Positions 1 to 64,000 of a DNA stretch of 64,000 nucleotides are shown in pieces. This DNA comes from Agromyces mariniharenae (lineage in GTDB: Bacteria > Actinomycetota > Actinomycetes > Actinomycetales > Microbacteriaceae). Under the pieces are notes generated by a model, which worked only from the letters and a program-made list of their open reading frames with translations, had not been told where the DNA came from and did no database searches. Made by a program: the position numbers and the translations under genes. Numbering within the stretch: the stretch's first letter is position 1; every line of letters begins with the position of its first letter. The stretch is taken from the NCBI RefSeq assembly GCF_008122505.1, contig NZ_VSSB01000001.1, forward strand, positions 914,891 to 978,890, in the 5' to 3' direction.

Positions 1-62
1 AAGGCATCTGCTGCGTACTCCGTTGTCGGCGAGCCGGGTGACCCTGGGTCTGCGAAGTCAGG

Positions 63-109
63 ATGTTTTCGACAACATCTGACGGAATCCAGAATGTTGC
101 CGATAACAT
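63..109. promoter_or_regulatory. Two tandem LacI-type operator-like sites
   Basis: Two imperfect palindromes of the form ATGTT-N2-CGA-N-AACAT lie at 63-78 (ATGTTTTCGACAACAT) and 94-109 (ATGTTGCCGATAACAT). Their starts are 31 bp apart, about three helical turns, which would place them on one DNA face. A central CG flanked by mirrored arms is typical of LacI-family operators. They lie about 90 bp upstream of the LacI gene that starts at 201, so autoregulation is likely; a divergent sugar operon beyond the left edge could also be served. That the neighbouring LacI protein binds here is inference. Confidence 0.6.
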
Positions 110-200
110 CGTCTTGTCAAGCAACATTTCGGCATCGTGACGAATGGCCCTCGTTCCGGGTGTCGTGATGCCGCACGTGATTCGGGGAGGATCGGGGGAT

Positions 201-1244
201 ATGAGCGAGAGCACGGCCTCGGCGGAGCGGACGCCGGGCGCACCGCCCCACAAGCCCGCGACGATCTACGACGTCGCGCAGGCCGCCGGCGTCTCGCACC
301 AGACGGTCAGCCGCTTCCTCAAGGGCTTCGAGGGCATCCGCCCCGCGACCAGGGAACGCGTCGAGCGCGCGCTCGGCGAACTCGACTACCGCCCCAACCT
401 GACGGCACGCAGTCTCAAGTCGGGTCGCTCCCACCGCATCGGCGCGCTCACCCACGACCTCTCCCAGGTGGGACCGAGCCGCGTCGCCGAGGGTGCGAGC
501 GCGGCCGCGCGCGAGGCCGGCTACGTGCTCGACCTCATCTCGCTCGACGCGCGCAATCCGCGGGCGATCGAGGAGTCGCTGGACCTGCTCACCCAGCACG
601 ACCTCGCGGGCGTGCTGGCGCTCTCGAACACCGACGAGATGACGCGGGCGTTCGAGACGAGCGAGTTCCGCGTTCCCGCGTACGTCCACACCGAGGCCGA
701 CGACGCCGTCACGGGGCATCCGTCGGACCTCACCGGGGTCGGCATCCCGGCGCTCATCGACCACCTCGCGGACCTGGGCCACCGCAGGCTGCTCCACATC
801 GCGGGCCCGGGCAACTGGTCGGCGAGTCGCAACCGGATTCTCGCCTTCGAGGCGGGCGTGGAACGCGCCGGTCTCGCGTCGGCGGGCATCCTCGCCGGCG
901 ACTGGTCGGCGAGGTCGGGCTACGAGGCCGTCCGGTCGCTCCCCGAGGTCCCCGCCACGGCGATCCTCGCGGCCAACGACCAGACGGCGCTCGGGGCGAT
1001 GCTCGCCCTGAAGGAGCGCGGGCTCCGCGTTCCCGAGGACGTGAGCGTCGTCGGGATCGACGACATCCCCGAGGCCGCGTACTACGACCCGCCGCTCACC
1101 ACCGTGCGCATCGACTTCGAGAGCCGGGGGCGCCAGACCCTGCTCACGCTGCTCGCGCGGATCGAGCGCACCGAGGTCCGCGCGATCGACGTGCCCCCGC
1201 CCGAGCTCGTCGTGCGGCGATCGTCGGGGCCGGCATCCGCCTGA
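201..1244 (+). CDS. LacI-family transcriptional regulator
   Basis: A 347-residue sugar-responsive DNA-binding repressor of the LacI/GalR family. The helix-turn-helix is at residues 21-42 ([12 protein letters not shown] at its end), followed by a periplasmic-binding-protein-like ligand domain that closes with the family block [17 protein letters not shown] chose the ATG at 201 because GGGGAGG lies 10 bases upstream; an in-frame ATG at 144 would add 19 unrelated residues. The two operator-like palindromes at 63-109 suggest autoregulation. The recognition helix (HQTVSR) is the same as in the two LacI genes of the arabinose region at 46.4 and 55.3 kb. The effector is unknown; its target operon may lie left of the window. 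Confidence 0.9.
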
Positions 1245-1369
1245 GGAGGCGTCAGTCGCAGGTGCGACTCGCTCCGGCCGAGCCTTCGGCGGGGCGGGTC
1301 GACTTCGGTGGCGGCATCCGCCACAGTGGACCCCGGGACGGCTCCCCTACGACCGAATCGAGGCATCCG

Positions 1370-1771
1370 ATGACGAGTGCGACCTATTCCACCGAGCTCA
1401 CCATGGCCCCCACGATGACACCCCCGACCGAACCCGTGATCGTGTCCGGCGACTCCCTGCGCCTCGGCTCCGGGCGCACGCGCCGGTTCGTGGGTCGCGA
1501 CCACGGCGCGGGGATCTCGTACTTCTACGTCGACAACGACCCCGGCGAGGGACCCGGCCTGCACTGGCACCCCTACGCCGAGACCTGGGTCGTCATCGAG
1601 GGCACCGCGCGCATCACCATCGGCGACCACGAGCTCATCGCGAACGCGGGCGACACCTCGACGGTGCCCGCTGGCGTGTGGCACGGGTTCAAGAACGCCG
1701 GCACCGGGCCGCTCCGGGTGCTCTGCATCCACGCGTCCGATGTCATCGTCCAGACCTGGGCCGAGGAGTAG
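1370..1771 (+). CDS. Cupin-domain protein
   Basis: A 133-residue single-domain cupin. Both cupin motifs are visible: motif 1 with HWH and a downstream Glu (GLHWHPYAETW, metal-binding His/His/Glu) and motif 2 with GDTSTVPAGVWHGFKN (fourth His). This predicts a small beta-barrel metal-binding protein. The substrate cannot be told; small cupins include isomerases, dioxygenases and sensors. The ATG at 1370 follows a 125-bp gap after the LacI gene, with no strong Shine-Dalgarno sequence; ATGs at 1403 and 1415 would only trim a disordered N-terminus. It appears to be a single-gene unit. Confidence 0.8.
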   Translation: MTSATYSTELTMAPTMTPPTEPVIVSGDSLRLGSGRTRRFVGRDHGAGISYFYVDNDPGEGPGLHWHPYAETWVVIEGTARITIGDHELIANAGDTSTVPAGVWHGFKNAGTGPLRVLCIHASDVIVQTWAEE

Positions 1772-1826
1772 GGCGGCGGTCGTCCACCCCGTTGCCGGTG
1801 TCGGCGGCCGCTGGCAGGGTGGCGGT

Positions 1827-2402
1827 ATGGGGATCCAGGTGCGGCCGGCGACGAGGTTCGTCGACGTGCGTGCGGTGGTCGGGCCCAAGCGGCCCGACGC
1901 CAACGTGTGCTGGTGCCTGAGCTATCGACTCACGTCGTCGAAGGAGAACCTGTCGCTGAAGGGTCCTGATCGCGGCGAGCGCGTGAAGCAGCTGGTGCGA
2001 CAGGATCCGCCGCCGGGCGTGCTCGCGTACGACGGCGACGAGGTCGTCGGCTGGGCGGGCGTGCATCCGCGCGCCGACACGAGCTTCGCCACGAACCGCA
2101 AGATCCCGCACATCGACGGCCTCGACGTCTGGTCGGTGTGGTGCATCCGCGTGCGCCCCGGACACCGCGGCGAGGGCATCTCCCACCAGCTGCTCGAGGG
2201 CGCGGTGCGGTTCGCGCGCGAGCACGGCGCCCCGGCGGTCGAGGGCTACCCCGTCGACAACCACGGCGAGAAGGTCGACCTCACCATGGCCTACGTGGGC
2301 ACGCGCCGACTGTTCGAGGCCGCCGGATTCACGAAGGCGGCCGACACCGACTCGGTGCTCAACGGCTTCCCCCGGGTGCTCATGCGACTCGACCTGGGCT
2401 GA
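1827..2402 (+). CDS. GNAT-family N-acetyltransferase
   Basis: A 191-residue acetyltransferase. The acetyl-CoA-binding strand and loop are seen in the segment IRVRPGHRGEGISHQLLEGA, and the C-terminal LFEAAGF motif is typical of GNAT enzymes. The middle carries a Trp/Cys-rich segment (CWCLSYR) near the N-terminus, common in actinobacterial GNATs of unknown substrate. The start at 1827 is preceded by CAGGGT (1815-1820) with six bases between, which fits leaderless transcription and not a ribosome-binding site. The next gene starts six bases after its stop, so the two are probably co-transcribed. Confidence 0.85.
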   Translation: MGIQVRPATRFVDVRAVVGPKRPDANVCWCLSYRLTSSKENLSLKGPDRGERVKQLVRQDPPPGVLAYDGDEVVGWAGVHPRADTSFATNRKIPHIDGLDVWSVWCIRVRPGHRGEGISHQLLEGAVRFAREHGAPAVEGYPVDNHGEKVDLTMAYVGTRRLFEAAGFTKAADTDSVLNGFPRVLMRLDLG

Positions 2403-2407
2403 CGCGC

Positions 2408-2806
2408 ATGGCCGATCGATTCCGCACCGTCGAGGAGTTCCTCGCCGCCCAGGATCCAGCACGGCGGGCCGAGGTCGACGTGCTGCGATCGATCGTGCGC
2501 GAGGCCGACCCGCAGCTCGTCGAGACGGTGAAGTGGAACTCGCCGAACTACGTGCTCGACGGCGTCGACCGGCTCACCGTGAACGCGGCCGGGCGCGGTC
2601 CGGTGCGCCTCATCCTGCACTTCGGCACGGCGCGCGCAGAGCAGGCCGGCGGCGGCTCCGCGTTCGACGGCGATCCCGACGGGCTGCTCACGTGGCACTC
2701 CGACATCCGGGCGAGCCTCACGGCGCCGGCCGCCGACGACACCGCGGCCCGCGCGGCGACCGTCGAGGTCATCCGCGCGTGGCTCGCCTTCGAGCCCGGC
2801 GCCTGA
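2408..2806 (+). CDS. DUF1801 (YdhG-like) protein
   Basis: A 132-residue protein of the DUF1801/YdhG type, small cytoplasmic proteins of unknown function. Visible family features are the N-terminal helix with a PARRAEVDVLRSIV-like segment, the ETVKWNSPNY motif, and a C-terminal helix ending VIRAWLAFEPGA. It begins six bases after the GNAT stop codon. No catalytic residues can be assigned. Confidence 0.8.
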   Translation: MADRFRTVEEFLAAQDPARRAEVDVLRSIVREADPQLVETVKWNSPNYVLDGVDRLTVNAAGRGPVRLILHFGTARAEQAGGGSAFDGDPDGLLTWHSDIRASLTAPAADDTAARAATVEVIRAWLAFEPGA

Positions 2807-2855
2807 CGTCGCTGCACCGACCCGACGCCCCTGAAGCGCCGCCGCGATGCACACC

Positions 2856-2887
2856 CCTGAGGCGCCGCTCGAGGCGCCGCCCTCAGG
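2856..2887. terminator. Bidirectional hairpin between convergent genes
   Basis: CCTGAGG at 2856-2862 pairs with CCTCAGG at 2881-2887, with GGCGCC palindromes inside. It lies between the convergent DUF1801 and Nudix genes and overlaps the Nudix stop codon. There is no T-tract, so its role as a terminator is inferred from position and stem strength. Confidence 0.45.
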
Positions 2888-3356
2888 CGCCGCCCTCGAA
2901 GCTCGCGGCGCCCTGCCCGTCGACCGCCGCCGCGATGCGCCGCCGCTGCTCGTCGCTCATCGCGGGCAGGTCGCCGAGGGGGTGCCAGCCCACCTCGGTC
3001 ATCTCGCCGTCGGCGGGGAACGGCTCGCCCTCGAGCCACATGCACCGGAAGGTCAGGTCGAGGTAGTCGGCCTGGTCGCCGTTCTCGTAGGTGATCCGCG
3101 GGATCTGGTGCACCCACGCGAGGTGGTCGACGCGGATGCGCACGCCCGCCTCCTCGAACGCCTCGCGCCGCGCGGCATCCGCCGGCTCCTCGCCGGGATC
3201 GACGATGCCGGTGACGGGCGTCACGGCGCCGTTGTCGGAGCGCCGCCCGAGCAGCACCTCGTCGCCGCGCAGGATGACCGCGGTCACGCCCACGAGCGAG
3301 AGCGGGAGGGTGCCGACGTGGCGGCGGAGTTCGAGCACGAAATCGGGCGTGGGCAT
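2883..3356 (-). CDS. Nudix hydrolase
   Basis: A 157-residue Nudix-superfamily pyrophosphohydrolase. The Nudix box G-x5-E-x7-REUxEExGU is intact: GIVDPGEEP then AARREAFEEAGV, supplying the Mg2+-binding glutamates. The segment EVLLGRRSDNGAVTPVTG upstream of the box is typical of ADP-sugar, NADH or (d)NTP-type hydrolases; the substrate cannot be chosen from sequence alone. It is convergent with the DUF1801 gene. Confidence 0.9.
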   Translation of the reverse strand: MPTPDFVLELRRHVGTLPLSLVGVTAVILRGDEVLLGRRSDNGAVTPVTGIVDPGEEPADAARREAFEEAGVRIRVDHLAWVHQIPRITYENGDQADYLDLTFRCMWLEGEPFPADGEMTEVGWHPLGDLPAMSDEQRRRIAAAVDGQGAASFEGGA

Positions 3357-3379
3357 GCCTCGACCCTAGGCGACGGCGA

Positions 3380-3401
3380 GCGGATGCCACGGGGCATCCG
3401 C
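3380..3401. repeat. GGATGCC palindrome hairpin
   Basis: GCGGATGCC (3380-3388) and GGCATCCGC (3393-3401) form a perfect 9-bp stem with a 4-base loop. It is one of several GGATGCC palindromes in this window. It sits between the Nudix start and a decayed GNAT fragment. Confidence 0.7.
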
Positions 3402-3420
3402 GGCTCGCGACCGACGCCCA

Positions 3421-3600
3421 GAGGAACAGCTCGAACCCCACGTGCGACGGCTCGAAGCCGAGGCGCTCGGAGAAGCGGCGGGCGTCGGTGCGCCGCGCGT
3501 CGGACGTGAGCTGCACGAGCGCGGCGCCGCGCGCCCTGGCGTCGTCGATCGCCCGCCGCATGGCACGGGCGTCCTGTGCGGCGACACGATCGATCCGTCG
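3421..3600 (-). pseudogene. Decayed GNAT acetyltransferase fragment
   Basis: The minus strand encodes about 60 residues matching the C-terminal third of a GNAT acetyltransferase: ARARGAALVQLTSDARRTDA followed by RRFSERLGFEPSHVGFEL. The N-terminal part, including the RGxGxG acetyl-CoA loop, is missing, there is no credible start, and no stop follows the domain, so the frame runs on over the Nudix gene. This is a remnant and not a working gene. The GGATGCC palindrome at 3380-3401 lies directly at its ragged 3' side. Confidence 0.65.
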
Positions 3601-3737
3601 AAGATGCGCAGTTCCAGCGATCGGGACCTGCAGCTGCGCCGGTTCGACGTCGCCGCAGCATCCGGATGCCTCGACCGTTCACCGCACGGACGCGGCCGTT
3701 CGTCGCGCCGCACTTCCGGAATGCGTCATCCATGCGC

Positions 3738-3771
3738 TATGGTCGAACACCTGACCGAACGATCGGTCAGG
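3738..3771 (+). promoter_or_regulatory. Promoter with TetR-type palindromic operator for the MFS gene
   Basis: CCTGACCGA (3750-3758) and TCGGTCAGG (3763-3771) form a perfect 9-bp inverted repeat around ACGA, the usual layout of TetR-family operators. TATGGT at 3738-3743 is a fair -10 hexamer, which would put the operator over the transcription start. The MFS start codon lies 64 bp downstream. No tetR gene is adjacent, so the regulator must act from elsewhere. Confidence 0.6.
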
Positions 3772-3834
3772 AATTGCGGCGCACCACCCCAGTGCCGGTC
3801 CCCTACCCGCAAGCATCAGAACAACGGAGTTCGC

Positions 3835-5154
3835 ATGTCGACATCTGTCCAGGAACAGGAACGCACCGGGAGCGTCACCCGCGAGGAACGCAAGGTCCTC
3901 GCCGGCACGCTCGTGGGCACGTCCATCGAGTGGTACGACTTCTTCATCTACGCGCAGGCCGCCGGCCTCGTGCTCGCCCCGCTCTTCCTCGCCCCGGTCG
4001 CCGAGTCCAACCCCGGGCTCGCGCAGGTGCTGTCGTTCGCCACGATCGGCATCTCGTTCCTCTTCCGCCCGCTCGGCGCCGTGGTCGCCGGCTACCTCGG
4101 CGACAAGCTCGGCCGCAAGAAGATGCTGGTCTTCACGCTCATCATGATGGGCATCTCGACCGCACTCATCGGCTTCCTGCCGACGTATGCCGCGATCGGC
4201 ATCGCCGCTCCGATCCTGCTGATCCTGCTCCGCATCCTGCAGGGGTTCTCGGCGGGCGGCGAGTGGGGTGGTGCGGCGCTCATGGCCGTCGAGCACGCCC
4301 CCGACCGGAAGCGCGGCTTCTTCGGCGCGTTCCCGCAGATCGGCGTGCCGGTCGGCATGATCCTCGCGACCTCGACGCTGTTCATCCTCACCTCGTCCAT
4401 GTCGCCCGAGGCGTTCATGGAGTGGGGCTGGCGCATCCCGTTCCTGCTGTCGATCGTGCTGATCGTCGTCGGCTACGTGATCCGCCGCGCGGTCGAGGAG
4501 AGCCCGATCTTCGAGGACCTCCTGCGTCGCCGCAAGGAGTCGTCGGCTCCGCTCGGCCAGCTCTTCCGCCACAACACCAAGAACGTCGTCCTCACGGCCA
4601 TCATCTTCATCGGCAACAACGCGGCGGGCTACCTGCTGATCGCGTTCTTCGCGACCTACGCGGTCTCGGTGCTCGAGATGGACCGGCCCACGGTGCTCCT
4701 CGCGACGGCCCTCGCGTCGTTCGGCTGGCTCATCTTCACCCTGTGGGGCGGCGCGATCTCCGACCGCCTCGGCCGGGTGCGCACGTTCCAGATCGGCTAC
4801 GGGTTCCTGGCGCTGTGGGCCGTGCCGATGTGGTTCCTCATCGACACCGGGAACATCGTCTGGTACTTCGTCGCGCTGTTCGTGATGACGTTCGGCCTCG
4901 GCCTCTCGTACGGCCCGCAGGCATCGCTCTACGCCGAGATGTTCCCGGCGAACGTGCGCTACTCGGGCGTCTCGATCGGCTACGCGCTCGGCGCGATCCT
5001 CGGCGGCGCGTTCGCGCCGATGATCGCCGAGGCCCTCATGGGCGCGACCGGGCAGTCCTGGACGATCGGCGTCTACATCGCGATCGCCGCGGTCGTCTCG
5101 CTCATCGGCGTCTCGCTGGTGAAGGAGCCGAAGGGCGTCGACCTGCACGCGTAG
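3835..5154 (+). CDS. MFS transporter, metabolite:H+ symporter (MHS) family
   Basis: A 439-residue, 12-helix inner-membrane transporter of the MHS branch (ProP/ShiA/KgtP-like), which imports organic acids, osmolytes or aromatic acids with protons. The family start GTLVGTSIEWYDFFIYAQAAG is followed by the loop 2-3 signature GYLGDKLGRKKML, the ILQGFSAGGEWGGA segment, and a second GGAISDRLGR-type loop in the C-half. The ATG at 3835 has GGAG about six bases upstream; longer in-frame extensions upstream lack transporter character. A TetR-type palindrome overlaps its promoter. The substrate is not predictable. Confidence 0.88.
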   Translation: MSTSVQEQERTGSVTREERKVLAGTLVGTSIEWYDFFIYAQAAGLVLAPLFLAPVAESNPGLAQVLSFATIGISFLFRPLGAVVAGYLGDKLGRKKMLVFTLIMMGISTALIGFLPTYAAIGIAAPILLILLRILQGFSAGGEWGGAALMAVEHAPDRKRGFFGAFPQIGVPVGMILATSTLFILTSSMSPEAFMEWGWRIPFLLSIVLIVVGYVIRRAVEESPIFEDLLRRRKESSAPLGQLFRHNTKNVVLTAIIFIGNNAAGYLLIAFFATYAVSVLEMDRPTVLLATALASFGWLIFTLWGGAISDRLGRVRTFQIGYGFLALWAVPMWFLIDTGNIVWYFVALFVMTFGLGLSYGPQASLYAEMFPANVRYSGVSIGYALGAILGGAFAPMIAEALMGATGQSWTIGVYIAIAAVVSLIGVSLVKEPKGVDLHA

Positions 5155-5159
5155 GTCGC

Positions 5160-5217
5160 CGACACACGGCCGACGAGCGGATGCCTCCCCTGCGGGGCAT
5201 CCGCTCGTCGCGTGTCG
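5160..5217. terminator. Strong bidirectional hairpin terminator
   Basis: CGACGAGCGGATGCC (5171-5185) pairs perfectly over 15 bp with 5196-5210; the outer arms CGACAC (5160-5165) and GTGTCG (5212-5217) extend it. It lies between the convergent MFS and YrdC-like genes, only five bases after the MFS stop. The GGATGCC motif forms the inner part of the stem. Confidence 0.75.
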
Positions 5218-5229
5218 GGCCTGGCGGTG

Positions 5230-6042
5230 TCAGGCCGAGCGGTACAGCGGGTACAGCAGCCGCAGCAGCTCGGCCGTCGCGTGGGCAGGGTCGAGCCCGT
5301 CGAGGAGTGCGGGCGGCACCGCCATGGGCGGGAAGTGCGCCGGGATCGCCTGCGACGCGTCGATCGACTCCCCGATCGCGCGTTCGAGGTCGGCGTGCGC
5401 GATGATGCCCTGCCGGTCGAGCCGCAGCCCCGCGGGGTCGAGCTGGAGGATCGGCAGCGAACCGGATGCCTCGTGCATGGCCGCGGGCTGGAACAGCAGC
5501 GCCAGCCCGTGGCGCTCGGCGAAGTCGACGGCGTCCTCGAGGTCGACGATCTCGGGCTGGCCGCTCTCGTTCATCGACGTCCCGGCGACCCAGTCGACGC
5601 CGGCGTCCCACATCGCCGAGATGAGGTCGGATGCCCCGGGCATCCGCAGCGGGTCGAACACCTGTACCCAGCGGCGCCCGTCCACCTCCGAGACGAGGTG
5701 CTCGGGGATGGCCATCGCCGGTGCCGCGGGGGCTCGCACGGCCACCATGCCGGCCAGCCGGTCGACGAACCACGACTCCTCGGTGAGGCGACGAACGTCG
5801 TGCGGCAGCGACGCGACGTCGATGAGCTCGACGAACCGCCCCGGCCGAGTGGCGACGGCGAGCGGCTTGTGCCCCCGCGCCGCGCCCTTGATCGCCATGA
5901 TCTCGTCGGCCACGCCCGCGTGGCTCCCATCGACCAGGAGCCCGAACACCGTGCCGAAATGCGTGCCGACCACCCCGCCGGCGCGGATCACGCCGACGGC
6001 TTCTGCGATCGCCTCGGTGTCGTCGTACGAGCAGATCTCCAT
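5230..6042 (-). CDS. YrdC/Sua5-like domain protein
   Basis: A 270-residue protein with a divergent YrdC/Sua5-type fold, the family of L-threonylcarbamoyl-AMP synthases used in tRNA t6A formation and related carbamoyl-transfer enzymes. Recognisable parts are GVVGTHFGTVFGLLVDGS, the KGAARGHKPLAV block (the usual K-R-P-x-KPL is changed) and VAVRAPAAPAMAIP. The changed residues make a housekeeping TsaC role unlikely. I prefer the ATG at 6042, which follows a GGGGGTGGGA tract, over the one at 6066. It is convergent with the MFS gene. Confidence 0.65.
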   Translation of the reverse strand: MEICSYDDTEAIAEAVGVIRAGGVVGTHFGTVFGLLVDGSHAGVADEIMAIKGAARGHKPLAVATRPGRFVELIDVASLPHDVRRLTEESWFVDRLAGMVAVRAPAAPAMAIPEHLVSEVDGRRWVQVFDPLRMPGASDLISAMWDAGVDWVAGTSMNESGQPEIVDLEDAVDFAERHGLALLFQPAAMHEASGSLPILQLDPAGLRLDRQGIIAHADLERAIGESIDASQAIPAHFPPMAVPPALLDGLDPAHATAELLRLLYPLYRSA

Positions 6043-6128
6043 GCGTCCCACCCCCACGACGATCATGGCCGAGGCGACCCGAGCGCGGAAGACACGGAAG
6101 ACGCGGAAGACACGAAGACGCGGAAGAA

Positions 6129-6152
6129 CGGATGCCCCGTGCGAAGCATCCG
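6129..6152 (-). terminator. GGATGC hairpin downstream of the ABC transporter operon
   Basis: CGGATGC (6129-6135) pairs with GCATCCG (6146-6152) around a 10-base loop, about 50 bp past the stop of the binding-protein gene. It is a weak 7-bp stem without a T-tract, called because the GGATGC motif recurs at operon ends in this window. Confidence 0.4.
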
Positions 6153-6199
6153 CTCTCCCTGGTCGGCCGGGCGAAGCACCCGGCCGTGACGACGTCGGC

Positions 6200-7237
6200 C
6201 TAGAAGTCGAAGTCGCCGATGTTGTCGGCGTCGAAGACGAACGGGTCGCCGAGCAGGACGGTGCCGTCAGCGCCGACCTCGTAGTCGCCGAGCTTGCCGG
6301 CCTCGAACGTGTCGCCCTCTTCGCCGGTGATCTCGCCCTCGATCAGCGCCTTCGCCGCGTACGCGGTCAGGTAGCCCAGGTCGGCCGGGTTCCACAGCGC
6401 GAACGCGGTGACCGTGCCGTCCTCGACGTACTCGCGCATCTGGTTCGGGGTGCCCAGCCCGGTCAGCGCGACCGTGCCCTTGTACTCCGAGGTCGACAGG
6501 TACCGGGCCGCGGCCGCGATCCCGACCGTGGTGGGCGAGATGATGCCCTTCAGGTTCGGGTGGGTCTGCAGCAGCGCCGCGGTCTTGTCGAACGAGGTCT
6601 GGTCGTCGTCGTCGCCGTACACGGTGTCGACCAGGGTGATGTTCGGGTGGTTCGCGAGCTCCTCCTTCATCAGCTCGATCCACGCGTTCTGGTTCGTCGC
6701 GTTCGCCGACGCCGAGAGGATCGCGATCTCGCCCGCGTCGCCGATCTGCTCGGCGATCAGGTCGATCTGCACCTTCGCGATGCCCTCCGCGGTGGCCTGG
6801 TTGATGAACAGGTCACGGCACTCGGGGTTCGTGTCGGAGTCGAACGTGACCACCTTCACGCCCGCGTCGCGGGCCTCGTTCAGCGCGTCGCAGATCGCCT
6901 CGGGGTCGTTCGCGGACACCGCGATCGCGCCCACGCCCTGCTGGGTCAGCGTGTTGATGTACGACACCTGCGAATCCGGGGTCGCCTCGGCCGGGCCGAC
7001 CTCCGCGAACGTGCCGCCGAACTCCTCGATGGCCTCCTCGGCACCCGCCGACGACGTGTCGAAGTACGGGTTGCCCAGGTTCTTCGGCAGGAACGTGATC
7101 GCCAGGTTGTCGCTGCCGCCCTCGCCGCCGCCCTCCGTGCCACCGGTGCCCGAATCCACCGCGCAGCCGGCCAGGACCAGCGCCGCGGCCGCGGCGAGCG
7201 CCGTCAGTGCGCCCGCACGCCGCTTGTTGTGAAACAT
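6200..7237 (-). CDS. Sugar ABC transporter substrate-binding lipoprotein (RhaS type)
   Basis: A 345-residue secreted, lipid-anchored binding protein of the rhamnose/autoinducer-2-type class. The signal peptide ends in the lipobox LVLAGC (Cys about residue 25), followed by a Gly/Ser/Glu linker. The mature part starts LAITFLPKNLGNPYFDTSSAG, the hallmark of RhaS-like proteins, and contains ISPTTVGIAAAARYL and LGTPNQMREYVEDGTV. The ATG at 7237 is chosen because AAGGGAAG precedes it; the ATG 18 bases upstream overlaps that site. It is the last gene of the four-gene transporter operon. No rhamnose catabolic genes are nearby, so rhamnose remains a guess. Confidence 0.88.
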   Translation of the reverse strand: MFHNKRRAGALTALAAAAALVLAGCAVDSGTGGTEGGGEGGSDNLAITFLPKNLGNPYFDTSSAGAEEAIEEFGGTFAEVGPAEATPDSQVSYINTLTQQGVGAIAVSANDPEAICDALNEARDAGVKVVTFDSDTNPECRDLFINQATAEGIAKVQIDLIAEQIGDAGEIAILSASANATNQNAWIELMKEELANHPNITLVDTVYGDDDDQTSFDKTAALLQTHPNLKGIISPTTVGIAAAARYLSTSEYKGTVALTGLGTPNQMREYVEDGTVTAFALWNPADLGYLTAYAAKALIEGEITGEEGDTFEAGKLGDYEVGADGTVLLGDPFVFDADNIGDFDF

Positions 7238-7301
7238 CGTTGTTCTTCCCTTCATCGGATGAGGGCGATGGGTGATCGCCTCGACGGTTCGCGCAGCCCG
7301 G

Positions 7302-8357
7302 TCACCCTGCTGTGGAGGCCTCGACGCGCGGTATCCCCCCTGGTGCTCGCCGCCGCTTTCGCAGCCAGGCCAGGAAGCTGGAGGTCACCACCGAGAGCAC
7401 GAGCAGCACGCCGGTGATGATGTTGATGACGTCGGAGGTGACGTTCGCGAGGCGCAGCGCGCTCGCGAGCACCCCGATCAGGAGCACGCCGGCGATCACG
7501 CCGTGGATCGCGCCACGGCCACCGAAGATCGACACGCCGCCGAGGAGCACCGCGGCGATGACCTGCAACTCGAGGCCCGTGGCGTTGTCGCCGCGCGCGC
7601 TGCCGTAGCGGAGCGTGTAGTAGATGCCGGCGAGCGCCGAGATGGCGCCCGAGAGCACGAACAGGATGAACTTCGTCCGCTCCACCCGCACGCCCGAGAA
7701 CCGCGCCGCCTCGCTCGAGAGGCCGATGGCGTAGATGCCTCGGCCGAACGGCGTGAAGTGCAGCAGCACCACGAACACCACGAGGAGCACGAGGAAGAGG
7801 AACAGCACGACCGGGATGTTGGAACCACCCACCCGCGCCTTGGCGAGATCGGTCCAGAAGTCGGGGAAGTCGGTGATCGCGGTGGTGCCGAGCAGTCCCA
7901 CCGCGAGGCCGCGGTAGAGCGCGAGGGTACCGATCGTCACCGCGAGCGACGGCAGGCCGACCACGGTGATGAGGAAGCCGTTGATCGCGCCGCCGATCGC
8001 GCCGGCGACGATCGCCAGCACGGCAGCGATCTCGAACGGCACGCCGGCCTGGGTCATCACGCCGGTGAGCACGCTGGCGAGGCCGGCGATGCTCGCGACC
8101 GACAGGTCGATCTCGCCCGTGATGATGATCAGGGTCATCGGCAGGGCGATGAGGAGGATCGGCATCACGTCGAGGAGCAGGAACGTGAGCGTGATCGGCT
8201 GGCTGAAGCCGCGCACGCTCAGCACGGCGACGACGGCGACGATCACGAGGAGCGCGATGATCGCCATCTCGCGGGTCAGCAGCACGCGCTGCCACAGGGG
8301 CCGGTCGTAGTCGCGGTAGGTGCGCACGGCCGCGTCGGTGGTGGTGGTCGCGGTCAT
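7302..8357 (-). CDS. Sugar ABC transporter permease (RhaQ/RbsC type)
   Basis: A 351-residue integral-membrane permease of the BPD_transp_2 family with about 8-10 hydrophobic segments. Typical motifs are ITGEIDLSVASIAGLASV near residue 80, the cytoplasmic loop FGRGIYAIGLSSEAARFSGV, and LLGGVSIFGGRGAIHG. It pairs with the permease encoded upstream to form the channel of the RhaS-type importer. Its ATG overlaps the upstream permease stop (ATGA, 8354-8357), so translation is coupled. The next gene, the binding protein, starts after a 64-bp spacer. Confidence 0.9.
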   Translation of the reverse strand: MTATTTTDAAVRTYRDYDRPLWQRVLLTREMAIIALLVIVAVVAVLSVRGFSQPITLTFLLLDVMPILLIALPMTLIIITGEIDLSVASIAGLASVLTGVMTQAGVPFEIAAVLAIVAGAIGGAINGFLITVVGLPSLAVTIGTLALYRGLAVGLLGTTAITDFPDFWTDLAKARVGGSNIPVVLFLFLVLLVVFVVLLHFTPFGRGIYAIGLSSEAARFSGVRVERTKFILFVLSGAISALAGIYYTLRYGSARGDNATGLELQVIAAVLLGGVSIFGGRGAIHGVIAGVLLIGVLASALRLANVTSDVINIITGVLLVLSVVTSSFLAWLRKRRRAPGGIPRVEASTAG

Positions 8358-9376
8358 TCGCCTTCCTCCCTGGCCTCGAGGAGCTTCCGTTTCTGCCGGA
8401 TCGCGAGGACGCGGTCGAGCACGATGGCGCCGATGATGAGGGCGCCCACGACGGCGCGCTGCCAGAAGTCGGGGATGCCGAGGATCGGAAGCGCGCGGTT
8501 GATGGTGAGCAGCAGCACGGCGCCGATCGCGGCGCCCCACACGGTGCCGCTGCCGCCGAAGATCGCGACGCCGCCGATGACCGCGGCGCCGACCGCGTCG
8601 AGCTCCCAGCCCGATCCGGCCTGCGAGCTGATCGTGCCGTAGCGCGCGGCGTAGAGCACGCCGCCCAGCCCCGCGAGCGCGCCCGAGAGCACGAACGCGG
8701 TGAGCAGGCGGCGAGTGACGCGCAGGCCGTAGAGCTCCGCGGCGGCCGGGTCGGACCCGATCGCGTAGAACTCGCGCCCGCCGCGGGTGTTCTTCATGAG
8801 CCAGCCCGCGACCGCGAGCACGACGAGGGCGATGATCGTGAGGATCGGGATGAACAGGATCTGCCCGGTGCCGAGCGCGAGGAAGTCGCGCGGCAGGTCG
8901 GACGCGTTGATGCGGTCGCCGCCGGTCCAGAGCACGTTGATGCCGCGGTAGGCGTACAGCGTGCCCAGCGTGATGACGAGCGACGGCACCTTCGCGAAGG
9001 CGACGAGTGCGCCGTTCACGAGCCCGAGCAGCCCACCGAAGACGATCACGATGACGAACACCGCGATGATCGGGATTCCTTCGAGGTCGATGAACAGGCG
9101 ACCGCACAGGTAGGCCGACAGGCCGAGCACCGAGCCGACCGACAGGTCGACGTTGCGGGTGATGATGACGATCGCCTGGCCGACCGCGAGGAGCACGAGG
9201 ATCGACGGGGTCAGCAGCAGGTCGCGCCATCCGTCGGTGCTGAACAGGAAGTTCGGGTTCGCGATCGTCGCGGCGACGATGACGAGCAGCAGCGCGATGA
9301 GGATGCCGAACTCGCGGGCGGCGCCGACGGCGCGCAGGCGCTTCGTGACGTCGGACTTCTCGATCGTGGCGGTCAC
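8354..9376 (-). CDS. Sugar ABC transporter permease (RhaP/RbsC type)
   Basis: A 340-residue membrane permease with the family motif TRNVDLSVGSVLGLSAYL, the loop RGGREFYAIGSDPAAAELYGL and GGVAIFGGSGTVWGAAIG. It starts with GTG at 9376, overlapping the ATPase stop codon in a GTGA junction (9373-9376); no ATG fits this junction. Co-encoded with the ATPase, a second permease and a RhaS-type binding protein. Confidence 0.9.
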   Translation of the reverse strand: MTATIEKSDVTKRLRAVGAAREFGILIALLLVIVAATIANPNFLFSTDGWRDLLLTPSILVLLAVGQAIVIITRNVDLSVGSVLGLSAYLCGRLFIDLEGIPIIAVFVIVIVFGGLLGLVNGALVAFAKVPSLVITLGTLYAYRGINVLWTGGDRINASDLPRDFLALGTGQILFIPILTIIALVVLAVAGWLMKNTRGGREFYAIGSDPAAAELYGLRVTRRLLTAFVLSGALAGLGGVLYAARYGTISSQAGSGWELDAVGAAVIGGVAIFGGSGTVWGAAIGAVLLLTINRALPILGIPDFWQRAVVGALIIGAIVLDRVLAIRQKRKLLEAREEGE

Positions 9377-10899
9377 GAGTGGGCTCCCTGGGCGTGGGTC
9401 GCGGCGAACATCACGTTCTCGCTGGTGGCGTCGGCGCGGTCGATCTCGGCGGTGATGCGGCCCTCGCGCATGACGAGCACGCGGTCGGCCATGCCGAGCA
9501 CCTCGGGCAGCTCCGACGAGATCATGAGGATGCCGATGCCGCGTCCGGCGAGCTCCGAGAGCAGCCGGTGCACCTCGGCCTTCGTGCCGACGTCGATGCC
9601 GCGGGTCGGCTCGTCGACGATGAGCACCCGCGGCTCGGTCGCGAGCCACTTGCCGAGCACGACCTTCTGCTGGTTGCCGCCCGACAGGGTCGCGGCGACG
9701 GTCGACAGCGCAGTGGTCTTCACCTCGAGCCGGCTGGCCCACACCTTCGCGGCGCGGTTCTCGAAGCCCGACGTGATGATGCCCGCCTTCGCGAGCTGGT
9801 TGCGGATCGAGAGGGTGATGTTGCGGGCAACGGATGACTCGAGCACGAGTCCCTGCTTGCGGCGGTCCTCGGGCACCAGCGCGATGCCCTGGAGCATTGC
9901 CCGCGCCGGGTCGCCCTTCTTCACCGGACGCCCCTCGAGCGTGACCGAGCCCGAGTCGTACCCGTCGACGCCGAAGACGGCCCGGGCGACCTCGCTGCGG
10001 CCGGCACCGACCAGGCCGGCGAGCCCGACGATCTCGCCCGCGCGCACCGTGAACGAGATGTCGTGGAACACGCCCGCGCTCGACAGGCCCTCGACCTCGA
10101 GCAGCGGCTCGCCGATCTCGGCCTCGATCTTCGGGAACAGGTCGGTGACGTCGCGACCGACCATCTGGCGCACGAGCTCGTCGACGGTGGTCTCGGCGAT
10201 CGGCGTCGTCGCGATGTACGAGCCGTCGCGCATGACCGTGACGGTGTCGCAGAGGTCGAACACCTCGTCGAACCGGTGCGAGATGAACAGCAGCGCCCGG
10301 CCCTCGTCGCGCAGGCTCCGCGCGATCGCGAACAACCGGTCGACCTCGACGCCCGACAGGGCAGCGGTCGGCTCGTCCATGATCAGCACCCGCGCGTCGA
10401 GCGACACGGCCTTGGCGATCTCGATGACCTGCTGGTCGGCGATCGACAGGCCCTCGGCCGGACGGTCGGGGTCGATCCGCACGCCGAGGCGCTGGAACAG
10501 CGACTCGACCTCGCGGCGCATGGCCTTGCGGTCGATGCGGCCGAACCGGCCCACGGGCTGGCGGCCCATGAACACGTTCTCGGTGACCGACAGGTCGGGG
10601 AACAGCGTCGGCTCCTGGTAGATCACGGCGATGCCCGCGGACTTCGACTGGGCCGTCGACGTGAAGTCGACCTCCTCGCCGTTCAGGCGGAACTCGCCCG
10701 CGTCGCGGCGATACAGCCCGGCCACGATCTTGACCAGCGTGGACTTGCCTGCGCCGTTCTCGCCGATGAGCGCGTGGATCGACCCGGGCTGCATGCGCAG
10801 GCTCCCGGAGCGCAGAGCAACGACGGCGCCGAACGACTTGACGACCCGGGAGAGCTCCAGCATGGGGGGCGCTGCGGCCGGCGGGATGTCCGTCTGCAC
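9373..10899 (-). CDS. Sugar ABC transporter ATP-binding protein, two-domain
   Basis: A 508-residue tandem ATPase of the RbsA/AraG/RhaT class that powers sugar import. The first domain has Walker [10 protein letters not shown] (about residues 47-55), signature LSIADQQ and Walker B VLIMDEPTAAL. The second has a degenerate Walker A (GLVGAGRSE), intact signature LSGGNQQ and Walker [13 protein letters not shown], the usual asymmetry of this family. The start is GTG at 10899, with GAGGAGG seven bases upstream. It is the first gene of the operon, divergent from the LacI gene at 11031, with a palindromic operator between them. Confidence 0.93.
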   Translation of the reverse strand: MQTDIPPAAAPPMLELSRVVKSFGAVVALRSGSLRMQPGSIHALIGENGAGKSTLVKIVAGLYRRDAGEFRLNGEEVDFTSTAQSKSAGIAVIYQEPTLFPDLSVTENVFMGRQPVGRFGRIDRKAMRREVESLFQRLGVRIDPDRPAEGLSIADQQVIEIAKAVSLDARVLIMDEPTAALSGVEVDRLFAIARSLRDEGRALLFISHRFDEVFDLCDTVTVMRDGSYIATTPIAETTVDELVRQMVGRDVTDLFPKIEAEIGEPLLEVEGLSSAGVFHDISFTVRAGEIVGLAGLVGAGRSEVARAVFGVDGYDSGSVTLEGRPVKKGDPARAMLQGIALVPEDRRKQGLVLESSVARNITLSIRNQLAKAGIITSGFENRAAKVWASRLEVKTTALSTVAATLSGGNQQKVVLGKWLATEPRVLIVDEPTRGIDVGTKAEVHRLLSELAGRGIGILMISSELPEVLGMADRVLVMREGRITAEIDRADATSENVMFAATHAQGAHS

Positions 10900-10930
10900 G
10901 AGTTCCTCCTCGTCGAGGGTGAAAATGGAT

Positions 10931-10944
10931 CTGAATCGATTCAG
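10931..10944. promoter_or_regulatory. LacI-type operator in divergent promoter region
   Basis: CTGAATCGATTCAG is a perfect 14-bp palindrome with a central CG, the classic LacI-family form. A half-site CGATTCAG follows at 10948-10955. It lies between the divergent ABC operon and its LacI gene, so it probably controls both; the 131-bp intergenic region must also hold both promoters. Confidence 0.75.
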
Positions 10945-11030
10945 GGGCGATTCAGGGCTACTCTATGGACGGACGGGTGATCGGTCAAGTCACCCGGGAC
11001 ATCGGTGCAACATCGACGACGAGGAGCACA

Positions 11031-12059
11031 ATGGCAGGGGCCAGCATCCGCGATGTGGCGCAGCACGCCGGGGTGTCGGTCGGCACGGTCTCCAACGTGC
11101 TGAACCGCCCCGACGAGGTGTCGGCGGAGTCGATCGCGCGCGTGAACCGCGCGATCGAGGCCCTCGGCTACGTGCGCAACGACGCGGCGCGCAAGCTCAG
11201 GGCCGGCGTCTCGACCACGGTCGGGTTCGTGGTGCTCAACGGCCAGAACCCGTTCTTCAACGACGTCGTGCGGGGCGCGGAGGACGAGGCCTCGCGACAC
11301 AACATCGCGATCCTCTACGGCAACACCGATGAAGACGTCTCCCGCGAGAAGCTCTACCTCGACCTGTTCGAGGAGCAGCAGGTGCGCGGCGTGCTCATCT
11401 CGCCCTACGGCGACATCCTCCCCCGGCTCGAGCGGCTCCGCTCGCGCGGCATCGCTGCGGTGCTCGTCGACCGGTTCGGCGGCAGCAGCCGCTTCAGCTC
11501 GGTGTCGGTCGACTCGGTCGCCGGCGGTCGCATGGCGGTCGAGCACCTCATCGAGACCGGGCGTCGACGCATCGCCTTCGTGGGCGGACCGTTCGACATC
11601 CGCCAGGTCAACGACCGGCTGGCCGGCGCGCGGGTCGCGGCCGAGAACGCCGGCGAGCACGTCGAGATCGAGGTCGTCGCGACGGCCGCCATGACGGTCG
11701 ATGAGGGGGCGGCCGCCGGTGCCCGCATCGTCTCGCGCCCGCGCCACGAGTGGCCCGACGCGCTCTTCGCCGCGAACGACCTCATCGCGCTCGGCCTGCT
11801 GCAGTCGCTCGTCGTCGGCGGCCGCATGCTGGTGCCCGACGAGATCGCGATCATCGGGTTCGACGACATCGCGTTCGCCGGCGCGGCCGCCGTGCCGCTC
11901 TCCTCGATGCGCCAGCCGAGCGGCATGATCGGCCGTACCGCGCTGCGCATCCTCCTCGAGGAGACCGCCGACCCCGAGCACATCCCCCGGCAGACGGTGT
12001 TCCAGCCCGAACTGGTGGTGCGCCGGTCGACCGACCCGGCACCGCGGCGCGCGCACTGA
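11031..12059 (+). CDS. LacI-family repressor of the adjacent ABC transporter operon
   Basis: A 342-residue LacI/GalR-family regulator. The HTH is at residues 4-26 (SIRDVAQHAGVSVGTVSNVL), followed by the hinge and a sugar-binding domain with VGGPFDIRQVNDRLAG and IGFDDIAFAGAAAVPLSS. The ATG at 11031 has GAGGAG five bases upstream; an ATG at 10965 would add 22 residues encoded within the promoter region. The divergent arrangement and the CTGAATCGATTCAG palindrome imply control of the RhaS-type transporter and of itself. Its recognition helix (GTVSNV) differs from the three HQTVSR-type LacI proteins in the window. Confidence 0.92.
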   Translation: MAGASIRDVAQHAGVSVGTVSNVLNRPDEVSAESIARVNRAIEALGYVRNDAARKLRAGVSTTVGFVVLNGQNPFFNDVVRGAEDEASRHNIAILYGNTDEDVSREKLYLDLFEEQQVRGVLISPYGDILPRLERLRSRGIAAVLVDRFGGSSRFSSVSVDSVAGGRMAVEHLIETGRRRIAFVGGPFDIRQVNDRLAGARVAAENAGEHVEIEVVATAAMTVDEGAAAGARIVSRPRHEWPDALFAANDLIALGLLQSLVVGGRMLVPDEIAIIGFDDIAFAGAAAVPLSSMRQPSGMIGRTALRILLEETADPEHIPRQTVFQPELVVRRSTDPAPRRAH

Positions 12060-12064
12060 GCCAG

Positions 12065-12086
12065 GCGGATGCCGCGGGGCATCCGC
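12065..12086. terminator. GGATGCC palindrome downstream of lacI
   Basis: GCGGATGCC (12065-12073), loop GCGG, GGCATCCGC (12078-12086): a perfect 9-bp stem six bases after the LacI stop, in the convergent region with the oxidoreductase gene. Likely a terminator. Confidence 0.6.
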
Positions 12087-12129
12087 TGGCCTCGATGCTC
12101 GCGCGGGCCAGTGGCGACAGATGCCGCGG

Positions 12130-12177
12130 GGCATCCGCTCGCCTCGACCGCTCGTGGGGCGAGCGGTGACGGATGCC
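12130..12177. repeat. Second GGATGCC composite hairpin
   Basis: CCGCTCGCC (12135-12143) pairs with GGCGAGCGG (12158-12166); the outer motifs GGCATCC (12130-12136) and GGATGCC (12171-12177) mirror each other. Together with 12065-12086 it makes a double hairpin between convergent genes, probably terminating the minus-strand oxidoreductase. Confidence 0.5.
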
Positions 12178-12189
12178 GCGCGCGCCGGC

Positions 12190-13134
12190 TCAGATCAGGA
12201 TGACGAGCTTGCCGCGCACGTGCCCGGCCTCGCTCACGCGGTGGGCCTCCGCGGCCTCGTCGAGCCCGAACGTGCGGCTGACCTCGAGCTCGAACCGGCC
12301 CTCGGCGGCGAGCTCCGCGACGCGGGCCGTCGCCTCGTCGCGCCACCGCTGCTCCTCCGCCGTGAGCGGCACGGCGCTGCCGCCCGCGTAGGCGTGGATG
12401 CCCCACCTCGGCGCGTCCGCACCGCGCACGACCGTCGCGATGCGATCGCGGTCGGCGACGAGCGCGACCGAGGCGTCGAGCGCCTCGTCGGTGCCGGCGG
12501 CGTCGAGCGCGACCGTGACGCCCTCGGGCGCGACCGCCCGCACGCGATCGACGAGCCCCGCGCCGTACGTCACCGGCACGGCGCCCAGCTCGCTCAGACG
12601 GTCGTGGTTCGATTCGCTCGCGGTTGCGATGACGCGGGCGCCCTCGGCGACGGCGAACTGGATCGCGGCCTGCCCGACCCCGCCGGCGCCGCCGTGGAGG
12701 AGCAGCGTGTCGCCCGGCCCCACGCCGAGCGAGCGAATCGCCTGGTACGCCGTGCCGACCGGCACGCCGATGCTCGCGGCCTCGGCCCAGCCGAGTCCGG
12801 CGGGCTTGGGCACCAGCCGCTCGGCGGGCACGACGACCTGCGTCGCGTACGCCCCGCGCGCGCTGCGCACGATGACCTCGTCGCCCACGCGCACCCCGTC
12901 GACGCCCGCGCCGACCGCCTCGACGACCCCCGCGGCATCCGCCCCCGGACGCACCGCGCGACCACCCGTGCCGTTGCCGCGCACGCCCGAGCGGAGCTTC
13001 CAGTCGATCGGGTTCACGCCGGCGGCCCGCACCGCGACGACGACCTCGCCGGGCCCCGGCTCCGCGTCGGGCACCTCCTCGAGGCGCAGCACCTCGGGTC
13101 CGCCGATCTCGCGGTAGACGACTGCTCTGGCCAT
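12190..13134 (-). CDS. NADPH:quinone reductase-type zinc-free alcohol dehydrogenase
   Basis: A 314-residue medium-chain reductase of the quinone oxidoreductase (QOR/zeta-crystallin) branch. The GroES-like N-domain holds AVRAAGVNPIDWKLRSG, where zinc enzymes would have Cys and His ligands. The Rossmann NADPH loop is HGGAGGVGQAAIQFA (about residues 148-162). It ends with EAHRVSEAGHVRGKLVI, typical of the family. The start ATG at 13134 has GAGAGGA six bases upstream. Single-gene unit, divergent from the ThDP enzyme gene; the substrate is probably a quinone or enone, not determined. Confidence 0.88.
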   Translation of the reverse strand: MARAVVYREIGGPEVLRLEEVPDAEPGPGEVVVAVRAAGVNPIDWKLRSGVRGNGTGGRAVRPGADAAGVVEAVGAGVDGVRVGDEVIVRSARGAYATQVVVPAERLVPKPAGLGWAEAASIGVPVGTAYQAIRSLGVGPGDTLLLHGGAGGVGQAAIQFAVAEGARVIATASESNHDRLSELGAVPVTYGAGLVDRVRAVAPEGVTVALDAAGTDEALDASVALVADRDRIATVVRGADAPRWGIHAYAGGSAVPLTAEEQRWRDEATARVAELAAEGRFELEVSRTFGLDEAAEAHRVSEAGHVRGKLVILI

Positions 13135-13285
13135 GGTGTCCTCTCGGGTCGGTGCCTCCAGCCTCTCGCATCGCGTCGGACCCCGCGCCCACGTTGCGAA
13201 GCTGGTCGCCCGAGCGCGGCCGTACCCCGCTGCGAGCGGCATCGGGAGGCTGGCGGCACGGCCGTGACTCTGGTTTGCTGCTCCG

Positions 13286-15010
13286 ATGGAGGGCTACACG
13301 ATCGCCGACTACCTGCTCGATCGCCTCTCGGAGCTGGGCGTGCGACATCTCTTCGGGGTGCCCGGCGACTTCACCCTCGGGTTCCTCGACCACGTCGAGG
13401 CGCACGAGGGCATCGAGTGGGTCGGGTGCGCCAATGAGCTGAACGCGGGCTACGCCGCCGACGGCTACGCCCGGATGCACGGGCTCGGCGCGCTCAGCAC
13501 CACCTTCGGCGTGGGCGAGCTGTCGGCCGTCAACGCCGTCGCGGGCAGCTACGCCGAGCACGTGCCGGTGGTGCACGTCGTCGGGGCGCCGACCACGGCC
13601 GTGCAGTCGGCCGGCCGGGCGACGCATCACACCCTCGGCGACGGCGACTTCGGCCACTTCGCCCGCATGGCCGCGGAGGTCACCGCCACCCAGGCCGTGC
13701 TCACGGCGACGGATGCCGCGTCGCAGATCGATCGCGCCCTCGTCGAGGTGCGGGACCGGCGCCTGCCGGGTTACCTGATGCTGCCCGCCGACGTCGCCGA
13801 GACTCCCGCCGCTCCCCCGACGGCGCCACTGGAGCCGCACCCGCCGGTGACCGATCCCGCCGCGCTCCAGGCCTTCCGGGCGGCACTCGTGGAGCGGATG
13901 TCGAAGGCCGAGCGCATCGCGGTCCTGGCCGACATCCTCGTGCACCGGCTGGACTGCGAACCGCACCTGCACCGCCTCCTCGACACGGGGGTTCCCCACG
14001 CCACGCTGCTCTGGGGCCGCCGCGTCGTGGACGAGTCGGCGCTCGGGTACCTCGGCTCCTACCTCGGCGAGGCCAGCGATCCCGAGGTGCGCGACGGCAT
14101 CGAGTCCGCCGACCTGCTCGTCATGTCGGGCGTGCAGTTCACCGACCTCACGAGCGGCTTCTTCAGCCAACGGATCGACCCCGAGCGCACCGTCGAGATC
14201 CGCGGAGAGGCCACGCGGATCGGAGGCACCTCGTACCAGCCCCTCGCGATGGGCGATGCGCTCGACGCGGTGACCGAGGCGGTGGTCGCCGCGGCCGACT
14301 CACTGCGCCTCGCGGGCGCCGACTCGGGCCCCTTCGCGGGTTCGACGACGGATGCCGCGACGGCCGCAGGCGGCGCCGACACCGTCGTCGTGGCCGAACG
14401 TGCGCCCGCGGCATCCGATGCCCTCGGCCAGGAGCAGCTGTGGCACGAGGTGGCCGCGTCGATCCGCACCGGCGACGTCGTGCTCTGCGACGTGGGCACG
14501 GCCTACTACGGGATGGCGAACCACCGCTTGCCGCACGGCGTCACGTTCGTCGGCCAGCCGCTCTGGGCGGCGATCGGGTTCACGCTGCCCGCACTGCTCG
14601 GCGCCGCCCTGGCACGCCCCGACCTCCGGCCGGTGCTGCTCATCGGCGACGGCGCCGCACAGCTGACCATCGCCGAGCTCGGGACCCTGCTGCGGCATCG
14701 CATCCCCGCGATCGTGGTCGTCGTCGACAATGACGGCTACACCATCGAGCGCGTCATCCATGGGCCGACAGCCGCGTACAACGACATCGCGCAGTGGGAC
14801 TGGACCGCGCTGGTGTCCGCCTTCGGCCGTTCGATCCCTGCCGTGGGGGTGCGCGCGGAGACCGTCGGCGAGCTCCGCGACGCGCTGGAATCGGCGCGCA
14901 CCCGCGACGGCCTCACCCTGGTCCAGGCCGTCGTGCCGCGTGACGACGTGCCGCCGACCCTCGATGCGCTCGGGAAGGTCGCTGCGGCCGCGAACCGCCG
15001 AACCGAGTAG
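13286..15010 (+). CDS. ThDP-dependent 2-keto acid decarboxylase (pyruvate/indolepyruvate decarboxylase family)
   Basis: A 574-residue thiamine-diphosphate enzyme that would decarboxylate a 2-keto acid to an aldehyde. Family hallmarks are the catalytic Glu51 in ANELNAGYAADGYAR, the paired His114-His115 in THHTLGDGDFGHF (diagnostic of PDC/IPDC/KDC over acetolactate synthase), and the ThDP-Mg motif GDGAAQLT with DNDGYTIERVIHGP in the C-domain. A ~50-residue Ala/Asp-rich linker with GGATGCC-coded DAA repeats precedes the C-terminal domain. The ATG at 13286 has no clear ribosome-binding site but lies six bases after TTTGCT, so it may be leaderless. Whether pyruvate, indolepyruvate or branched keto acids are used is not resolved. 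Confidence 0.88.
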   Translation: MEGYTIADYLLDRLSELGVRHLFGVPGDFTLGFLDHVEAHEGIEWVGCANELNAGYAADGYARMHGLGALSTTFGVGELSAVNAVAGSYAEHVPVVHVVGAPTTAVQSAGRATHHTLGDGDFGHFARMAAEVTATQAVLTATDAASQIDRALVEVRDRRLPGYLMLPADVAETPAAPPTAPLEPHPPVTDPAALQAFRAALVERMSKAERIAVLADILVHRLDCEPHLHRLLDTGVPHATLLWGRRVVDESALGYLGSYLGEASDPEVRDGIESADLLVMSGVQFTDLTSGFFSQRIDPERTVEIRGEATRIGGTSYQPLAMGDALDAVTEAVVAAADSLRLAGADSGPFAGSTTDAATAAGGADTVVVAERAPAASDALGQEQLWHEVAASIRTGDVVLCDVGTAYYGMANHRLPHGVTFVGQPLWAAIGFTLPALLGAALARPDLRPVLLIGDGAAQLTIAELGTLLRHRIPAIVVVVDNDGYTIERVIHGPTAAYNDIAQWDWTALVSAFGRSIPAVGVRAETVGELRDALESARTRDGLTLVQAVVPRDDVPPTLDALGKVAAAANRRTE

Positions 15011-15052
15011 CGGCCCGGTCTGCCGTATCGACCCCGCGGCTGTCAAGTCCCT

Positions 15053-15110
15053 GCACACCCCCTCCCGGTGTGCGTATCCTTCCGGGACACCGGCGACCCA
15101 CCCGCCGGTG
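15053..15110 (+). terminator. Two short hairpins after the decarboxylase gene
   Basis: GCACACC (15053-15059) pairs with GGTGTGC (15067-15073), and CACCGGCG (15088-15095) pairs with CGCCGGTG (15103-15110). The first is a likely terminator of the decarboxylase gene. The second lies in the leader of the small ORF that follows; TATCCT (15075-15080) between them is a possible -10 element. Confidence 0.45.
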
Positions 15111-15134
15111 CGCCCCATGCGAAGGAGGGTCGAC

Positions 15135-15407
15135 GTGGACCTGCTGTTCGACGTGATGACGGGAGTCGGCCTGGCCGCGATCGCCGCCCTCCTGCTCTTC
15201 TTCTACGTCGCGCTGTCACGCGCGCCGCGGGATCGCCGGCGTGGACGCCACGCCGCAGGACCCGCCCGGTGGGCTCAGCCCTGGAAGTCCTCGGGATCCA
15301 CGTCGTCGAGGAACCGCTTGAACTCGTCGACCTTGGCGTCGTCGGTGCGCGGATCGGCGAGCTCCGCCGGGATCCCCGCCTCCTCGAGCACGCGCTCGGC
15401 CACGTAG
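15135..15407 (+). CDS. Small single-pass membrane protein, hypothetical
   Basis: A possible 90-residue protein. It begins GTG at 15135 with a strong AAGGAGG Shine-Dalgarno site eight bases upstream; an in-frame ATG at 15117 would overlap that site. Residues 2-25 form one hydrophobic helix (LLFDVMTGVGLAAIAALLLF) followed by a basic stretch (RAPRDRRRGRH), so an N-out/C-in membrane anchor is predicted. The last ~45 residues overlap the convergent DUF151 gene and look like antisense read-through; the functional part is probably the first 50 residues. I do not recognise the family. Confidence 0.45.
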   Translation: MDLLFDVMTGVGLAAIAALLLFFYVALSRAPRDRRRGRHAAGPARWAQPWKSSGSTSSRNRLNSSTLASSVRGSASSAGIPASSSTRSAT

Positions 15408-15769
15408 AGCGGCGCTTCGCTCCGCAGCGTCAGGGCGATGGCGTCCGACGGACGCGCGTCGAGCACGAGCTTGCCCGAGGGCGTCGCGAGCGTGATCTCG
15501 GCGAAGAACGTGCCGTCCTCGATGCGGGTCACGTCGACGCGCTCGATCCGGGCGCCGAGCGTCTCGAGGAAGGTCGTCATGAGGTCGTGCGTCAGCGGCC
15601 GGGGCGCCTGCTCGCCCTCGAGCGCGAGCAGGATCGAGGTCGCCTCCTGGGAGCCGATCCAGATCGGCAGCACCCGGCGCGCGTTCGGGTCCTCGAGCAG
15701 GGGCTTCAGCAGCACGATGTGCTGGCGCGCGGCATCCAGCGCGACGCCGAGGACCCGGACCTGAACCAT
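15275..15769 (-). CDS. Bifunctional nuclease family protein (DUF151)
   Basis: A 164-residue cytoplasmic protein of the DUF151/BFN family. The conserved core is LPIWIGSQEATSILLALEG, then PRPLTHDLMTTFLETLGA, and GKLVLDARPSDAIALTLRS. Plant members have been reported as bifunctional nucleases; in actinobacteria the gene is common, often near MerR regulators, with unknown role. The C-terminal acidic tail ends DDVDPEDFQG. It overlaps by 133 bp the convergent small ORF. Confidence 0.88.
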   Translation of the reverse strand: MVQVRVLGVALDAARQHIVLLKPLLEDPNARRVLPIWIGSQEATSILLALEGEQAPRPLTHDLMTTFLETLGARIERVDVTRIEDGTFFAEITLATPSGKLVLDARPSDAIALTLRSEAPLYVAERVLEEAGIPAELADPRTDDAKVDEFKRFLDDVDPEDFQG

Positions 15770-15933
15770 GTGCGCCCCTCCCCTCGATGATCGGGGCGTG
15801 ACACTGCCATCGTACGTCGGGTGGCCGGGTCGCGGAGGGGACGACCGGACGGCGGTCGTCGGGGGGACGAACGGACTGCGGCCGCGGCATCCTGAGGGAA
15901 CGCCGCGGCCGCAGCCGACTCACTCGATGGTCG

Positions 15934-18369
15934 TTACGGAGCGGTCACCGTCGTCGTGTTGAAGTTCTTGCCGCTCCCGTCGGGGCGGTAGTTCTTCTCG
16001 ACGTTCCCGGCGGAGTCCACCGAGAACCACTTGACCGTCGTGCCCGCCGGCACGGTGAGCACCTCGGCGCCCTCGCGGATGCCGGCGGTGCCGTACAGCG
16101 TCGACTCGTAGGTGGGCTTCGAGCCGTCGAGCGTGTAGAACACCGCTGCGGACTCGGAGACCTCGAACGTCAGGTCCACCATGCCGGCCTCGGCGCCCGC
16201 CGCGACCTCGACGGTGCTCGTCGGACGCTGCGAGTCGGTGTCGAAGTCGTGCGCCACGCGCATGAGCTCGATGAGCCCGTTGGCGAACTCCTGCGACTCG
16301 GCATGCGCCGATGCGCCCGTCGGGTCCTCGCTCTCGAAGGGCGGCTGGAACTGCGTGCCGACCTCGAAGTTCCACGCGTAGATCCCGTACTTGTACCAGA
16401 GCATGTCACCGGAGTTGCCGGCCGCCGAGTACAGCACGTCCGAGATCGGGCCCGTGCGCGCCGGCGTCACCGACATGCCGCGGTACCGCTTGATCTCCGT
16501 GAGGATCCGCGCCGAGGCGCCCCAGAAGTACGACTCCTCCTCGAGCGTAGGGCGCGGCGAGGAGCCGCGGTCCGGCGTCGTGTAGGCGCCGGGCGACCAC
16601 ATGAAGTAGTTGCCCGAGCTGTGCAGGTTCATCGCGAACCTGATGTTGGGGTTCGCACCCGCGATCCAGTCGATGTTCGCGCTCTCGGGCTCGCTCAGCT
16701 CCGCCGGGCCCGCGTACGTGCCGCTGGTGCACGACGAGGAGGCGCCGCTGTAGCCGTCGAACAGGCTGTAGGTGTCGTAGTTGCGGTTGTTGTCGACGCC
16801 CCAGCTCGTGCGGGCCAGGAAGTCGGCGCTCCCCGTGCGCTCGCAGTGGTTGGTCATGTTCTTGCGCTGCGACGCGAAGTCGTAGAACGAGTAGTGACCA
16901 CCGTCGGGGTTGACCGACGGGACGATCCAGATGTCGAGGTTGTTCACCAGCTGCTTCGTCGACGCGTCCTGCGCGTAGTTGCGCAGCAGGCGCTCCGCGG
17001 ACTCGATCGCGACGAGCGGCGGGACCCACTCGCGGGCGTGCTCCTGCGCGTAGGCCAGCACGCCGGGCTTCGAGCCGTCGCGGGTCTTGCCGATCCGGAT
17101 CGCGTACACGGGCTGCGGGTCCCGCGACACCGAGGCGGGTGCCGAGAGCCCGTCGGTGAGCGCGGCCGAGCCTGCTGCGACCACACCTGTGCCGGTGTTG
17201 CCGCGGTAGGTGTAGGCGACGACGAGGGCGGATGCCGCGGGCGAGGCGTTGATCGCCGCGACCACCTGGGCCGCGGTGCTCGTCACGGCGCCGGCGGCGT
17301 TCGTGGCGAGCGAGACCGCGATCGCCGATCCCGTGACGGAGACCGACAGCGGCGCGTTCGCGGTGCCGGGCGAGGTCAGCGCGACGGTGATGTCGTTCCC
17401 GCCCTCGTGGCCCCACGCCTTGGAGTCGATCGCGACACGGCTGGCATTCGCGCTGCCGAGCACGGCCTGCGCGTGCCGGCGGTAGCCGTTCGTCGGGTTC
17501 GGCAGCTCGACGATCTCGGAGATCTCGGGGAACTCCGCGGCCAGCGCCTTGACCCGGTCGTAGAGCTCGGTCGGCGTGAGGTACGACGTGATGAAGTCGG
17601 TCTGGTAGTTCGGGCCCCACGTCGTGTCGCCCTCGATGGGCAGCCAGTCGTTCACCTTGGCGGTGGCGACGTCGCCCGTCGGGCTCGTGATGCTGATGGT
17701 GTCGGGTCGGGTCGTGACCGTCGACGCACCGCGGTGGTACAGGTAGACGCCGGCGTCGACGAAGCGGCTGATGTTCTGCGTTCCGCCCGATCCGAGCTCG
17801 GTGCCGGGGCCGCTGTCGCGCTGGACCGTGAGCTGCGCGGAGTTGGTCTGGCCGTCGGCCCACTTCGCCTCGACCGACAGGTAGCCGACGCCGAACTGCG
17901 TGTAGTAGTCGGCGCGGATGATCTTGACGTCCGCGGCGTCGGCGGCGGCCGCCGCTGCGAACTGCTCGTTCTCCGCGACGGCGGCGGCGATCGTCGCGTC
18001 GCGTTCGGCGAGCACGGCCTCGGTGTCGTCCTCGTCGTGCAGGGTGCCGCCGACCGAGAAGCCGCGGGCGCGCAGCGCGTCGGCCTCGCCGTCGCTGATC
18101 ACGGCGTGGGCCGTGATCGTGCCGTCGGCGTTGAGGTGCGCGGCGTGGTCGAGGTCGACACCCGTGTCGACCAGGCGGTCGAGCTCGGTGTGGTCGGCCA
18201 GGTTCACCTCGACGACGCTGACCTCCTCGTCGGCGTCGCGCGTGAGCTCGGGCGGCGGCTCCGAGCCGGCGGCCGCTCCCATGGGCGTCAGCGTGGTGAG
18301 CGTGAGGCCGAGCAGTGCGGCGACGACCGCCGACCCCCCGATCGCCCTCTTCCTTCTCAACGTGTACAT
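15934..18369 (-). CDS. Secreted M14 zinc carboxypeptidase with inserted beta-domain
   Basis: An 811-residue exported metallopeptidase. A signal peptide (RRKRAIGGSAVVAALLGLTL, cleavage near AAAGS) is followed by a ~200-residue N-terminal region. The M14 catalytic domain has Zn ligands in AQEHAREWVPPL (HxxE) and in NLHSSGNY, and the catalytic Glu in WNFEVGTQFQ. An ~85-residue Thr/Ser/Ala-rich segment (NDITVALTSPGTANAPLSVS onward) interrupts the domain just before PQPVYAIRIGKT. The C-terminus is a chitobiase-like beta-sandwich (FYTLDGSKPTYESTLYG). The ATG at 18369 has GAGGAGGGA upstream. Likely role: trimming peptides outside the cell. Confidence 0.88.
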   Translation of the reverse strand: MYTLRRKRAIGGSAVVAALLGLTLTTLTPMGAAAGSEPPPELTRDADEEVSVVEVNLADHTELDRLVDTGVDLDHAAHLNADGTITAHAVISDGEADALRARGFSVGGTLHDEDDTEAVLAERDATIAAAVAENEQFAAAAAADAADVKIIRADYYTQFGVGYLSVEAKWADGQTNSAQLTVQRDSGPGTELGSGGTQNISRFVDAGVYLYHRGASTVTTRPDTISITSPTGDVATAKVNDWLPIEGDTTWGPNYQTDFITSYLTPTELYDRVKALAAEFPEISEIVELPNPTNGYRRHAQAVLGSANASRVAIDSKAWGHEGGNDITVALTSPGTANAPLSVSVTGSAIAVSLATNAAGAVTSTAAQVVAAINASPAASALVVAYTYRGNTGTGVVAAGSAALTDGLSAPASVSRDPQPVYAIRIGKTRDGSKPGVLAYAQEHAREWVPPLVAIESAERLLRNYAQDASTKQLVNNLDIWIVPSVNPDGGHYSFYDFASQRKNMTNHCERTGSADFLARTSWGVDNNRNYDTYSLFDGYSGASSSCTSGTYAGPAELSEPESANIDWIAGANPNIRFAMNLHSSGNYFMWSPGAYTTPDRGSSPRPTLEEESYFWGASARILTEIKRYRGMSVTPARTGPISDVLYSAAGNSGDMLWYKYGIYAWNFEVGTQFQPPFESEDPTGASAHAESQEFANGLIELMRVAHDFDTDSQRPTSTVEVAAGAEAGMVDLTFEVSESAAVFYTLDGSKPTYESTLYGTAGIREGAEVLTVPAGTTVKWFSVDSAGNVEKNYRPDGSGKNFNTTTVTAP

Positions 18370-18833
18370 CAGGCATTCCCTCCTCGTTGCGGTGGCGCAG
18401 TCGTGCCGTCGAGCCGGAGTCGTGCCGAGGGGTGATGCAGCGGGAGGCGTCACTCCGACGGCACCGGATCGCCTTCGGGTGCGGAGTCGGGCCGGTGCTT
18501 GCGGATCTGTCTAGCGGATGGCGGCTTCGAGCGTCAATAGTCCGGAATTGACGAGTCGGGATTGCGCAGTGTGCAATGTTGCGTCAACGGCTCGTCATAA
18601 GCCGCGCACGGTCCTCCGAAAGGCGGACCGCGAAACGGAGACGCACCTCCGCGCTGCAAGCGCTGCCGGACGGCGCACGTCACGCCGGTTTCGCGGCCCG
18701 ACCGGGCATCCCCGGGCGCATGCCGATCGCCGCATGCATGCGACTCGATGTCCGCCTGCAACCGCTTTCCAGCCGGAATCGTCGCGCAAGAAATCGCCGC
18801 CTCGGGTCGGAGGCGGATTCAGGGCGTCAGCGG
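18370..18833. other. Gene-free 464-bp region between divergently read neighbours and the peptidase promoter
   Basis: No credible coding sequence. On the minus strand TTGACG (18587-18582) could serve as a -35 element for the peptidase, but the hexamer at 17-bp spacing (CAATCC) is poor. GTCAAT (18533-18538) and ATTGAC (18547-18552) form an inverted repeat with an 8-bp spacer that could be an operator. Local base composition around 18530-18600 is clearly more AT-rich than the flanks, as expected for a promoter. Confidence 0.4.
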
Positions 18834-19178
18834 TCAGTACTCCTCGGGCCAGTGGTCGCCGTCGTGGGGGAACCCGTCCGATCGGGTGGGCGCGGGCGCG
18901 ACGCGGTGGACGAGACGGTTGAGCCGGCGACGGATGTCGGCGATGTTGAAGGCGTTTTCGGGGGGCTCGACGGTGATGTTAGTCGTTTCCGCCGCGATGA
19001 TGATGCCGGCGTCCAGCACCATCCTCACGTCGACCTCGTTCCCGTCGTTGCCGATCGCACGCAGCGTCACCTGATCGGCCCGACCATGGTCCGCGAGCGC
19101 GGTCGCGTAGTCGAGCAACGCGAGCGCGGCATCGTCGCCGAGCAGCAGCGACTTGTCCGCGAAGGTCACGTGCATCAT
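18834..19178 (-). CDS. Conserved hypothetical protein, 114 aa
   Basis: A small soluble protein of unknown function. The N-terminal half (VTFADKSLLLGDDAALALLDYATAL) and the centre (VTLRAIGNDGNEVDVRMVLDAG) read as an alpha/beta domain; the C-terminus is Pro/Arg-rich. The start at 19178 is supported by TAGATT six bases upstream, fitting a leaderless mRNA; the adjacent ATG at 19175 would be less well placed. Codon use is normal for the window. I do not recognise the family by name. Confidence 0.7.
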   Translation of the reverse strand: MMHVTFADKSLLLGDDAALALLDYATALADHGRADQVTLRAIGNDGNEVDVRMVLDAGIIIAAETTNITVEPPENAFNIADIRRRLNRLVHRVAPAPTRSDGFPHDGDHWPEEY

Positions 19179-19265
19179 GGGACCAATCTACGAACGACGT
19201 CCCGGATGCCGTCAGGGGGTTGACCACGCGACGATCACGTCGGTGGCTGCTGGCAGACTCGTCAC

Positions 19266-19937
19266 ATGGCCACGAGCATCGGCACCCCCGGCGGTTCGCC
19301 CGAACGACCTGCGGTGTTCTTCACCGGGCCCGACGAGTTCCGCGCCTGGCTCGAGGCCAACCATGCCACCGAGACCGAGCTCTGGATGGGCCTGAACAAG
19401 CGGCACGTGTCCGACCGCGGCCTCACCTGGGAGCAGGCCGTGCCCGAGGCCCTCTGCTTCGGGTGGATCGACTCGGTCTCGCAGCGCATCGACGACGACG
19501 CGCGGCGCCAGCGGTGGACCCCGCGCAAGGCGGGCAGCAACTGGTCGGCCGTGAACATCGCGCTCGTCGAGCGACTCACGAACGAGGGACGCATGCACCC
19601 CGCCGGCGTCGCGGCGTTCGAGCGTCGTCGCGAAGACCGGTCGGGCGTCTACTCCGTCGAGAACCCGGTCCAAGACCTTCCGCCCGCCTTCGCCGAGCAG
19701 TTGTCGGCGGATGCCGCGGCCACGGCGTTCTGGGAGGCCGCGACCCCGACCTACCGCCGCCTCGTCGTGCACTGGATCCTCACCGCGAAGCAGGAGTCCA
19801 CCCGCGAGCGCCGGCTCGCCCAGCTGATCGACGACAGCGCCGCGGGCCGGCTCGTGCCGCCGCAGCGCTACGGCGAGGTGCCCAAGTGGGTGGAGCGGGC
19901 GGCCGAGGCGGCCCGGGCCGCGGCATCCGAGGCGTGA
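19266..19937 (+). CDS. YdeI/OmpD-associated family protein
   Basis: A 223-residue protein of the YdeI/OmdA type. The family core is visible: ATETELWMGLNKRHVSDRGL, ALCFGWIDSVSQRIDDD and RWTPRKAGSNWSAVNIALVERL. Members are linked in enterobacteria to resistance to cationic peptides or bacteriocins, but the molecular activity is unknown. The start codon lies six bases after CAGACT (19254-19259), consistent with leaderless transcription. Divergent from the 114-residue hypothetical gene. Confidence 0.88.
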   Translation: MATSIGTPGGSPERPAVFFTGPDEFRAWLEANHATETELWMGLNKRHVSDRGLTWEQAVPEALCFGWIDSVSQRIDDDARRQRWTPRKAGSNWSAVNIALVERLTNEGRMHPAGVAAFERRREDRSGVYSVENPVQDLPPAFAEQLSADAAATAFWEAATPTYRRLVVHWILTAKQESTRERRLAQLIDDSAAGRLVPPQRYGEVPKWVERAAEAARAAASEA

Positions 19938-20058
19938 ATCGACCCGATTCGACATCGCGGCGCATCCTTCGCCGCACATTCGCCGTCATGTCCATGCCCG
20001 GCGAGAGTCGGCTGGCGTAATGTCACCTCGCTCGACAATGGCGACGACAGGATCCACG

Positions 20059-21489
20059 ATGACCACCACTTCCGTACGGACGGCCAACCCCACCAAGCTC
20101 CGGCGCTCCCTCGGCCTCTGGGCCATCGTGGCGCTCGGACTCGGGTACATGACACCGATGACGGTGTTCGACACGTTCGGCTACGTCTCGGAGGAGAGCG
20201 GCGGAGTCGTGCCGCTCGCGTACCTCTTCGCGCTGGTCGTGATGCTGTTCACGGCGCTCAGCTACGGGCGGATGACGCGCGTCTACCCGTCGGCCGGCTC
20301 GGCGTACACCTACGCGTCCGAGACGATCCACCCGAACGTCGGATTCCTCGTCGGATGGACCGCGCTCCTCGACTACCTGCTGCTGCCGCTCGTGAACGCG
20401 CTGCTGGTGCGCCAGTACTTCGAGTCCTTCTTCCCCGCCGTGCCCGGATGGATCTGGGTGGCCGGCTATGTCGCGCTCATCACGCTGCTCAACCTCTGGA
20501 GCATCTCGTCGACCTCGCGCGTGAACGCGACGCTTCTCGTCTTCCAGGTCGTACTCATCGCGGTCTTCGTCGTGCTGGCCTGGGGCGCGCTGGCGCAGGG
20601 CGCCGGCAACGGCACCCCGTTCAGCATCGAGCCGCTCTACCACGCCAACGTGCAGATCGCGACGGTCGTCAGCGCGGCCACGATCGTCTGCTTCTCGTTC
20701 ATCGGCTTCGACGCGATCACGATGTACACCGAGGAGGCGAAGGACGCGCACACGGTGCCGAAGGCGATCGTGCTCGCGCTGCTGATCGGCGGCGCCATCT
20801 TCTTCACGGCCGCGTGGTTCGCGCAGTCGCTCTTCCCCGTCACCGAGGGCTTCACCGAGGGCACCGCGCTGCCCGAGATCGCGTTCTCGGTCGGCGGCAT
20901 GCTGTTCCAGATCTTCTTCGTCTCGGCGGCGATCGCCGCGGCCGCCGCGTCGAGCCTCGCCTCGCACGCGAGCGTGTCGCGCATGATCTACGTCATGGGC
21001 CGCAACGGCTCGGGTCCGATCGCGCGACGCCTGTCGTACGTGCACCCGCGCTTCCGCACGCCGGCGGTCGCGGTGGTGCTCGTCGGCGTCGTGTCGCTGG
21101 GTGCTGCGGTCGCCGACCTCGACTTCGTGTTCTCGCTCATCAACTTCGGTGCGCTCATCGCGTTCACGGTCGTGAACCTCGCGGTCATCCTGCACTTCGC
21201 GGTCCGTCGCCGCGAGGTGAAGACGCCCTGGCAGGTCGTCCGGAACATCGTGCTGCCGACGATCGGCGTGGTGCTCACGGTCGTGCTCTGGCTCAACGTG
21301 AGCAGCGAGGCGATGACCTACGGCCTGATCTGGCTTGCGATCGGCTTCGTCGCGCTGCTCGTGATGACGCGACTCTTCCGACGCCGCCTGCGCCTGTCGC
21401 TGCAGGAGGACGAGGTCATCGCCGAGGGCGACGAGGGCGAGGATGCGCTGCTCGACGCCGATCGGCAGCGCCTCGACGCCGAGAAGTGA
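20059..21489 (+). CDS. APC-family amino acid/polyamine permease
   Basis: A 476-residue, 12-helix transporter of the APC superfamily. The first helix holds GLWAIVALGLGYMTPMTVFD, and helix 2 is followed by YPSAGSAYTYASETIHPNVG, a region that binds the amino acid backbone in APC proteins. IVCFSFIGFDAITMYTEEAKD is the helix 6 substrate region. The profile is nearest to putrescine/amino acid importers (PuuP-like), but the substrate is not assignable. I chose the ATG at 20059 because AGGA lies eight bases upstream; ATGs at 20020 and 20038 have no ribosome-binding site. The C-terminus is acidic. Confidence 0.88.
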   Translation: MTTTSVRTANPTKLRRSLGLWAIVALGLGYMTPMTVFDTFGYVSEESGGVVPLAYLFALVVMLFTALSYGRMTRVYPSAGSAYTYASETIHPNVGFLVGWTALLDYLLLPLVNALLVRQYFESFFPAVPGWIWVAGYVALITLLNLWSISSTSRVNATLLVFQVVLIAVFVVLAWGALAQGAGNGTPFSIEPLYHANVQIATVVSAATIVCFSFIGFDAITMYTEEAKDAHTVPKAIVLALLIGGAIFFTAAWFAQSLFPVTEGFTEGTALPEIAFSVGGMLFQIFFVSAAIAAAAASSLASHASVSRMIYVMGRNGSGPIARRLSYVHPRFRTPAVAVVLVGVVSLGAAVADLDFVFSLINFGALIAFTVVNLAVILHFAVRRREVKTPWQVVRNIVLPTIGVVLTVVLWLNVSSEAMTYGLIWLAIGFVALLVMTRLFRRRLRLSLQEDEVIAEGDEGEDALLDADRQRLDAEK

Positions 21490-21583
21490 TCAGCCGGGGG
21501 TACGAAACCCCCCACGATGTCGATCCCGGCGCCTCCCCGTTCGACGCGTCAGTGAGCGTACGTTTCCGAGAGAGGAGCTCATC

Positions 21584-22165
21584 ATGGGTACGGTCATCTT
21601 CGACATCAGCATGTCGCTCGACGGCTTCATCGCGGCGAGCGGAATGACGCCCGACGTCGGCATGGGCGTCGACGGCGAACGGCTGCACGACTGGGCGTTC
21701 GCCGGCGACGAGCGCGACCGCGAACTGCTCGAGCAAGCCGGCGCGCGTCTGGGCGCCGTCATCGCGGGGCGTCGCACCTACGACAACTCGATCAGGTGGT
21801 GGGGAGCCGACGGCCCGACGGGTCCGGCGCGGACCCCCCTGTTCGTCGTGAGCCATGACACGCCCGACGACGTTCCCGAGGACGGCGTCTACACGTTCGT
21901 CGGCGACATCCGCTCGGCGCTCCACGCCGCCCGCGCCACCGCCGGCGACAAGGACGTCGGCATCATGGGCGGCGCCGACATCGCCCGCCAGTACCTGGCA
22001 GAGGGGCTCGTCGACGAGATCTCGATCCACCTCGTGCCGGTGCTCCTCGGCAGCGGCACGCCCCTGTTCGGCGATGCGTGGATCGATCGGCACGTGAAGC
22101 TCGAGGGGCCAGTCGTGGTCGACACGGATGCCGCGACGCACCTGCGGTACCGCGTCGTGAAGTAG
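21584..22165 (+). CDS. RibD C-terminal/DHFR-like reductase family protein
   Basis: A 193-residue NADPH-dependent reductase-like protein of the RibD_C/dihydrofolate reductase fold. It starts FDISMSLDGFIAASGM as expected, with AVIAGRRTYDN and DVGIMGGADIARQYLAEGLVDEISIHLVPVLLGSGTPLF split across the nucleotide-binding and strand regions. These stand-alone proteins (YyaP/YwjB-like) have no firm substrate. The ATG at 21584 follows AGAGGAG, a strong ribosome-binding site. Confidence 0.88.
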   Translation: MGTVIFDISMSLDGFIAASGMTPDVGMGVDGERLHDWAFAGDERDRELLEQAGARLGAVIAGRRTYDNSIRWWGADGPTGPARTPLFVVSHDTPDDVPEDGVYTFVGDIRSALHAARATAGDKDVGIMGGADIARQYLAEGLVDEISIHLVPVLLGSGTPLFGDAWIDRHVKLEGPVVVDTDAATHLRYRVVK

Positions 22166-22220
22166 CCGCGGGGTGGCGCGCCCGCCCGACGGCGGCTGGC
22201 CGTCGTCGGGTCGGCGGCGG

Positions 22221-22964
22221 TCAGCGCCTCGGCGTCCACCCGAACGGCGTCGGACCGTCGAGTTCGGCGCGTTCGAGGTCGGCCTGCGCCGACCACCCCT
22301 GCGCGGCATCCGTCGCGTCGAAGCCGCCGCGCGCGACGCGGAACCCGACGTCCTCGTGGTGCATGCGCGGCGCTCCCCCGCGACGGGTCGACGCCCGCAC
22401 GCTCCACGCGTCGTCGGCGAACCCGCCGCCGCGGAAGACGCGGTAGTCGTCGTACCGCGCGGGGTCGAGCAGGTCCCAGCACCACTCCCACACGTTGCCG
22501 AGGGTGTCGAAGAGCCCGTTGAGATTCGGATGCTTCCCGCCGATGTCCCGCGGCGTGGTCACGCCGTCGGCGCTCGTCCAGGCGATCTCGGCGAGCGGTC
22601 CGTAATGCGGACCCGTCGACCCGGCGCGGCACGCGAACTCCCACTCCGCCTCGGTCGGCAGGCGGTAGCCGTCGGCGTCGACGTGCCAGGTCACGTCCTC
22701 GCCGTCGAACGTGTACGCCGGGTCGAGTCCCTCCCACTCGGATGCCGCGTTGCAGAACCGGATGGCACGCAGCCAGCTCACGTCGGTGGCCGGCCGGCGC
22801 GGATGCGACGCGGTCTCGCCGAGCAGCTCGCCGAGCTGCGCCTGGGTGACCGGGTAGACGCCGATCTCGAACGGCTCGAGCTCGACAGTCCAGCGCACCG
22901 TGCGACGCGCGTCGTGGAGCCCCACGGTGCCGCCCGCGATGCGGGCGAGCTCGATGTCATCCAC
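22221..22964 (-). CDS. Formylglycine-generating-enzyme (SUMF1) family protein
   Basis: A 247-residue FGE-sulfatase-like domain protein. The fold is clear: FEIGVYPVTQAQLGELLGE, VSWLRAIRFCNAAS, YRLPTEAEWEFACRAGS, LFDTLGNVWEWCWD and RVFRGGGFADDAWSVRAS. The two cysteines that perform Cys-to-formylglycine conversion in true FGE are not seen in the C-terminal block (RGGAPRMHHEDVGFRVARG), so another role is likely, as in many bacterial paralogues. The start is GTG at 22964 and is the least certain part. No sulfatase gene is nearby. Confidence 0.8.
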   Translation of the reverse strand: MDDIELARIAGGTVGLHDARRTVRWTVELEPFEIGVYPVTQAQLGELLGETASHPRRPATDVSWLRAIRFCNAASEWEGLDPAYTFDGEDVTWHVDADGYRLPTEAEWEFACRAGSTGPHYGPLAEIAWTSADGVTTPRDIGGKHPNLNGLFDTLGNVWEWCWDLLDPARYDDYRVFRGGGFADDAWSVRASTRRGGAPRMHHEDVGFRVARGGFDATDAAQGWSAQADLERAELDGPTPFGWTPRR

Positions 22965-23018
22965 CGGTGCAGTCTCGCACGGCGCTGCGGCGCTCGCCGC
23001 CGGTGCTATGGTGCCGCC

Positions 23019-23999
23019 ATGTGGGCCCGCCTGTACTTCGCCGCGCAGGCCCTCGCCGGCACCGTCTGGTGGATCGCCGTGTTCGCCGTTCCCGTCGTGC
23101 GCGAGGCGACCCTGGGAAGCCTCGACCCGGTGATCGTCGCGGCACTCGACATCCCGCTGTTCGTGGTGGCGTCCGCAGCGGCCGCGCTCGGGCTGCGCAT
23201 CGCCGCAGTGGTGACCACCGGGTGGACGATCCTCGTCACCGGTGCCATGGCGGTGTACGCCACCCTGACGACCGAGGCCGTCTGGGGAGCAGTCCTGATG
23301 GCGGCGGCGGCCGCCGGCTCGTCGGCGGCACTGTCGCTGATGCTGCTGGGACGGATTCCCACCGAATGGGTCGTCGCGCGCGGCCCGTTCGCCTTCCGAC
23401 CCGCCGCCGCCGGCGCCGGCGCGACCAGGCATGTGCTCGCCACGGCGGTGCAGATCCTGGTCTTCTGGGGCGTCTTCCTCGCGGCGATCCCGTTCACCCT
23501 GACCTTCGTCGAGGCACGCTGGGGCCTGGCGATCCCGTTCCCTCCCGTCGTGGCCCCGGTCGGATTGGTGCTGTTCCTGCTCGCGAGCGGTCTGGGGCTG
23601 TGGTCGGCCGCCACGATGTCGACGATCGGCCACGGCACCCCGCTGCCCGCGGCGATGCCCAACCGTCTCGTCATCGCGGGTCCGTACCGGTTCGTCCGCA
23701 ATCCGATGGCGATCGCGGGGATCACCCAGGGAGTCGCGGTCGGACTGATGCTCTCGTCATGGCTGGTGGTCGCGTACGCCATCGCCGGTTCCCTCGTGTG
23801 GAACTTCGCCGTCCGACCGCACGAGGAGGCCGACCTCGAGGCCCGATTCGGCGAGGCGTTCCGGCGGTACCGCAGCTCCGTTCGGTGCTGGTGGCCTCGA
23901 TTCGACGTCGGCGGCGCGGCATCCGCTCGGCCGACGATCAGCGCAGCGAGGCGGCCCGCCGCAGGTTCGGATCGGGATCGATCGCCCATCGCTCGATGA
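23019..23999 (+). CDS. Isoprenylcysteine methyltransferase-like membrane protein
   Basis: A 326-residue polytopic membrane protein. Eight or so hydrophobic segments occupy the first 260 residues. The C-terminal part has the ICMT/phospholipid methyltransferase signature: LVIAGPYRFVRNPMAIAGI followed by VRPHEEADLEARFGEAFRRYR, which bind S-adenosylmethionine in that family. The last ~35 residues are basic and low in pattern and overlap the convergent truncated alkD gene by 62 bp, suggesting read-through past an ancestral stop. TATGGT (23007-23012) six bases before the ATG suggests a leaderless start. Confidence 0.75.
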   Translation: MWARLYFAAQALAGTVWWIAVFAVPVVREATLGSLDPVIVAALDIPLFVVASAAAALGLRIAAVVTTGWTILVTGAMAVYATLTTEAVWGAVLMAAAAAGSSAALSLMLLGRIPTEWVVARGPFAFRPAAAGAGATRHVLATAVQILVFWGVFLAAIPFTLTFVEARWGLAIPFPPVVAPVGLVLFLLASGLGLWSAATMSTIGHGTPLPAAMPNRLVIAGPYRFVRNPMAIAGITQGVAVGLMLSSWLVVAYAIAGSLVWNFAVRPHEEADLEARFGEAFRRYRSSVRCWWPRFDVGGAASARPTISAARRPAAGSDRDRSPIAR

Positions 24000-24414
24000 T
24001 CCGCAGCGCTCGCGTCGCCTCTGCGCCCTCGAGCCGGTCGAGCAGCGGGCGCACGACGTCGGTGGCGATCGGGTCCACGAGCTCGCGGGCGCGGGCGTCG
24101 CGGAGGAACTGCTCGAGTCGCGTGAGGTCGCTGCCCCGCAGCATCCGCACGTGCCCCTGGAGCAGGACGATCGCGGCGAGCCGGCGCTCGTAGACCGGCT
24201 CGGCCCAGAGCTCCGCGGCGAGCGCGGTGACCTCGTCGTGCGTCATGTCCGGATGCCGCCGCCCCGCGTCGCGCACCGTGCCGCGGACCGCCCCGACCGA
24301 CGCGCCGTAGTGACGCAGCCCGCCGCCGATCCGCTCGGCGTCGGCCTCGGCCCGGAACTCGGAGCCCTCGGCCTGGAGCGTGCGATCGATGAACTCGGCG
24401 GCGGGAGAGGCCAC
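23938..24414 (-). CDS. C-terminally truncated AlkD-like DNA alkylation repair protein
   Basis: A 158-residue protein matching the first two thirds of AlkD-type HEAT-repeat DNA glycosylases, which usually have about 220-240 residues. Visible features are HYGASVGAVRGTVRDAGRRH, MTHDEVTALAAELWAEP and YERRLAAIVLLQGHVRML. It stops right after IIERWAIDPDPNLRRAASLR, where the last helices and key active-site residues of the family would follow. Its end overlaps the tail of the convergent methyltransferase gene. I read this as a 3' deletion; activity is doubtful. The next upstream gene stops four bases before its start. Confidence 0.6.
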   Translation of the reverse strand: MASPAAEFIDRTLQAEGSEFRAEADAERIGGGLRHYGASVGAVRGTVRDAGRRHPDMTHDEVTALAAELWAEPVYERRLAAIVLLQGHVRMLRGSDLTRLEQFLRDARARELVDPIATDVVRPLLDRLEGAEATRALRIIERWAIDPDPNLRRAASLR

Positions 24415-24417
24415 GGG

Positions 24418-25269
24418 TCAGTCGAACTCGGCGCGGGTGTCGCGCGGATACGCGCCGCCGGCGAGCTTCACGAGCCGGGCGTGGGCGTACTCGCAGACGA
24501 GCGCGTGCCGGTAGACCATCCGGGGCACGTCGACGTTCGAGTCCATCCAGAGGCTCATGCCCGCGAGCTTCCAGTGCCGGAAGGTGTCGTCGTCGGTCAC
24601 GAGGGCGAGGATCTCGAGGAACGAGTCGTCGAACCGGATCGAGTGCACGGCTCGGCGGTACTCCTCGACCGTGAGCGCCATCGAGAACGGGATGTTCATG
24701 AAGCAGAGGGCGGTCTGGATGTCGAGGCGGAGGTAGCGTCGGCGCCACCGCTCGGCGTCGAGCGGCGGGATGTCGAGCTGCGTGAAGTCGAGCGTCTCGG
24801 GCCGCGTCAGCGGCACCGCGTCGAGGGCGATGAGCACGTCGTAGACGTTGACGTCGTGCTCGACGACGGCCTGGTCGCCGAGCCCCGAGAGCGCCTCGGG
24901 TCGCAGCGTGACGGGCTCCATCGCGACGGGCGTGTTGCGGATGATGAAGTTGACGAGGTTGGTCTCCACGACGAAATGCCGGATGAGCAGCTCGACGGCG
25001 TCGGGCGAGACGAAGCGTCGCAGGAACCACACGCACAGCACGTCCATGGTGTGCAGCGGCATCCACCGGAACGGCAGCACGCGCTTGACGATCGAGATGA
25101 GCGCGACCAGGATGCGCGAGAACACGCGGGCGATCGGGTAGAGCCAGCGCCGCGAGAGCCGGCGCTGGTCGTCGATGATGAGGCGCACCAGCGCACGGTC
25201 GAGCGGCACGGAGGGGTCGGCGTACACCGCCTCCCACATGCTCGGGTCGGAGCGGACGAACTCCGCCAC
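24418..25269 (-). CDS. Uncharacterised protein of the ketosynthase cluster
   Basis: A 283-residue protein that I do not recognise with confidence. It begins with GTG one base after the stop of the di-iron protein gene, so it is translationally coupled to it and to the ketosynthase. Residues 40-75 (YPIARVFSRILVALISIVKR) are amphipathic to hydrophobic and could lie on the membrane; then comes RHFVVETNLVNFIIRNTP. The C-half is rich in conserved-looking Trp, His, Asp and Arg (FRHWKLAGMSLWMDSNVDVP). His and Glu residues in RHFVVETN and VEHDVNVYD could bind metal. From memory, similar proteins accompany StlD/DarB-like ketosynthases elsewhere. Function unknown; part of a lipid or acyl-ring pathway by context. 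Confidence 0.75.
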   Translation of the reverse strand: MAEFVRSDPSMWEAVYADPSVPLDRALVRLIIDDQRRLSRRWLYPIARVFSRILVALISIVKRVLPFRWMPLHTMDVLCVWFLRRFVSPDAVELLIRHFVVETNLVNFIIRNTPVAMEPVTLRPEALSGLGDQAVVEHDVNVYDVLIALDAVPLTRPETLDFTQLDIPPLDAERWRRRYLRLDIQTALCFMNIPFSMALTVEEYRRAVHSIRFDDSFLEILALVTDDDTFRHWKLAGMSLWMDSNVDVPRMVYRHALVCEYAHARLVKLAGGAYPRDTRAEFD

Positions 25270-25270
25270 G

Positions 25271-26005
25271 TCAGCGGTCCAGTTCCTCGAGCTGCAGCGC
25301 GTAGAGCCGGGCGACCACCTGCGCGCACCGCACGATCTCGTCGGCGGCCGCGTCGTCGATGATGCCCGACGTCAGGATCGCCTCGAGGTCGCCGGTGTGC
25401 GCGCCGTCCGCCTCCTGGTGGTACTGCATGAAGTGCACCTGGTTGTCGGCGAGCCCGAGCACCTCCTGGAATCGAGCGGCCCACCCCGCGGCGCGCTTCG
25501 CACCGAGCCCCTCGATGATGAACATCGCGCCGAGGAGCCCGACCGGGTTGGGCTGGTCCGCGTAGTGGAACATGTAGCCCGAGAGCGCCTCGGAGCCGAG
25601 GTTCTTGCGGCCGCTGCGCAGTTCGTCGAGCGAGCCGCCGATGGCGACGTAGTCGCGCTCGAGCATGAGGTAGTCGCGGTGCTCCTCCTCGGCGTGCTTG
25701 ATCGCCGCCGCCCGCAGCGTGAAGTGCTCGATGTCGAAGTTGGATGCCGCGCGCGAGATCCATGGCGACCCGTCGACGACCTGCTGGCGCAGGTTGAAGA
25801 GCAGTCGCTCGTAGTCGCGGATGGTCACCGTGCCGTCGGCGAGTCGCTGCAGGATCGGCACCTGGTCGAGACGCTCCTCGAGCTCGATCCACACCTCGGC
25901 GAGCCGGTCGGCGAGCGTGCCGGCGTCGGCGCCCGCGTCGGCGAGCGGCGCGGCGGAGCCGGAGGTCGTGGCGTCGGCGGTCGTGGTGGTCGTCGTGTCG
26001 GTCAT
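25271..26005 (-). CDS. Iron-containing redox enzyme, haem-oxygenase-like di-iron fold
   Basis: A 244-residue helical protein of the TenA/haem-oxygenase-like di-iron oxidase (HDO) class. Metal ligands are visible: HAEEEH at 104-109, Glu165 in FIIEGLG, and the H-x3-D-x2-H motif at His196, Asp200 and His203 (YHQEADGAHTGD). The first ~30 residues are a Thr/Ala/Asp-rich tail. Known HDO enzymes (e.g. UndA, SznF) use O2 to cleave or oxidise fatty acids or amines. It starts inside the ketosynthase stop (ATGA overlap, 26002-26005), so it very likely acts on the ketosynthase product or substrate. The reaction is not known. Confidence 0.85.
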   Translation of the reverse strand: MTDTTTTTTADATTSGSAAPLADAGADAGTLADRLAEVWIELEERLDQVPILQRLADGTVTIRDYERLLFNLRQQVVDGSPWISRAASNFDIEHFTLRAAAIKHAEEEHRDYLMLERDYVAIGGSLDELRSGRKNLGSEALSGYMFHYADQPNPVGLLGAMFIIEGLGAKRAAGWAARFQEVLGLADNQVHFMQYHQEADGAHTGDLEAILTSGIIDDAAADEIVRCAQVVARLYALQLEELDR

Positions 26006-27144
26006 GTCGATGCTCCTTGCTGATCGGGTGGGGCGACCACGGTGAGGTGGGCGAAGGCGAACGAGAACCGGCCGGATTCGGGCACGGCCAGCAGCACGGT
26101 CTCGCCGGGCGCGAATCGGCCCGAGCGCCACGCCTCCTCGAGGGCGATGAAGATGCTCGCCGACCCGGTGTTGCCGCGCGTCTCGAGGTTCGAGAACCAG
26201 CGGTCGGTGTCGAGCGTCGGGATGCGGCGGCGCAGCCCGTCGAAGGCGAGGTCGCGGAAGACGTTGGTGCTGTAGTGGCAGATCACGTGGTCGAGGTGCG
26301 AGACGTCGACCAGCCCGATGTCGACGAGCTCCTCGAACTGCTTCAGTCCAGCGTCGGCGAGCTCGTCGAGCATGCTCACGTCCTGCCGGATCACGAACAT
26401 GCCGGATGCCGCGGCGTCGGCGAGGTCGACGTCCTGCCACGTGCCACCGACGACGGGCGCGGGGCCGTCCATGCCGGCGCGCATGCACACGTCGTGCTCG
26501 TGGGCGAGCGAGACGTGGCGCACCCAGTCGAGTCGCAGCGACGGCCTGGCCGGATGCGGCTGGAACTCGACCACCACGGCCCCGGCGCCGTCGGAGAGCA
26601 TCCAGCGCAGGAAGTGCGAGTCCATGCCGGCGCGGATGCCGTCGAAGCGACGCTGCCGCAGGCTGCGGCTCGCCAGCTCCGAGCCGACGACCGCGGCGCG
26701 CGGGTGGTCGCCGAGCCTGATCTTGCTCGCCGCGGCATCCAGCGCGGCGAGGCTCGACGCGCACACGCCCGACGCGGTGAGCAGCTGCATCGGCCCGCCG
26801 CCGAGGCGCCCGTGCACCATCGACGCGAACCCGGGCACGAGCACGTCGCCCATGGTCGTCGCGCACGCCAGCATCCGCAGGTCGGATGCCGCGATCCCCC
26901 GATCGTCGAGCGCGGCGCGGAGCGCCTTGACGGCGAGCTCCTCGTTGAGCTCGGTGGGCTCGCCCTGCTCGTCGAGGGCGTAGTGCCGCTGCCGGATGCC
27001 GTTCGCCTGGAGCACGCGGCGGCGGATGCGCTCGGTGACCGCGTCGTCGCCGCCGAGCCGCGCCGCGATGCCGTCGTTGTCGACCGGATCACCCGGAAGA
27101 TACGAGCCGAAGCCCGTGAGGTAAGCGGTCGCCGTCGCACCCAT
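26002..27144 (-). CDS. Beta-ketoacyl synthase III, StlD/DarB-like
   Basis: A 380-residue thiolase-fold ketosynthase. The catalytic triad is intact: Cys128 in TASGVCASSLAALDAA, His in DHVICHYSTNVFRD, and Asn in ETRGNTGSASIFIALEEAWR. Length and the N-terminal GFGSYLPGDPVDNDGI pattern place it with KAS III relatives, closest in my judgement to the StlD/DarB ketosynthases that join two acyl chains into cyclohexanediones or dialkylresorcinols, and not housekeeping FabH. TAAGGT (27157-27152) lies seven bases before the ATG, so it has its own leaderless promoter. The downstream di-iron protein and the 283-residue protein are coupled to it. Confidence 0.85.
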   Translation of the reverse strand: MGATATAYLTGFGSYLPGDPVDNDGIAARLGGDDAVTERIRRRVLQANGIRQRHYALDEQGEPTELNEELAVKALRAALDDRGIAASDLRMLACATTMGDVLVPGFASMVHGRLGGGPMQLLTASGVCASSLAALDAAASKIRLGDHPRAAVVGSELASRSLRQRRFDGIRAGMDSHFLRWMLSDGAGAVVVEFQPHPARPSLRLDWVRHVSLAHEHDVCMRAGMDGPAPVVGGTWQDVDLADAAASGMFVIRQDVSMLDELADAGLKQFEELVDIGLVDVSHLDHVICHYSTNVFRDLAFDGLRRRIPTLDTDRWFSNLETRGNTGSASIFIALEEAWRSGRFAPGETVLLAVPESGRFSFAFAHLTVVAPPDQQGAST

Positions 27145-27233
27145 GGTGATGACCTTAAGGCACGCGGCCGCCCTCGTCTGACACCTGTGCAGGGCGCATC
27201 AGTCGACGTACACCGGTGCGTCGGCGGGCACCG

Positions 27234-28583
27234 CTACGGCGTCCACCACGGTCGCAGCGGCAGGTCGCCCACGCCGCCGTGCTCGTCGGCGTTCACCGCG
27301 AGCACCTGGTGCAGCTGGATGCCGCCACGCTCGAACTGGAGCCGCGACCCGGCCATGTAGAGCCCCCACACCTTCGCCTTCTCGAGGCCGACCTCCTCGA
27401 CCGCCTCGTCCCAGTGCGCGACGAGGTTGGCGCACCAGTCCCGGAGGGTCAGCGCGTAGTGCGGGCGCAGGTTCTCCTCGTGCAGCACCTCCAGCCCGGC
27501 ATCCTGCGCCTCGGTGATGATGCGCCCCGAGCCGGTGAGCTCGCCGTCGGGGAACACGTAGCGGTCGATGAACCCGTGAGTCGACGGCTCGGTCCTGTTC
27601 TCGGGGCGCGTGATGCAGTGGTTGAGCAGCAGCCCGCCCGGCCGCAGCCGCGACCGCAGGAACCGGAAGTACTGCTTGTAGTTCCGCACGCCGATGTGCT
27701 CGAGCAGCCCGATCGACGACACCGCGTCGAAGCCCGACTCGCGGATGTCGCGGTAGTCGCCGAAGCGCGCCTCGGCCAGGTCGGCGAGCCCCTCCTCGAC
27801 GATCGCCCGCTGCGCCCACGTCGCCTGCTCCTCCGACAGGGTGACGCCGACCGCGCGGACGCCTCGACGGGCGGCGTACCGGACCATGCCGCCCCAGCCG
27901 CATCCGACGTCGAGCAGTCGGTCGCCCGGCGTCAGCCGAAGCTTCTCGAACACCAGGCGGTACTTGTTCTCCTGCGCCTCGTCGAGGGATGCCTCGGCGC
28001 GCGGGTAGCACGCGCAGGTGTAGGTCATCGACGGCCCGAGCACCCACTGGTAGAAGGTGTTCGACACGTCGTAGTGGTAGTGGATCACCTCGGCGTCGCG
28101 CGCCTTGCTGTGCCGGCGTCCGGTGCCGAGGCGCCGCCAGCGCGGCGGCACCTCCTGCGGCGGCGGTGCGATCGGGCGCAGGTGCTCGACGCCGACGGAC
28201 CGCACGATCCGGGCCATCGTCTTCGGCGGCGGCATCCGGAACACCAGCTCGTCGGCGAGCGCCTTGAGCAGCTCGTACGGATCGCCGGGGTGCACGCCGT
28301 GGATCTCGATGTCGCCGGCGATGTAGGCCCGGGCGAGGCCGAGGTCGCCGCGGGCGGTGGCGAGGTAGGTGGTGCCGCGGGGCGATGTGAGCTCGAGCCC
28401 GAAGGGGGCGTCCTCGGGACCGGCCGAGCTGCCGTCGTATGCGGTGAACCGCAGCGGCAGCCGACCCCTGGCGAGCAGCTCGAGGATCTCGGCCAGCGTG
28501 AGCTTGCCGTCGTCCGCGCGGGCCTCAGTGTCGGATGCCGCCGGCTCGGCCGTCTCGGGCGCCCGGTCCTTGAACGTCGTCAT
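27234..28583 (-). CDS. tmsB: Cyclopropane-fatty-acyl-phospholipid synthase-type methyltransferase (TmsB-like)
   Basis: A 449-residue S-adenosylmethionine-dependent methyltransferase acting on unsaturated acyl chains of phospholipids. The N-terminal domain (LPLRFTAYDGSSAGPEDAPF) and TYLATARGDLGLARAYIAGD are typical of CFA synthases; the SAM motif is RLLDVGCGWGGMVRYAARRG and the bicarbonate/active-site region has HYDVSNTFYQWVLG and CACYPRAEASLDEAQ. It overlaps by four bases (ATGA, 28580-28583) the upstream FAD oxidoreductase, the arrangement of tmsA-tmsB (bfaA-bfaB), which make 10-methyl branched fatty acids from oleate: TmsB forms the 10-methylene intermediate. The symbol rests on this pairing. 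Confidence 0.85.
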   Translation of the reverse strand: MTTFKDRAPETAEPAASDTEARADDGKLTLAEILELLARGRLPLRFTAYDGSSAGPEDAPFGLELTSPRGTTYLATARGDLGLARAYIAGDIEIHGVHPGDPYELLKALADELVFRMPPPKTMARIVRSVGVEHLRPIAPPPQEVPPRWRRLGTGRRHSKARDAEVIHYHYDVSNTFYQWVLGPSMTYTCACYPRAEASLDEAQENKYRLVFEKLRLTPGDRLLDVGCGWGGMVRYAARRGVRAVGVTLSEEQATWAQRAIVEEGLADLAEARFGDYRDIRESGFDAVSSIGLLEHIGVRNYKQYFRFLRSRLRPGGLLLNHCITRPENRTEPSTHGFIDRYVFPDGELTGSGRIITEAQDAGLEVLHEENLRPHYALTLRDWCANLVAHWDEAVEEVGLEKAKVWGLYMAGSRLQFERGGIQLHQVLAVNADEHGGVGDLPLRPWWTP

Positions 28584-29959
28584 CGTCGTTGCACCGCCTT
28601 CGCGTAGAGGTCGAGGAGTCGCCCGTCGGGGTCGTAGCGCCCCTTCACCCCGCGGTAGGCGTCGCCACCGTACCGCGCGTCGAACTCCTCGCGGGAGTAG
28701 TAGGCATCGGAGTAGAGCGACTTGTGGCCGTCGAGCTCATCGACCACCCGCTCGATGCGCCGGTTCGTCTCGCCTTCGGTCGCCCCGATCGGCACCGTCG
28801 ACCAGAAGCCGACGTTGACATAGGTCTCGCGCGGTCGCAGCGGGTAGAGCGTCCAACCGTCGTCGTCCCGCATGCGCACCGGGCAGAGCCAGATCGGCTC
28901 GATCGGCACGTTCGCCAGGAACCAGTCGAGGAACTCGACGGTCCGCCCGATCGGCACCTCGATGTCCTGGATCACCCATTCCCGCGGTGGGCGACGCTTG
29001 AGCCGCTCGAGCGCGTCGGCGATGCCGTACCGCCGCGCGATCCGCATCAGCTTCCAGTACGAGCGGCTGCGCCGGTATCGACGGGGCCAGAGCCGGCGAA
29101 CGAGCGGATGCTGCGCGCCGAACCCTTCCGAGCACCAGAACCAGTCGGTGTCCCACCGCCACAGGTAGTCGTGGATCGTCAGGCGGTCGTGGATCGCCCC
29201 GTCGTCGTGCTGGATGGAGCGGTAGAAGATCCGCTGCCGGGTGTAGTCGCTCACCGGGCCGGATGCCGCGGTCTGCGTGCCGAGGCAGAGGTAGCTCTCG
29301 TCGGCGCTGAACACGACGCCGTCGAGGTAGTCGACGCGAACGCCGTCGTGCGCTCCGGTCTCGACGATCCGATCCATCGTGGCTGCGAGCTCGTCGAGGG
29401 CGTGGAAGCGCAGGTGCGTGAGCGCCACGAAGGGCTGCACGGGTTCGAGCTCGATGCGCAGGCGCACCGCGTAGCCGAGCGTGCCGTAGGAGTTGGGGAA
29501 CGCGCGGAACAGGTCGGGATGCTCATCGGGCGACGTGGTGACGAGCTCGCCGGCCCCGGTGAGGATGTCGAGCTCGAGCACCGACTCATGCGGCATCCCG
29601 TTGCGGAACGAGGCGGACTCGATGCCGAGGCCGGTGACCGCACCCCCGAGCGTGATGGTCTTCAGCTGCGGCACGACGAGGGGCGTGAGCCCGTGCGGGA
29701 GCGTCGCGGCGACGAGGTCCTCGTAGGTGCACATGCCCGCGACATCGGCCGTGCGGGCCTCGGGGTCGACCGCGATGACGTGCGTCAGCCCCGAGGTGTC
29801 GAGCCCCGCGGCATCCGCCCGGACCCGCGGCCGGAACAGGTTGGACGTCGGCTTCGCGAGCCGAACCGCGGATGCCTCGGGCAGCGCCCGATAGCTTGCG
29901 AGGAGCCGCTCCACGCCGTCGGCGTGGGCGGAGCGTGCGTCGGTCTCGCGAACGGACAC
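28580..29959 (-). CDS. tmsA: FAD-binding oxidoreductase (TmsA-like, 10-methylene acyl reductase)
   Basis: A 459-residue flavoprotein of the vanillyl-alcohol-oxidase/DWARF1-like type. The FAD_binding_4 domain shows GMCTYEDLVAATLPHGLTPL, VPQLKTITLGGAVTGLGIES and SYGTLGYAVRLRIELEPV; the C-terminal cap has tryptophan-rich IWLCPVRMRDDDGWTLYPL and YVNVGFW. In the known tmsAB system this enzyme reduces the 10-methylene chain made by TmsB to a 10-methyl (tuberculostearic-type) chain. The GTG start at 29959 lies six bases after TACCGT (29971-29966), a leaderless promoter. It is the first gene of the pair. Confidence 0.85.
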   Translation of the reverse strand: MSVRETDARSAHADGVERLLASYRALPEASAVRLAKPTSNLFRPRVRADAAGLDTSGLTHVIAVDPEARTADVAGMCTYEDLVAATLPHGLTPLVVPQLKTITLGGAVTGLGIESASFRNGMPHESVLELDILTGAGELVTTSPDEHPDLFRAFPNSYGTLGYAVRLRIELEPVQPFVALTHLRFHALDELAATMDRIVETGAHDGVRVDYLDGVVFSADESYLCLGTQTAASGPVSDYTRQRIFYRSIQHDDGAIHDRLTIHDYLWRWDTDWFWCSEGFGAQHPLVRRLWPRRYRRSRSYWKLMRIARRYGIADALERLKRRPPREWVIQDIEVPIGRTVEFLDWFLANVPIEPIWLCPVRMRDDDGWTLYPLRPRETYVNVGFWSTVPIGATEGETNRRIERVVDELDGHKSLYSDAYYSREEFDARYGGDAYRGVKGRYDPDGRLLDLYAKAVQRR

Positions 29960-30005
29960 GCCCCCACGGTAGTCCGCCCGTCCGGCGCCCGCACTCCCTC
30001 TCCGG

Positions 30006-30440
30006 CTAGATGAATCCGTCGTAGTCGCGACGCACGACGCTCGAATGGATCCAGTCGATGAGCGTGATGTAGTCCCACACGGGCCGGCCTGTCGCGTCCT
30101 GGATCTGCTTGGCGTACGGCGGCATGTCGCTGCACTCGAGCAGCAGGGCGCCGATCTCGGGATGGTCGGTCACCAACCGCACGGCCGTGCCGACCACCTC
30201 GCCCCGCACCTGGTCGAGGTCCATCCAACCCTGGTCTTCGAGGATCGCGCCGCGGAACCCGGGGCTGTGTTCCATGCCGGCCACGACGATCGGCGCGTCC
30301 TCGCGGATGCCCACCCCTGTCAGCATGCGCTGGTCGAGACTGCTCTGCTTCGCGCAGAGGATGCCCAGCCGCTGTCGGGGCTGCAGCGCGCCCAGCAGCA
30401 TCGGAACCTGGCACAGGCTCGACAGGAATACCTCGCGGGA
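30006..30440 (-). pseudogene. 5'-truncated aspartate/glutamate racemase-family remnant
   Basis: The open frame encodes the C-terminal half of an Asp/Glu racemase-family protein (usual length about 210-230 residues): FLSSLCQVPMLLGALQPRQR, LGILCAKQSSLDQRML, ALLLECSDMPPYAKQIQ with the second catalytic Cys, and DYITLIDWIHSSVVRR. Upstream, the frame is closed by TGA at 30443-30441 right before SREVFLSSL; the N-terminal half with the first catalytic Cys is missing. An ATG at 30401 would give 131 residues, but that would be only half a domain. Probably inactive. Confidence 0.7.
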
Positions 30441-30485
30441 TCAGACCCTGATCCACGGTACAAGGGGATCGTGTCGGCGAGGCGC

Positions 30486-30514
30486 TTGACCACCCTCACC
30501 AGCCGTCCTACCGT
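30486..30514 (+). promoter_or_regulatory. Sigma-70-type promoter for the DUF3237 gene
   Basis: TTGACC (30486-30491), a 17-bp spacer and TACCGT (30509-30514) make the best full -35/-10 promoter I found. The GTG start codon follows seven bases after the -10, so the transcript would begin at or next to the start codon. Confidence 0.65.
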
Positions 30515-30521
30515 GGGCCGC

Positions 30522-30962
30522 GTGCGGCTCGAGCATCTCTACCGACTCCGGTTCGTCTACCCGCACGGCCGGGCGGTCGACCTCGAGGGCGGCTGGCAGC
30601 AGCACTTCTACCTCGCCGAGGGGACGTGCGAGGGCGTCCTGACCGGCCGATTCCGAGCGGCGAACGCCCCGCTGCGGCGGACGGATGCCGGTCCGTTCCT
30701 GCCCGACATCCGAGGAGTGATCGAGACGGATGATGCCGCCACGATCATGTTCGAGTCCCACGGGTACGGGCGGGCCCACCCGGTCGGGTCACGGCAGGTC
30801 GTCGGCACGGTCCTGCATCTGAGCGATCACCCCGTCTACCGCCGGCTGAACGACGTCGTGTGCGTGTGCGTCGGCGAGGTGCGATCCGGGAGCGAACCCG
30901 ATGCCGGGCCGCAGCTCGTCCTGGATGTCGCCGAGCTGATCTGGGAGCCGATCGGGGACTGA
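30522..30962 (+). CDS. DUF3237 family protein
   Basis: A 146-residue protein of the DUF3237 family, predicted beta-barrel proteins of unknown function. Typical blocks are LEHLYRLRFVYPHGRAVDLEG, EGTCEGVLTGRFRAANAPLR and TDAGPFLPDIRGVIETDDAA. The GTG at 30522 is chosen because it sits seven bases from a good -10 element; a GTG at 30513 would overlap that element. It is divergent from the decayed racemase, with the promoter in the short gap between. Confidence 0.82.
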   Translation: MRLEHLYRLRFVYPHGRAVDLEGGWQQHFYLAEGTCEGVLTGRFRAANAPLRRTDAGPFLPDIRGVIETDDAATIMFESHGYGRAHPVGSRQVVGTVLHLSDHPVYRRLNDVVCVCVGEVRSGSEPDAGPQLVLDVAELIWEPIGD

Positions 30963-31008
30963 ACGACGAGGAATTCCACGGAGGTGCCGGCGGACGACGC
31001 TGCGGCGC

Positions 31009-31410
31009 TCAGGGTGCGCGCAGTGCCTCGAAGGGCGCGATCGGAACGACCCCCTCAACGCGGCGCGCGAGATCGGCGTCGAGGGTGATGAAGGCGTCGG
31101 CCTGCAGCTGTGCGACGGCCACGTATTCGGCCGTCGTCGTGTCATCCCATCCGAGCTGCTCGGCGATCTTCCACGCGACGGCGCGTGAGACCCGGTCGCC
31201 GAGGAGGCGCACCCGCATGGACGAGAGCCGGTCCAGTCGCATGCGAGCGGAATCGTGCCCGAGCTCGCCTCGGCGCACCGCACGATACAGCTGCGACAGC
31301 ACCTGCGAGCGGAGCACGTTCGGTGCGACCAGTTGGTGGCCCTCGGCGACCGGAAGATCCTCTTCGATGAGCCGCAATGCCGTGAGGACGTCGATCCCGA
31401 ACCGTGTCAT
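31009..31410 (-). CDS. PIN-domain protein (VapC-like)
   Basis: A 133-residue PIN-fold protein, probably a ribonuclease or nucleic-acid-binding protein. The acidic active-site set is partly visible: Asp7 near the start (FGIDVLTALRL), Asp/Thr in GWDDTTTAEYVAVAQL and Asp in ADAFITLDADLARRV. It resembles toxin-type PIN proteins, yet no antitoxin gene precedes or follows it; 113 bp upstream are non-coding and contain a tRNA-like fragment. It is an orphan, perhaps the survivor of a toxin-antitoxin pair or solitary by nature. Confidence 0.75.
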   Translation of the reverse strand: MTRFGIDVLTALRLIEEDLPVAEGHQLVAPNVLRSQVLSQLYRAVRRGELGHDSARMRLDRLSSMRVRLLGDRVSRAVAWKIAEQLGWDDTTTAEYVAVAQLQADAFITLDADLARRVEGVVPIAPFEALRAP

Positions 31411-31523
31411 GACCCAGCGCCCCCAAGCAGTCCCCGTGTGTCGACCACGCTACGGCCGAACACCGTGGAGTGCATCCGGTGTCGTAGGTTGCCGACGGTT
31501 CGATTCCGCGACCCACCGCGACC

Positions 31524-32459
31524 TCACCGGGCCGCCTCCGCGAGTCGCATGGTGTCTCCCGCACGCGCTGCGAACGCCGTCGCGGTGGTCGCGATCGTGC
31601 GCTGCATGACGTCGACCGCGGCGGTGGGCGCGACATCCGCGGGCCGCGCGAGGGTGATCGTGCGGGTGAGCGTCGGTTCCTCGAGCCGCACCGATCGCAG
31701 GCCCGGGCGGTCGATGAGCACCATCGCGGGAACGATCGCGACCCCCAGCCCGCGCTCGACGAACCGCAGCACCGCGTCCATCTCGGCCCCCTCGAGCACG
31801 ACCTCGGGGGTGAGGTTCGCCGTGCGGAACGCGGCATCCGTCGTGCTGCGCAGGTCGTACGTCGAGCTGAAGACGATCTGGGGCAGCTCGGCGACCTTGA
31901 CCAGCCTGATCGCGTCGCCGGCGGCGACCGGCGGTGCTGCGGCGGATGACACGACGACGAGCTCCTCGACGAGCAGCGGCGTCACGGTGAACCGCTCGGC
32001 GGTCACGGCATCCGATGTCGTGATGAGCGCGAGGTCGAGCTCGCCGCCCCCGAGCTCGTCGAGCAGCCGGCGCGAGCCCTGCTCGGAGAGGTGCAGCTCG
32101 ATGCCCGGATGCTCCGCGTGGAACGCGCTGAACACCTCGGCGACGAGGCTGATGCAGAGGGTCGGCGTCGCGCCGAGCCGCACACGGCCGCGCTCGAGGC
32201 CCGCGAGCTCGGCGAGCTCGCGACGCACCGAGTCGGCGTCGGCGAGCATGCGGCGTGCGAGCGGCAGCAGCGACTGACCCGCGACCGTCAGCGTGCTGCC
32301 GCCGCGGGCGCGGTGGAACAGCTCGGCGCCGAGATCCTGCTCGAGTGCGGCGATCTGTCGGCTCAGCGAGGGCTGGGCGAGGTACAGCTCCTCGGCGGCG
32401 CGGGTGAAGTTGCCGAACTTCGCCACCTCGACGAAGCTGCGCAGTTGCTCGAGGTTCAT
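31524..32459 (-). CDS. LysR-family transcriptional regulator
   Basis: A 311-residue LysR regulator. The winged HTH is at residues 1-60 (LRSFVEVAKFGNFTRAAEEL, AQPSLSRQIAALEQDLGAEL), followed by an effector domain with GLGVAIVPAMVL near residue 235. It is divergent from the lone SdhA/FrdA-like flavoprotein gene, 77 bp away, and most likely activates or represses that gene. The effector may be a dicarboxylate by context, which is inference. The intergenic region has T-N11-A-like candidates but none stands out. Confidence 0.92.
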   Translation of the reverse strand: MNLEQLRSFVEVAKFGNFTRAAEELYLAQPSLSRQIAALEQDLGAELFHRARGGSTLTVAGQSLLPLARRMLADADSVRRELAELAGLERGRVRLGATPTLCISLVAEVFSAFHAEHPGIELHLSEQGSRRLLDELGGGELDLALITTSDAVTAERFTVTPLLVEELVVVSSAAAPPVAAGDAIRLVKVAELPQIVFSSTYDLRSTTDAAFRTANLTPEVVLEGAEMDAVLRFVERGLGVAIVPAMVLIDRPGLRSVRLEEPTLTRTITLARPADVAPTAAVDVMQRTIATTATAFAARAGDTMRLAEAAR

Positions 32460-32536
32460 ATCGATAGCCTACGCGCATCGTAAACAGGCTGAAAATGCAT
32501 TGGAGTAATACCCGAGGCATGCTTATCGTGGAGCGC

Positions 32537-34279
32537 ATGACCACCAGTACCACTCCAGAGCGGCAGCTCTCCACGACCGTGCTCGTGATCGGCACCGGCG
32601 GATCGGGCCTGCGCGCCGCGATCGAGCTCGCCGAGGCGGGCGTCGACGTGCTCGCGCTCGGCAAGCGCTCCAAGTCCGACGCGCACACCTCGCTCGCCGC
32701 CGGCGGCATCAACGCCGCCCTCTCGACGATGGACCCCGACGACAGCTGGCAGCAGCACGCCGCCGACACGCTGAAGGAGAGTTACCTCCTCGCGAACCCG
32801 CACACCGTCGAGATCGTGACGAAGAACGCTGCGCGCGGCATCCAGGACCTCGAGCGTTACGGCATGCCGTTCGCCCGTGAAGACGACGGCCGCATCTCGC
32901 AGCGCTTCTTCGGCGCTCACACCTACCGCCGCACCGCGTTCGCGGGCGACTACACCGGGCTCGAGATCCAGCGCACGCTCGTCAACCGGGCGGCGCAGCT
33001 GAACGTGCCGATCCTCGACACCGTCTACGTCACGCGCATCCTGGTGAACGACGATGGCGCGGTCTTCGGCGCCTACGGCTTCGACCTCGAGGACGGCACG
33101 CGCTACCTCATCCACGCCGACTCGGTCATCCTCGCGGCGGGCGGCCACAACCGCATCTGGCGGCGCACCTCGTCGCGTCGCGACGAGAACACCGGCGACT
33201 CGTGGCGTCTCGCGGTCGAGGCGGGCGGCCGGGTGCGCGACCCCGAGCTCGTGCAGTTCCACCCGTCGGGGATCATCGAGCCCGAGAGCGCGGCCGGCAC
33301 GCTCATCTCCGAGGCGGCGCGCGGCGAGGGCGGCATCCTCACCAACGGCCTCGGCGAGCGCTTCATGGCGAAGTACGACCCCGAGCGCATGGAGCTGTCG
33401 ACCCGCGACCGCGTCGCCCTCGCCGCCTACACCGAGATCAAGGAGGGACGCGGAACCCCCAACGGCGGTGTCTGGCTGGATGTCTCGCACCTGCCCCGCG
33501 AGACGATCATGCAGCGCCTCCCCCGCGTCTACCAGACCATGCTCGAGCTGCAGATGCTCGACATCACGAAGCAGCCGATCGAGATCGCGCCCACCGCGCA
33601 CTACTCGATGGGTGGCGTGTGGGTGCGCCCCGACGACCACGGCACGGATGTCCCGGGCCTCTACGCCATCGGCGAGGCATCCTCGGGCCTTCATGGCGCC
33701 AACCGGCTGGGTGGCAACTCGCTCATCGAGCTGCTCGTCTTCGGGCGCATCGTGGGACAGGCAGCCGCCGCCTACTCGGCCTCGCTTCCGGCGCAGACGC
33801 GTTCGGCGGCCGCGGTCGACGCGGCTCGCGCCGAGATCGCCGGACTGCTGGCATCGGATGGCTCGGAGAACGTCCGCGCCCTGCAGCGCGCCATCCGCGA
33901 CACCATGACCGAGCACGCCGGCGTCGTGCGCGACGAGGAGGGCCTGCGCGCGGGGCTCGCCGAGCTCGACGCGATCGAAGCGCGCATCGCCGCCATCGGC
34001 GTGCACCCCGACATCGCCGGCTACCAGGACCTGGCACACGCCTTCGACCTCAAGTCGGCCGCGCTGGCCGCCCGTGCGACGCTCGAGGCCGCGCTCGAAC
34101 GGCGCGAGACCCGCGGCTGCCACAACCGAAGCGACTACCCGTCGCTCGACGAGTCGCTGCAGGTGAACCTGGTGTGGTCGCCCTCGACGGGGGTGACCCG
34201 CGAGGAGATCCCCGCAATCCCCGAGGAGATCGCGGCACTCATGCGCGACGTGTCGACGATCGGCAAGCTCGTCGAGTAG
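32537..34279 (+). CDS. FAD-dependent succinate dehydrogenase/fumarate reductase-like flavoprotein
   Basis: A 580-residue flavoprotein of the SdhA/FrdA/L-aspartate oxidase group. The FAD loop is GTGGSG (residues 19-24); His50 in DAHTSLAAGGINAALS matches the covalent-FAD histidine of SdhA. Catalytic blocks are QFHPSGIIEPE, AHYSMGGVWVRPDDHG and GANRLGGNSLIELLVFGR; the C-domain has RGCHNRSDYPSLDESLQVNL. No iron-sulfur or membrane subunit is encoded beside it, so it is either a soluble fumarate reductase/aspartate-oxidase-like enzyme or pairs with subunits elsewhere. The ATG at 32537 follows GTGGAG; it is controlled by the divergent LysR gene. Confidence 0.85.
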   Translation: MTTSTTPERQLSTTVLVIGTGGSGLRAAIELAEAGVDVLALGKRSKSDAHTSLAAGGINAALSTMDPDDSWQQHAADTLKESYLLANPHTVEIVTKNAARGIQDLERYGMPFAREDDGRISQRFFGAHTYRRTAFAGDYTGLEIQRTLVNRAAQLNVPILDTVYVTRILVNDDGAVFGAYGFDLEDGTRYLIHADSVILAAGGHNRIWRRTSSRRDENTGDSWRLAVEAGGRVRDPELVQFHPSGIIEPESAAGTLISEAARGEGGILTNGLGERFMAKYDPERMELSTRDRVALAAYTEIKEGRGTPNGGVWLDVSHLPRETIMQRLPRVYQTMLELQMLDITKQPIEIAPTAHYSMGGVWVRPDDHGTDVPGLYAIGEASSGLHGANRLGGNSLIELLVFGRIVGQAAAAYSASLPAQTRSAAAVDAARAEIAGLLASDGSENVRALQRAIRDTMTEHAGVVRDEEGLRAGLAELDAIEARIAAIGVHPDIAGYQDLAHAFDLKSAALAARATLEAALERRETRGCHNRSDYPSLDESLQVNLVWSPSTGVTREEIPAIPEEIAALMRDVSTIGKLVE

Positions 34280-34330
34280 CTCTCCACACGGCGTCATCCA
34301 GCACGCCGCGGGCGTGCCATGCTTGACGCC

Positions 34331-35380
34331 GTGACGCAAGGTCTCGCCGCGAAGGCGGCAATGATGCAGGTGGCCAGTCGGTTCATGGCGCTCCCACGGT
34401 GGACGAAAGTCGCCGCCGTGGCGGGCGTCATGATCGTCGTCGTCGGCGCTGTCTCGATTCCGCTCGCGGCGGTCGCCGTCGACGCGCACAACCGCGAGCT
34501 CTCGTTCGTGGCCGAGGCGGATGCAGCGGCCGCGGAGCGGGAGTCCGCAGCGGAGGTCGCCGCGGCTCTCGCCGAGGCGAAGGAGGCCGCGGCCGGGTTG
34601 AACGCCGAGTACGCCGGACTCACCGTCTTGCTCGCCGCCGCAGTGCACCCCGATGCCGCAGCGGCCTTCGAGGCCGCCCGCGTGCAGCTCGCGCTCGCCA
34701 TCGCGAGCGGTGGCTCCGAGGATCTGTCGGCAGCCGCCGCCGCCCTCACCGATGCACTGCACGACCTCGTCGCGAGCGTCAAAGGCCAAGCCGACGGGCT
34801 CATCGCGGCGAGCCCGCTGGCCGGCGCATCCCTGGATGCCCTTACCCAGGCCGTGACCGACCTCGCCACGGCCGACGACGTCACGGCCGCGCTCACCCGG
34901 GTGAAGGCCGCCTCCGAGGCGGTCGTCGCCGCGCAGCAGGCGGCCGCGGATGCCGCCGCCCGACAGGCGGCGGAGGCGGAGGCCAAGGCCGGGCAGGGTC
35001 CCTCGGGCGGCGGCGCACCGGGCGGAGACCCTACCGGCGCCGTGACGTGGGGTGGACCATTCCCCGATCCCGCGATCATGCAGATGCACCCTGGTCCGCG
35101 CGAGTGGTGCGGCCCGAACCCAACCGGCCAGGTCGTCACGCTCCAGTTCGGCTGGGACGCCCGTCCGGGCAACACCGTCGACATCTACTACGCCCTGACC
35201 GACGGCGACTACCTCGCGACGAGCGGGTTCATCCTGCTCGCGTCCGGCCTCGGAACGTCGGGCTCGGTCAGCATCCCGGTGACGTGCCCCGTCGGGCCCG
35301 GCCCGACCCAGCTCATCACCGTCAGGGCCGTCGCGAACAATGAGAACGGGTCGGTCGCGTCCCACTACTGGGGGCTCTGA
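34331..35380 (+). CDS. Ala-rich membrane-anchored protein with C-terminal Ig-like domain
   Basis: A 349-residue hypothetical exported protein. One hydrophobic helix (VAGVMIVVVGAVSIPLAAVA, residues 31-50) anchors it; residues 60-230 are an alanine-rich, heptad-like coiled-coil region; a Gly/Pro linker follows; the last ~110 residues (VVTLQFGWDARPGNTVDIYY) form a beta-sandwich-like domain with two cysteines (REWCGPN and PVTCPVG) that may pair. I prefer the GTG at 34331, because CATGCT (34318-34323) looks like a -10 element seven bases upstream; the ATG at 34319 lies inside that hexamer. Function unknown; envelope location predicted. Confidence 0.65.
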   Translation: MTQGLAAKAAMMQVASRFMALPRWTKVAAVAGVMIVVVGAVSIPLAAVAVDAHNRELSFVAEADAAAAERESAAEVAAALAEAKEAAAGLNAEYAGLTVLLAAAVHPDAAAAFEAARVQLALAIASGGSEDLSAAAAALTDALHDLVASVKGQADGLIAASPLAGASLDALTQAVTDLATADDVTAALTRVKAASEAVVAAQQAAADAAARQAAEAEAKAGQGPSGGGAPGGDPTGAVTWGGPFPDPAIMQMHPGPREWCGPNPTGQVVTLQFGWDARPGNTVDIYYALTDGDYLATSGFILLASGLGTSGSVSIPVTCPVGPGPTQLITVRAVANNENGSVASHYWGL

Positions 35381-35560
35381 GCGCCCGGCGCAGCAGCCGC
35401 TCGCTCGGCTCTGTCGGCGGCGTTGGCGCGGGCGAGCGCGACCGCGGTGATCGCGAGCGGCACAGCCGCCGGCCTGCCACTGCCGGGTCATGGGCGGCGC
35501 CGGTACCGGGCCTGTGAAGGAGCATCCGGTCGCCGGGCTCACTGCCCATAGGATGTCCCG

Positions 35561-35968
35561 GTGCCCCTCTTCGATCACCTCGGCATCACCGTCGATGACC
35601 TGCCCCGCTCGATCGCACAGTTCGATCCGGTGATGCAGGCGCTCGGGTGCACTCGGCAGGACGCCGACAACGGAGTCTCCTGGTACCGGGGTGAGGAGGA
35701 GCTCATCCTCTTCCCCGCCCGCGAGCCGGGCAGCGGGCCGCACCGGCACGGCCGGGTCGGCTGGCAGCACCTCGCGTTCGCGATCGACTCGCGCGAGGAG
35801 GTCGATCGCCTGCACGCGACCGCGGTCGAGGCGGGATGGACGGCCGTGCGCGAGCCCAAGCCGTACCCGCGGTTCAACGACCGGTACTACGCGTCCTTCG
35901 TCGAGGACGACAACGGCATCCGCCTCGAGTTCATGTACAACCCGCCGCGAGAGCCGGCCGCGGACTGA
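35561..35968 (+). CDS. VOC (glyoxalase/bleomycin-resistance) family protein
   Basis: A 135-residue vicinal-oxygen-chelate protein. Metal-ligand positions are FDHLGITVDD (His near the start), WQHLAFAID (His) and GIRLEFMYNPP (Glu). PYPRFNDRYYASFVEDDNG is typical of the C-terminal beta-alpha-beta-beta-beta unit. The GTG start at 35561 lies six bases after TAGGAT (35549-35554), fitting leaderless transcription. Substrate unknown. Confidence 0.85.
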   Translation: MPLFDHLGITVDDLPRSIAQFDPVMQALGCTRQDADNGVSWYRGEEELILFPAREPGSGPHRHGRVGWQHLAFAIDSREEVDRLHATAVEAGWTAVREPKPYPRFNDRYYASFVEDDNGIRLEFMYNPPREPAAD

Positions 35969-35986
35969 GTCCGGAAGTTGCTCCCC

Positions 35987-36817
35987 CTAGGAGAGACTGA
36001 CAGCGAAGAGCGGCGCAACCACGAGCAGTGAGTCGGCCCGGTCCAGGAGCCCTCCGAACCCCGGCAGCCACGCGCCGGCATCCTTCACTCCGGCGTGACG
36101 TTTCACCATCGAAGCGACGACATCACCGAGCGGGGCACCGACCGCGGCCGCAAGGAGCAGCACCCAGCTGAACTGCCCCGTGACCACCAGCACGAACGCG
36201 GCGGCGACCGCACCGCCGAGCAGGCCGGCGACGGTCTTGTTCGGCGACACCGCGAAGGGCCGCACACGCACCCCGGGGAGCCGTCCGAGGGTCTTGCCGG
36301 CCGCCCAGCTGGCCACGTCGGTGAGCGCGACCGTCAAGACCAGCAAGGTCAGGTCCTGATGGATGATCACCAGCTGCGCGGGCGCCCAGACGAGCCACAG
36401 CATCCCGAAGACTGCGGCGGTGGCGCGTGGGAGGGCGGACTCCGGATCCCGGCTGAGCACCGGAAGCACGGCTGCGGCGAGCAATGCGAACGGGAGCCAG
36501 GTGTTGACCGCGACCGGGTTCACCGCCGCAAGCACCGGTGCGCCGACTCCAGCGGCGATCAGCACCCAACGATCCACTGTTCGGAGGCCGGCCAGTCGCA
36601 CGTACTCGACGATGCAGAGGACACTGACCGCAACGGCGACGATGACCGCACCGACGACGCCGATCGCCTCCGCTGCGCCGACGATCACCCCGATGACCGC
36701 CCAGGTCATCCACCGGAGTCGAATGGTCGACGTGCCGAAGACCAGCACCGGCAGTGCGGTGACCAGGAGCATGATGAGCCCGACGGTCGCAGAGACGCTC
36801 AGCCCGAGCCACGTCAT
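35987..36817 (-). CDS. Phosphatidate cytidylyltransferase (CdsA family)
   Basis: A 276-residue polytopic membrane enzyme that would make CDP-diacylglycerol from phosphatidate and CTP. Signature parts are SPNKTVAGLLGGAVAAAF and GDVVASMVKRHAGVKDAGAW followed by LPGFGGLLDRADSLL. The family usually has P-G-H-G-G; here the His is Phe, so activity may be altered. It is the third gene of an operon with an acyltransferase and a CDP-alcohol phosphatidyltransferase, overlapping the latter by four bases (36814-36817). Likely a paralogue dedicated to a special phospholipid, not the housekeeping cdsA. Confidence 0.85.
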   Translation of the reverse strand: MTWLGLSVSATVGLIMLLVTALPVLVFGTSTIRLRWMTWAVIGVIVGAAEAIGVVGAVIVAVAVSVLCIVEYVRLAGLRTVDRWVLIAAGVGAPVLAAVNPVAVNTWLPFALLAAAVLPVLSRDPESALPRATAAVFGMLWLVWAPAQLVIIHQDLTLLVLTVALTDVASWAAGKTLGRLPGVRVRPFAVSPNKTVAGLLGGAVAAAFVLVVTGQFSWVLLLAAAVGAPLGDVVASMVKRHAGVKDAGAWLPGFGGLLDRADSLLVVAPLFAVSLS

Positions 36818-37428
36818 GCGTCGACCAGCCGCAACCGGCGATGAGCCGCTCGAGCTCGGGTTGCAGCCGTCAACGTCGAGCCGGCGATGATCACGCCCGA
36901 GCCGACGCCGATCACCGCAGCGACGGGGAACCAGGTGAACGCGACCGACATGAGGAACACGGTGAGCGTGCGTTCCGTCTTCCCGAACGGTCCACCGTTG
37001 ATCCTCGCTGCACCGGCAGCGGCCGCAGACAGCGAGATGAAGGTCGGCCACGATGCGGCGGTCGTCGCGACGAGGGCCACCAGCAGCGCAGGGACGGAGC
37101 CGGAGTGCCAGGCGAGGATGCTGAGGGCGGCCAACGGCAGGAGATCCGAGGCGCGGTCGCCGATCTCGTTGAGGACGAACCCGAAGGGGCGGCTGACACC
37201 TCTGGCGCGAGCCACGGCGCCATCCAGGTTCGCACCGGCGAGGCGTCCGACCAGTCCGATGAGCACCAGTGGCCACGATCCAACAAGCAGGCCACCGGCG
37301 GCCACGGCGGCGAAGGCCACGCCGATCGCCGTGAAGGCGTCGGGCGACCACCCGCGGTCGACGGCAACGGTCACGATCCTCCCGAGCTGCCGAGTGAACC
37401 ACGGCTTCGCCGCATACAGGCCACGCAT
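36814..37428 (-). CDS. CDP-alcohol phosphatidyltransferase
   Basis: A 204-residue membrane enzyme that transfers a phosphatidyl group from CDP-diacylglycerol to an alcohol. The CDP-AP motif reads DGAVAR, then GFVLNEIGDRASD: the first Asp and the final D-x3-D are present, with Asn-Glu in the middle as in the YnjF-like subgroup. The ATG at 37428 shares one base with the stop of the acyltransferase gene, and its own stop overlaps the CdsA start. The acceptor alcohol is not predictable. Confidence 0.85.
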   Translation of the reverse strand: MRGLYAAKPWFTRQLGRIVTVAVDRGWSPDAFTAIGVAFAAVAAGGLLVGSWPLVLIGLVGRLAGANLDGAVARARGVSRPFGFVLNEIGDRASDLLPLAALSILAWHSGSVPALLVALVATTAASWPTFISLSAAAAGAARINGGPFGKTERTLTVFLMSVAFTWFPVAAVIGVGSGVIIAGSTLTAATRARAAHRRLRLVDA

Positions 37429-38723
37429 CACGACCACCACCAGATGACGAGGCCGAGCCCGACCGGGAACAGCGTCAGGCACACGGCCTGCACGGCGCCG
37501 AGGCACGGCTTCAAGTACCGGGACAGCAGGCCGCCCCCGATCCATCCGATGCAGCCGACGATCCCGATGCGAGCGAGCCGTGGAAGCATCGAGGAGGCGA
37601 CCTCATGGAGTTCCATTCCGAGTGCCCCCGCGCTGTGGGCGTACACCTTGACCGGGATGCCGTTGAACATCTGGTGCGCGAACGCGTTCGACGGGTCGGT
37701 CGCGAGCTCGTACATCGCGGTCTCGTGCATCCGCGCCGTGGTCAACGGGGTGGGTGTATCCACACCGTGGGACACCAGCCACCACGTGGTGAGGATCCCG
37801 GCAGCGGAGGCTATGGCGGATGCCGCGATCAGCATCGGGCCCCGCCACGAGCGTCCGACCGTGCAGACGAGCAGCAGGAGCGGCATCTCCGCGACCAGCG
37901 GCCAGAAGATGCCTTCCGCGAACGCCCAGGCGGTGATCAGCGCCAACCCGGCTGTGGCGAACGCCATACGACGCACGCGAGTCCAAACTCGGCCTGGGCG
38001 CTGGGAGGCGGGCGCTTCGATGAGCTCGTCGATCGTTTCGGATGCCGCTGCGGCAGCCTCCTCCGCATGCCCGTTCTCAACGCTGAACGGTTCGCCCCAG
38101 CGCACCTCCACCGGTCGGCGCCGGATGAGCTTGCGTTCCGCCGGGAGCAGATCGCCGGCGCCGACCAAGCCGACGGGCAGGACCTTCGCCCCGGATGCCG
38201 CGGCGAGTTCGAACGCGCCGCGCTTGAACCCGGAGAGCTTCGCCGTGCGGCGACGGCTCCCCTCAGGGAACACGACGACGACGATTCCGGCTGCGACGGT
38301 CGGCGCGGCGGCGAGCAGGTCCTTCATGCCGTTCCGGTCGCGCCGGATGGGCCAGATGCCGACCAGCCATGTCGCGACGAGCTTGTTCCGGAGCGTGCCG
38401 AACCAGTAGTCGGCTGCGGCGACGAACCTGACCGGCCGGGACCGACCGAGCGTTGCGAGCAATACCGCCGTGTCGGCATGGGATGCATGGTTGGCGATGA
38501 CGACGAGCGGCCCGTCGGGAACCGGTGGCTTGCGAGCGAGCGGGACCGGTTCGGCTGCGTCGGCCGGGATCGTCGTCACCCCGTCGGTGACGATCGAGAG
38601 GATCAGGCCCCACAGCTTCGATCGCCAGTACGACACGAGGCCGGAGCGACGAACCTGGCGTTCGGTCGGCGGTGCGGGGAGGTGGAGCGAGGCGGTGTCC
38701 AGCACGAGGTGACTTCCCGTCAT
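37428..38723 (-). CDS. 1-acylglycerol-phosphate acyltransferase (PlsC) fused to a YqaA-like membrane domain
   Basis: A 431-residue two-part protein. Residues ~60-240 are a PlsC acyltransferase: NHASHAD (HX4D catalytic motif), WPIRRDRNGMKDL, and FPEGSRRRTAKLSGFKRGAF. Residues ~250-431 form a multi-pass domain whose start FAEGIFWPLVAEMPLLLL resembles YqaA/DedA-like membrane proteins. Such fusion suggests acylation and membrane handling of the product are linked. First gene of the phospholipid operon; the ATG at 38723 is the first in-frame start after the junction with the upstream Pr6Pr gene. The set (acyltransferase, CDP-alcohol transferase, CdsA) recalls the ynbAB clusters of other bacteria. 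Confidence 0.82.
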   Translation of the reverse strand: MTGSHLVLDTASLHLPAPPTERQVRRSGLVSYWRSKLWGLILSIVTDGVTTIPADAAEPVPLARKPPVPDGPLVVIANHASHADTAVLLATLGRSRPVRFVAAADYWFGTLRNKLVATWLVGIWPIRRDRNGMKDLLAAAPTVAAGIVVVVFPEGSRRRTAKLSGFKRGAFELAAASGAKVLPVGLVGAGDLLPAERKLIRRRPVEVRWGEPFSVENGHAEEAAAAASETIDELIEAPASQRPGRVWTRVRRMAFATAGLALITAWAFAEGIFWPLVAEMPLLLLVCTVGRSWRGPMLIAASAIASAAGILTTWWLVSHGVDTPTPLTTARMHETAMYELATDPSNAFAHQMFNGIPVKVYAHSAGALGMELHEVASSMLPRLARIGIVGCIGWIGGGLLSRYLKPCLGAVQAVCLTLFPVGLGLVIWWWS

Positions 38724-38755
38724 CGTCAGCGAGCACGAATCGCGAGCGAGTGAGG

Positions 38756-39493
38756 TCAGACCGGCAGGCCACCGATGCGCGGCCGCGTCGAGACGTCGTG
38801 ACGAGCGGCGCGCCGCTCCCGAGCCCGACCGATGGCGATGATGCCTGCTCCGAGCAGCAGGAACGCGAAGAGGATGCCACCGATGTACGTGAACGCCGAG
38901 CCGTATCCCGCAGTGTGCGGGTCGAGGAAGCCGTAGGGATACCACCACGAGGTGCTGCCGTCGGGGTTCACGACGCGTTCCCCTCTGACCATCGTGTAGA
39001 TCGTCCAGGCGAGCGGGTAGGTCACGATGATGGCGAGCGAGGACCATGGGAGTCCACGGCGTTGGCCGGCGAACAAGAGGTCGAGCACGAAGTAGATCGG
39101 CAGCACGACGTGCAGCGTCTCGGTGGCCCACGAGTCCATGAAGGCGACCCAGCCGGGGTCCGTGGCGGCGATCGGCGCGGGGTCGCCGCGCAGCAGCAGG
39201 TTGAACACGATGCCGAGCAGGATCACCGGCCCGGTGACCGCCGCCATCGCCATGGCGATGGCGACCGGCTCGGGCGAGGGCCCGGGATGCCGCCGCATCC
39301 ATCGCGCCGCGATCAGCAGCACGACCACGCTGAGGATCGACGACACGATCGTGAACAGGCTGAAGTAGTTCGCGAGCACGTCGCCGCGATTCTGCCCCTC
39401 GCGCATCGCGCGATCGATGTTGACCAGCAGCCCGGCGACAACGCCTGAGAGCGCGACCACCGCGGCAAAGACCCTGAACCATACCCAACGCAT
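38756..39493 (-). CDS. Pr6Pr family membrane protein
   Basis: A 245-residue protein with six predicted membrane helices of the Pr6Pr (FAR-17a/AIG1-like) family. Clear family blocks are LANYFSLFTIVSSILSVVVL and LHVVLPIYFVLDLLFAGQRR, then TYPLAWTIYTMVRGERV, with the PYGFLDPHTAGYGS segment before the last helix. Function is unknown in actinobacteria. The ATG at 39493 is preceded by a GGGGGG tract. It ends 32 bp before the acyltransferase gene, so it could lead that operon. Confidence 0.85.
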   Translation of the reverse strand: MRWVWFRVFAAVVALSGVVAGLLVNIDRAMREGQNRGDVLANYFSLFTIVSSILSVVVLLIAARWMRRHPGPSPEPVAIAMAMAAVTGPVILLGIVFNLLLRGDPAPIAATDPGWVAFMDSWATETLHVVLPIYFVLDLLFAGQRRGLPWSSLAIIVTYPLAWTIYTMVRGERVVNPDGSTSWWYPYGFLDPHTAGYGSAFTYIGGILFAFLLLGAGIIAIGRARERRAARHDVSTRPRIGGLPV

Positions 39494-39694
39494 GAGAACC
39501 CCCCAGTTCGGTGCGACTGCGTTTCGATTGGGGATGTTGTAGTCCTCACTCGACGCGGCCGCCCGAAGATTGGCACGAGGATTGAGGAAATCTCGACGCG
39601 AGGGGCCGATGATTGTGAGAAGGCTCCAATCGCATGAACACAGGAGCATACGACCCGGCCACACGGCTCGATCACACAAGGGGATGATGGATCC

Positions 39695-40132
39695 ATGCCC
39701 GCCAGCCACCGTCCCGGTCTTCGGGTCGACTCCCGACTCACGATCCCCGAGTCCGAACTGTCGTGGCGGTTCTCGCGGTCGTCGGGTCCCGGCGGGCAGG
39801 GTGTGAACACGGCCGACTCCCGAGTGGAGCTCGTGTGGGATGTGGCGGACTCGACCGTCCTCACGCCGCACCAGCGGGAGCGACTCCTCGAACGCCTGAG
39901 CGGTCGCATCGTCGACGGAGTTCTGACGATCGCGGCATCCGAGCACCGCGCGCAACTGCGCAATCGGGATGCCGCGCGCGCCCGGCTCGCAGCCGTCGTG
40001 GCCGACGCGCTGCGGCCGCCGTCACCGCCGCGACGCCCGACCAGGCCGAGTCGCGGTGCCGAGGAACGGCGCTTGGAAGCGAAGAAGCGACGTACCGACG
40101 TCAAGCGATTGCGTCGCCCACCTCAGGACTGA
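39695..40132 (+). CDS. arfB: Alternative ribosome-rescue factor ArfB (peptidyl-tRNA hydrolase)
   Basis: A 145-residue release-factor-like protein that frees ribosomes stalled without a stop codon. The catalytic GGQ lies in RSSGPGGQGVNTADSRVEL (about residues 33-35), and the C-terminal tail is basic (RRLEAKKRRTDVKRLRR), which in ArfB enters the empty mRNA channel. Length fits the family. The ATG at 39695 is six bases after GATGAT, possibly leaderless. Single-gene unit between divergent Pr6Pr and convergent nrdF. Confidence 0.92.
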   Translation: MPASHRPGLRVDSRLTIPESELSWRFSRSSGPGGQGVNTADSRVELVWDVADSTVLTPHQRERLLERLSGRIVDGVLTIAASEHRAQLRNRDAARARLAAVVADALRPPSPPRRPTRPSRGAEERRLEAKKRRTDVKRLRRPPQD

Positions 40133-40232
40133 CGACCCAGCAGATCCGTGAGTGCTCGTGGTTGATGCCGCACACGCGACCCTTCGGCGCACGGAACTGG
40201 CGCCGGGAGTAGTTCACCTGCTCGATGAAGCG

Positions 40233-41303
<1,071 letters not shown>

Positions 41304-43436
41304 TCAGAGCATGCAGCTGACGCAGCCGTCCACTTCCGTGCCCTCCAGCGCGAGCTGGCGGAGGCGGATGTAGTAGATCGTCTTGATGCCCTTCTTCCAC
41401 GCGTAGATCTGCGCCTTGTTGATGTCGCGGGTCGTGGCGGTGTCCTTGAAGAAGAGCGTGAGCGAGAGGCCCTGGTCGACGTGCTGCGTCGCCGCGGCGT
41501 AGGTGTCGATGACCTTCTCGTAGCCGATCTCGTACGCGTCCTGGTAGTACTCGAGGTTGTCGTTCGTCATGAACGCCGCCGGGTAGTAGACGCGGCCGAT
41601 CTTGCCTTCCTTGCGGATCTCGATCTTCGACGCGATCGGGTGGATCGACGCGGTCGAGTTGTTGATGTACGAGATCGAGCCGGTGGGCGGCACGGCCTGC
41701 AGGTTCTGGTTGTAGATCCCGTGCTCCTGGATGGAGGCCTTGAGGTCCAGCCAGTCCTGCTGCGTGGGGATGTGCACGCCGGCGTCGGCGAAGAGCTGCG
41801 TGACCTTGGCGGTCTCGGGGACCCACGCGGCATCCGTGTACTTGTCGAAGAACTCACCCGACGCGTACTTGGAGTCGCGGAAGCCGTCGAACGTCTCGCC
41901 GCGCTCGATGGCGATCTTGTTCGAGGCGCGCAGCGCGTGGAACAGCACCGTGTAGAAGTACATGTTCGTGAAGTCGATGCCCTCCTCGCTGCCGTAGAAG
42001 ATGCGCTCGCGGGCGAGGTAGCCGTGCAGGTTCATCTGGCCCAGGCCGATGGCGTGCGACTTGTCGTTGCCGTCCTCGACGGAGCGCACCGACGAGATGT
42101 GGCTCTGGTTCGACACCGAGGTGAGGCCGCGGATCGCGGTCTCGACGGTGCGGCCGAAGTCGGGCGAGTCCATCGTGAGGGCGATGTTCAGCGAACCGAG
42201 GTTGCAGCTGATGTCCTTGCCGATGTTCGCGTAGCCGAGGTCCTCGTTGTAGGTGGTCGGCGTGTTGACCTGGAGGATCTCGGAGCACAGGTTCGACATG
42301 TTGATGCGGCCCTTGATGGGGTTCGCCTTGTTCACCGTGTCCTCGAACACGATGTAGGGGTATCCGCTCTCGAACTGGATCTCGGCGAGGGTCTGGAAGA
42401 ATTCGCGCGCGTTGATCTTCGTCTTCTTGATGCGCGGGTCGTCGACCATGGCGCGGTAGTGCTCGGTGATCGGAACGTCGCCGAACGGCTTGCCGTAGAC
42501 GCGCTCGACGTCGTAGGGCGAGAACAGGTACATGTCCTCGTTGTTCTTGGCGAGCTCGAAGGTGATGTCGGGCACGACGACGCCGAGGGACAGCGTCTTG
42601 ATGCGGATCTTCTCGTCGGCGTTCTCGCGCTTGGTGTCGAGGAACCGCATGATGTCGGGGTGGTGCGCGCTGAGGTAGACCGCGCCGGCGCCCTGGCGGG
42701 CACCGAGCTGGTTGGCGTAACTGAACGAGTCCTCGAGGAGCTTCATGACGGGGATGATGCCCGACGACTGGTTCTCGATCTGCTTGATCGGGGCGCCCGA
42801 CTCGCGGATGTTGCTGAGCAGCAGCGCCACGCCGCCGCCCCGCTTCGAGAGCTGCAGCGCCGAGTTGATCCCTCGCGCGATGGACTCCATGTTGTCTTCG
42901 ATGCGCAGGAGGAAGCAGGAGACGAGCTCGCCGCGCTGGGCCTTGCCTGTGTTGAGGAACGTGGGGGTGGCCGGCTGGAAGCGGCCGCCGATGATCTCCT
43001 CCACCAGGTCGATCGCGAGCTGCTCGTCGCCCTGCGCGAGGCCGAGGGCGGTCATCACGACGCGGTCCTCGAAGCGCTCGAGGTAGCGCTTGCCGTCGAA
43101 CGTCTTGAGCGTGTAGCTCGTGTAGTACTTGAACGCGCCGAGGAACGTCTCGAACCGGAACTTCTTCGAGTACGCGAGGTCGTTGAGCTTCTGGATGAAC
43201 TCGAACGAGTACTGGTCGAGCACCTCCTGCTCGTAGTACTGCTTCTCGACGAGGTAGTCGAGGCGCTCCTTGAGGGAGTGGAAGAAGACGGTGTTCTGGT
43301 TGACGTGCTGCAGGAAGTACTCCCGCGCCGCCTCACGGTCCTTCTCGAACTGGATCTGCCCGTCGGCGCCGTAGAGGTTGAGCATCGCGTTCAGCGAGTG
43401 GTAGTCCATCGCGACGGTGGTGCGCGGAGCGTCCAT
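41304..43436 (-). CDS. nrdE: Class Ib ribonucleotide reductase, alpha subunit
   Basis: A 710-residue catalytic subunit of NDP reductase. Active-site Cys and substrate segments include [19 protein letters not shown], the NLCSEILQ loop with the radical-site Cys, and the C-terminal redox pair in [27 protein letters not shown] is typical of NrdE. I chose the ATG at 43436, five bases after the nrdI stop; a TTG at 43490 would overlap nrdI. Works with NrdF; reduced by NrdH. Confidence 0.97.
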
Positions 43437-43441
43437 GAGGG

Positions 43442-43876
43442 CTACGCCGTCTGCTGCTGCCGAGTTCGCCGCTGTGCTTGTTGTGACCAAAATGCGTCCA
43501 ATCCCTCGTCGACGGCGCGAACGTCGTCTGGTGTTCCGAATACTTCGAATCGATACAGGTGGGGCACGCCCGTCTTCGCGGCGATGATGTCGCCGGCGAG
43601 GCCGTAGGCGTTCCCGAAGTTGGTGTTGCCGGCGCTGATGACGCCGCGCAGCAGCGCGCGGTTCTGCGGGTCGTTCAGGAACCTGATGACCTGCTTCGGC
43701 ACAGCGCCCTTGCCGTCGCCACCGCCGTAGGTGGGGACGATGAGCACGAACGGCTCTTCAGCGTGCAGGGCGTCGTCGCGAGCGTGCAGCGGGATGCGGG
43801 CCGCGGGGCGGCCGAGCTTCTCGATGAAGCGCTTGGTGTTGCCCGAGACGCTGGAGAAGAAGACGAGATTCGTCAT
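43442..43876 (-). CDS. nrdI: Flavodoxin-like NrdI
   Basis: A 144-residue flavoprotein that supplies oxidant for assembling the Mn2-tyrosyl radical of NrdF. The FMN-binding start [16 protein letters not shown] and the loops [20 protein letters not shown] and [18 protein letters not shown] are diagnostic. Second gene of the operon, directly upstream of nrdE. Confidence 0.96.
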
Positions 43877-43946
43877 GATGCTTCCTTCGCCGCGTTCCCG
43901 TTGCTGTTCCGGTTCACTCCGCCAGCGCCGAGCTCACCGGCGGGCC

Positions 43947-44180
43947 TTACGCGAGCCGCGAGGCGAGTTCGGCGATCTTGTCGGGGCGGAAGCCCGACCA
44001 GTGGTCTTCGTCGGTGATGACGACCGGAGCCTGCAGGTAGCCGAGCTCCTTGACGTGCGCGAGCGCCTGCTCGTCTTCGGAGACGTCGAACACCTCGTAC
44101 TCGATGCCCTTGCTGTCGAGGGCACGATACGTGGCATTGCACTGGACGCAGGAAGGCTTCGTGTAGACCGTGACCGTCAT
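43947..44180 (-). CDS. nrdH: Glutaredoxin-like NrdH redoxin
   Basis: A 77-residue thioredoxin-fold electron donor for NrdE. The redox motif is CVQC in VYTKPSCVQCNATYRAL, and the C-terminal WSGFRPDKI matches the NrdH class. GAGGGGAAA precedes the ATG at 44180. First gene of nrdHIEF; NrdR-box-like sites lie 75-122 bp upstream of its start. Confidence 0.96.
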   Translation of the reverse strand: MTVTVYTKPSCVQCNATYRALDSKGIEYEVFDVSEDEQALAHVKELGYLQAPVVITDEDHWSGFRPDKIAELASRLA

Positions 44181-44255
44181 GGTTTCCCCTCGTTCTCTTC
44201 GTTTCTCGAGCTCCGGAGGAGCCCACCCCCGTACTGCTGATTTCGCTTCTTCAAT

Positions 44256-44302
44256 ACTACATCTTGTGTCTGCGGAACTGAACCGCCACAACATGCTGTA
44301 GT
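44256..44302 (-). promoter_or_regulatory. Paired NrdR boxes of the nrdHIEF promoter
   Basis: ACTACATCTTGTGT (44256-44269) and ACAACATGCTGTAGT (44288-44302) are opposite-strand versions of one NrdR-box pattern. Their centres are about 32 bp apart, three helical turns, as is usual for the NrdR tetramer or octamer. They precede nrdH. A third, weaker match TACATCCGTGTAG follows at 44303-44315. NrdR itself is not encoded here. Confidence 0.75.
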
Positions 44303-44327
44303 TACATCCGTGTAGTTTTCCACCGCG

Positions 44328-44402
44328 TTATCCACCGTTCATCCCCAACCGGATGTCCCGATGATCCGCGGATTCCCGCGGACCCGACCCCGGTTATCCA
44401 CA
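44328..44402 (-). promoter_or_regulatory. DnaA-box-like sites upstream of nrdH
   Basis: TTATCCACA at 44394-44402 is a perfect consensus DnaA box and TTATCCACC at 44328-44336 differs in one base; TTTTCCACC at 44316-44324 is weaker. Such AT-containing 9-mers are rare by chance in DNA this GC-rich. DnaA control of nrd genes is established in E. coli; here it is inferred. Confidence 0.55.
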
Positions 44403-44509
44403 GCCCACCCGCTTCGAAGAAATTCGCCTGTGGACGGATTCCCCGGCGTGTCGCCCTGCGCCCTCATCAGTGCAGCGCGACATCTTGGGGCCATCGGATG
44501 CCACTACCC

Positions 44510-44524
44510 CTACATATGGTGTTG
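44510..44524. promoter_or_regulatory. Distal NrdR-box-like site
   Basis: CTACATATGGTGTTG shares CTACAT-N-T-N-GTGT with the NrdR box at 44256. It lies 330 bp upstream of nrdH and about 220 bp before the next plus-strand gene. Called with low confidence because it is isolated. Confidence 0.3.
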
Positions 44525-44633
44525 TGTCTTTCATGCTGCCACCACCCACCGACATCGCCGCCGGCGCGGCGCGCGTGTCGCGCGGTCGCGGCATCCGTTC
44601 ACCTTCCTTGCCCCGGAACGCCTCGGAGCGACC

Positions 44634-44710
44634 GAATGCAGGAAGAACCAGCCCCTCGTCGGTGAGTCGGGTCGTCCCTCGCGGAGCGTCGCCGGATTCT
44701 TCCTGCATTC
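44634..44710. repeat. 77-bp inverted-repeat element, copy 1 (GAATGCAGGAAGAA family)
   Basis: GAATGCAGGAAGAA (44634-44647) and TTCTTCCTGCATTC (44697-44710) are perfect 14-bp inverted ends around about 49 bp of GC-rich sequence. A second element with the same ends is at 60816-60894. The element abuts the promoter of the next gene. No coding capacity or obvious target-site duplication. Confidence 0.75.
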
Positions 44711-44745
44711 CGTTCGCAGTCGGAGCCGCCGCTACGGTTGAGCGC

Positions 44746-45450
44746 ATGCAGATCGCCACCGACGCCTTCGCGCGCGCCGACCGCCTGTCGCCGCGGCGCC
44801 GCGACGGCCTCCCCCGCCGGCGCCGGCCGTCCTACCGCCTGCTCACGGTCGTGCCCGTGCTCGGCGTGATGGCCATCCTGCTCCTCGCGACGGGCGCCGA
44901 CCCCGCCGCGCTCTCCATCCTGGCGGTCGTCGCGACGCTCTTCGTCGGCGGCTGGTTCGTGTCCGCCGCCGTCTCGGCGTCGGGCGGGCGCACGCGCTAT
45001 GCCGCCCTGCGCGAGGAGGTCGGTCGCGAGGGCGTCGCCGTCAGGAGCACGACCTGGGTCGAGGACGGGCGGCCGGTCGCGGCATCCGAGCGCGACGACG
45101 GACGCAAGCCGGGCCGGCACCACCAGATGCTCTCGTTCACGGAGGCGGGCATCGAGCTCCGCGAGCGACCGGTCGGCGGCCGGCGCGGTGCCACGCTCCT
45201 CCACTACGCGGCGATCGACCACGTAGAGGTCGGCACCGCGACGTTCAGCGACTGGACCGAGCGCGCCGTCCTCATCGCCGGTCGCATCGACGGACGGCAC
45301 GTCGAGCTCGGCATCGTTCCGGTCGTCGAGTCCTCGGTGCTGCTCACGCCGGTGAGGGATGCCGCGTACCGCGCGCTCCTCGAGCGGATCATCGCGAGCG
45401 CGCGATCGGGTCGTGCGCCCGAGGAGCTGCTCGATCGCGCAACCGGGTGA
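44746..45450 (+). CDS. Hypothetical membrane protein, two helices
   Basis: A 234-residue protein of unknown family. A basic N-terminus (RRRDGLPRRRRPSYR) is followed by two hydrophobic helices (LLTVVPVLGVMAILLLA and LSILAVVATLFVGGWFVSAA), then a ~150-residue cytoplasmic domain with WVEDGRPVAASERDDGRKPG and LLHYAAIDHVEVGTATFSDW, which reads like a PH-type beta domain. The ATG at 44746 is seven bases after TACGGT (44733-44738), a leaderless start; in-frame upstream ATGs would translate the inverted-repeat element and are rejected. Likely a small membrane protein of the envelope. Confidence 0.7.
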   Translation: MQIATDAFARADRLSPRRRDGLPRRRRPSYRLLTVVPVLGVMAILLLATGADPAALSILAVVATLFVGGWFVSAAVSASGGRTRYAALREEVGREGVAVRSTTWVEDGRPVAASERDDGRKPGRHHQMLSFTEAGIELRERPVGGRRGATLLHYAAIDHVEVGTATFSDWTERAVLIAGRIDGRHVELGIVPVVESSVLLTPVRDAAYRALLERIIASARSGRAPEELLDRATG

Positions 45451-45499
45451 CGCCGCGGGCCCGCGCCGCTAGCCTGACGGGCACACGGAAGGATCAGCG

Positions 45500-46297
45500 A
45501 TGACCGACTACGTGACCTCGGCCGACGGCACGCGCATCGGATTCGACCGGGTGGGATCCGGCCCGCCGGTGGTGCTCGTCGGCGGCGCGATGCAGTTCCG
45601 CGCCTTCGACCCCACGACGACCGAGATGGCCGGGCACCTCGCGCGCCACGGATTCGAGGTCGTGAACTACGACCGGCGCGGCCGCGGCGACAGCCCCGCC
45701 GAGGCGCCGATCACGCTCGCGCAGACGCTCGACGACCTGCGCGCCCTCATCGACGAGCTCACCGAGGGCGCCGACGACGCCGTCGCCCTGTTCGGCAACT
45801 CGTCGGGTGCGAGCATCGCCCTCGCCGCGGCGGCGGCCGGACTGCCCGTGTCGAAGCTCGTCTTCTTCGAAGCTCCGCTCGACGCGGAGCTCGGACACGA
45901 GGGCGCCGTGTTCCTCGACGAGCTCCGCGAGCGCATCGCGGCGGGCGACCGCACCGGCACCCTCGAGGTCTACATGGCCGACATGCCGCCCGAGTGGATC
46001 GAGGGCGCGAAGCAGAGCGAGGCCTGGACGACCATGCTCGCGATCGCGCCGAGCCTCGAGCCCGACGCCGAATCGCTCGCGTGGACGCAGACGGCACCCC
46101 GCCGCGAGCTCTGGGCGGGCATCACGCAGCCGACCCTCGCGCTCGTCGGCACCGAGACGATGGACTTCATGGATGCCGCGGCCGACTCGCTCGTCGCGAA
46201 CCTCCCCCATGCCCAGAAGCGCGCGATCGAGGCATCCGATCACCGCTGGGAGCCGCGCACGCTCGCGCTCGTGATCGCAGAGTTCCTCGTCGGCTGA
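45500..46297 (+). CDS. Alpha/beta hydrolase
   Basis: A 265-residue alpha/beta-fold hydrolase. The nucleophile elbow is GNSSGA (Ser about residue 100), the oxyanion region GGAMQ near residue 30, and the catalytic His lies in SDHRWEP near the C-terminus; Asp probably in VGTETMD. GGAAGGA precedes the ATG at 45500 and TAGCCT (45470-45475) is a likely -10. Substrate unknown: esterase, hydrolase or peroxidase-like chemistry are all possible. Confidence 0.85.
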   Translation: MTDYVTSADGTRIGFDRVGSGPPVVLVGGAMQFRAFDPTTTEMAGHLARHGFEVVNYDRRGRGDSPAEAPITLAQTLDDLRALIDELTEGADDAVALFGNSSGASIALAAAAAGLPVSKLVFFEAPLDAELGHEGAVFLDELRERIAAGDRTGTLEVYMADMPPEWIEGAKQSEAWTTMLAIAPSLEPDAESLAWTQTAPRRELWAGITQPTLALVGTETMDFMDAAADSLVANLPHAQKRAIEASDHRWEPRTLALVIAEFLVG

Positions 46298-46321
46298 GTT
46301 GCCCGCGGGCGACGGTCCACC

Positions 46322-46383
46322 GGAATCCCGTTCGCGCGGTGGAATCCCCGCCGGCCGGGATTCCGGCGCGCGAACGGGATTCC
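46322..46383. repeat. Inverted-repeat element, copy 1 (GGAATCCCGTTCG family)
   Basis: GGAATCCCGTTCGCGC (46322-46337) and GCGCGAACGGGATTCC (46368-46383) are perfect 16-bp inverted ends. Inside lie further GGAATCCC and GGGATTCC blocks. Copy 2 is at 53065-53107. The element separates the convergent hydrolase and LacI genes and could also act as a terminator. Confidence 0.75.
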
Positions 46384-46424
46384 ACCGCGAGCTGAGCGGA
46401 TGCCGCGACGCGCGACCAGCCGCC

Positions 46425-47465
46425 CTACGACCCGACCGCGACCCGATCGTGGATCGGCGCTCCCGTGCTCGCGCGCACCACGAGTTCGGGCAGTGTCGGC
46501 GTCGGCATGAGCCGGTCGTCGTCGCCGAGCACGGCGAGCACGCCCGCCATGGCGTCGCGGCCGAGCGCGTCGAAGTCCTGGCGCACGGTCGTGAGCGGCG
46601 GCGCGAAGTACGCGGCCTCGGGGATGTCGTCGAAGCCCACGACGCTGACGTCGTGCGGCACCGATCGGCCGGCCTCGGCGAGCGCGTGCATCACGCCGAG
46701 CGCCATCTGGTCGTTCGCGACGAACACGGCGGTCGCCTCGAGATCGCGGGCGAGGGCGCGTCCGTGCACGTAGCCGCTGCCGGGCGACCAGTCGCCGGCG
46801 AGGGGCTCGCGGGCCGGCAGCCCGTGCTCGCCGAGGGCGGCCGACCAGCCGCGGATCCGCTCGGCCGCGTCCATCGCGGCGGACGGCCCGCTGACATGCC
46901 GGATCTCGCGGTGGCCGAGGCCGATGAGGTGCTCGACCGCGAGGCGCGCGCCGCCGTACTGGTCGAGCCAGACGCGGTGCATGCCGCCGCGGTCTTCGGA
47001 GGCCACGGCGATGATCGGCACCCCGAGCTCGACGCCGTCGAGCGCGTCGAGCGCGGCACGCTGCGCGGCGATGAGCACGATGGCCTCGACGTTCTGGCGC
47101 ACGAGGAGCTCGGCCGCGGAGCGCAGGCTCGGGGCATCCGTCTCGAGCATGCTCGCCGTGATGACCGAGTACCGGGCGTCGCGCGCGGCCTCGTTGAAGT
47201 GCAGCGCCGTCGATGAGGGGCCGTAGTCGGGCGCGCCCGTGACGATGAGGCCGAGCGTGCGCGTGCGCCGGGTGACGAGCGCGCGGGCGGCCGGCGACGG
47301 CACGTAGCGCAGCTGCTTGATGGCCTGCTCGACCCGTGCCCGCGTCGCCGGGCGCACGTTGGGGAGATCGTTGAGCACCCGAGAGACGGTCTGGTGGGAC
47401 ACGCCGGCCAGTCGCGCGACGTCGAAGATCGTCGCGACCCTCGCCTTGTCGTCCCGGTCGCTCAC
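46425..47465 (-). CDS. LacI-family regulator of the ytfQRT-yjfF transporter operon
   Basis: A 346-residue LacI/GalR regulator. The HTH is at residues 12-33 ([20 protein letters not shown]), followed by GLIVTGAPDYGPSS and GLGHREIRHVSGPSAAMDAA in the sugar domain and [20 protein letters not shown] near the end. It is the last gene of the transporter operon, 121 bp after yjfF. It is closely similar along its length to the LacI at 55316, and both share the recognition helix SHQTVSRV. The operators at 52611-52640 in front of ytfQ are its likely targets; an arabinose-type effector is inferred. Confidence 0.9.
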   Translation of the reverse strand: MSDRDDKARVATIFDVARLAGVSHQTVSRVLNDLPNVRPATRARVEQAIKQLRYVPSPAARALVTRRTRTLGLIVTGAPDYGPSSTALHFNEAARDARYSVITASMLETDAPSLRSAAELLVRQNVEAIVLIAAQRAALDALDGVELGVPIIAVASEDRGGMHRVWLDQYGGARLAVEHLIGLGHREIRHVSGPSAAMDAAERIRGWSAALGEHGLPAREPLAGDWSPGSGYVHGRALARDLEATAVFVANDQMALGVMHALAEAGRSVPHDVSVVGFDDIPEAAYFAPPLTTVRQDFDALGRDAMAGVLAVLGDDDRLMPTPTLPELVVRASTGAPIHDRVAVGS

Positions 47466-47586
47466 CCGCGCTGCGCTCCTGCCCCGCGCCCCTGCGCGAT
47501 CCTTCTCGTCGATTATCCTGCCCGGGACGGCCCCGCCCGGCTCGGCCCCGCCGAGGCGAAGCGGCCCCGCGGGCCTGCGCGCCCCC

Positions 47587-48648
47587 TCAGCGCCGCCTCG
47601 CCGTGAGCACCCGCTGCAGGATGATGAACACGAGCAGCAGCGCGCCGATGAAGATCTTCGTCCACCACGACGAGAGCGTGCCCTCGAACGTGATGATCGT
47701 CTGGATGACGCCCAGCACGAGCACGCCGAGCACCGAGCCGAGCACGAAGCCGTAGCCGCCCGTCAGCAGCGTGCCGCCGATGACGACCGCGGCGATCGCG
47801 TCGAGCTCCGTGCCGATCGCGGTGAGCGGATACCCCGACAGCGTGTAGAAGGTGAACAGCACGCCGGCCAGGCCCGAGCAGAAGCCCGAGACGACGTAGA
47901 CGAGCACCTTCGTGCGCGCCACGGGCAGGCCCATGAGCAGGCCGCTCTGCTCCCCGCCGCCGATCGCGTAGACCGTGCGGCCGAACCGGGTGGCGTGCAG
48001 CACCCACACCGCGATCGCCACGACGACGAGGGCGATGATGACGCTCGGCGTGATCGACATGCCGCCGCCGAGCGGGATGCGCGCCACTGCGAGCTGCACG
48101 AACGTCTCGTCGGTGATCGAGATCGAGCTCTGGCTGATCACGTAGCAGAGCCCGCGGGCGAGGAACATCGCGGCGAGTGTCGCGATGAACGGCTGCACCT
48201 TGAAGACGTGGATCATGAGTCCCACGAGCAGGCCGAGCACGCTCGTGAGCACGAGGATCAGCGGGATCACCGTCCACGGCGACCACCCGGTCTGCAGCAG
48301 GCTCGCGGCGATCATGCCGCTGAGGGCGACGACCGCGCCGACCGAGAGGTCGATGCCGCCGGTGAGGATCACGAACGTCATGCCGACCGCGAGCACGATG
48401 AGGTACGCGTTGTCGACGAGCAGGTTGAGGAACACCTGCCCCGAGAAGAAGCCGCGGTAGCGCACCCCGCCGATCACGAAGATGGCGAGGAACAGCACGG
48501 CGGTCACGGTGACGGGTCCGTACTTGGGGCTGGTGAGCAAGGCACGGATGCCGCTGCCGAGAGACCGGCCCGAGGGCCCGGGCTGTCCGGGGCCGGCGGG
48601 GCGCTTGGCGCGGCCGGGGCGAGCGGGGGCGTCGAGGAGCTTCGTCAT
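47587..48648 (-). CDS. yjfF: Sugar ABC transporter permease YjfF type
   Basis: A 353-residue membrane permease. Family motifs are VILTGGIDLSVGAVVALSGM, FGRTVYAIGGGEQSGLLMGL and VVIGGTLLTGGYGFVLGSVL. A Pro/Gly/Arg-rich N-terminal tail of ~35 residues precedes the first helix. With YtfT it forms the channel of the galactofuranose/arabinose-type importer. Its ATG overlaps the ytfT stop by four bases (48645-48648). Confidence 0.9.
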   Translation of the reverse strand: MTKLLDAPARPGRAKRPAGPGQPGPSGRSLGSGIRALLTSPKYGPVTVTAVLFLAIFVIGGVRYRGFFSGQVFLNLLVDNAYLIVLAVGMTFVILTGGIDLSVGAVVALSGMIAASLLQTGWSPWTVIPLILVLTSVLGLLVGLMIHVFKVQPFIATLAAMFLARGLCYVISQSSISITDETFVQLAVARIPLGGGMSITPSVIIALVVVAIAVWVLHATRFGRTVYAIGGGEQSGLLMGLPVARTKVLVYVVSGFCSGLAGVLFTFYTLSGYPLTAIGTELDAIAAVVIGGTLLTGGYGFVLGSVLGVLVLGVIQTIITFEGTLSSWWTKIFIGALLLVFIILQRVLTARRR

Positions 48649-49691
48649 GATACGGCGGCCCCCTTTCCGGCGCGAACGGCCAGTCGTCGTCGGAACCCGC
48701 TCAGCGCCTCGGCGGTGGTGGGCGACTGCAGGAGGCACACCACGGTCACGACCGCGGCCTTGAACACCATGGTCGCGATCGGCGGGATACCGACGGTGTA
48801 CACCGTGGTCACGAGCGTCTGGATCACGAGCGCGCCCACGAGCGTGCCGAGGAGCGAGTAGCGGCCGCCGGCGAGCGACGTGCCGCCGATGACCACGGCG
48901 AGGATCGCATCGAGCTCGATGAACAGGCCCGTGTTGTTCGCGTCGGCGGCGGCGGTGTTCGCGGTGAGGATGAGGCCCGCGATCGCCGCGCAGAACGCGC
49001 AGAACGTGTAGACCGCGAAGAGCAGCCCGCGGGCGCGCACGCCCGCCTGGCGGCTCGCCTCGGGGTTGATGCCGACGGACTCGATGAACATGCCGAGCGC
49101 GGTGCGCCTCGTGATGAGCGCCGCGGCGCCGAACACGACGGCTGCGATGATCACGGCGATCGGGATGCCGAACCAGAATCCCGACCCGAGCGCCTTGAAC
49201 GGCGGGCTGTTCACGGTGATGATCTGGCCCTCGGTGATGAGCATCGCGACACCGCGGCCCGCGGTCATGAGGATGAGCGTCGCGATGATCGGCTGGATGC
49301 CGAGCACCGCCACGAGGAACCCGTTCCACACGCCGAGCACGAGCGAGATGAGCAGCGCCACGGCCACCGCGACGGCGACCGTCGCGGGGCTCGCCGGCTC
49401 GGGCGACCCGAGGATGATCGAGCACGCGACCGCGCCGGAGATGGCGGCGACCGCGCCGACCGAGAGGTCGATGCCGCGCGTGGCGATGACGAGCGTCATG
49501 CCGACCGCGATGATGAGCGTCGGCGCGCCGTTCCGCAGGATGTCGATGAGGCTCCCGAAGAGGTGCCCCTCGCGCACGGTGACGGTGAAGAAGCCGGGGA
49601 ACGCGACGAGGTTGATCGCGAACAGGACGAGCAGCATCACGATCGGCCAGAACAGCCGGTGCGCGACGAGCCGGGCGAGCAGGGCGCTCAT
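48645..49691 (-). CDS. ytfT: Sugar ABC transporter permease YtfT type
   Basis: A 348-residue membrane permease with VIATRGIDLSVGAVAAISGA, the loop RRTALGMFIESVGINPEASR and AVVIGGTSLAGGRYSLLGTL. It overlaps the ATPase stop by four bases at 49688-49691 and the yjfF start at its other end, so the three genes are translationally coupled. Confidence 0.9.
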   Translation of the reverse strand: MSALLARLVAHRLFWPIVMLLVLFAINLVAFPGFFTVTVREGHLFGSLIDILRNGAPTLIIAVGMTLVIATRGIDLSVGAVAAISGAVACSIILGSPEPASPATVAVAVAVALLISLVLGVWNGFLVAVLGIQPIIATLILMTAGRGVAMLITEGQIITVNSPPFKALGSGFWFGIPIAVIIAAVVFGAAALITRRTALGMFIESVGINPEASRQAGVRARGLLFAVYTFCAFCAAIAGLILTANTAAADANNTGLFIELDAILAVVIGGTSLAGGRYSLLGTLVGALVIQTLVTTVYTVGIPPIATMVFKAAVVTVVCLLQSPTTAEALSGFRRRLAVRAGKGAAVS

Positions 49692-51388
49692 CGGTCGCCT
49701 CCCTGGGCGGGGTCGGTGGTGGGTTCGGGTGCGGTGACGGATGCCGCGGGCGCCGGCGTCGTGGCAGTGGGCGTCGCGACCGCGACGAGCAGCGCCGGGG
49801 ATGCCGCGGGCTCGAGCCGCGCGGCATCCGCGCCGTCGTCGCCGTCGTCGCCCTCTTCGGCGACCGAGCCGTCGGCGATGAGCGCCAGCAGCGAGTCGAC
49901 GGTGAGGCCGTCGTTCTCGAGGTCGGCGACCACGTGGCGGTCGCGGAGCACGACGATGCGGTGGCTGAGCCGCAGCACCTCCTCGAGCTCGGCCGAGATG
50001 AACAGCACGCTCATGCCGTTCTCGGCGAGGTTGAACACGAGCTTCTGGATCTCGGCCTTCGCCCCGATGTCGATGCCGCGCGTGGGCTCGTCGAGGATGA
50101 GCAGGTGCGGGGCGATCGCGAGCCAGCGGGCGAGCAGCACCTTCTGCTGATTGCCGCCCGAGAGGTTCCGCACGAGGGCGTCGGGATTGTCGGGCCGGAT
50201 GTTGAGCGCCTGGATGTAGCTCTGCGTGAGCTCGTCCTGCCGCTTCTTCGGGATCGGGCGGAACCACCCGCGGTCGGCCTGCAGCGCGAGCACGATGTTG
50301 TCGCGCACCGTGAGCTCGCCGACGATCCCCTCGTCGCGGCGGTTCTCGGACGAGTACGCGATGCGGTGCGAGATCGCCTGGCGCGGCGTGCGGAGCTTCG
50401 TGGCCCTGCCGCGGATCTCGAGCTCGCCCTGGTCGGCGCGGTCGATGCCGCCGAGGAGGCGCGCCAACTCCGTGCGCCCGGATCCGAGGAGGCCGGCGAG
50501 GCCCACGACCTCGCCGGCGGCGATCGGCAGGTCGGCCGGGTGGATCGCGCCGCGCCGGCCGAGGCCCTCTGCGCTCACGAAGGTCGCGGCATCCGATTCG
50601 TCGGCGAACGACGCCCGCGCGCGCTGCTCGAGGTCGTCGAGGGCCGTGAGCTCCTTGCCGATCATCTTCTGCACGAGGTCGATGCGCAGCAGCTCCTCGA
50701 CGAGGTACTCCCCCACGAGCTTGCCGTTGCGCAGCACCGTGAGGCGGTCGCAGATCTCGTAGACCTGGTCGAGGAAGTGCGAGACGAAGAGGATCGCGAC
50801 GCCCTGCTCCTTCAGCGAGCGGATGACGCGGAACAGCTCGGCGACCTCATCCGCGTCGAGCGACGACGTCGGCTCGTCGAGGATGAGCACTTTCGCCTGC
50901 ACGTCGATCGCGCGGGCGATCGCGACGAGCTGCTGCACCGCGAGCGAGTGGTCGCCCAGCAGCGATCCGGGGTCGATCTCGAGGTTGAGGCTCTCGAGCA
51001 GCACGGCGGCCCGGCGGCGCATGGCACGCCAGTCGATCGAGCCGAGCCGGCGCGGCTCGCGGCCGAGCATGATGTTCTCGGCGACCGACAGGTTCGGCAG
51101 GAGGTTGACCTCCTGGTACACGGTGGAGATGCCGGCGGCCTGGGCCTGCGCCGGCCCGCTGAACGACACCTCGTCGCCCGCGAGCGTGATGGTGCCGGCG
51201 TCGATGCCGTAGACGCCCGTGAGCGCCTTGATGAGCGTCGACTTGCCCGCGCCGTTCTCGCCCATGAGCGAGTGCACCTCGCCCGGGAACATGCGGAAGT
51301 CGACGCCGTCGAGCGCCTTCACGCCGGGGAACGAGATCGAGATGTCGCGCATCTCGACGACCGGCGCGACAGCGGATGCCTGGGTCAC
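49688..51388 (-). CDS. ytfR: Sugar ABC transporter ATPase YtfR type
   Basis: A 566-residue two-domain ATPase. Domain 1: Walker [10 protein letters not shown], signature LAVQQ, Walker [13 protein letters not shown]. Domain 2: degenerate Walker A (GLLGSGRTE), signature LSGGNQQ, Walker [13 protein letters not shown]. It carries an unusual ~60-residue acidic then Pro/Thr/Ala-rich C-terminal tail absent from typical ~500-residue members. I chose GTG at 51388 because GGAGAG lies five bases upstream; ATGs at 51400 and 51418 lack such a site. It is separated from ytfQ by a strong hairpin at 51496-51523. Confidence 0.9.
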   Translation of the reverse strand: MTQASAVAPVVEMRDISISFPGVKALDGVDFRMFPGEVHSLMGENGAGKSTLIKALTGVYGIDAGTITLAGDEVSFSGPAQAQAAGISTVYQEVNLLPNLSVAENIMLGREPRRLGSIDWRAMRRRAAVLLESLNLEIDPGSLLGDHSLAVQQLVAIARAIDVQAKVLILDEPTSSLDADEVAELFRVIRSLKEQGVAILFVSHFLDQVYEICDRLTVLRNGKLVGEYLVEELLRIDLVQKMIGKELTALDDLEQRARASFADESDAATFVSAEGLGRRGAIHPADLPIAAGEVVGLAGLLGSGRTELARLLGGIDRADQGELEIRGRATKLRTPRQAISHRIAYSSENRRDEGIVGELTVRDNIVLALQADRGWFRPIPKKRQDELTQSYIQALNIRPDNPDALVRNLSGGNQQKVLLARWLAIAPHLLILDEPTRGIDIGAKAEIQKLVFNLAENGMSVLFISAELEEVLRLSHRIVVLRDRHVVADLENDGLTVDSLLALIADGSVAEEGDDGDDGADAARLEPAASPALLVAVATPTATTPAPAASVTAPEPTTDPAQGGDR

Positions 51389-51495
51389 GAGTCTCTCCAT
51401 CGAGGGTGGTGGCGGCATCCGCTCGTGCGATGCCGTTGGTCGAGGGTAGGGCATGGCGGGTGTGCGGCACGGTCGCCGCGCACCCGCCGGTCCGG

Positions 51496-51523
51496 GCGGG
51501 CGGATGCCGCGGCATCCGCCCGC
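51496..51523 (-). terminator. Intra-operon GGATGCC palindrome between ytfQ and ytfR
   Basis: A near-perfect palindrome: GCGGGCGGATGCC (51496-51508), centre GC, GGCATCCGCCCGC (51511-51523), giving a 13-bp stem. It begins eight bases after the ytfQ stop in the direction of transcription. In binding-protein operons such a hairpin often ends most transcripts or protects the first gene's mRNA, giving more binding protein than ATPase; that is the inferred role. Confidence 0.65.
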
Positions 51524-51530
51524 GTCGGGC

Positions 51531-52514
51531 TCAGTACTGGCGGTCGGGCAGCGCCTCGATCGCCTGCTCCTGGTTGAACGTCGTCTCCTCGGTGATGATG
51601 CGCGGTTCCACCGAGCCGCCGTCGTTGAGGGTCGTGATGATGTCGACGAGCTGCTTGCCGAGCAGCGGCGAGCACTCCACGATGAAGTTGATCTTGCCGT
51701 CGGCGAGCGCCTGCATGCCGTCCTTCACCGCGTCGACCGTGACGATCTTGATGTCCTCGCCGGGAACGAGACCCGCCGCTTCGATCGCCTCGATGGCGCC
51801 GAGGCCCATGTCGTCGTTGTGCGCGTAGACCAGGTCGATGTCGGGGTTCGACTTGAGCATGGCCTCCATGACCTGCTTGCCGCCGGCGCGGGTGAAGTCG
51901 CCGGTCTGGCTCGCCACGACCTCGAGGTTCGGGTTCTGCCGGATCACGTCGGCGAAGCCCTCGGCCCGGTCGATCGCGGGCGCGGCGCCCGTGGTGCCCT
52001 CGAGCTGGACGATGTTGACGGGCTCGGTGGTGTCCTTGTACTCGTCGAGCACCCAGAGGCCGGCCTTCTTGCCCTCCTCGATGAAGTCGGAGCCGAGGAA
52101 CGAGACGTAGAGCGACGTGTCCTTGCTGTCGACGGCGCGGTCGGTGAGCACCACGGGGATGCCGGCGGCCTTCGCCTCGTTCAGCACCGCGTCCCAGCCG
52201 GTCTCGACGACGGGCGAGAACGCGATGTAGTCGACGCCCTGCTGGATGTAGGACCGGATCGCCTTGATCTGGTTCTCCTGCTTCTGCTGCGCGTCGGAGA
52301 ACTTGAGCTCGATGCCTGCCTCTTCGAACGAGGCCTGGATGTCCTTGGTGTTCGCGGTGCGCCAACCACTCTCGGCGCCGACCTGGGCGAATCCGACGAC
52401 GAGCTCGTCGAGGGGCTTGGGACCTTCGGCCGCTGCGCCCCCGCCGCCGCTCGCGCAGCCGGCCAGCGCGACGAGCATCGCGCCCGCGGCGGCGATTCCG
52501 ATGAGCTTCTTCAT
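51531..52514 (-). CDS. ytfQ: Sugar ABC transporter substrate-binding lipoprotein YtfQ type
   Basis: A 327-residue lipid-anchored binding protein. Lipobox LVALAGC (Cys about residue 20) follows a short signal peptide. The mature part starts VVGFAQVGAESGWRTANTKD, the YtfQ hallmark, with SPVVETGWDAVLNEAKAAGI and HNDDMGLGAIEAIEAAGL. GGAGG precedes the ATG. YtfQ of E. coli binds galactofuranose, while Shewanella relatives serve arabinose uptake; the nearby araDBA genes favour an arabinose-type pentose here. First gene of the operon, behind LacI operators at 52611-52640. Confidence 0.9.
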   Translation of the reverse strand: MKKLIGIAAAGAMLVALAGCASGGGGAAAEGPKPLDELVVGFAQVGAESGWRTANTKDIQASFEEAGIELKFSDAQQKQENQIKAIRSYIQQGVDYIAFSPVVETGWDAVLNEAKAAGIPVVLTDRAVDSKDTSLYVSFLGSDFIEEGKKAGLWVLDEYKDTTEPVNIVQLEGTTGAAPAIDRAEGFADVIRQNPNLEVVASQTGDFTRAGGKQVMEAMLKSNPDIDLVYAHNDDMGLGAIEAIEAAGLVPGEDIKIVTVDAVKDGMQALADGKINFIVECSPLLGKQLVDIITTLNDGGSVEPRIITEETTFNQEQAIEALPDRQY

Positions 52515-52610
52515 CAGCGTGAACCTCCTTGTTCAGTGGTGCCGGCGAAGCCTGCGTTGCTGCGTTCCTGGTGCGCCGGGTCGCCAGTCCATTCTGGCGG
52601 CACTCGCGAT

Positions 52611-52640
52611 GTTAGCGCTCACTTGTGAGCGCTCACAAGT
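52611..52640 (-). promoter_or_regulatory. Two overlapping LacI operators of the ytfQ operon
   Basis: ACTTGTGAGCGCTCACAAGT (52621-52640) is a perfect 20-bp palindrome, and GTTAGCGCTCAC (52611-52622) shares its left half-site; the AGCGCT centres are 14 bp apart. They lie about 100-125 bp upstream of ytfQ. The same AGCGCT core recurs in front of the araDBA operon at 60731-60770. Confidence 0.8.
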
Positions 52641-52847
52641 GTGAATTCGATAACGGATGCATCACGGTGTACTTCTGCCCGCATGATCACGCTCTCTCGC
52701 GCTGATCACGCCGGTTCCATCCCCCGGGGCCAGCCGCGTCGGCGGCGTGTGCTGCGTCGAGCTCCTGCGGAATGTGAGCGCTCAACTTCGCGGATGCCGC
52801 GCGCGCTCGCCGGATCGCCCGACGACGTCACCACGTGGCATCCCGGA

Positions 52848-52916
52848 TTCAGGCGATCGACGCCGAATCAGGCAGATCCCGGGGATCCCCGCCTGAATCC
52901 CGAGCGATCGCCTGAA
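52848..52916. repeat. Nested inverted repeat (TTCAGGCGATCG family)
   Basis: TTCAGGCGATCG (52848-52859) and CGATCGCCTGAA (52905-52916) are perfect 12-bp ends. Inside, AATCAGGC pairs with GCCTGAAT at one mismatch around a GATCCCGGGGATC centre. The nested design is like that of the GGAATCCC elements nearby. Confidence 0.6.
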
Positions 52917-53064
52917 CGGCGGCCCCTCGGCGCGTGGGATGCGGGGCGCGGGAGCGGAGACACGAGCGCGCGCGGCGGGTCGCGTCGCGGCGTCGGGTCG
53001 CGGCGCGCTGCGTCGCGTCGGCGCGCGTCGCGTCGCATCTTGAGCGGAATCCCCGTTGCGCGCG

Positions 53065-53107
53065 GGAATCCCGTTCGTGCGGGATTCCGGCGCACGAACG
53101 GGATTCC
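53065..53107. repeat. Inverted-repeat element, copy 2 (GGAATCCCGTTCG family)
   Basis: GGAATCCCGTTCGTGC (53065-53080) and GCACGAACGGGATTCC (53092-53107) are perfect 16-bp arms around 11 bases. Against copy 1 at 46322 the arms differ by one compensated base pair (T-A for C-G), so the stem is conserved while sequence changes. A partial GGAATCCCC block precedes it at 53046. Confidence 0.75.
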
Positions 53108-53196
53108 AGCGCGCCGCGCCGCCGCTGCCACGGCTGCCGCGGCTGCCGCGTCCGGCGGTTCACGCGGGCGTAACCCGACCGGGGCAGACTCGGCGT

Positions 53197-54147
53197 ATGA
53201 CCGAACCGTTCCACCTCATCGTCGGCGCGGGGCCTGTCGGCCGGGCCCTCGCCCTGCAGCTGGCCGACGCGGGCACGCCCGTGCGCGTCGTCACCCGCTC
53301 TGGCGGCGGACCGGAGCATCCGGGCATCGCACGCCTGGCCGTTGACGCGAGCGATCCCGACCGCCTCGAGGAGGTCGCCCTCGGCGCAGAGGTCGTCTAC
53401 AACTGCGCGAACCCGGGCTCGTACCCGAAGTGGGAGCGCGTGTGGCCACCGCTCTCCGCGTCGATCCTGCATGCCGCCGAGGCATCCGGTGCGGTGCTCG
53501 TGACGATGGGCAACCTCTACGGGTACGGGCCCGTCGACGGCCCGATGCGGCGGGACACGCCCCTGCGCCCGACCGACCACAAGGGCGAGCTCCGCGCGCG
53601 GATGTGGCGCGACGCGCTTGCCGCCCACGAGGCCGGCCGCGTGCGGGCCACCGAGGCGCGTGCCTCCGACTACCTCGGGCCAACTGCGCCCACGTCGAGC
53701 GGCCTGCTGCCGATGTACGCCGACGCCACGCTCGACGGACGCCGCGCGACCGTGTTCGGCGACCCCGACGCACCGCACTCCTGGACCGCCGTCGACGACA
53801 TCGCGTCGACGCTCGCGGTGCTCGGCCGCGACGAGCGGGCGTGGGGCTCGCCGTGGCTCGTGCCCTCGAACCCGCCACGCGGCGTCCGCGAGGTGCTGCG
53901 CGCCCTCGGCGAGCGCGCCGGCACGGGCGAGCCGAGACTGCGACGGATGCCGCGGTGGACCCTCTCGGCGCTCGGACTCGTCGTGCCGATCCTCCGCGAG
54001 GTCACCGGCGTGCTCTACCAATTCGAGCGGCCCTTCGAGATCGACGCCACCGAGACGACCGCGACGTTCGGGATCGAGCCGACCGACTGGGACGCGCTCC
54101 TCGACGCGACCGCGGCGGCGTGGCACCAGCGCGCGGTCGCCGGCTGA
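53197..54147 (+). CDS. NAD-dependent epimerase/dehydratase family protein
   Basis: A 316-residue extended short-chain dehydrogenase-like protein. The Rossmann loop is LIVGAGPVGRALALQLADAG at the N-terminus, which has GxGxxG. Sugar-epimerase-like positions are NCANPGSYPKWERVWPPL and TMGNLYGYGPVDG; the usual YxxxK is not clear, so it may be an NmrA-like or atypical member. CAGACT (53185-53190) six bases before the ATG suggests a leaderless start. Substrate unknown; not evidently part of the pentose system. Confidence 0.82.
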   Translation: MTEPFHLIVGAGPVGRALALQLADAGTPVRVVTRSGGGPEHPGIARLAVDASDPDRLEEVALGAEVVYNCANPGSYPKWERVWPPLSASILHAAEASGAVLVTMGNLYGYGPVDGPMRRDTPLRPTDHKGELRARMWRDALAAHEAGRVRATEARASDYLGPTAPTSSGLLPMYADATLDGRRATVFGDPDAPHSWTAVDDIASTLAVLGRDERAWGSPWLVPSNPPRGVREVLRALGERAGTGEPRLRRMPRWTLSALGLVVPILREVTGVLYQFERPFEIDATETTATFGIEPTDWDALLDATAAAWHQRAVAG

Positions 54148-54207
54148 TGGCGCCGAGTGGGCTGAGGCACAAGACCGCACGGATCGCCGGCGTTTCCGCC
54201 GACACCG

Positions 54208-54786
54208 TCAGCTCTTCGCGGCCTTGGCCGCGGCCTTCGCCGCCTGCTTCGTCGCGCGCACCTTGGCGAGCGACTCGGCGCTCGTGATGTCGGCGACCGA
54301 GGCGAAGCCGCCCTCCGCGCCGTAGTGCGGCCCGGCGGCCTCGCGCCAGCCCGCGGCCTCCACGCCGAGCTGCTTGCCGAGCAGGGCCAGGAAGATGCGC
54401 GCCTTCTGGTCGCCGAACCCCGGCAGCCCCTTGAGCCGGCGCAGCAGCTCGGGCCCGTCGGGGTCGCCCTGCGTCCAGATCGCGGATGCGTCGCCGCCCC
54501 AGTCGTCGACGACCGCCTTCGCGAGCGCCTGCACGCGCCCCGCCATCGAGCCCGGGTAGCGGTGCACCGCCGGCGGCTGCTTGAACACCTCGACGAAGCG
54601 CTCGGGGTCGTAGTCCGCGACCGTCTCGGGATCGATCGAGCCGACGCGCTGCGAGATCTTGAGCGGACCCGCGAACGCCGTCTCCATCGCGACCTGCTGG
54701 TCGAGCAGCATGCCGACGAGCAGGGCGAACGCGTCGGTGCTGAGCAGCTCGTCGGCCGCGGAATCGCCGGTGATGTGCAGTGCCAT
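54208..54786 (-). CDS. HhH-GPD-type base excision DNA repair protein
   Basis: A 192-residue small DNA glycosylase-like protein. The helix-hairpin-helix region is LRRLKGLPGFGDQKARIFLA, and VGMLLDQQVAMETAFAGPLK matches the core of the actinobacterial HhH-GPD family. There is no iron-sulfur Cys cluster. The C-terminus is a Lys/Ala-rich tail (RATKQAAKAAAKAAKS), probably DNA-contacting. GAGGAT lies seven bases before the ATG at 54786. Convergent with the epimerase gene. Confidence 0.87.
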   Translation of the reverse strand: MALHITGDSAADELLSTDAFALLVGMLLDQQVAMETAFAGPLKISQRVGSIDPETVADYDPERFVEVFKQPPAVHRYPGSMAGRVQALAKAVVDDWGGDASAIWTQGDPDGPELLRRLKGLPGFGDQKARIFLALLGKQLGVEAAGWREAAGPHYGAEGGFASVADITSAESLAKVRATKQAAKAAAKAAKS

Positions 54787-54900
54787 GCGTCCTATCCTCG
54801 CACTGGGGGCTCTTCGAGGCATCCGTTGGAATGCGGACAGAATCCGACCGGATGTCGCGACACACTGGTCCCACGAGAACACGCCTGAGGAGGCAACCGC

Positions 54901-55275
54901 ATGGACTGGAAGATCGAACTCATCCACGTGCCCGTGAGCGACGTCGACCGCGCGATCGAGTTCTACGTCGACAAGGTCGGCTTCAACCTCGATCACGACC
55001 AGCGCGTCACTGACGACCTCCGTTTCGTGCAGCTGACCCCGCCCGGGTCCGCATGCTCGATCGCAATCGGCCAGGGCCTCGGCGCCACGCTCGCGCCGGG
55101 ATCGCTCGACGTGATCCAGGTGGTCATCGACGACGCGGATGCCGCGCTCGAGCAGCTGCGGGCGAAGGGCGTCGACGCCGAGGGCGTCGACGAGCAGGCG
55201 TGGGGTCGGTTCGTCACCTTCCGCGATCCCGACGGCAACCGCTGGACGCTGCAGCAGCTCCCCGCCTGGCGCTGA
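54901..55275 (+). CDS. VOC (glyoxalase) family protein
   Basis: A 124-residue vicinal-oxygen-chelate protein: ELIHVPVSDVDRAIEFYVDK at the start (His), DVIQVVIDDADAALEQL in the middle and FVTFRDPDGNRWTLQQLP at the end (Glu position replaced by Gln), typical of uncharacterised glyoxalase-like proteins. GAGGAGG gives a strong ribosome-binding site. Confidence 0.87.
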   Translation: MDWKIELIHVPVSDVDRAIEFYVDKVGFNLDHDQRVTDDLRFVQLTPPGSACSIAIGQGLGATLAPGSLDVIQVVIDDADAALEQLRAKGVDAEGVDEQAWGRFVTFRDPDGNRWTLQQLPAWR

Positions 55276-55315
55276 GCGCGGCGCATTCGGCGACGCGATG
55301 CAGGCGTGACCGGCC

Positions 55316-56521
55316 CTAACGGCGCGGCGCCGCCGTGCTCTCGCGCACGACGAGCTCGGGCACGCGTGCTGTTCGGTCGGGCGCGCTCGGCTCGTCCTGC
55401 AGCACGTCGAGCACCGTCGCCATGATGTCGCGGCCGAGGCCGTCGAAGTCCTGGCGCATGGTCGTGAGCGCCGGCGCGAAGTACGCGGCCTCGGGGATGT
55501 CGTCGAACCCGATGACGCTCACGTCCTCGGGCACGCGCCTGCCGGCGCGGCGGAAGGCCGCGAGCAGCCCGAGCGACATGTGGTCGTTCGCGACGAACAC
55601 GGCGGTGACCGCGGGGTCGACGAGCAGCCGCTCCCCCGCCGCATGCCCCGACGCGGAGAGCCAGTCGCCGACGATGGGCTCGTGCGGCTCGAGGCCGTGC
55701 TCGCGCATCGCGTCGTCGAACCCGCGGCGGCGCTCCGCGGCATCCATCGAGTCGGCCGGCCCCGTGACGTGCCGGATCTCGCGGTGCCCGAGCCCGATGA
55801 GGTGCTCGGTCGCGAGGCGCGCGCCCGTGTACTGGTCGAGCGCGACGCGGTGCAGGCCGGGTTCGTCCTCGGATGCCACGGCGACCACGGGCACGCCGGC
55901 GTCGATGCCGTGCAGCACCTCGACGCCCTCGCGCTCGCCCGAGATGAGCACGATCGCCTCGACCCGCTGGAGCGCGAGCCGGTGCACCGCCTGCGTGAGC
56001 GTGTCGGGGTCGAGCGTGCGCATGCTGGCCTGGCTCACGGTGTAGCCCGCGTCGCGCGCCGCCTCGTTGAATCCGAGCGCCGCGCTCGACGGACCGTAGT
56101 CGGGTCGTCCGGCCAGGATGAGCCCGATCGAGCCCGACCGGCGCTTCGCCATGGCGCGCGCAGCCGGCGACGGCGTGTAGTTCAGCTCGGCGATCGCCTG
56201 TTCGACACGCAGCTTCGTCGACGCCGCGACCCCGCTGAGGTCGTTGAGCACGCGCGAGACGGTCTGGTGCGAGACGCCGGCGCGGCGGGCCACGTCGAAC
56301 ATCGTCGGCACGCCGGCCGGCTCGGCCGCGGCATCCGTCACGGTCGACTCGGTCGCGGCGGCGTCAGGCTCGGCCGCGGCATCCGTTGCGCCCGTGTCAG
56401 ACCCGGCCGGCTCGGCCGCGGCATCCGTCGACACCGCCTCGGGCTCGGCGGGCTCAGGCGCTGCCGGCACGGACGCCCCGCGCGCGGCATCCGCGTCGGT
56501 CGGGGCATCCGCGTCGGCCAT
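55316..56521 (-). CDS. LacI-family regulator of the arabinose operon (AraR-like) with long N-terminal tail
   Basis: A 401-residue LacI/GalR regulator. Residues 1-72 are an Ala/Pro/Glu/Asp-rich tail with repeated DAAAEP units; the HTH follows at about 73-95 ([20 protein letters not shown]), then the sugar domain ([54 protein letters not shown]). It is closely similar to the LacI at 46425. It starts 11 bases after araA stops, making it the last gene of the araD-araB-araA operon. The tail is unusual: in LacI proteins the HTH is almost always at the very N-terminus. A later start inside the tail cannot be excluded, but no ATG/GTG with a good ribosome-binding site stands out. Confidence 0.88.
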   Translation of the reverse strand: MADADAPTDADAARGASVPAAPEPAEPEAVSTDAAAEPAGSDTGATDAAAEPDAAATESTVTDAAAEPAGVPTMFDVARRAGVSHQTVSRVLNDLSGVAASTKLRVEQAIAELNYTPSPAARAMAKRRSGSIGLILAGRPDYGPSSAALGFNEAARDAGYTVSQASMRTLDPDTLTQAVHRLALQRVEAIVLISGEREGVEVLHGIDAGVPVVAVASEDEPGLHRVALDQYTGARLATEHLIGLGHREIRHVTGPADSMDAAERRRGFDDAMREHGLEPHEPIVGDWLSASGHAAGERLLVDPAVTAVFVANDHMSLGLLAAFRRAGRRVPEDVSVIGFDDIPEAAYFAPALTTMRQDFDGLGRDIMATVLDVLQDEPSAPDRTARVPELVVRESTAAPRR

Positions 56522-56532
56522 GCGCTCGCCGC

Positions 56533-58056
56533 TCAGAGGCCCTGCGCCAGACGGTAGTACGCCTGGTTCCAGCGCACCTCGTGCTCGAAACCGCGCTGGG
56601 TGGTGTCCTCGTCGATGACGAGCAGCTCGACCTTGGCCATGTCGGCGAAATCGCGGAACACGTCGATGCCGACCGCGGTCGACATGACGGTGTGGTGCGC
56701 CGCACCGGCGGTGAGCCACGCGGCCGCGGACGTCTGGAAGTCGGGTGCGGGCTTCCAGATCGCGCGGCCCACGGGCAGCTTGGGCAGCGGATGCCGCGGC
56801 TCGACGTTCTCGACGACGTTCGCCGTGAATCGGAACCGGTCGCGCAGGTCGCTCATCGCGACGACGACCGCCGGACCGGGGTCGGCGGTGAAGACCAGGC
56901 GCACCGGGTCCTCCTTGCCGCCGATGCCGAGCGGGTGGATCTCCAGCGATGGCTTGGCGGTCGTGATCGACGGCGCGACCTCGAGCATGTGCGCGCCGAG
57001 GATCAGCTCGTCGCCGGGCGTGAGGTCGTAGGTGTAGTCCTCCATGAGGGTCGCGCCGCCGGGCAGGCCCGCGCCCATCACGTTGGCGATGCGCACGAGC
57101 ACCGCCGTCTTCCAGTCGCCCTCGGCGCCGAAGCCGTAGCCCTCGGCCTGCAGGCGCTGCACCGCGAGGCCGGGCAGCTGGCGCAGCGCGCCGAGGTCCT
57201 CGAAGCTCGTGGTGAACGCGCCGAATCCGCCCTCTTCGAGGAACGAGCGCAGCCCCAGCTCGATCGCCGCGCCGTAGCGCAGGGAGTCGTGCCGGTCGCC
57301 GCCCTTCCGCAGCTCGGGGGCGACGTCGTACTCGTCCTCGTAGAGCGCGACGAGCTGGTCGATCTCGGCGTCGGATGCCGCGTGCACCGCCTCGGCGAGC
57401 TCGTTCACGCCCCACGTGTTCACCTGCACGCCGAAGCGCAGCTCCGCCTCGGTCTTGTCGCCCTCGGTCACGGCGACGAAGCGCATGTTGTCGCCGAACC
57501 GCGCGAGCTTCAGGCTGCGGGATGCCGCGAGGCCGGCCGCCGCGCGCTGCCAGGTCGCGAGCTCGCGCTGCACGCGCGGGTCGGACGCGTGCCCGACGAT
57601 CGTCTTGCGCGGCACGCCGAGGCGCGTCTGGATGTACCCGAACTCGCGGTCGCCGTGCGCGGCCTGGTTGAGGTTCATGAAGTCGAAGTCGATGTCGCCC
57701 CAGGGCAGCTCGACGTTCGCCTGCGTGTGCAGGTGCGCGAGCGGCTTCTGCAGTGCGTCGAGGCCGGCGATCCACATCTTGGCGGGGCTGAAGGTGTGCA
57801 TCCACGCGACGAGGCCGATCACGTTCTCGGCCGCATTCGCCTCGAGCACGACCTTCTTGATCGCCGCCGAGTCGGTGAGCACGGGCAGCCAGACGATCTT
57901 CACGGGCACGTCGGATGCCGCGTCGAGCGTCTCGGCGATGCGCTGCGACTGCTCGGCGACCTGCGCGAGCGTCTCGGGGCCGTAGAGGTGCTGGCTGCCG
58001 GTGAGGAACCAGACCTCGTACGCGTCGAGCGAGGTCTGGAGCGGGGTGCGGGTCAT
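56533..58056 (-). CDS. araA: L-arabinose isomerase
   Basis: A 507-residue enzyme that converts L-arabinose to L-ribulose. The N-terminal [20 protein letters not shown] is diagnostic. Metal and substrate residues lie in [12 protein letters not shown] (Glu), LMEDYTYDL (Glu), [11 protein letters not shown] (His) and [10 protein letters not shown] (His). Full family length. Third enzyme gene of the operon; a 145-bp spacer with a long hairpin separates it from araB. AAAGGA precedes the ATG, just after three tandem copies of a 7-bp AGAAGCA unit. Confidence 0.97.
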
Positions 58057-58142
58057 GCGATGTCCTTTGCTTCTTGCTTCTTGCTTCTGCGATGCGTTCA
58101 GGTGGCGTGCCGCGTGGTTGCGGGTTCGCCGGTCGGTTGCTT

Positions 58143-58199
58143 CGAGTGGGCGATCTTGGCGGTCCCTTCGCGGATCATTTCGCCGAGATCGCCCACTCG
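58143..58199 (-). repeat. 19-bp stem hairpin between araB and araA
   Basis: CGAGTGGGCGATCTTGGCG (58143-58161) pairs with 58181-58199 over 19 bp with one G-T wobble, around a 19-base loop. It starts two bases after the araB stop in transcription order. Likely effect: partial termination or mRNA protection within the operon. The stem sequence differs from the GGATGCC family. Confidence 0.7.
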
Positions 58200-58201
58200 G
58201 G

Positions 58202-59812
58202 TCAGATGGCGTGCACGGCGGCGGCCTCGGCCGCGAGGCCGTCGCGGTAGCGGTCGAGGAAGGCGGCGAAGCCGGCGACATCCGATGGGTCGGGCTCGAC
58301 GGTCTCGAACGCGGCATCCGCGAAGACCCGCTGCTCGAGGTACGCGCCGAGGTCGAGCTCGCCGGCCGAGCGCAGGTAGGACGCGAGCACCGCGATGCCC
58401 CAGGCGCCGCCCTCGGAGGCGGTCTCGCCGACCGCGACCGGCGCGTCGAGCGCGCCGGCAAGGAACCGCTGCGCGACGCCGGCCGTGCGGAAGATGCCGC
58501 CGTGCGCGAACATCCGGTCGAGCTCGACGCCCTCGCTCGCGAGCACGCGCATGCCGAGCGCGAGCGTGCCGTACACGCCGTAGAGCTGCGCGCGCATGAA
58601 GTTCGCGAGCGTCAGCCGGCTGTCGGGGGTGCGGACGACCATGGGCCGCCCCTCCTCGAGCCCGGCGATCGGCTCGCCCGCGAGCTGGTTGTAGGCGAGC
58701 ACGCCCCCGGCATCCGCGTCGCCCTCGAGCGCCTCGCGGAAGAGCACCTCGAACACGGCGTCGCTGTCGACGTCGTTGCCGGATGCCGCCGCGAACCGCG
58801 CGAACAGTCCGGCCCAGGCGGCGAGCTCACTCGCGCCGTTGTTGCAGTGCACCATCGCGACCGGATCGCCGGCGGGCGTCGTGACGAGGTCGAGCTCGTG
58901 GTGCGCGTGCGACAGCGCGCGCTCGAGCACGACCATCGCGAAGATGCTCGTGCCCGCGCTGACGTTGCCCGTGCGCGGGGCGACCGAGTTCGTCGCGACC
59001 ATGCCGGTGCCGGCGTCGCCCTCGGGCGGGCACAGCACGACGCCGGGGCGGAGCGCGCCCGAGGGGTCGAGCAGCGCGGCGCCATCGGCGGTGAGCTCTC
59101 CGGCCGGCGCGCCCGCGGGGAGCACCTCGGGCAGGAGCTCGGTCAGGTCAAGGCCGGGGGCGCGGTCGGCGACGAGCGCGTCGAAGACCTCGACGAGGCG
59201 GGCGTCGTAACCGGTCATGGCGGAGTCGATGGGGAACATGCCCGACGCGTCGCCGACGCCGAGCACCTTGCGGCCCGTGAGCTTCCAGTGCACGTAACCG
59301 GCGAGGGTGGTGACGAACGCGACGCGCGGCACGTGCGCTTCCTCGTCGAGGACCGCCTGGTGCAGGTGGGCGATCGACCACCGCAGCGGGATGTTGAGCC
59401 CGAACCGCTCGCTGAGCTCGGCGGCGGCGGGCCCCGTCGACGTGTTGCGCCACGTGCGGAACGGCACGAGCAGCTCATCGTCGGCATCGAATGCGAGGTA
59501 CCCGTGCATCATCGCCGAGACGCCGATCGCGCCGAACGTCTCGGGCTGCGCGTCGTAGTGGCGCCGCACGTCGGCGACGAGATCGGCGTAGGCCGCCTGC
59601 AGCCCCGTCCAGACCGCGTCGAGCGAGTAGGTCCAGCGACGGTCGACGAACTCGTTCTCCCACTCGTGGCTGCCGACGGCGAGCACCTGCGTCGGGTCCT
59701 CGCCGACGAGGCACGCCTTGATGCGGGTCGAGCCGAACTCGATGCCGAGCGACGTGCGTCCGTCGAGGATCGCGGCGCGCGTGGCATCCGTCGTGTTCTG
59801 GGTGTCGCTCAT
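58202..59812 (-). CDS. araB: L-ribulokinase-type FGGY kinase
   Basis: A 536-residue FGGY-family sugar kinase. The phosphate loop is [19 protein letters not shown], the substrate-binding block is [18 protein letters not shown] with RTWRNTSTG, and the C-terminal ATP region has [20 protein letters not shown]. It is closer in type to xylulokinases than to E. coli AraB, as is common for actinobacterial ribulokinases; the araD and araA neighbours assign the substrate L-ribulose. The start overlaps the araD stop by four bases (59809-59812). Confidence 0.9.
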
Positions 59813-60564
59813 CGGCGTGCGTCCTCACTCTGTCCGGCAGTGCTCTCTCGACGGGCATCCCCCGTCTGCCCGTACACGTTCTGGTAGCGGTCGTAGAGGC
59901 GGTCGATCGCGTCCCGCGGGATGGGGACCAGCGGGCCGGCCTCGCGCGCGAAGTGCACGCTGCGGGCGACGTCCTCGACCATGACCGCGGCCTTCACCGC
60001 GTCCTTCGCGCTCGACCCGATCGTGAAGGGGCCGTGGTTCCGCATGAGCACGGCGCGCGACCGGTGACCGCGGAGGGTCTCGACGATGCCCCTGCCGATC
60101 GAGTCATCGCCGATGATCGCGAACGGACCCACCGGGATCGGCCCGCCGAACTCGTCGGCCATGGCCGTGATCACGCACGGGATCTCCTCGCCACGCGCGG
60201 CCCACGCGACCGCGAACGTCGAGTGCGTGTGCACCACGCCGCCGACCTCGGGCATGTTGCGGTACACGTAGGCGTGCGCGGCGGTGTCGCTCGACGGCGC
60301 GCGCTCGGAGCCCGAGGTGCCCGGGACCACGTTGCCGTCGAGGTCGCAGAGGATCATGTTCTCGGCCGCGAGGTCGTCGTAGCTCACGCCCGACGGCTTG
60401 ATCACGAACAGGTCGGCGCCCGGGACGCGGCCCGAGACGTTGCCGCCCGTCCAGACGACGAGCCCGTAGCGCGTGAGCTCGGCGTGCAGACGGGCGACGT
60501 CCTCGCGCACCTGCGCGATCGCTGCCTCGACCTCGGGCGAGAGGGCGGATGCCGCGGGGCTCAC
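59809..60564 (-). CDS. araD: L-ribulose-5-phosphate 4-epimerase
   Basis: A 251-residue class II aldolase-fold epimerase giving D-xylulose-5-phosphate. Signatures: TGGNVSGRVPGADLFVIKPS (phosphate binding), HTHSTFAVAWA (zinc His pair) and RNHGPFTIGSSAKDAV (third zinc His). The GTG start at 60564 overlaps the stop of a 48-codon ORF (GTGA, 60561-60564), so its translation depends on that ORF. The C-terminus ends in a charged, poorly conserved tail. Confidence 0.94.
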   Translation of the reverse strand: MSPAASALSPEVEAAIAQVREDVARLHAELTRYGLVVWTGGNVSGRVPGADLFVIKPSGVSYDDLAAENMILCDLDGNVVPGTSGSERAPSSDTAAHAYVYRNMPEVGGVVHTHSTFAVAWAARGEEIPCVITAMADEFGGPIPVGPFAIIGDDSIGRGIVETLRGHRSRAVLMRNHGPFTIGSSAKDAVKAAVMVEDVARSVHFAREAGPLVPIPRDAIDRLYDRYQNVYGQTGDARRESTAGQSEDARR

Positions 60565-60707
60565 GCCGGCGCCGTCCGGCCGGGGGCCTCGAACCAGCGG
60601 TCCATCCGCTCGGCCGCCTCGGCTCCGTCCTCCGACGACTGCAGGCCCCGGACGAAGTCGGCGAACTCGTCGAGCGCGCTGCCCGTCACGTACTGCTGGT
60701 CGGGCAC
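60561..60707 (-). CDS. 48-residue small protein, first gene of the araDBA operon
   Basis: A short ORF with a strong AAGGAG site five bases before its GTG start. The product begins VPDQQYVTGSALDEFADFV and continues through RGLQSSEDGAEAAERMDRWF to a short Pro/Arg tail. It is acidic and helical, with no signal peptide or membrane segment. Its stop codon overlaps the araD start, and it begins 24 bp after the LacI operators, so it is the first translated cistron of the operon. I do not recognise it. It might be a partner of an operon enzyme, or act mainly to couple translation into araD. Confidence 0.7.
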   Translation of the reverse strand: MPDQQYVTGSALDEFADFVRGLQSSEDGAEAAERMDRWFEAPGRTAPA

Positions 60708-60730
60708 GGGGACTCCTTCGTCGAGGGCAT

Positions 60731-60770
60731 TTCGTGAGCGCTAACGAAGCACGATGTTAGCGCTAACGAA
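60731..60770 (-). promoter_or_regulatory. Two LacI operators of the araDBA operon
   Basis: TTCGTGAGCGCTAACGAA (60731-60748) is a palindrome with one mismatched pair, and GTTAGCGCTAAC (60756-60767) is a perfect 12-bp palindrome continuing into CGAA. Their AGCGCT centres are 22 bp apart. They lie directly upstream of the 48-codon ORF and share the core of the ytfQ operators. Confidence 0.8.
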
Positions 60771-60815
60771 GCCCGGTCTCAACCCCGCTCACCCACAGTC
60801 CTGGCGGCCGTTCTC

Positions 60816-60894
60816 CGAATGCAGGAAGAACCGCGCGACACGCCGTCCGAGGTGCTCCGACACGCCGCCCGCGCGCGAGAACTTCCTGCATTCG
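60816..60894. repeat. 79-bp inverted-repeat element, copy 2 (GAATGCAGGAAGAA family)
   Basis: CGAATGCAGGAAG (60816-60828) pairs with CTTCCTGCATTCG (60882-60894). The ends match copy 1 at 44634-44710, the interiors do not beyond GC-richness and short GTCCGAGG-like blocks. No coding capacity. Confidence 0.75.
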
Positions 60895-60921
60895 TGTGGG
60901 GATCCGCGGGCCGGGTGAGCA

Positions 60922-61067
60922 AGGTCGGGTCCCAGAGAAGTCGGGCCGTGAAGTCGGGCCGTGAAGTCGGGTCGCAGAGAAGTCGGGCCGTGGAGTCGGG
61001 CCGTGAAGTCGGGCCGTGGAGGAGTCGGGCCGTGGAGGAGTGGGGCCGTGGTGAAGTCGGGCCGGGG
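60922..61067. repeat. Tandem 13/16-bp repeat array (AGTCGGGCCGTGA)
   Basis: About ten head-to-tail units of AGTCGGGCCGTGA or 16-base variants (AGTCGGGCCGTGGAGG, AGTCGGGTCGCAGAGA) fill this stretch with no spacers. It lies between the mmsB-like gene and the araDBA promoter. On either strand all frames give repetitive Pro/Arg/Gly-rich peptides, so it is not coding. Confidence 0.8.
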
Positions 61068-61105
61068 AGTGAGGGAACTCGAGCGGCAAGGAGGCCCACT
61101 GGGGC

Positions 61106-61163
61106 CCGGATGCCGCGGCATCCGGAGACGGCGAAGGGGGCGGATACCGCAGCATCCGCCCCC
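61106..61163 (-). terminator. Double GGATGCC/GGATACC hairpin after the mmsB-like gene
   Basis: CCGGATGCCGCGGCATCCGG (61106-61125) is a perfect 20-bp palindrome; GGGGGCGGAT (61136-61145) pairs with ATCCGCCCCC (61154-61163) around eight bases. They lie 16-73 bp past the permease stop and probably end the transporter transcript. Confidence 0.7.
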
Positions 61164-61178
61164 AAGGGTCACCACACC

Positions 61179-62435
61179 CTACTGGCCGCCGGAGCGACGC
61201 TTGTTGTACACGTCGAAGGCGACGGCGAGGAGCAGCACGAGGCCCTTCACGGCCTGCTGCCACTCGATGCCGATGCCCATGATCGACATGCCGTTGTTCA
61301 GGACGCCGATGATCAGACCACCGATGATCGCGCCGCCGATCGTGCCGACGCCGCCCTGCACCGCCGCGCCGCCGATGAACGCGGCCGAGATCGCCTCGAG
61401 CTCGAAGCCGTCGCCGGCCTTCGGGCCCGCGAGGTTGAGGCGGGCGGTGAAGATGAGGCCGGCGAGCGCGGCGAGCACGCCCATGTTGACGAACAGCCAG
61501 AAGTCGACGCGACGGGTCTTGATGCCCGACAGCTCCGCGGCGTGGCGGTTGCCGCCGATCGCGTAGATGTGACGGCCGAACACCGTGCGGTTCATGATCA
61601 CGCTGTACACGAGCACGAGGATCGCGAGGATGATCAGCGTCACCGGGATGCCCTTGTACTGGGCGAGCGAGTAGGCGAAGAAGCCGATCGCGGCCGACAC
61701 CAGCACGAGCTTGGTGACGAACCACACCATGGGCTCGACCTCCTGGCCGTACTTCTGGCGGCCGCGGCGGGTGCGCACCTGCTGCACGATGAGGATGACG
61801 ATCGCGAGCGCGCCGACGCCGAGCGTGAGCGGGTCGATCTCGAAGTCGCCGAACACGTCGGAGAGGAAGCCGTTGCCGAGCGCGCGGTACTCGGCGGGGA
61901 ACGAGCCGATGTTCGCGTTGCCGAGCACTACGAGGGCGAGGCCGCGGAAGATGAGCATGCCCGCCAGGGTCACGATGAACGCCGGGATGCCGACGAAGGC
62001 GACCCAGAAGCCCTGCCAGACGCCGACGAGGGCGCCGATGCCGAGCGACAGGATGACGGACAGCCACCACGGCAGGCCCCACTGCACGGCGAAGACGCCG
62101 GAGCAGGCGCCGACGAACGCGGCGACCGAGCCGACCGACAGGTCGATGTGGCCGGCGATGATGACCATCACCATGCCGATCGCGAGCACGAGGATGTACC
62201 CGTTCTGCACGACGAGGTTCGAGATGTTCTGCGGACGCAGCAGGATGCCGTTCGTCAGGATCGAGAACAGCACGACCACCGCGATGAGCGCGATGAAGAT
62301 GCCGTTCTTGCCGAGGTCGGACAGGACGTGCGACAGCCAGTTCGTGAACTTGTTGTCGGACGGGTTGATGTTGCCGCCGACGGCCTGCGACTCGCCGGTG
62401 GGACCGGCGGGCGTCTGGGTTGAGGTGTTCGACAT
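61179..62435 (-). CDS. mmsB: Multiple-monosaccharide ABC transporter permease (MmsB/GguB-like)
   Basis: A 418-residue permease, longer than RbsC-type proteins as is usual for MmsB/GguB/XylH. Motifs: IIAGHIDLSVGSVAAFVGAC, FGRHIYAIGGNRHAAELSGI and FIGGAAVQGGVGTIGGAIIG. The binding-protein gene (ChvE/XylF-like) is expected upstream, beyond the right edge. Substrates of this class include xylose, arabinose, galactose and glucose. It follows the ATPase by 25 bp; strong hairpins follow it. Confidence 0.9.
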   Translation of the reverse strand: MSNTSTQTPAGPTGESQAVGGNINPSDNKFTNWLSHVLSDLGKNGIFIALIAVVVLFSILTNGILLRPQNISNLVVQNGYILVLAIGMVMVIIAGHIDLSVGSVAAFVGACSGVFAVQWGLPWWLSVILSLGIGALVGVWQGFWVAFVGIPAFIVTLAGMLIFRGLALVVLGNANIGSFPAEYRALGNGFLSDVFGDFEIDPLTLGVGALAIVILIVQQVRTRRGRQKYGQEVEPMVWFVTKLVLVSAAIGFFAYSLAQYKGIPVTLIILAILVLVYSVIMNRTVFGRHIYAIGGNRHAAELSGIKTRRVDFWLFVNMGVLAALAGLIFTARLNLAGPKAGDGFELEAISAAFIGGAAVQGGVGTIGGAIIGGLIIGVLNNGMSIMGIGIEWQQAVKGLVLLLAVAFDVYNKRRSGGQ

Positions 62436-62460
62436 GGGGATTCTCCTGGTGATCCGCCGG

Positions 62461-63990
62461 TCAGCGGGGCTTTTCCATGGTCATGAGCTTGAGCATCGCC
62501 TCGGGCGTGGCCTCCTCGACGGGGAGCTCACCGGTGATGCGGCCCTCGGAGAGGGCGTAGACGCGGTCGCAGATGCCGAGCAGCTCGGGCAGCTCCGACG
62601 AGATCACGATGATGCCCTTCCCGGCCGCGGCCAGGCGGTTGATGATCGTGTAGATCTCGTACTTCGCGCCGACGTCGATGCCGCGCGTCGGCTCGTCGAG
62701 GATCAGGACGTCGGGGTCCGAGTAGATCCACTTCGACAGCACGACCTTCTGCTGGTTGCCGCCCGAGAGCTTGCCCGTCTTCACGAGCACGCTCGGCGCC
62801 TTGATGTTCATCGACTTGCGATACTCGTTGGCGACCGCGTACTCCTCGTTGTCGTGCACGAGGCCGTACTTCTCGAGCTTCTTCAGCGACGCCATCGAGA
62901 TGTTCCGCTTGATGTCCTCGATGAGGTTGAGGCCGTAGGTCTTGCGGTCCTCGGTGGCGTAGGCGAGGCCGTGCTCGATCGCCTCGGCGACCGTGCGGGT
63001 CTTGATCTCCTCGCCGCGCAGGAAGACCCTGCCCGAGATGCGCGAGCCGTAGCTCTGGCCGAACAGGCTCATCGCGAACTCGGTGCGGCCGGCGCCCATG
63101 AGGCCCGCGATGCCGACGATCTCGCCCGCGCGCACGTGGAGGTTGACGTTGTCGACCATGACCCGCGAGGTGTCCTGCGGGTGGTGGGCCGTCCAGTCCT
63201 CGACGCGCAGGAGCTCCTCGCCGATGTTGGGCGTGTGGTCGGGGTACCGGTGCTCGAGGTCCCGGCCGACCATGTCCTTGATGATGCGGTCTTCCGTGAC
63301 GTCCTGCTTGGCGATGGTCTCGATGGTCTTGCCGTCCCGGATGACCGTGACGGAGTCGGCGACCTTCTTGATCTCGTTGAGCTTGTGGCTGATGATGATC
63401 GACGTGATGCCCTGCCCCTTCAGGTGCAGGATCAGGTCGAGCAGGTGGTCGGAGTCCTCGTCGTTGAGGGCGGCGGTGGGCTCGTCGAGGATGAGGAGCT
63501 TCACCTCCTTCGAGAGCGCCTTGGCGATCTCGACCAGCTGCTGCTTGCCGACGCCGATGTCCATGATCTTCGTCGTGGGGTTCTCGCGGAGGCCGACCCG
63601 GGCGAGGAGCTTCTGCGCCTCGAAGTTGGTCTTGTTCCAGTCGATGAGGCCGCCGCGGCCCTTCTGCTCGTTGTTGAGGAAGATGTTCTCGGCGATCGAC
63701 AGGTAGGGGCTGAGGGCGAGCTCCTGGTGGATGATCACGATGCCCTTGGCCTCGGAGTCCGTGAGGTCCCGGAACTCGACGACCTCGTTCTCGAAGACGA
63801 TGTCGCCGTCGTAGGTGCCGTGCGGGTAGACGCCCGACAGCACCTTCATCAGGGTCGACTTGCCGGCGCCGTTCTCGCCGCAGATGGCGTGCACCTCGCC
63901 GCGCTCGACCTCGAGGTTGACGTTCGAGAGGGCCTTGACGCCGGGGAACGTCTTCGTGATGCCGCGCATCTCGAGAATGTTGGTGGTCAT
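62461..63990 (-). CDS. mmsA: Multiple-monosaccharide ABC transporter ATPase (MmsA/GguA-like)
   Basis: A 509-residue two-domain ATPase. Domain 1: GENGAGKST, signature [18 protein letters not shown]. Domain 2: [48 protein letters not shown] and [12 protein letters not shown] are typical of the MmsA/GguA/XylG subgroup. It uses noticeably more Asn, Lys and Ile codons than the ytfR gene. Starts ten bases from the window edge; the operon continues upstream outside the window. Confidence 0.92.
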
Positions 63991-64000
63991 CCTTGCTCCT

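What the first reader, a model, noticed from the sequence alone, without database searches (positions are those of the whole stretch)
24418..27144. Coupled ketosynthase, di-iron oxidase and unknown protein: candidate undescribed acyl-modifying pathway
Three genes overlap or abut (ATGA at 26002-26005; one base at 25270). The ketosynthase has an intact Cys-His-Asn triad and resembles StlD/DarB enzymes that condense two acyl units into cyclic diketones or dialkylresorcinols. The second gene encodes a haem-oxygenase-like di-iron protein with visible ligands (HAEEEH, Glu165, H-x3-D-x2-H), a class that oxidises or cleaves fatty acids and amines. The third is unrecognised and has possible metal ligands and a membrane-surface helix. 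No acyl carrier, cyclase or aromatase is present. The set lies next to fatty-acid methylation genes, so its substrate may be branched acyl chains. The reaction order (condense, then oxidise) is inference.
Basis: partly seen in the sequence, partly recalled or inferred. Interest (0 to 1): 0.78.

Follow-up and report, generated by a model that had tools for sequence, protein, structure and literature searches.

The report
Widespread uncharacterised three-gene oxidative lipid cassette
Three neighbouring bacterial genes of unknown joint purpose recur as one unit in very different bacteria and probably join two fatty chains and then oxidise the product, so they point to an unknown class of bacterial lipid or aromatic molecule.

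Summary
Window 24418-27144 (- strand) encodes a ketosynthase (KS) of the StlD/DarB superfamily, a haem-oxygenase-like di-iron oxidase (HDO) and a DUF6999 protein. The order is conserved far beyond this strain. In 80 named genome loci fetched with the HDO alone, a KS lies just upstream in 80 of 80. DUF6999 follows in 77; in the other three the contig ends first. KS and HDO share one reading frame in 13 of 81 loci across five phyla, and KS-HDO fusions also occur in Bacteroidota. Conversely, all 11 DUF6999 loci found in 299 Microbacteriaceae genomes had KS and HDO beside them. Flanking genes vary, so this is a stand-alone cassette; the fatty-acid-methylation neighbours are not conserved. The KS is not FabH (the genome has its own) and lacks the OleA/PpyS glutamate. 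DUF6999 has a confident predicted fold with no significant PDB match. Best reading: the KS joins a beta-ketoacyl and an enoyl thioester into a cyclohexanedione, and the HDO oxidises it (perhaps aromatising it, in place of DarA) before DUF6999 acts at the membrane. Product and chemistry are inferred. No paper on the cassette was found in the searches made.

The parts
26002..27144 (-). Ketosynthase of the StlD/DarB superfamily, 380 aa; triad C128, H290, N325 (codons near 26761, 26275, 26170)
25271..26005 (-). Haem-oxygenase-like di-iron oxidase (PF14518), 244 aa; probable 3His/3carboxylate site H104, E108, E165, H196, D200, H203
24418..25269 (-). DUF6999 protein (PF22523), 283 aa; helical, amphipathic helix 38-64; invariant H98, N112, D139, D183, D214, H255, E260
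26002..26005 (-). ATGA overlap of KS stop and HDO start; the same 4-base overlap in 49 of the 64 loci where both genes were called separately
27234..28583 (-). Neighbour, not part of the conserved cassette: CMAS-type fatty acid methyltransferase
   Evidence: PF02353 322 bits; no hit beside the cassette in 81 other loci
28580..29959 (-). Neighbour, not part of the conserved cassette: FAD-binding oxidoreductase, overlapping the CMAS gene
   Evidence: PF01565 45 bits; partial hits in 1 of 81 other loci
23938..24414 (-). Neighbour, not part of the conserved cassette: DNA alkylation repair-like protein, 3 bases after DUF6999; homologue in the flanks of 4 of 81 other loci
   Evidence: PF08713 53.6 bits

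Best explanation
The three genes form a stand-alone biosynthetic cassette. SHOWN by computation: one conserved unit, KS and HDO in one reading frame in several lineages, KS of StlD/DarB type, HDO with a full 3His/3carboxylate site, and a third protein with a confident predicted helical fold. INFERRED: the KS takes a beta-ketoacyl thioester and an alpha,beta-unsaturated acyl thioester from the host's own fatty acid metabolism (hence no dedicated ACP) and condenses and cyclises them to a 2,5-dialkyl-cyclohexane-1,3-dione or its carboxylate. The product passes directly to the HDO, which uses O2 to oxidise it. The most likely oxidation is an UndA-like oxidative decarboxylation or desaturation that aromatises the ring, the step DarA performs in dialkylresorcinol clusters. 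DUF6999, lying on the membrane surface with an invariant His/Asp/Glu set, then modifies or places the lipid product. My split: one pathway 0.97; CHD-type condensation 0.7; HDO acting on the KS product 0.75; aromatisation specifically 0.35. The single figure below is for CHD-type condensation followed by HDO oxidation of that product.
For: Order KS-HDO-DUF6999: KS in 80 of 80 HDO-selected loci, DUF6999 in 77 of 80, the other three ending at the contig edge, plus a Pseudoalteromonas plasmid fetched by DUF6999. Reverse test: 11 of 11 DUF6999 loci in Microbacteriaceae have the HDO and at least the part of the KS that the short locus covers. KS and HDO in one frame in 13 of 81 loci; 120 of 120 listed hits to a fusion query are 589-662 aa and include Chitinophaga, Pedobacter and Maribacter. 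KS with StlD not FabH/OleA in the tree (100/99); the OleA-type Glu, 26 residues before the Cys in 6 of 6 OleA-type proteins, is absent in 49 of 49; the fused relative's model matches StlD at TM 0.89 by StlD's length. StlD/DarB chemistry: text of PMC4578411. DarB as cyclase and DarA as aromatase: table passage of PMC3949708. UndA as an HDO fatty acid decarboxylase, and the 3H/3C set: passages of PMC13108848. Acyl-related neighbours.
Against: The window KS scores below the curated StlD/DarB cut-off (324.5 against 450), so its chemistry could have diverged. No product is known. No neighbour shared widely across phyla identifies the substrates. HDOs also do N-oxygenation and rearrangements, so the type of oxidation is open; one locus (L069) has a flavin amine-oxidase-type gene directly after the cassette. 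DUF6999 has no known relative, and I could not measure distances in the model, so whether its invariant residues form one site is untested. In many Bacteroidota fusions the HDO's last ligand motif has two extra residues, which could mean different chemistry there.
Confidence: 0.55

Rival explanations
1. The KS acts like a FabH/elongation enzyme making a beta-ketoacyl chain, and the HDO hydroxylates, desaturates or shortens it to give an unusual fatty acid that is placed in membrane lipids by an acyltransferase.
For: A large gene lies beside the cassette in 5 of 81 loci; the two of these five that were scanned are MFS-acyltransferase-AMP-ligase proteins. A fatty acid desaturase lies inside the Corallococcus version. 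DUF6999 has an amphipathic helix.
Against: The KS carries StlD/DarB motifs (D100, FLRWMLSDGAG, PES), not FabH ones, and groups with StlD; the genome has its own FabH.
Confidence: 0.2
2. OleA/PpyS-like head-to-head Claisen condensation of two acyl chains to a beta-keto acid, which the HDO decarboxylates oxidatively to a long alkene or ketone.
For: HDOs include the fatty acid decarboxylase UndA (PMC13108848 passages).
Against: The glutamate base of OleA/PpyS is absent: Val 36, Ile 5, Leu 5, Ala 2, Met 1 at column 103 of 49 HDO-linked KS, and no Glu 19-30 residues before the Cys in any; Glu in 6 of 6 OleA-type proteins. The tree separates them.
Confidence: 0.1
3. The HDO acts on nitrogen: the KS joins an acyl chain to an amino-group-bearing partner and the HDO N-oxygenates or rearranges it to a heterocycle.
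For: Many characterised HDOs act on amines and amino acids (PMC13108848 passages and search listing). The second solved HDO by profile after 3dde is the mangotoxin enzyme MboA, at E 0.35, not significant. One locus, L069, has a flavin amine-oxidase-type gene (PF01593) directly after DUF6999.
Against: Among 28 neighbouring proteins scanned with Pfam (3, 3, 1, 10, 10, 1) none is a recognised amino-acid-activating or amino-transferring enzyme, apart from the AMP-ligases of L061 and L082, whose acyltransferase partner suggests fatty acids.
Confidence: 0.07

Closest known systems
Dialkylresorcinol clusters (DarA/DarB/DarC) and the stilbene ketosynthase StlD
   Same: Same KS superfamily, triad and motifs; a fused relative is modelled with StlD's fold; short gene set drawing on fatty-acid-derived substrates.
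   Different: HDO and DUF6999 where a DarA aromatase would be expected; no ACP adjacent; KS scores below the family cut-off and falls in an HDO-linked group.
HDO superfamily (UndA, BesC, SznF, CADD, MboA)
   Same: 3His/3carboxylate ligand pattern ending in H-x3-D-x2-H; PF14518 match.
   Different: No close solved relative (3dde, unknown function, E 1.5e-10 by profile); fused or coupled to a ketosynthase, a word that occurs 0 times in the main text of the 2026 HDO review.
OleA / photopyrone synthase PpyS
   Same: Thiolase-fold KS joining two acyl chains.
   Different: Lacks the catalytic Glu.
FabH
   Same: Thiolase fold, Cys-His-Asn triad.
   Different: 99-101 bits against a cut-off of 249; a separate FabH (369 bits) exists in the genome.
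Pfam DUF6999 (PF22523)
   Same: Full-length member, 319 bits.
   Different: Pfam calls its function unknown; 0 papers in the held library mention DUF6999.

Membership tests
StlD/DarB beta-ketosynthase (NF005293) | Score at or above the curated cut-off of 450 bits | tested here: not met
   324.5 bits; 322.8 by genome search
StlD/DarB beta-ketosynthase (NF005293) | Cys-His-Asn triad and family motifs | tested here: met
   C128, H290, N325 in 49 of 49; D100, S184-D185-G186, E356 also 49 of 49 and shared with StlD and three Bacteroidales proteins
StlD/DarB beta-ketosynthase (NF005293) | Groups with StlD rather than FabH/OleA in a tree | tested here: met
   100/99 support; the OleA/FabH rows were partial sequences on long branches
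StlD/DarB beta-ketosynthase (NF005293) | Forms cyclohexane-1,3-diones | not testable with these tools
   needs enzymology
Dialkylresorcinol (dar) cluster | DarA aromatase next to DarB | not tested
   No DarA model matched in any scan and I had no verified DarA sequence to search with
Dialkylresorcinol (dar) cluster | ACP (darC) in the cluster | tested here: not met
   The three cassette genes and three flanking genes contain no ACP match; genes further off were not scanned for one
OleA/PpyS head-to-head ketosynthase | Catalytic Glu preceding the active Cys | tested here: not met
   0 of 49 against 6 of 6 in OleA-type proteins
FabH | Curated cut-off (NF006829, 249 bits) | tested here: not met
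   100.9 bits
HDO superfamily (PF14518) | Pfam cut-off | tested here: met
   38.9 against 28.9
HDO superfamily (PF14518) | 3H/3C or 3H/4C ligand set | tested here: met
   Six residues invariant in 19 of 19, equivalents invariant in 11 of 11 and 18 of 18 fusions; geometry not measured
HDO superfamily (PF14518) | Binds a di-metal cofactor and activates O2 | not testable with these tools
   needs spectroscopy
DUF6999 (PF22523) | Pfam cut-off | tested here: met
   319.3 against 27
DUF6999 (PF22523) | Shared fold with any solved family | tested here: inconclusive

The most novel reading that the evidence does not exclude
A so far undescribed class of bacterial lipid-derived aromatic or oxidised cyclic molecules is made by a minimal, self-contained KS/di-iron-oxidase/DUF6999 cassette present in at least five phyla, with KS-HDO fusions in Bacteroidota as well. 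The KS-HDO fusion is a one-protein 'condense, cyclise and oxidise' enzyme, and DUF6999 is a new enzyme fold, possibly a second metal enzyme, acting at the membrane.
Probability: 0.35. Interest if true: 0.87.

Novelty: new variant of a known kind. Interest (0 to 1): 0.73.

Why it matters
A gene set this strictly conserved across distant phyla, yet sitting in different surroundings, normally marks a useful product, and none is known here. It would give DUF6999 a role, add ketosynthase coupling to the known reactions of HDO enzymes, and offer a compact catalyst for oxidised cyclic lipids. A member occurs in Caulobacter, a tractable genetic model, so the question can be tested directly.

Tried and rejected
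DUF6999 as a relative of the HDO: profile comparison gave probability 0.6%; several HDO-fold proteins (PolF, BesC, TenA) appear in its Foldseek list but with E of 1 or worse and TM about 0.13, so I count them as noise. No fold for DUF6999 in BFVD either (best E 0.59). Weak Pfam hits of some DUF6999 members (Chordopox_L2 in 9 of 69, best E 0.028) are taken as composition noise.

Shared neighbours as a clue to substrate: in my gene calls no family other than the trio is in more than 16 of 81 loci, and ten such families occur in more than one phylum, the widest in 11 loci, at scattered positions; they were not identified. One search was swamped by shadow reading frames and is used only as a first look; rests on my own simple gene caller.

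The idea that a Streptomyces plasmid KS (L094, L109) pairs with DarA, which would be a natural HDO-for-DarA swap: the next gene resembles my recollection of DarA, but no Pfam or NCBIfam model matched it and its only plasmid relatives are itself and two other Streptomyces copies. Not used as evidence. Whether those KSs nest inside the HDO-linked group is unsettled: the first tree put them inside with modest support, while a test did not reject the HDO-linked KSs as one clade without them (p-AU 0.54).

One search selects HDOs with particular peptide patterns and kept 80 of 108 confirmed stretches, so the 80 are not a random sample. The 5684 proteins counted may include ones that match only one half; only the 120 listed were looked at. 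The tree flags long branches and ten rows of unusual composition.

Literature: ten searches. Those aimed at a KS-HDO pair listed no paper on one: four unrelated titles, none in the others; DUF6999 found none. Only open-licence papers are held. Of PMC4578411 I read parts 1 and 2 of 3; of PMC13108848, PMC3949708 and PMC9606717 only found passages; the StlD structure paper was not seen.
Full report
WHAT IS THERE. The KS stop and HDO start share ATGA, and one base separates the HDO from the third gene. Pfam gives ACP_syn_III domains, Haem_oxygenas_2 and DUF6999 (PF22523, 319 bits) in that order. So the 'unrecognised' gene belongs to a named but uncharacterised family. Upstream are a CMAS-type methyltransferase and an FAD oxidoreductase, downstream a DNA-alkylation-repair-like gene, all on the same strand. 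The window lies in a 4.08 Mb genome; by its nearest relatives (HDO 90% and KS 92% identical to Agromyces ramosus) it is an Agromyces or close to it.

IS THE LINK REAL. I fetched loci from a collection of one genome per species using an alignment of HDOs only: 108 candidate stretches were confirmed, 80 kept. Every one of the 80 has a KS of this type just upstream on the same strand. DUF6999 follows in 77; in the other three (L042, L066, L068) the contig ends 2, 576 and 536 bases after the HDO. In the Corallococcus locus L067 a desaturase gene lies between HDO and DUF6999. A Pseudoalteromonas plasmid found through DUF6999 has the same order with HDO 45% and KS 42% identical. In 13 of these 81 loci KS and HDO lie in one uninterrupted frame, 12 of them of 609-710 codons stop to stop; the thirteenth (L065) is 1634 codons and its true start was not determined. 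Where the two genes were called separately, 49 of 64 pairs overlap by four bases. In reverse, a DUF6999 search of 299 Microbacteriaceae genomes found 11 with the gene, and all 11 (this genome included) have the HDO and a KS beside it, the KS only as far as the short loci reach. A wider draw of 296 genomes of the phylum found 3, all of this genus. The cassette is therefore patchy in distribution and strict in content.

HOW WIDE. The named loci cover Actinomycetota (Agromyces, Microbacterium, Demequina, Cellulomonas, Glycomyces, Trebonia and others), Alpha- and Gammaproteobacteria, Myxococcota (Corallococcus), Bacillota (Cohnella) and Fidelibacterota. A protein search with a fusion as query lists 120 hits of 589-662 aa; among those with a name are Chitinophaga, Pedobacter, Maribacter and Niastella. 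Their genomic surroundings were not seen. DUF6999 homologues number 1040 and 798 at E <= 0.001 in two searches, of which 120 each were listed.

WHAT THE PARTS ARE. KS: the catalytic Cys, His and Asn are present in 49 of 49 HDO-linked sequences; the OleA/PpyS glutamate is missing in 49 of 49, while 6 of 6 OleA-type proteins have it 26 residues before the Cys (the role of that glutamate is from PMC4578411). The tree separates StlD, three Bacteroidales DarB-like proteins and the HDO-linked KSs from FabH and OleA types with 100/99 support (the outgroup rows are partial and branches long). The 49 HDO-linked KSs group at 91/100 together with two Streptomyces plasmid KSs, and the data do not reject them as one clade without the latter. 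The genome has its own FabH (369 bits) elsewhere. A model of the Glycomyces fusion (mean pLDDT 89.3, pTM 0.65) gives a KS domain matching StlD at TM 0.89 by StlD's length. HDO: six residues fit the 3His/3carboxylate rule described in PMC13108848 and are invariant. DUF6999: predicted with pLDDT 87.7 and pTM 0.86 as a helical protein without a significant match in the PDB or BFVD. H98, N112, D139, D183, D214, H255 and E260 are invariant in 69 of 69 sequences and H138 is kept in 68 of 69. A 19-residue stretch reaches hydropathy 1.6 in 63 of 69, around residues 38-60 in some and near 183-195 in others, so a membrane-inserted helix is also possible.

NEIGHBOURS. In my gene calls no family other than the trio occurs in more than 16 of 81 loci; ten such families cross phyla, the widest in 11 loci, at scattered positions, and were not identified. 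Some clades carry telling partners. One large gene family lies directly beside the cassette in four Sphingomonadales loci and one Rhodospirillaceae locus; the two members scanned are fusions of an MFS transporter, an acyltransferase and an AMP-binding ligase, like LplT-Aas. A fatty acid desaturase lies between fusion and DUF6999 in Corallococcus, a P450 directly before the Fidelibacterota fusion, and a regulator family next to or near the cassette in seven alphaproteobacterial loci (the one scanned is TetR). These point to fatty-acyl chemistry. Others do not: a flavin amine-oxidase-type gene follows the cassette in L069, a TauD dioxygenase and a weak ceramidase-like match lie near it in L082, and six of the 20 proteins scanned matched nothing. 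The CMAS and FAD genes of this window are not shared: no CMAS hit, and FAD hits in one of 81 loci. That one is Agromyces ramosus, where a 50-residue FAD piece lies just before the KS, perhaps a remnant of the same arrangement.

HOW IT PROBABLY WORKS. StlD/DarB enzymes join a beta-ketoacyl and an alpha,beta-unsaturated acyl thioester to a 2,5-dialkylcyclohexane-1,3-dione (PMC4578411), and DarA is annotated as the aromatase of dialkylresorcinol clusters (PMC3949708). Here no DarA was recognised and an O2-using di-iron oxidase sits in the same operon or the same polypeptide. The simplest reading is that the HDO oxidises the KS product as it is released. UndA, an HDO, decarboxylates fatty acids oxidatively (PMC13108848); the same chemistry on a ring carboxylate would aromatise it. 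This last step is my inference and is not shown. DUF6999 may finish or place the product at the membrane.

VERDICT. I call it a new variant of a known kind because the KS chemistry has a close precedent, while its HDO coupling and the DUF6999 partner have none that I found in the searches listed. Function remains unproven.

Noticed in passing
L094:5706-13113 (Streptomyces sp. NBC_00008 plasmid), L109: Plasmid-borne cluster ACP - StlD/DarB-like KS - unknown - FAD monooxygenase - SCP2 - FabF - P450 - ACP; the KS falls with the HDO-linked ones in the first tree but no HDO is annotated. Looks like an unstudied natural-product cluster.
   Followed up: partly
L095:5406-7131, L096:5352-7122, L108:906-2631: Bacteroidales plasmids carry a lone StlD/DarB-like KS directly after a TetR/HTH regulator gene, with nothing annotated as DarA beside it: odd cargo for a plasmid.
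   Followed up: no
L071: Record titled Bacillus sp. 2B10 has a cassette KS 73-79% identical to those of Sphingomonadales; probably a mislabelled or contaminated assembly, so it is not counted as Bacillota.
   Followed up: partly
L061:9523-12918, L082:3377-6805: MFS-acyltransferase-AMP-ligase proteins (LplT-Aas-like) directly beside the cassette, after it in Sphingomonas and before it in Rhodospirillaceae.
   Followed up: partly
L067:4802-8504: Fatty acid desaturase (PF00487) inserted between the KS-HDO fusion and DUF6999 in Corallococcus; a cupin/JmjC-like gene precedes the fusion.
   Followed up: partly
A10 alignment, Bacteroidota fusions (P0252, P0298 and others): The HDO motif H-x3-D-x2-H has two extra residues before the last His in many Bacteroidota fusions, a possible change in the metal site.
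   Followed up: no
window 30006-30401 (-): Reading frame of 131 aa matches only the second half (119-245 of 246) of family PRK07475, so it may be a truncated or interrupted gene.
   Followed up: no
L005:6617-6766 and 16187-16717 (Agromyces ramosus): Two separate partial hits to the window's FAD gene, 84-86% identical, one just before the KS: possibly remnants of a rearranged tms-like pair.
   Followed up: no
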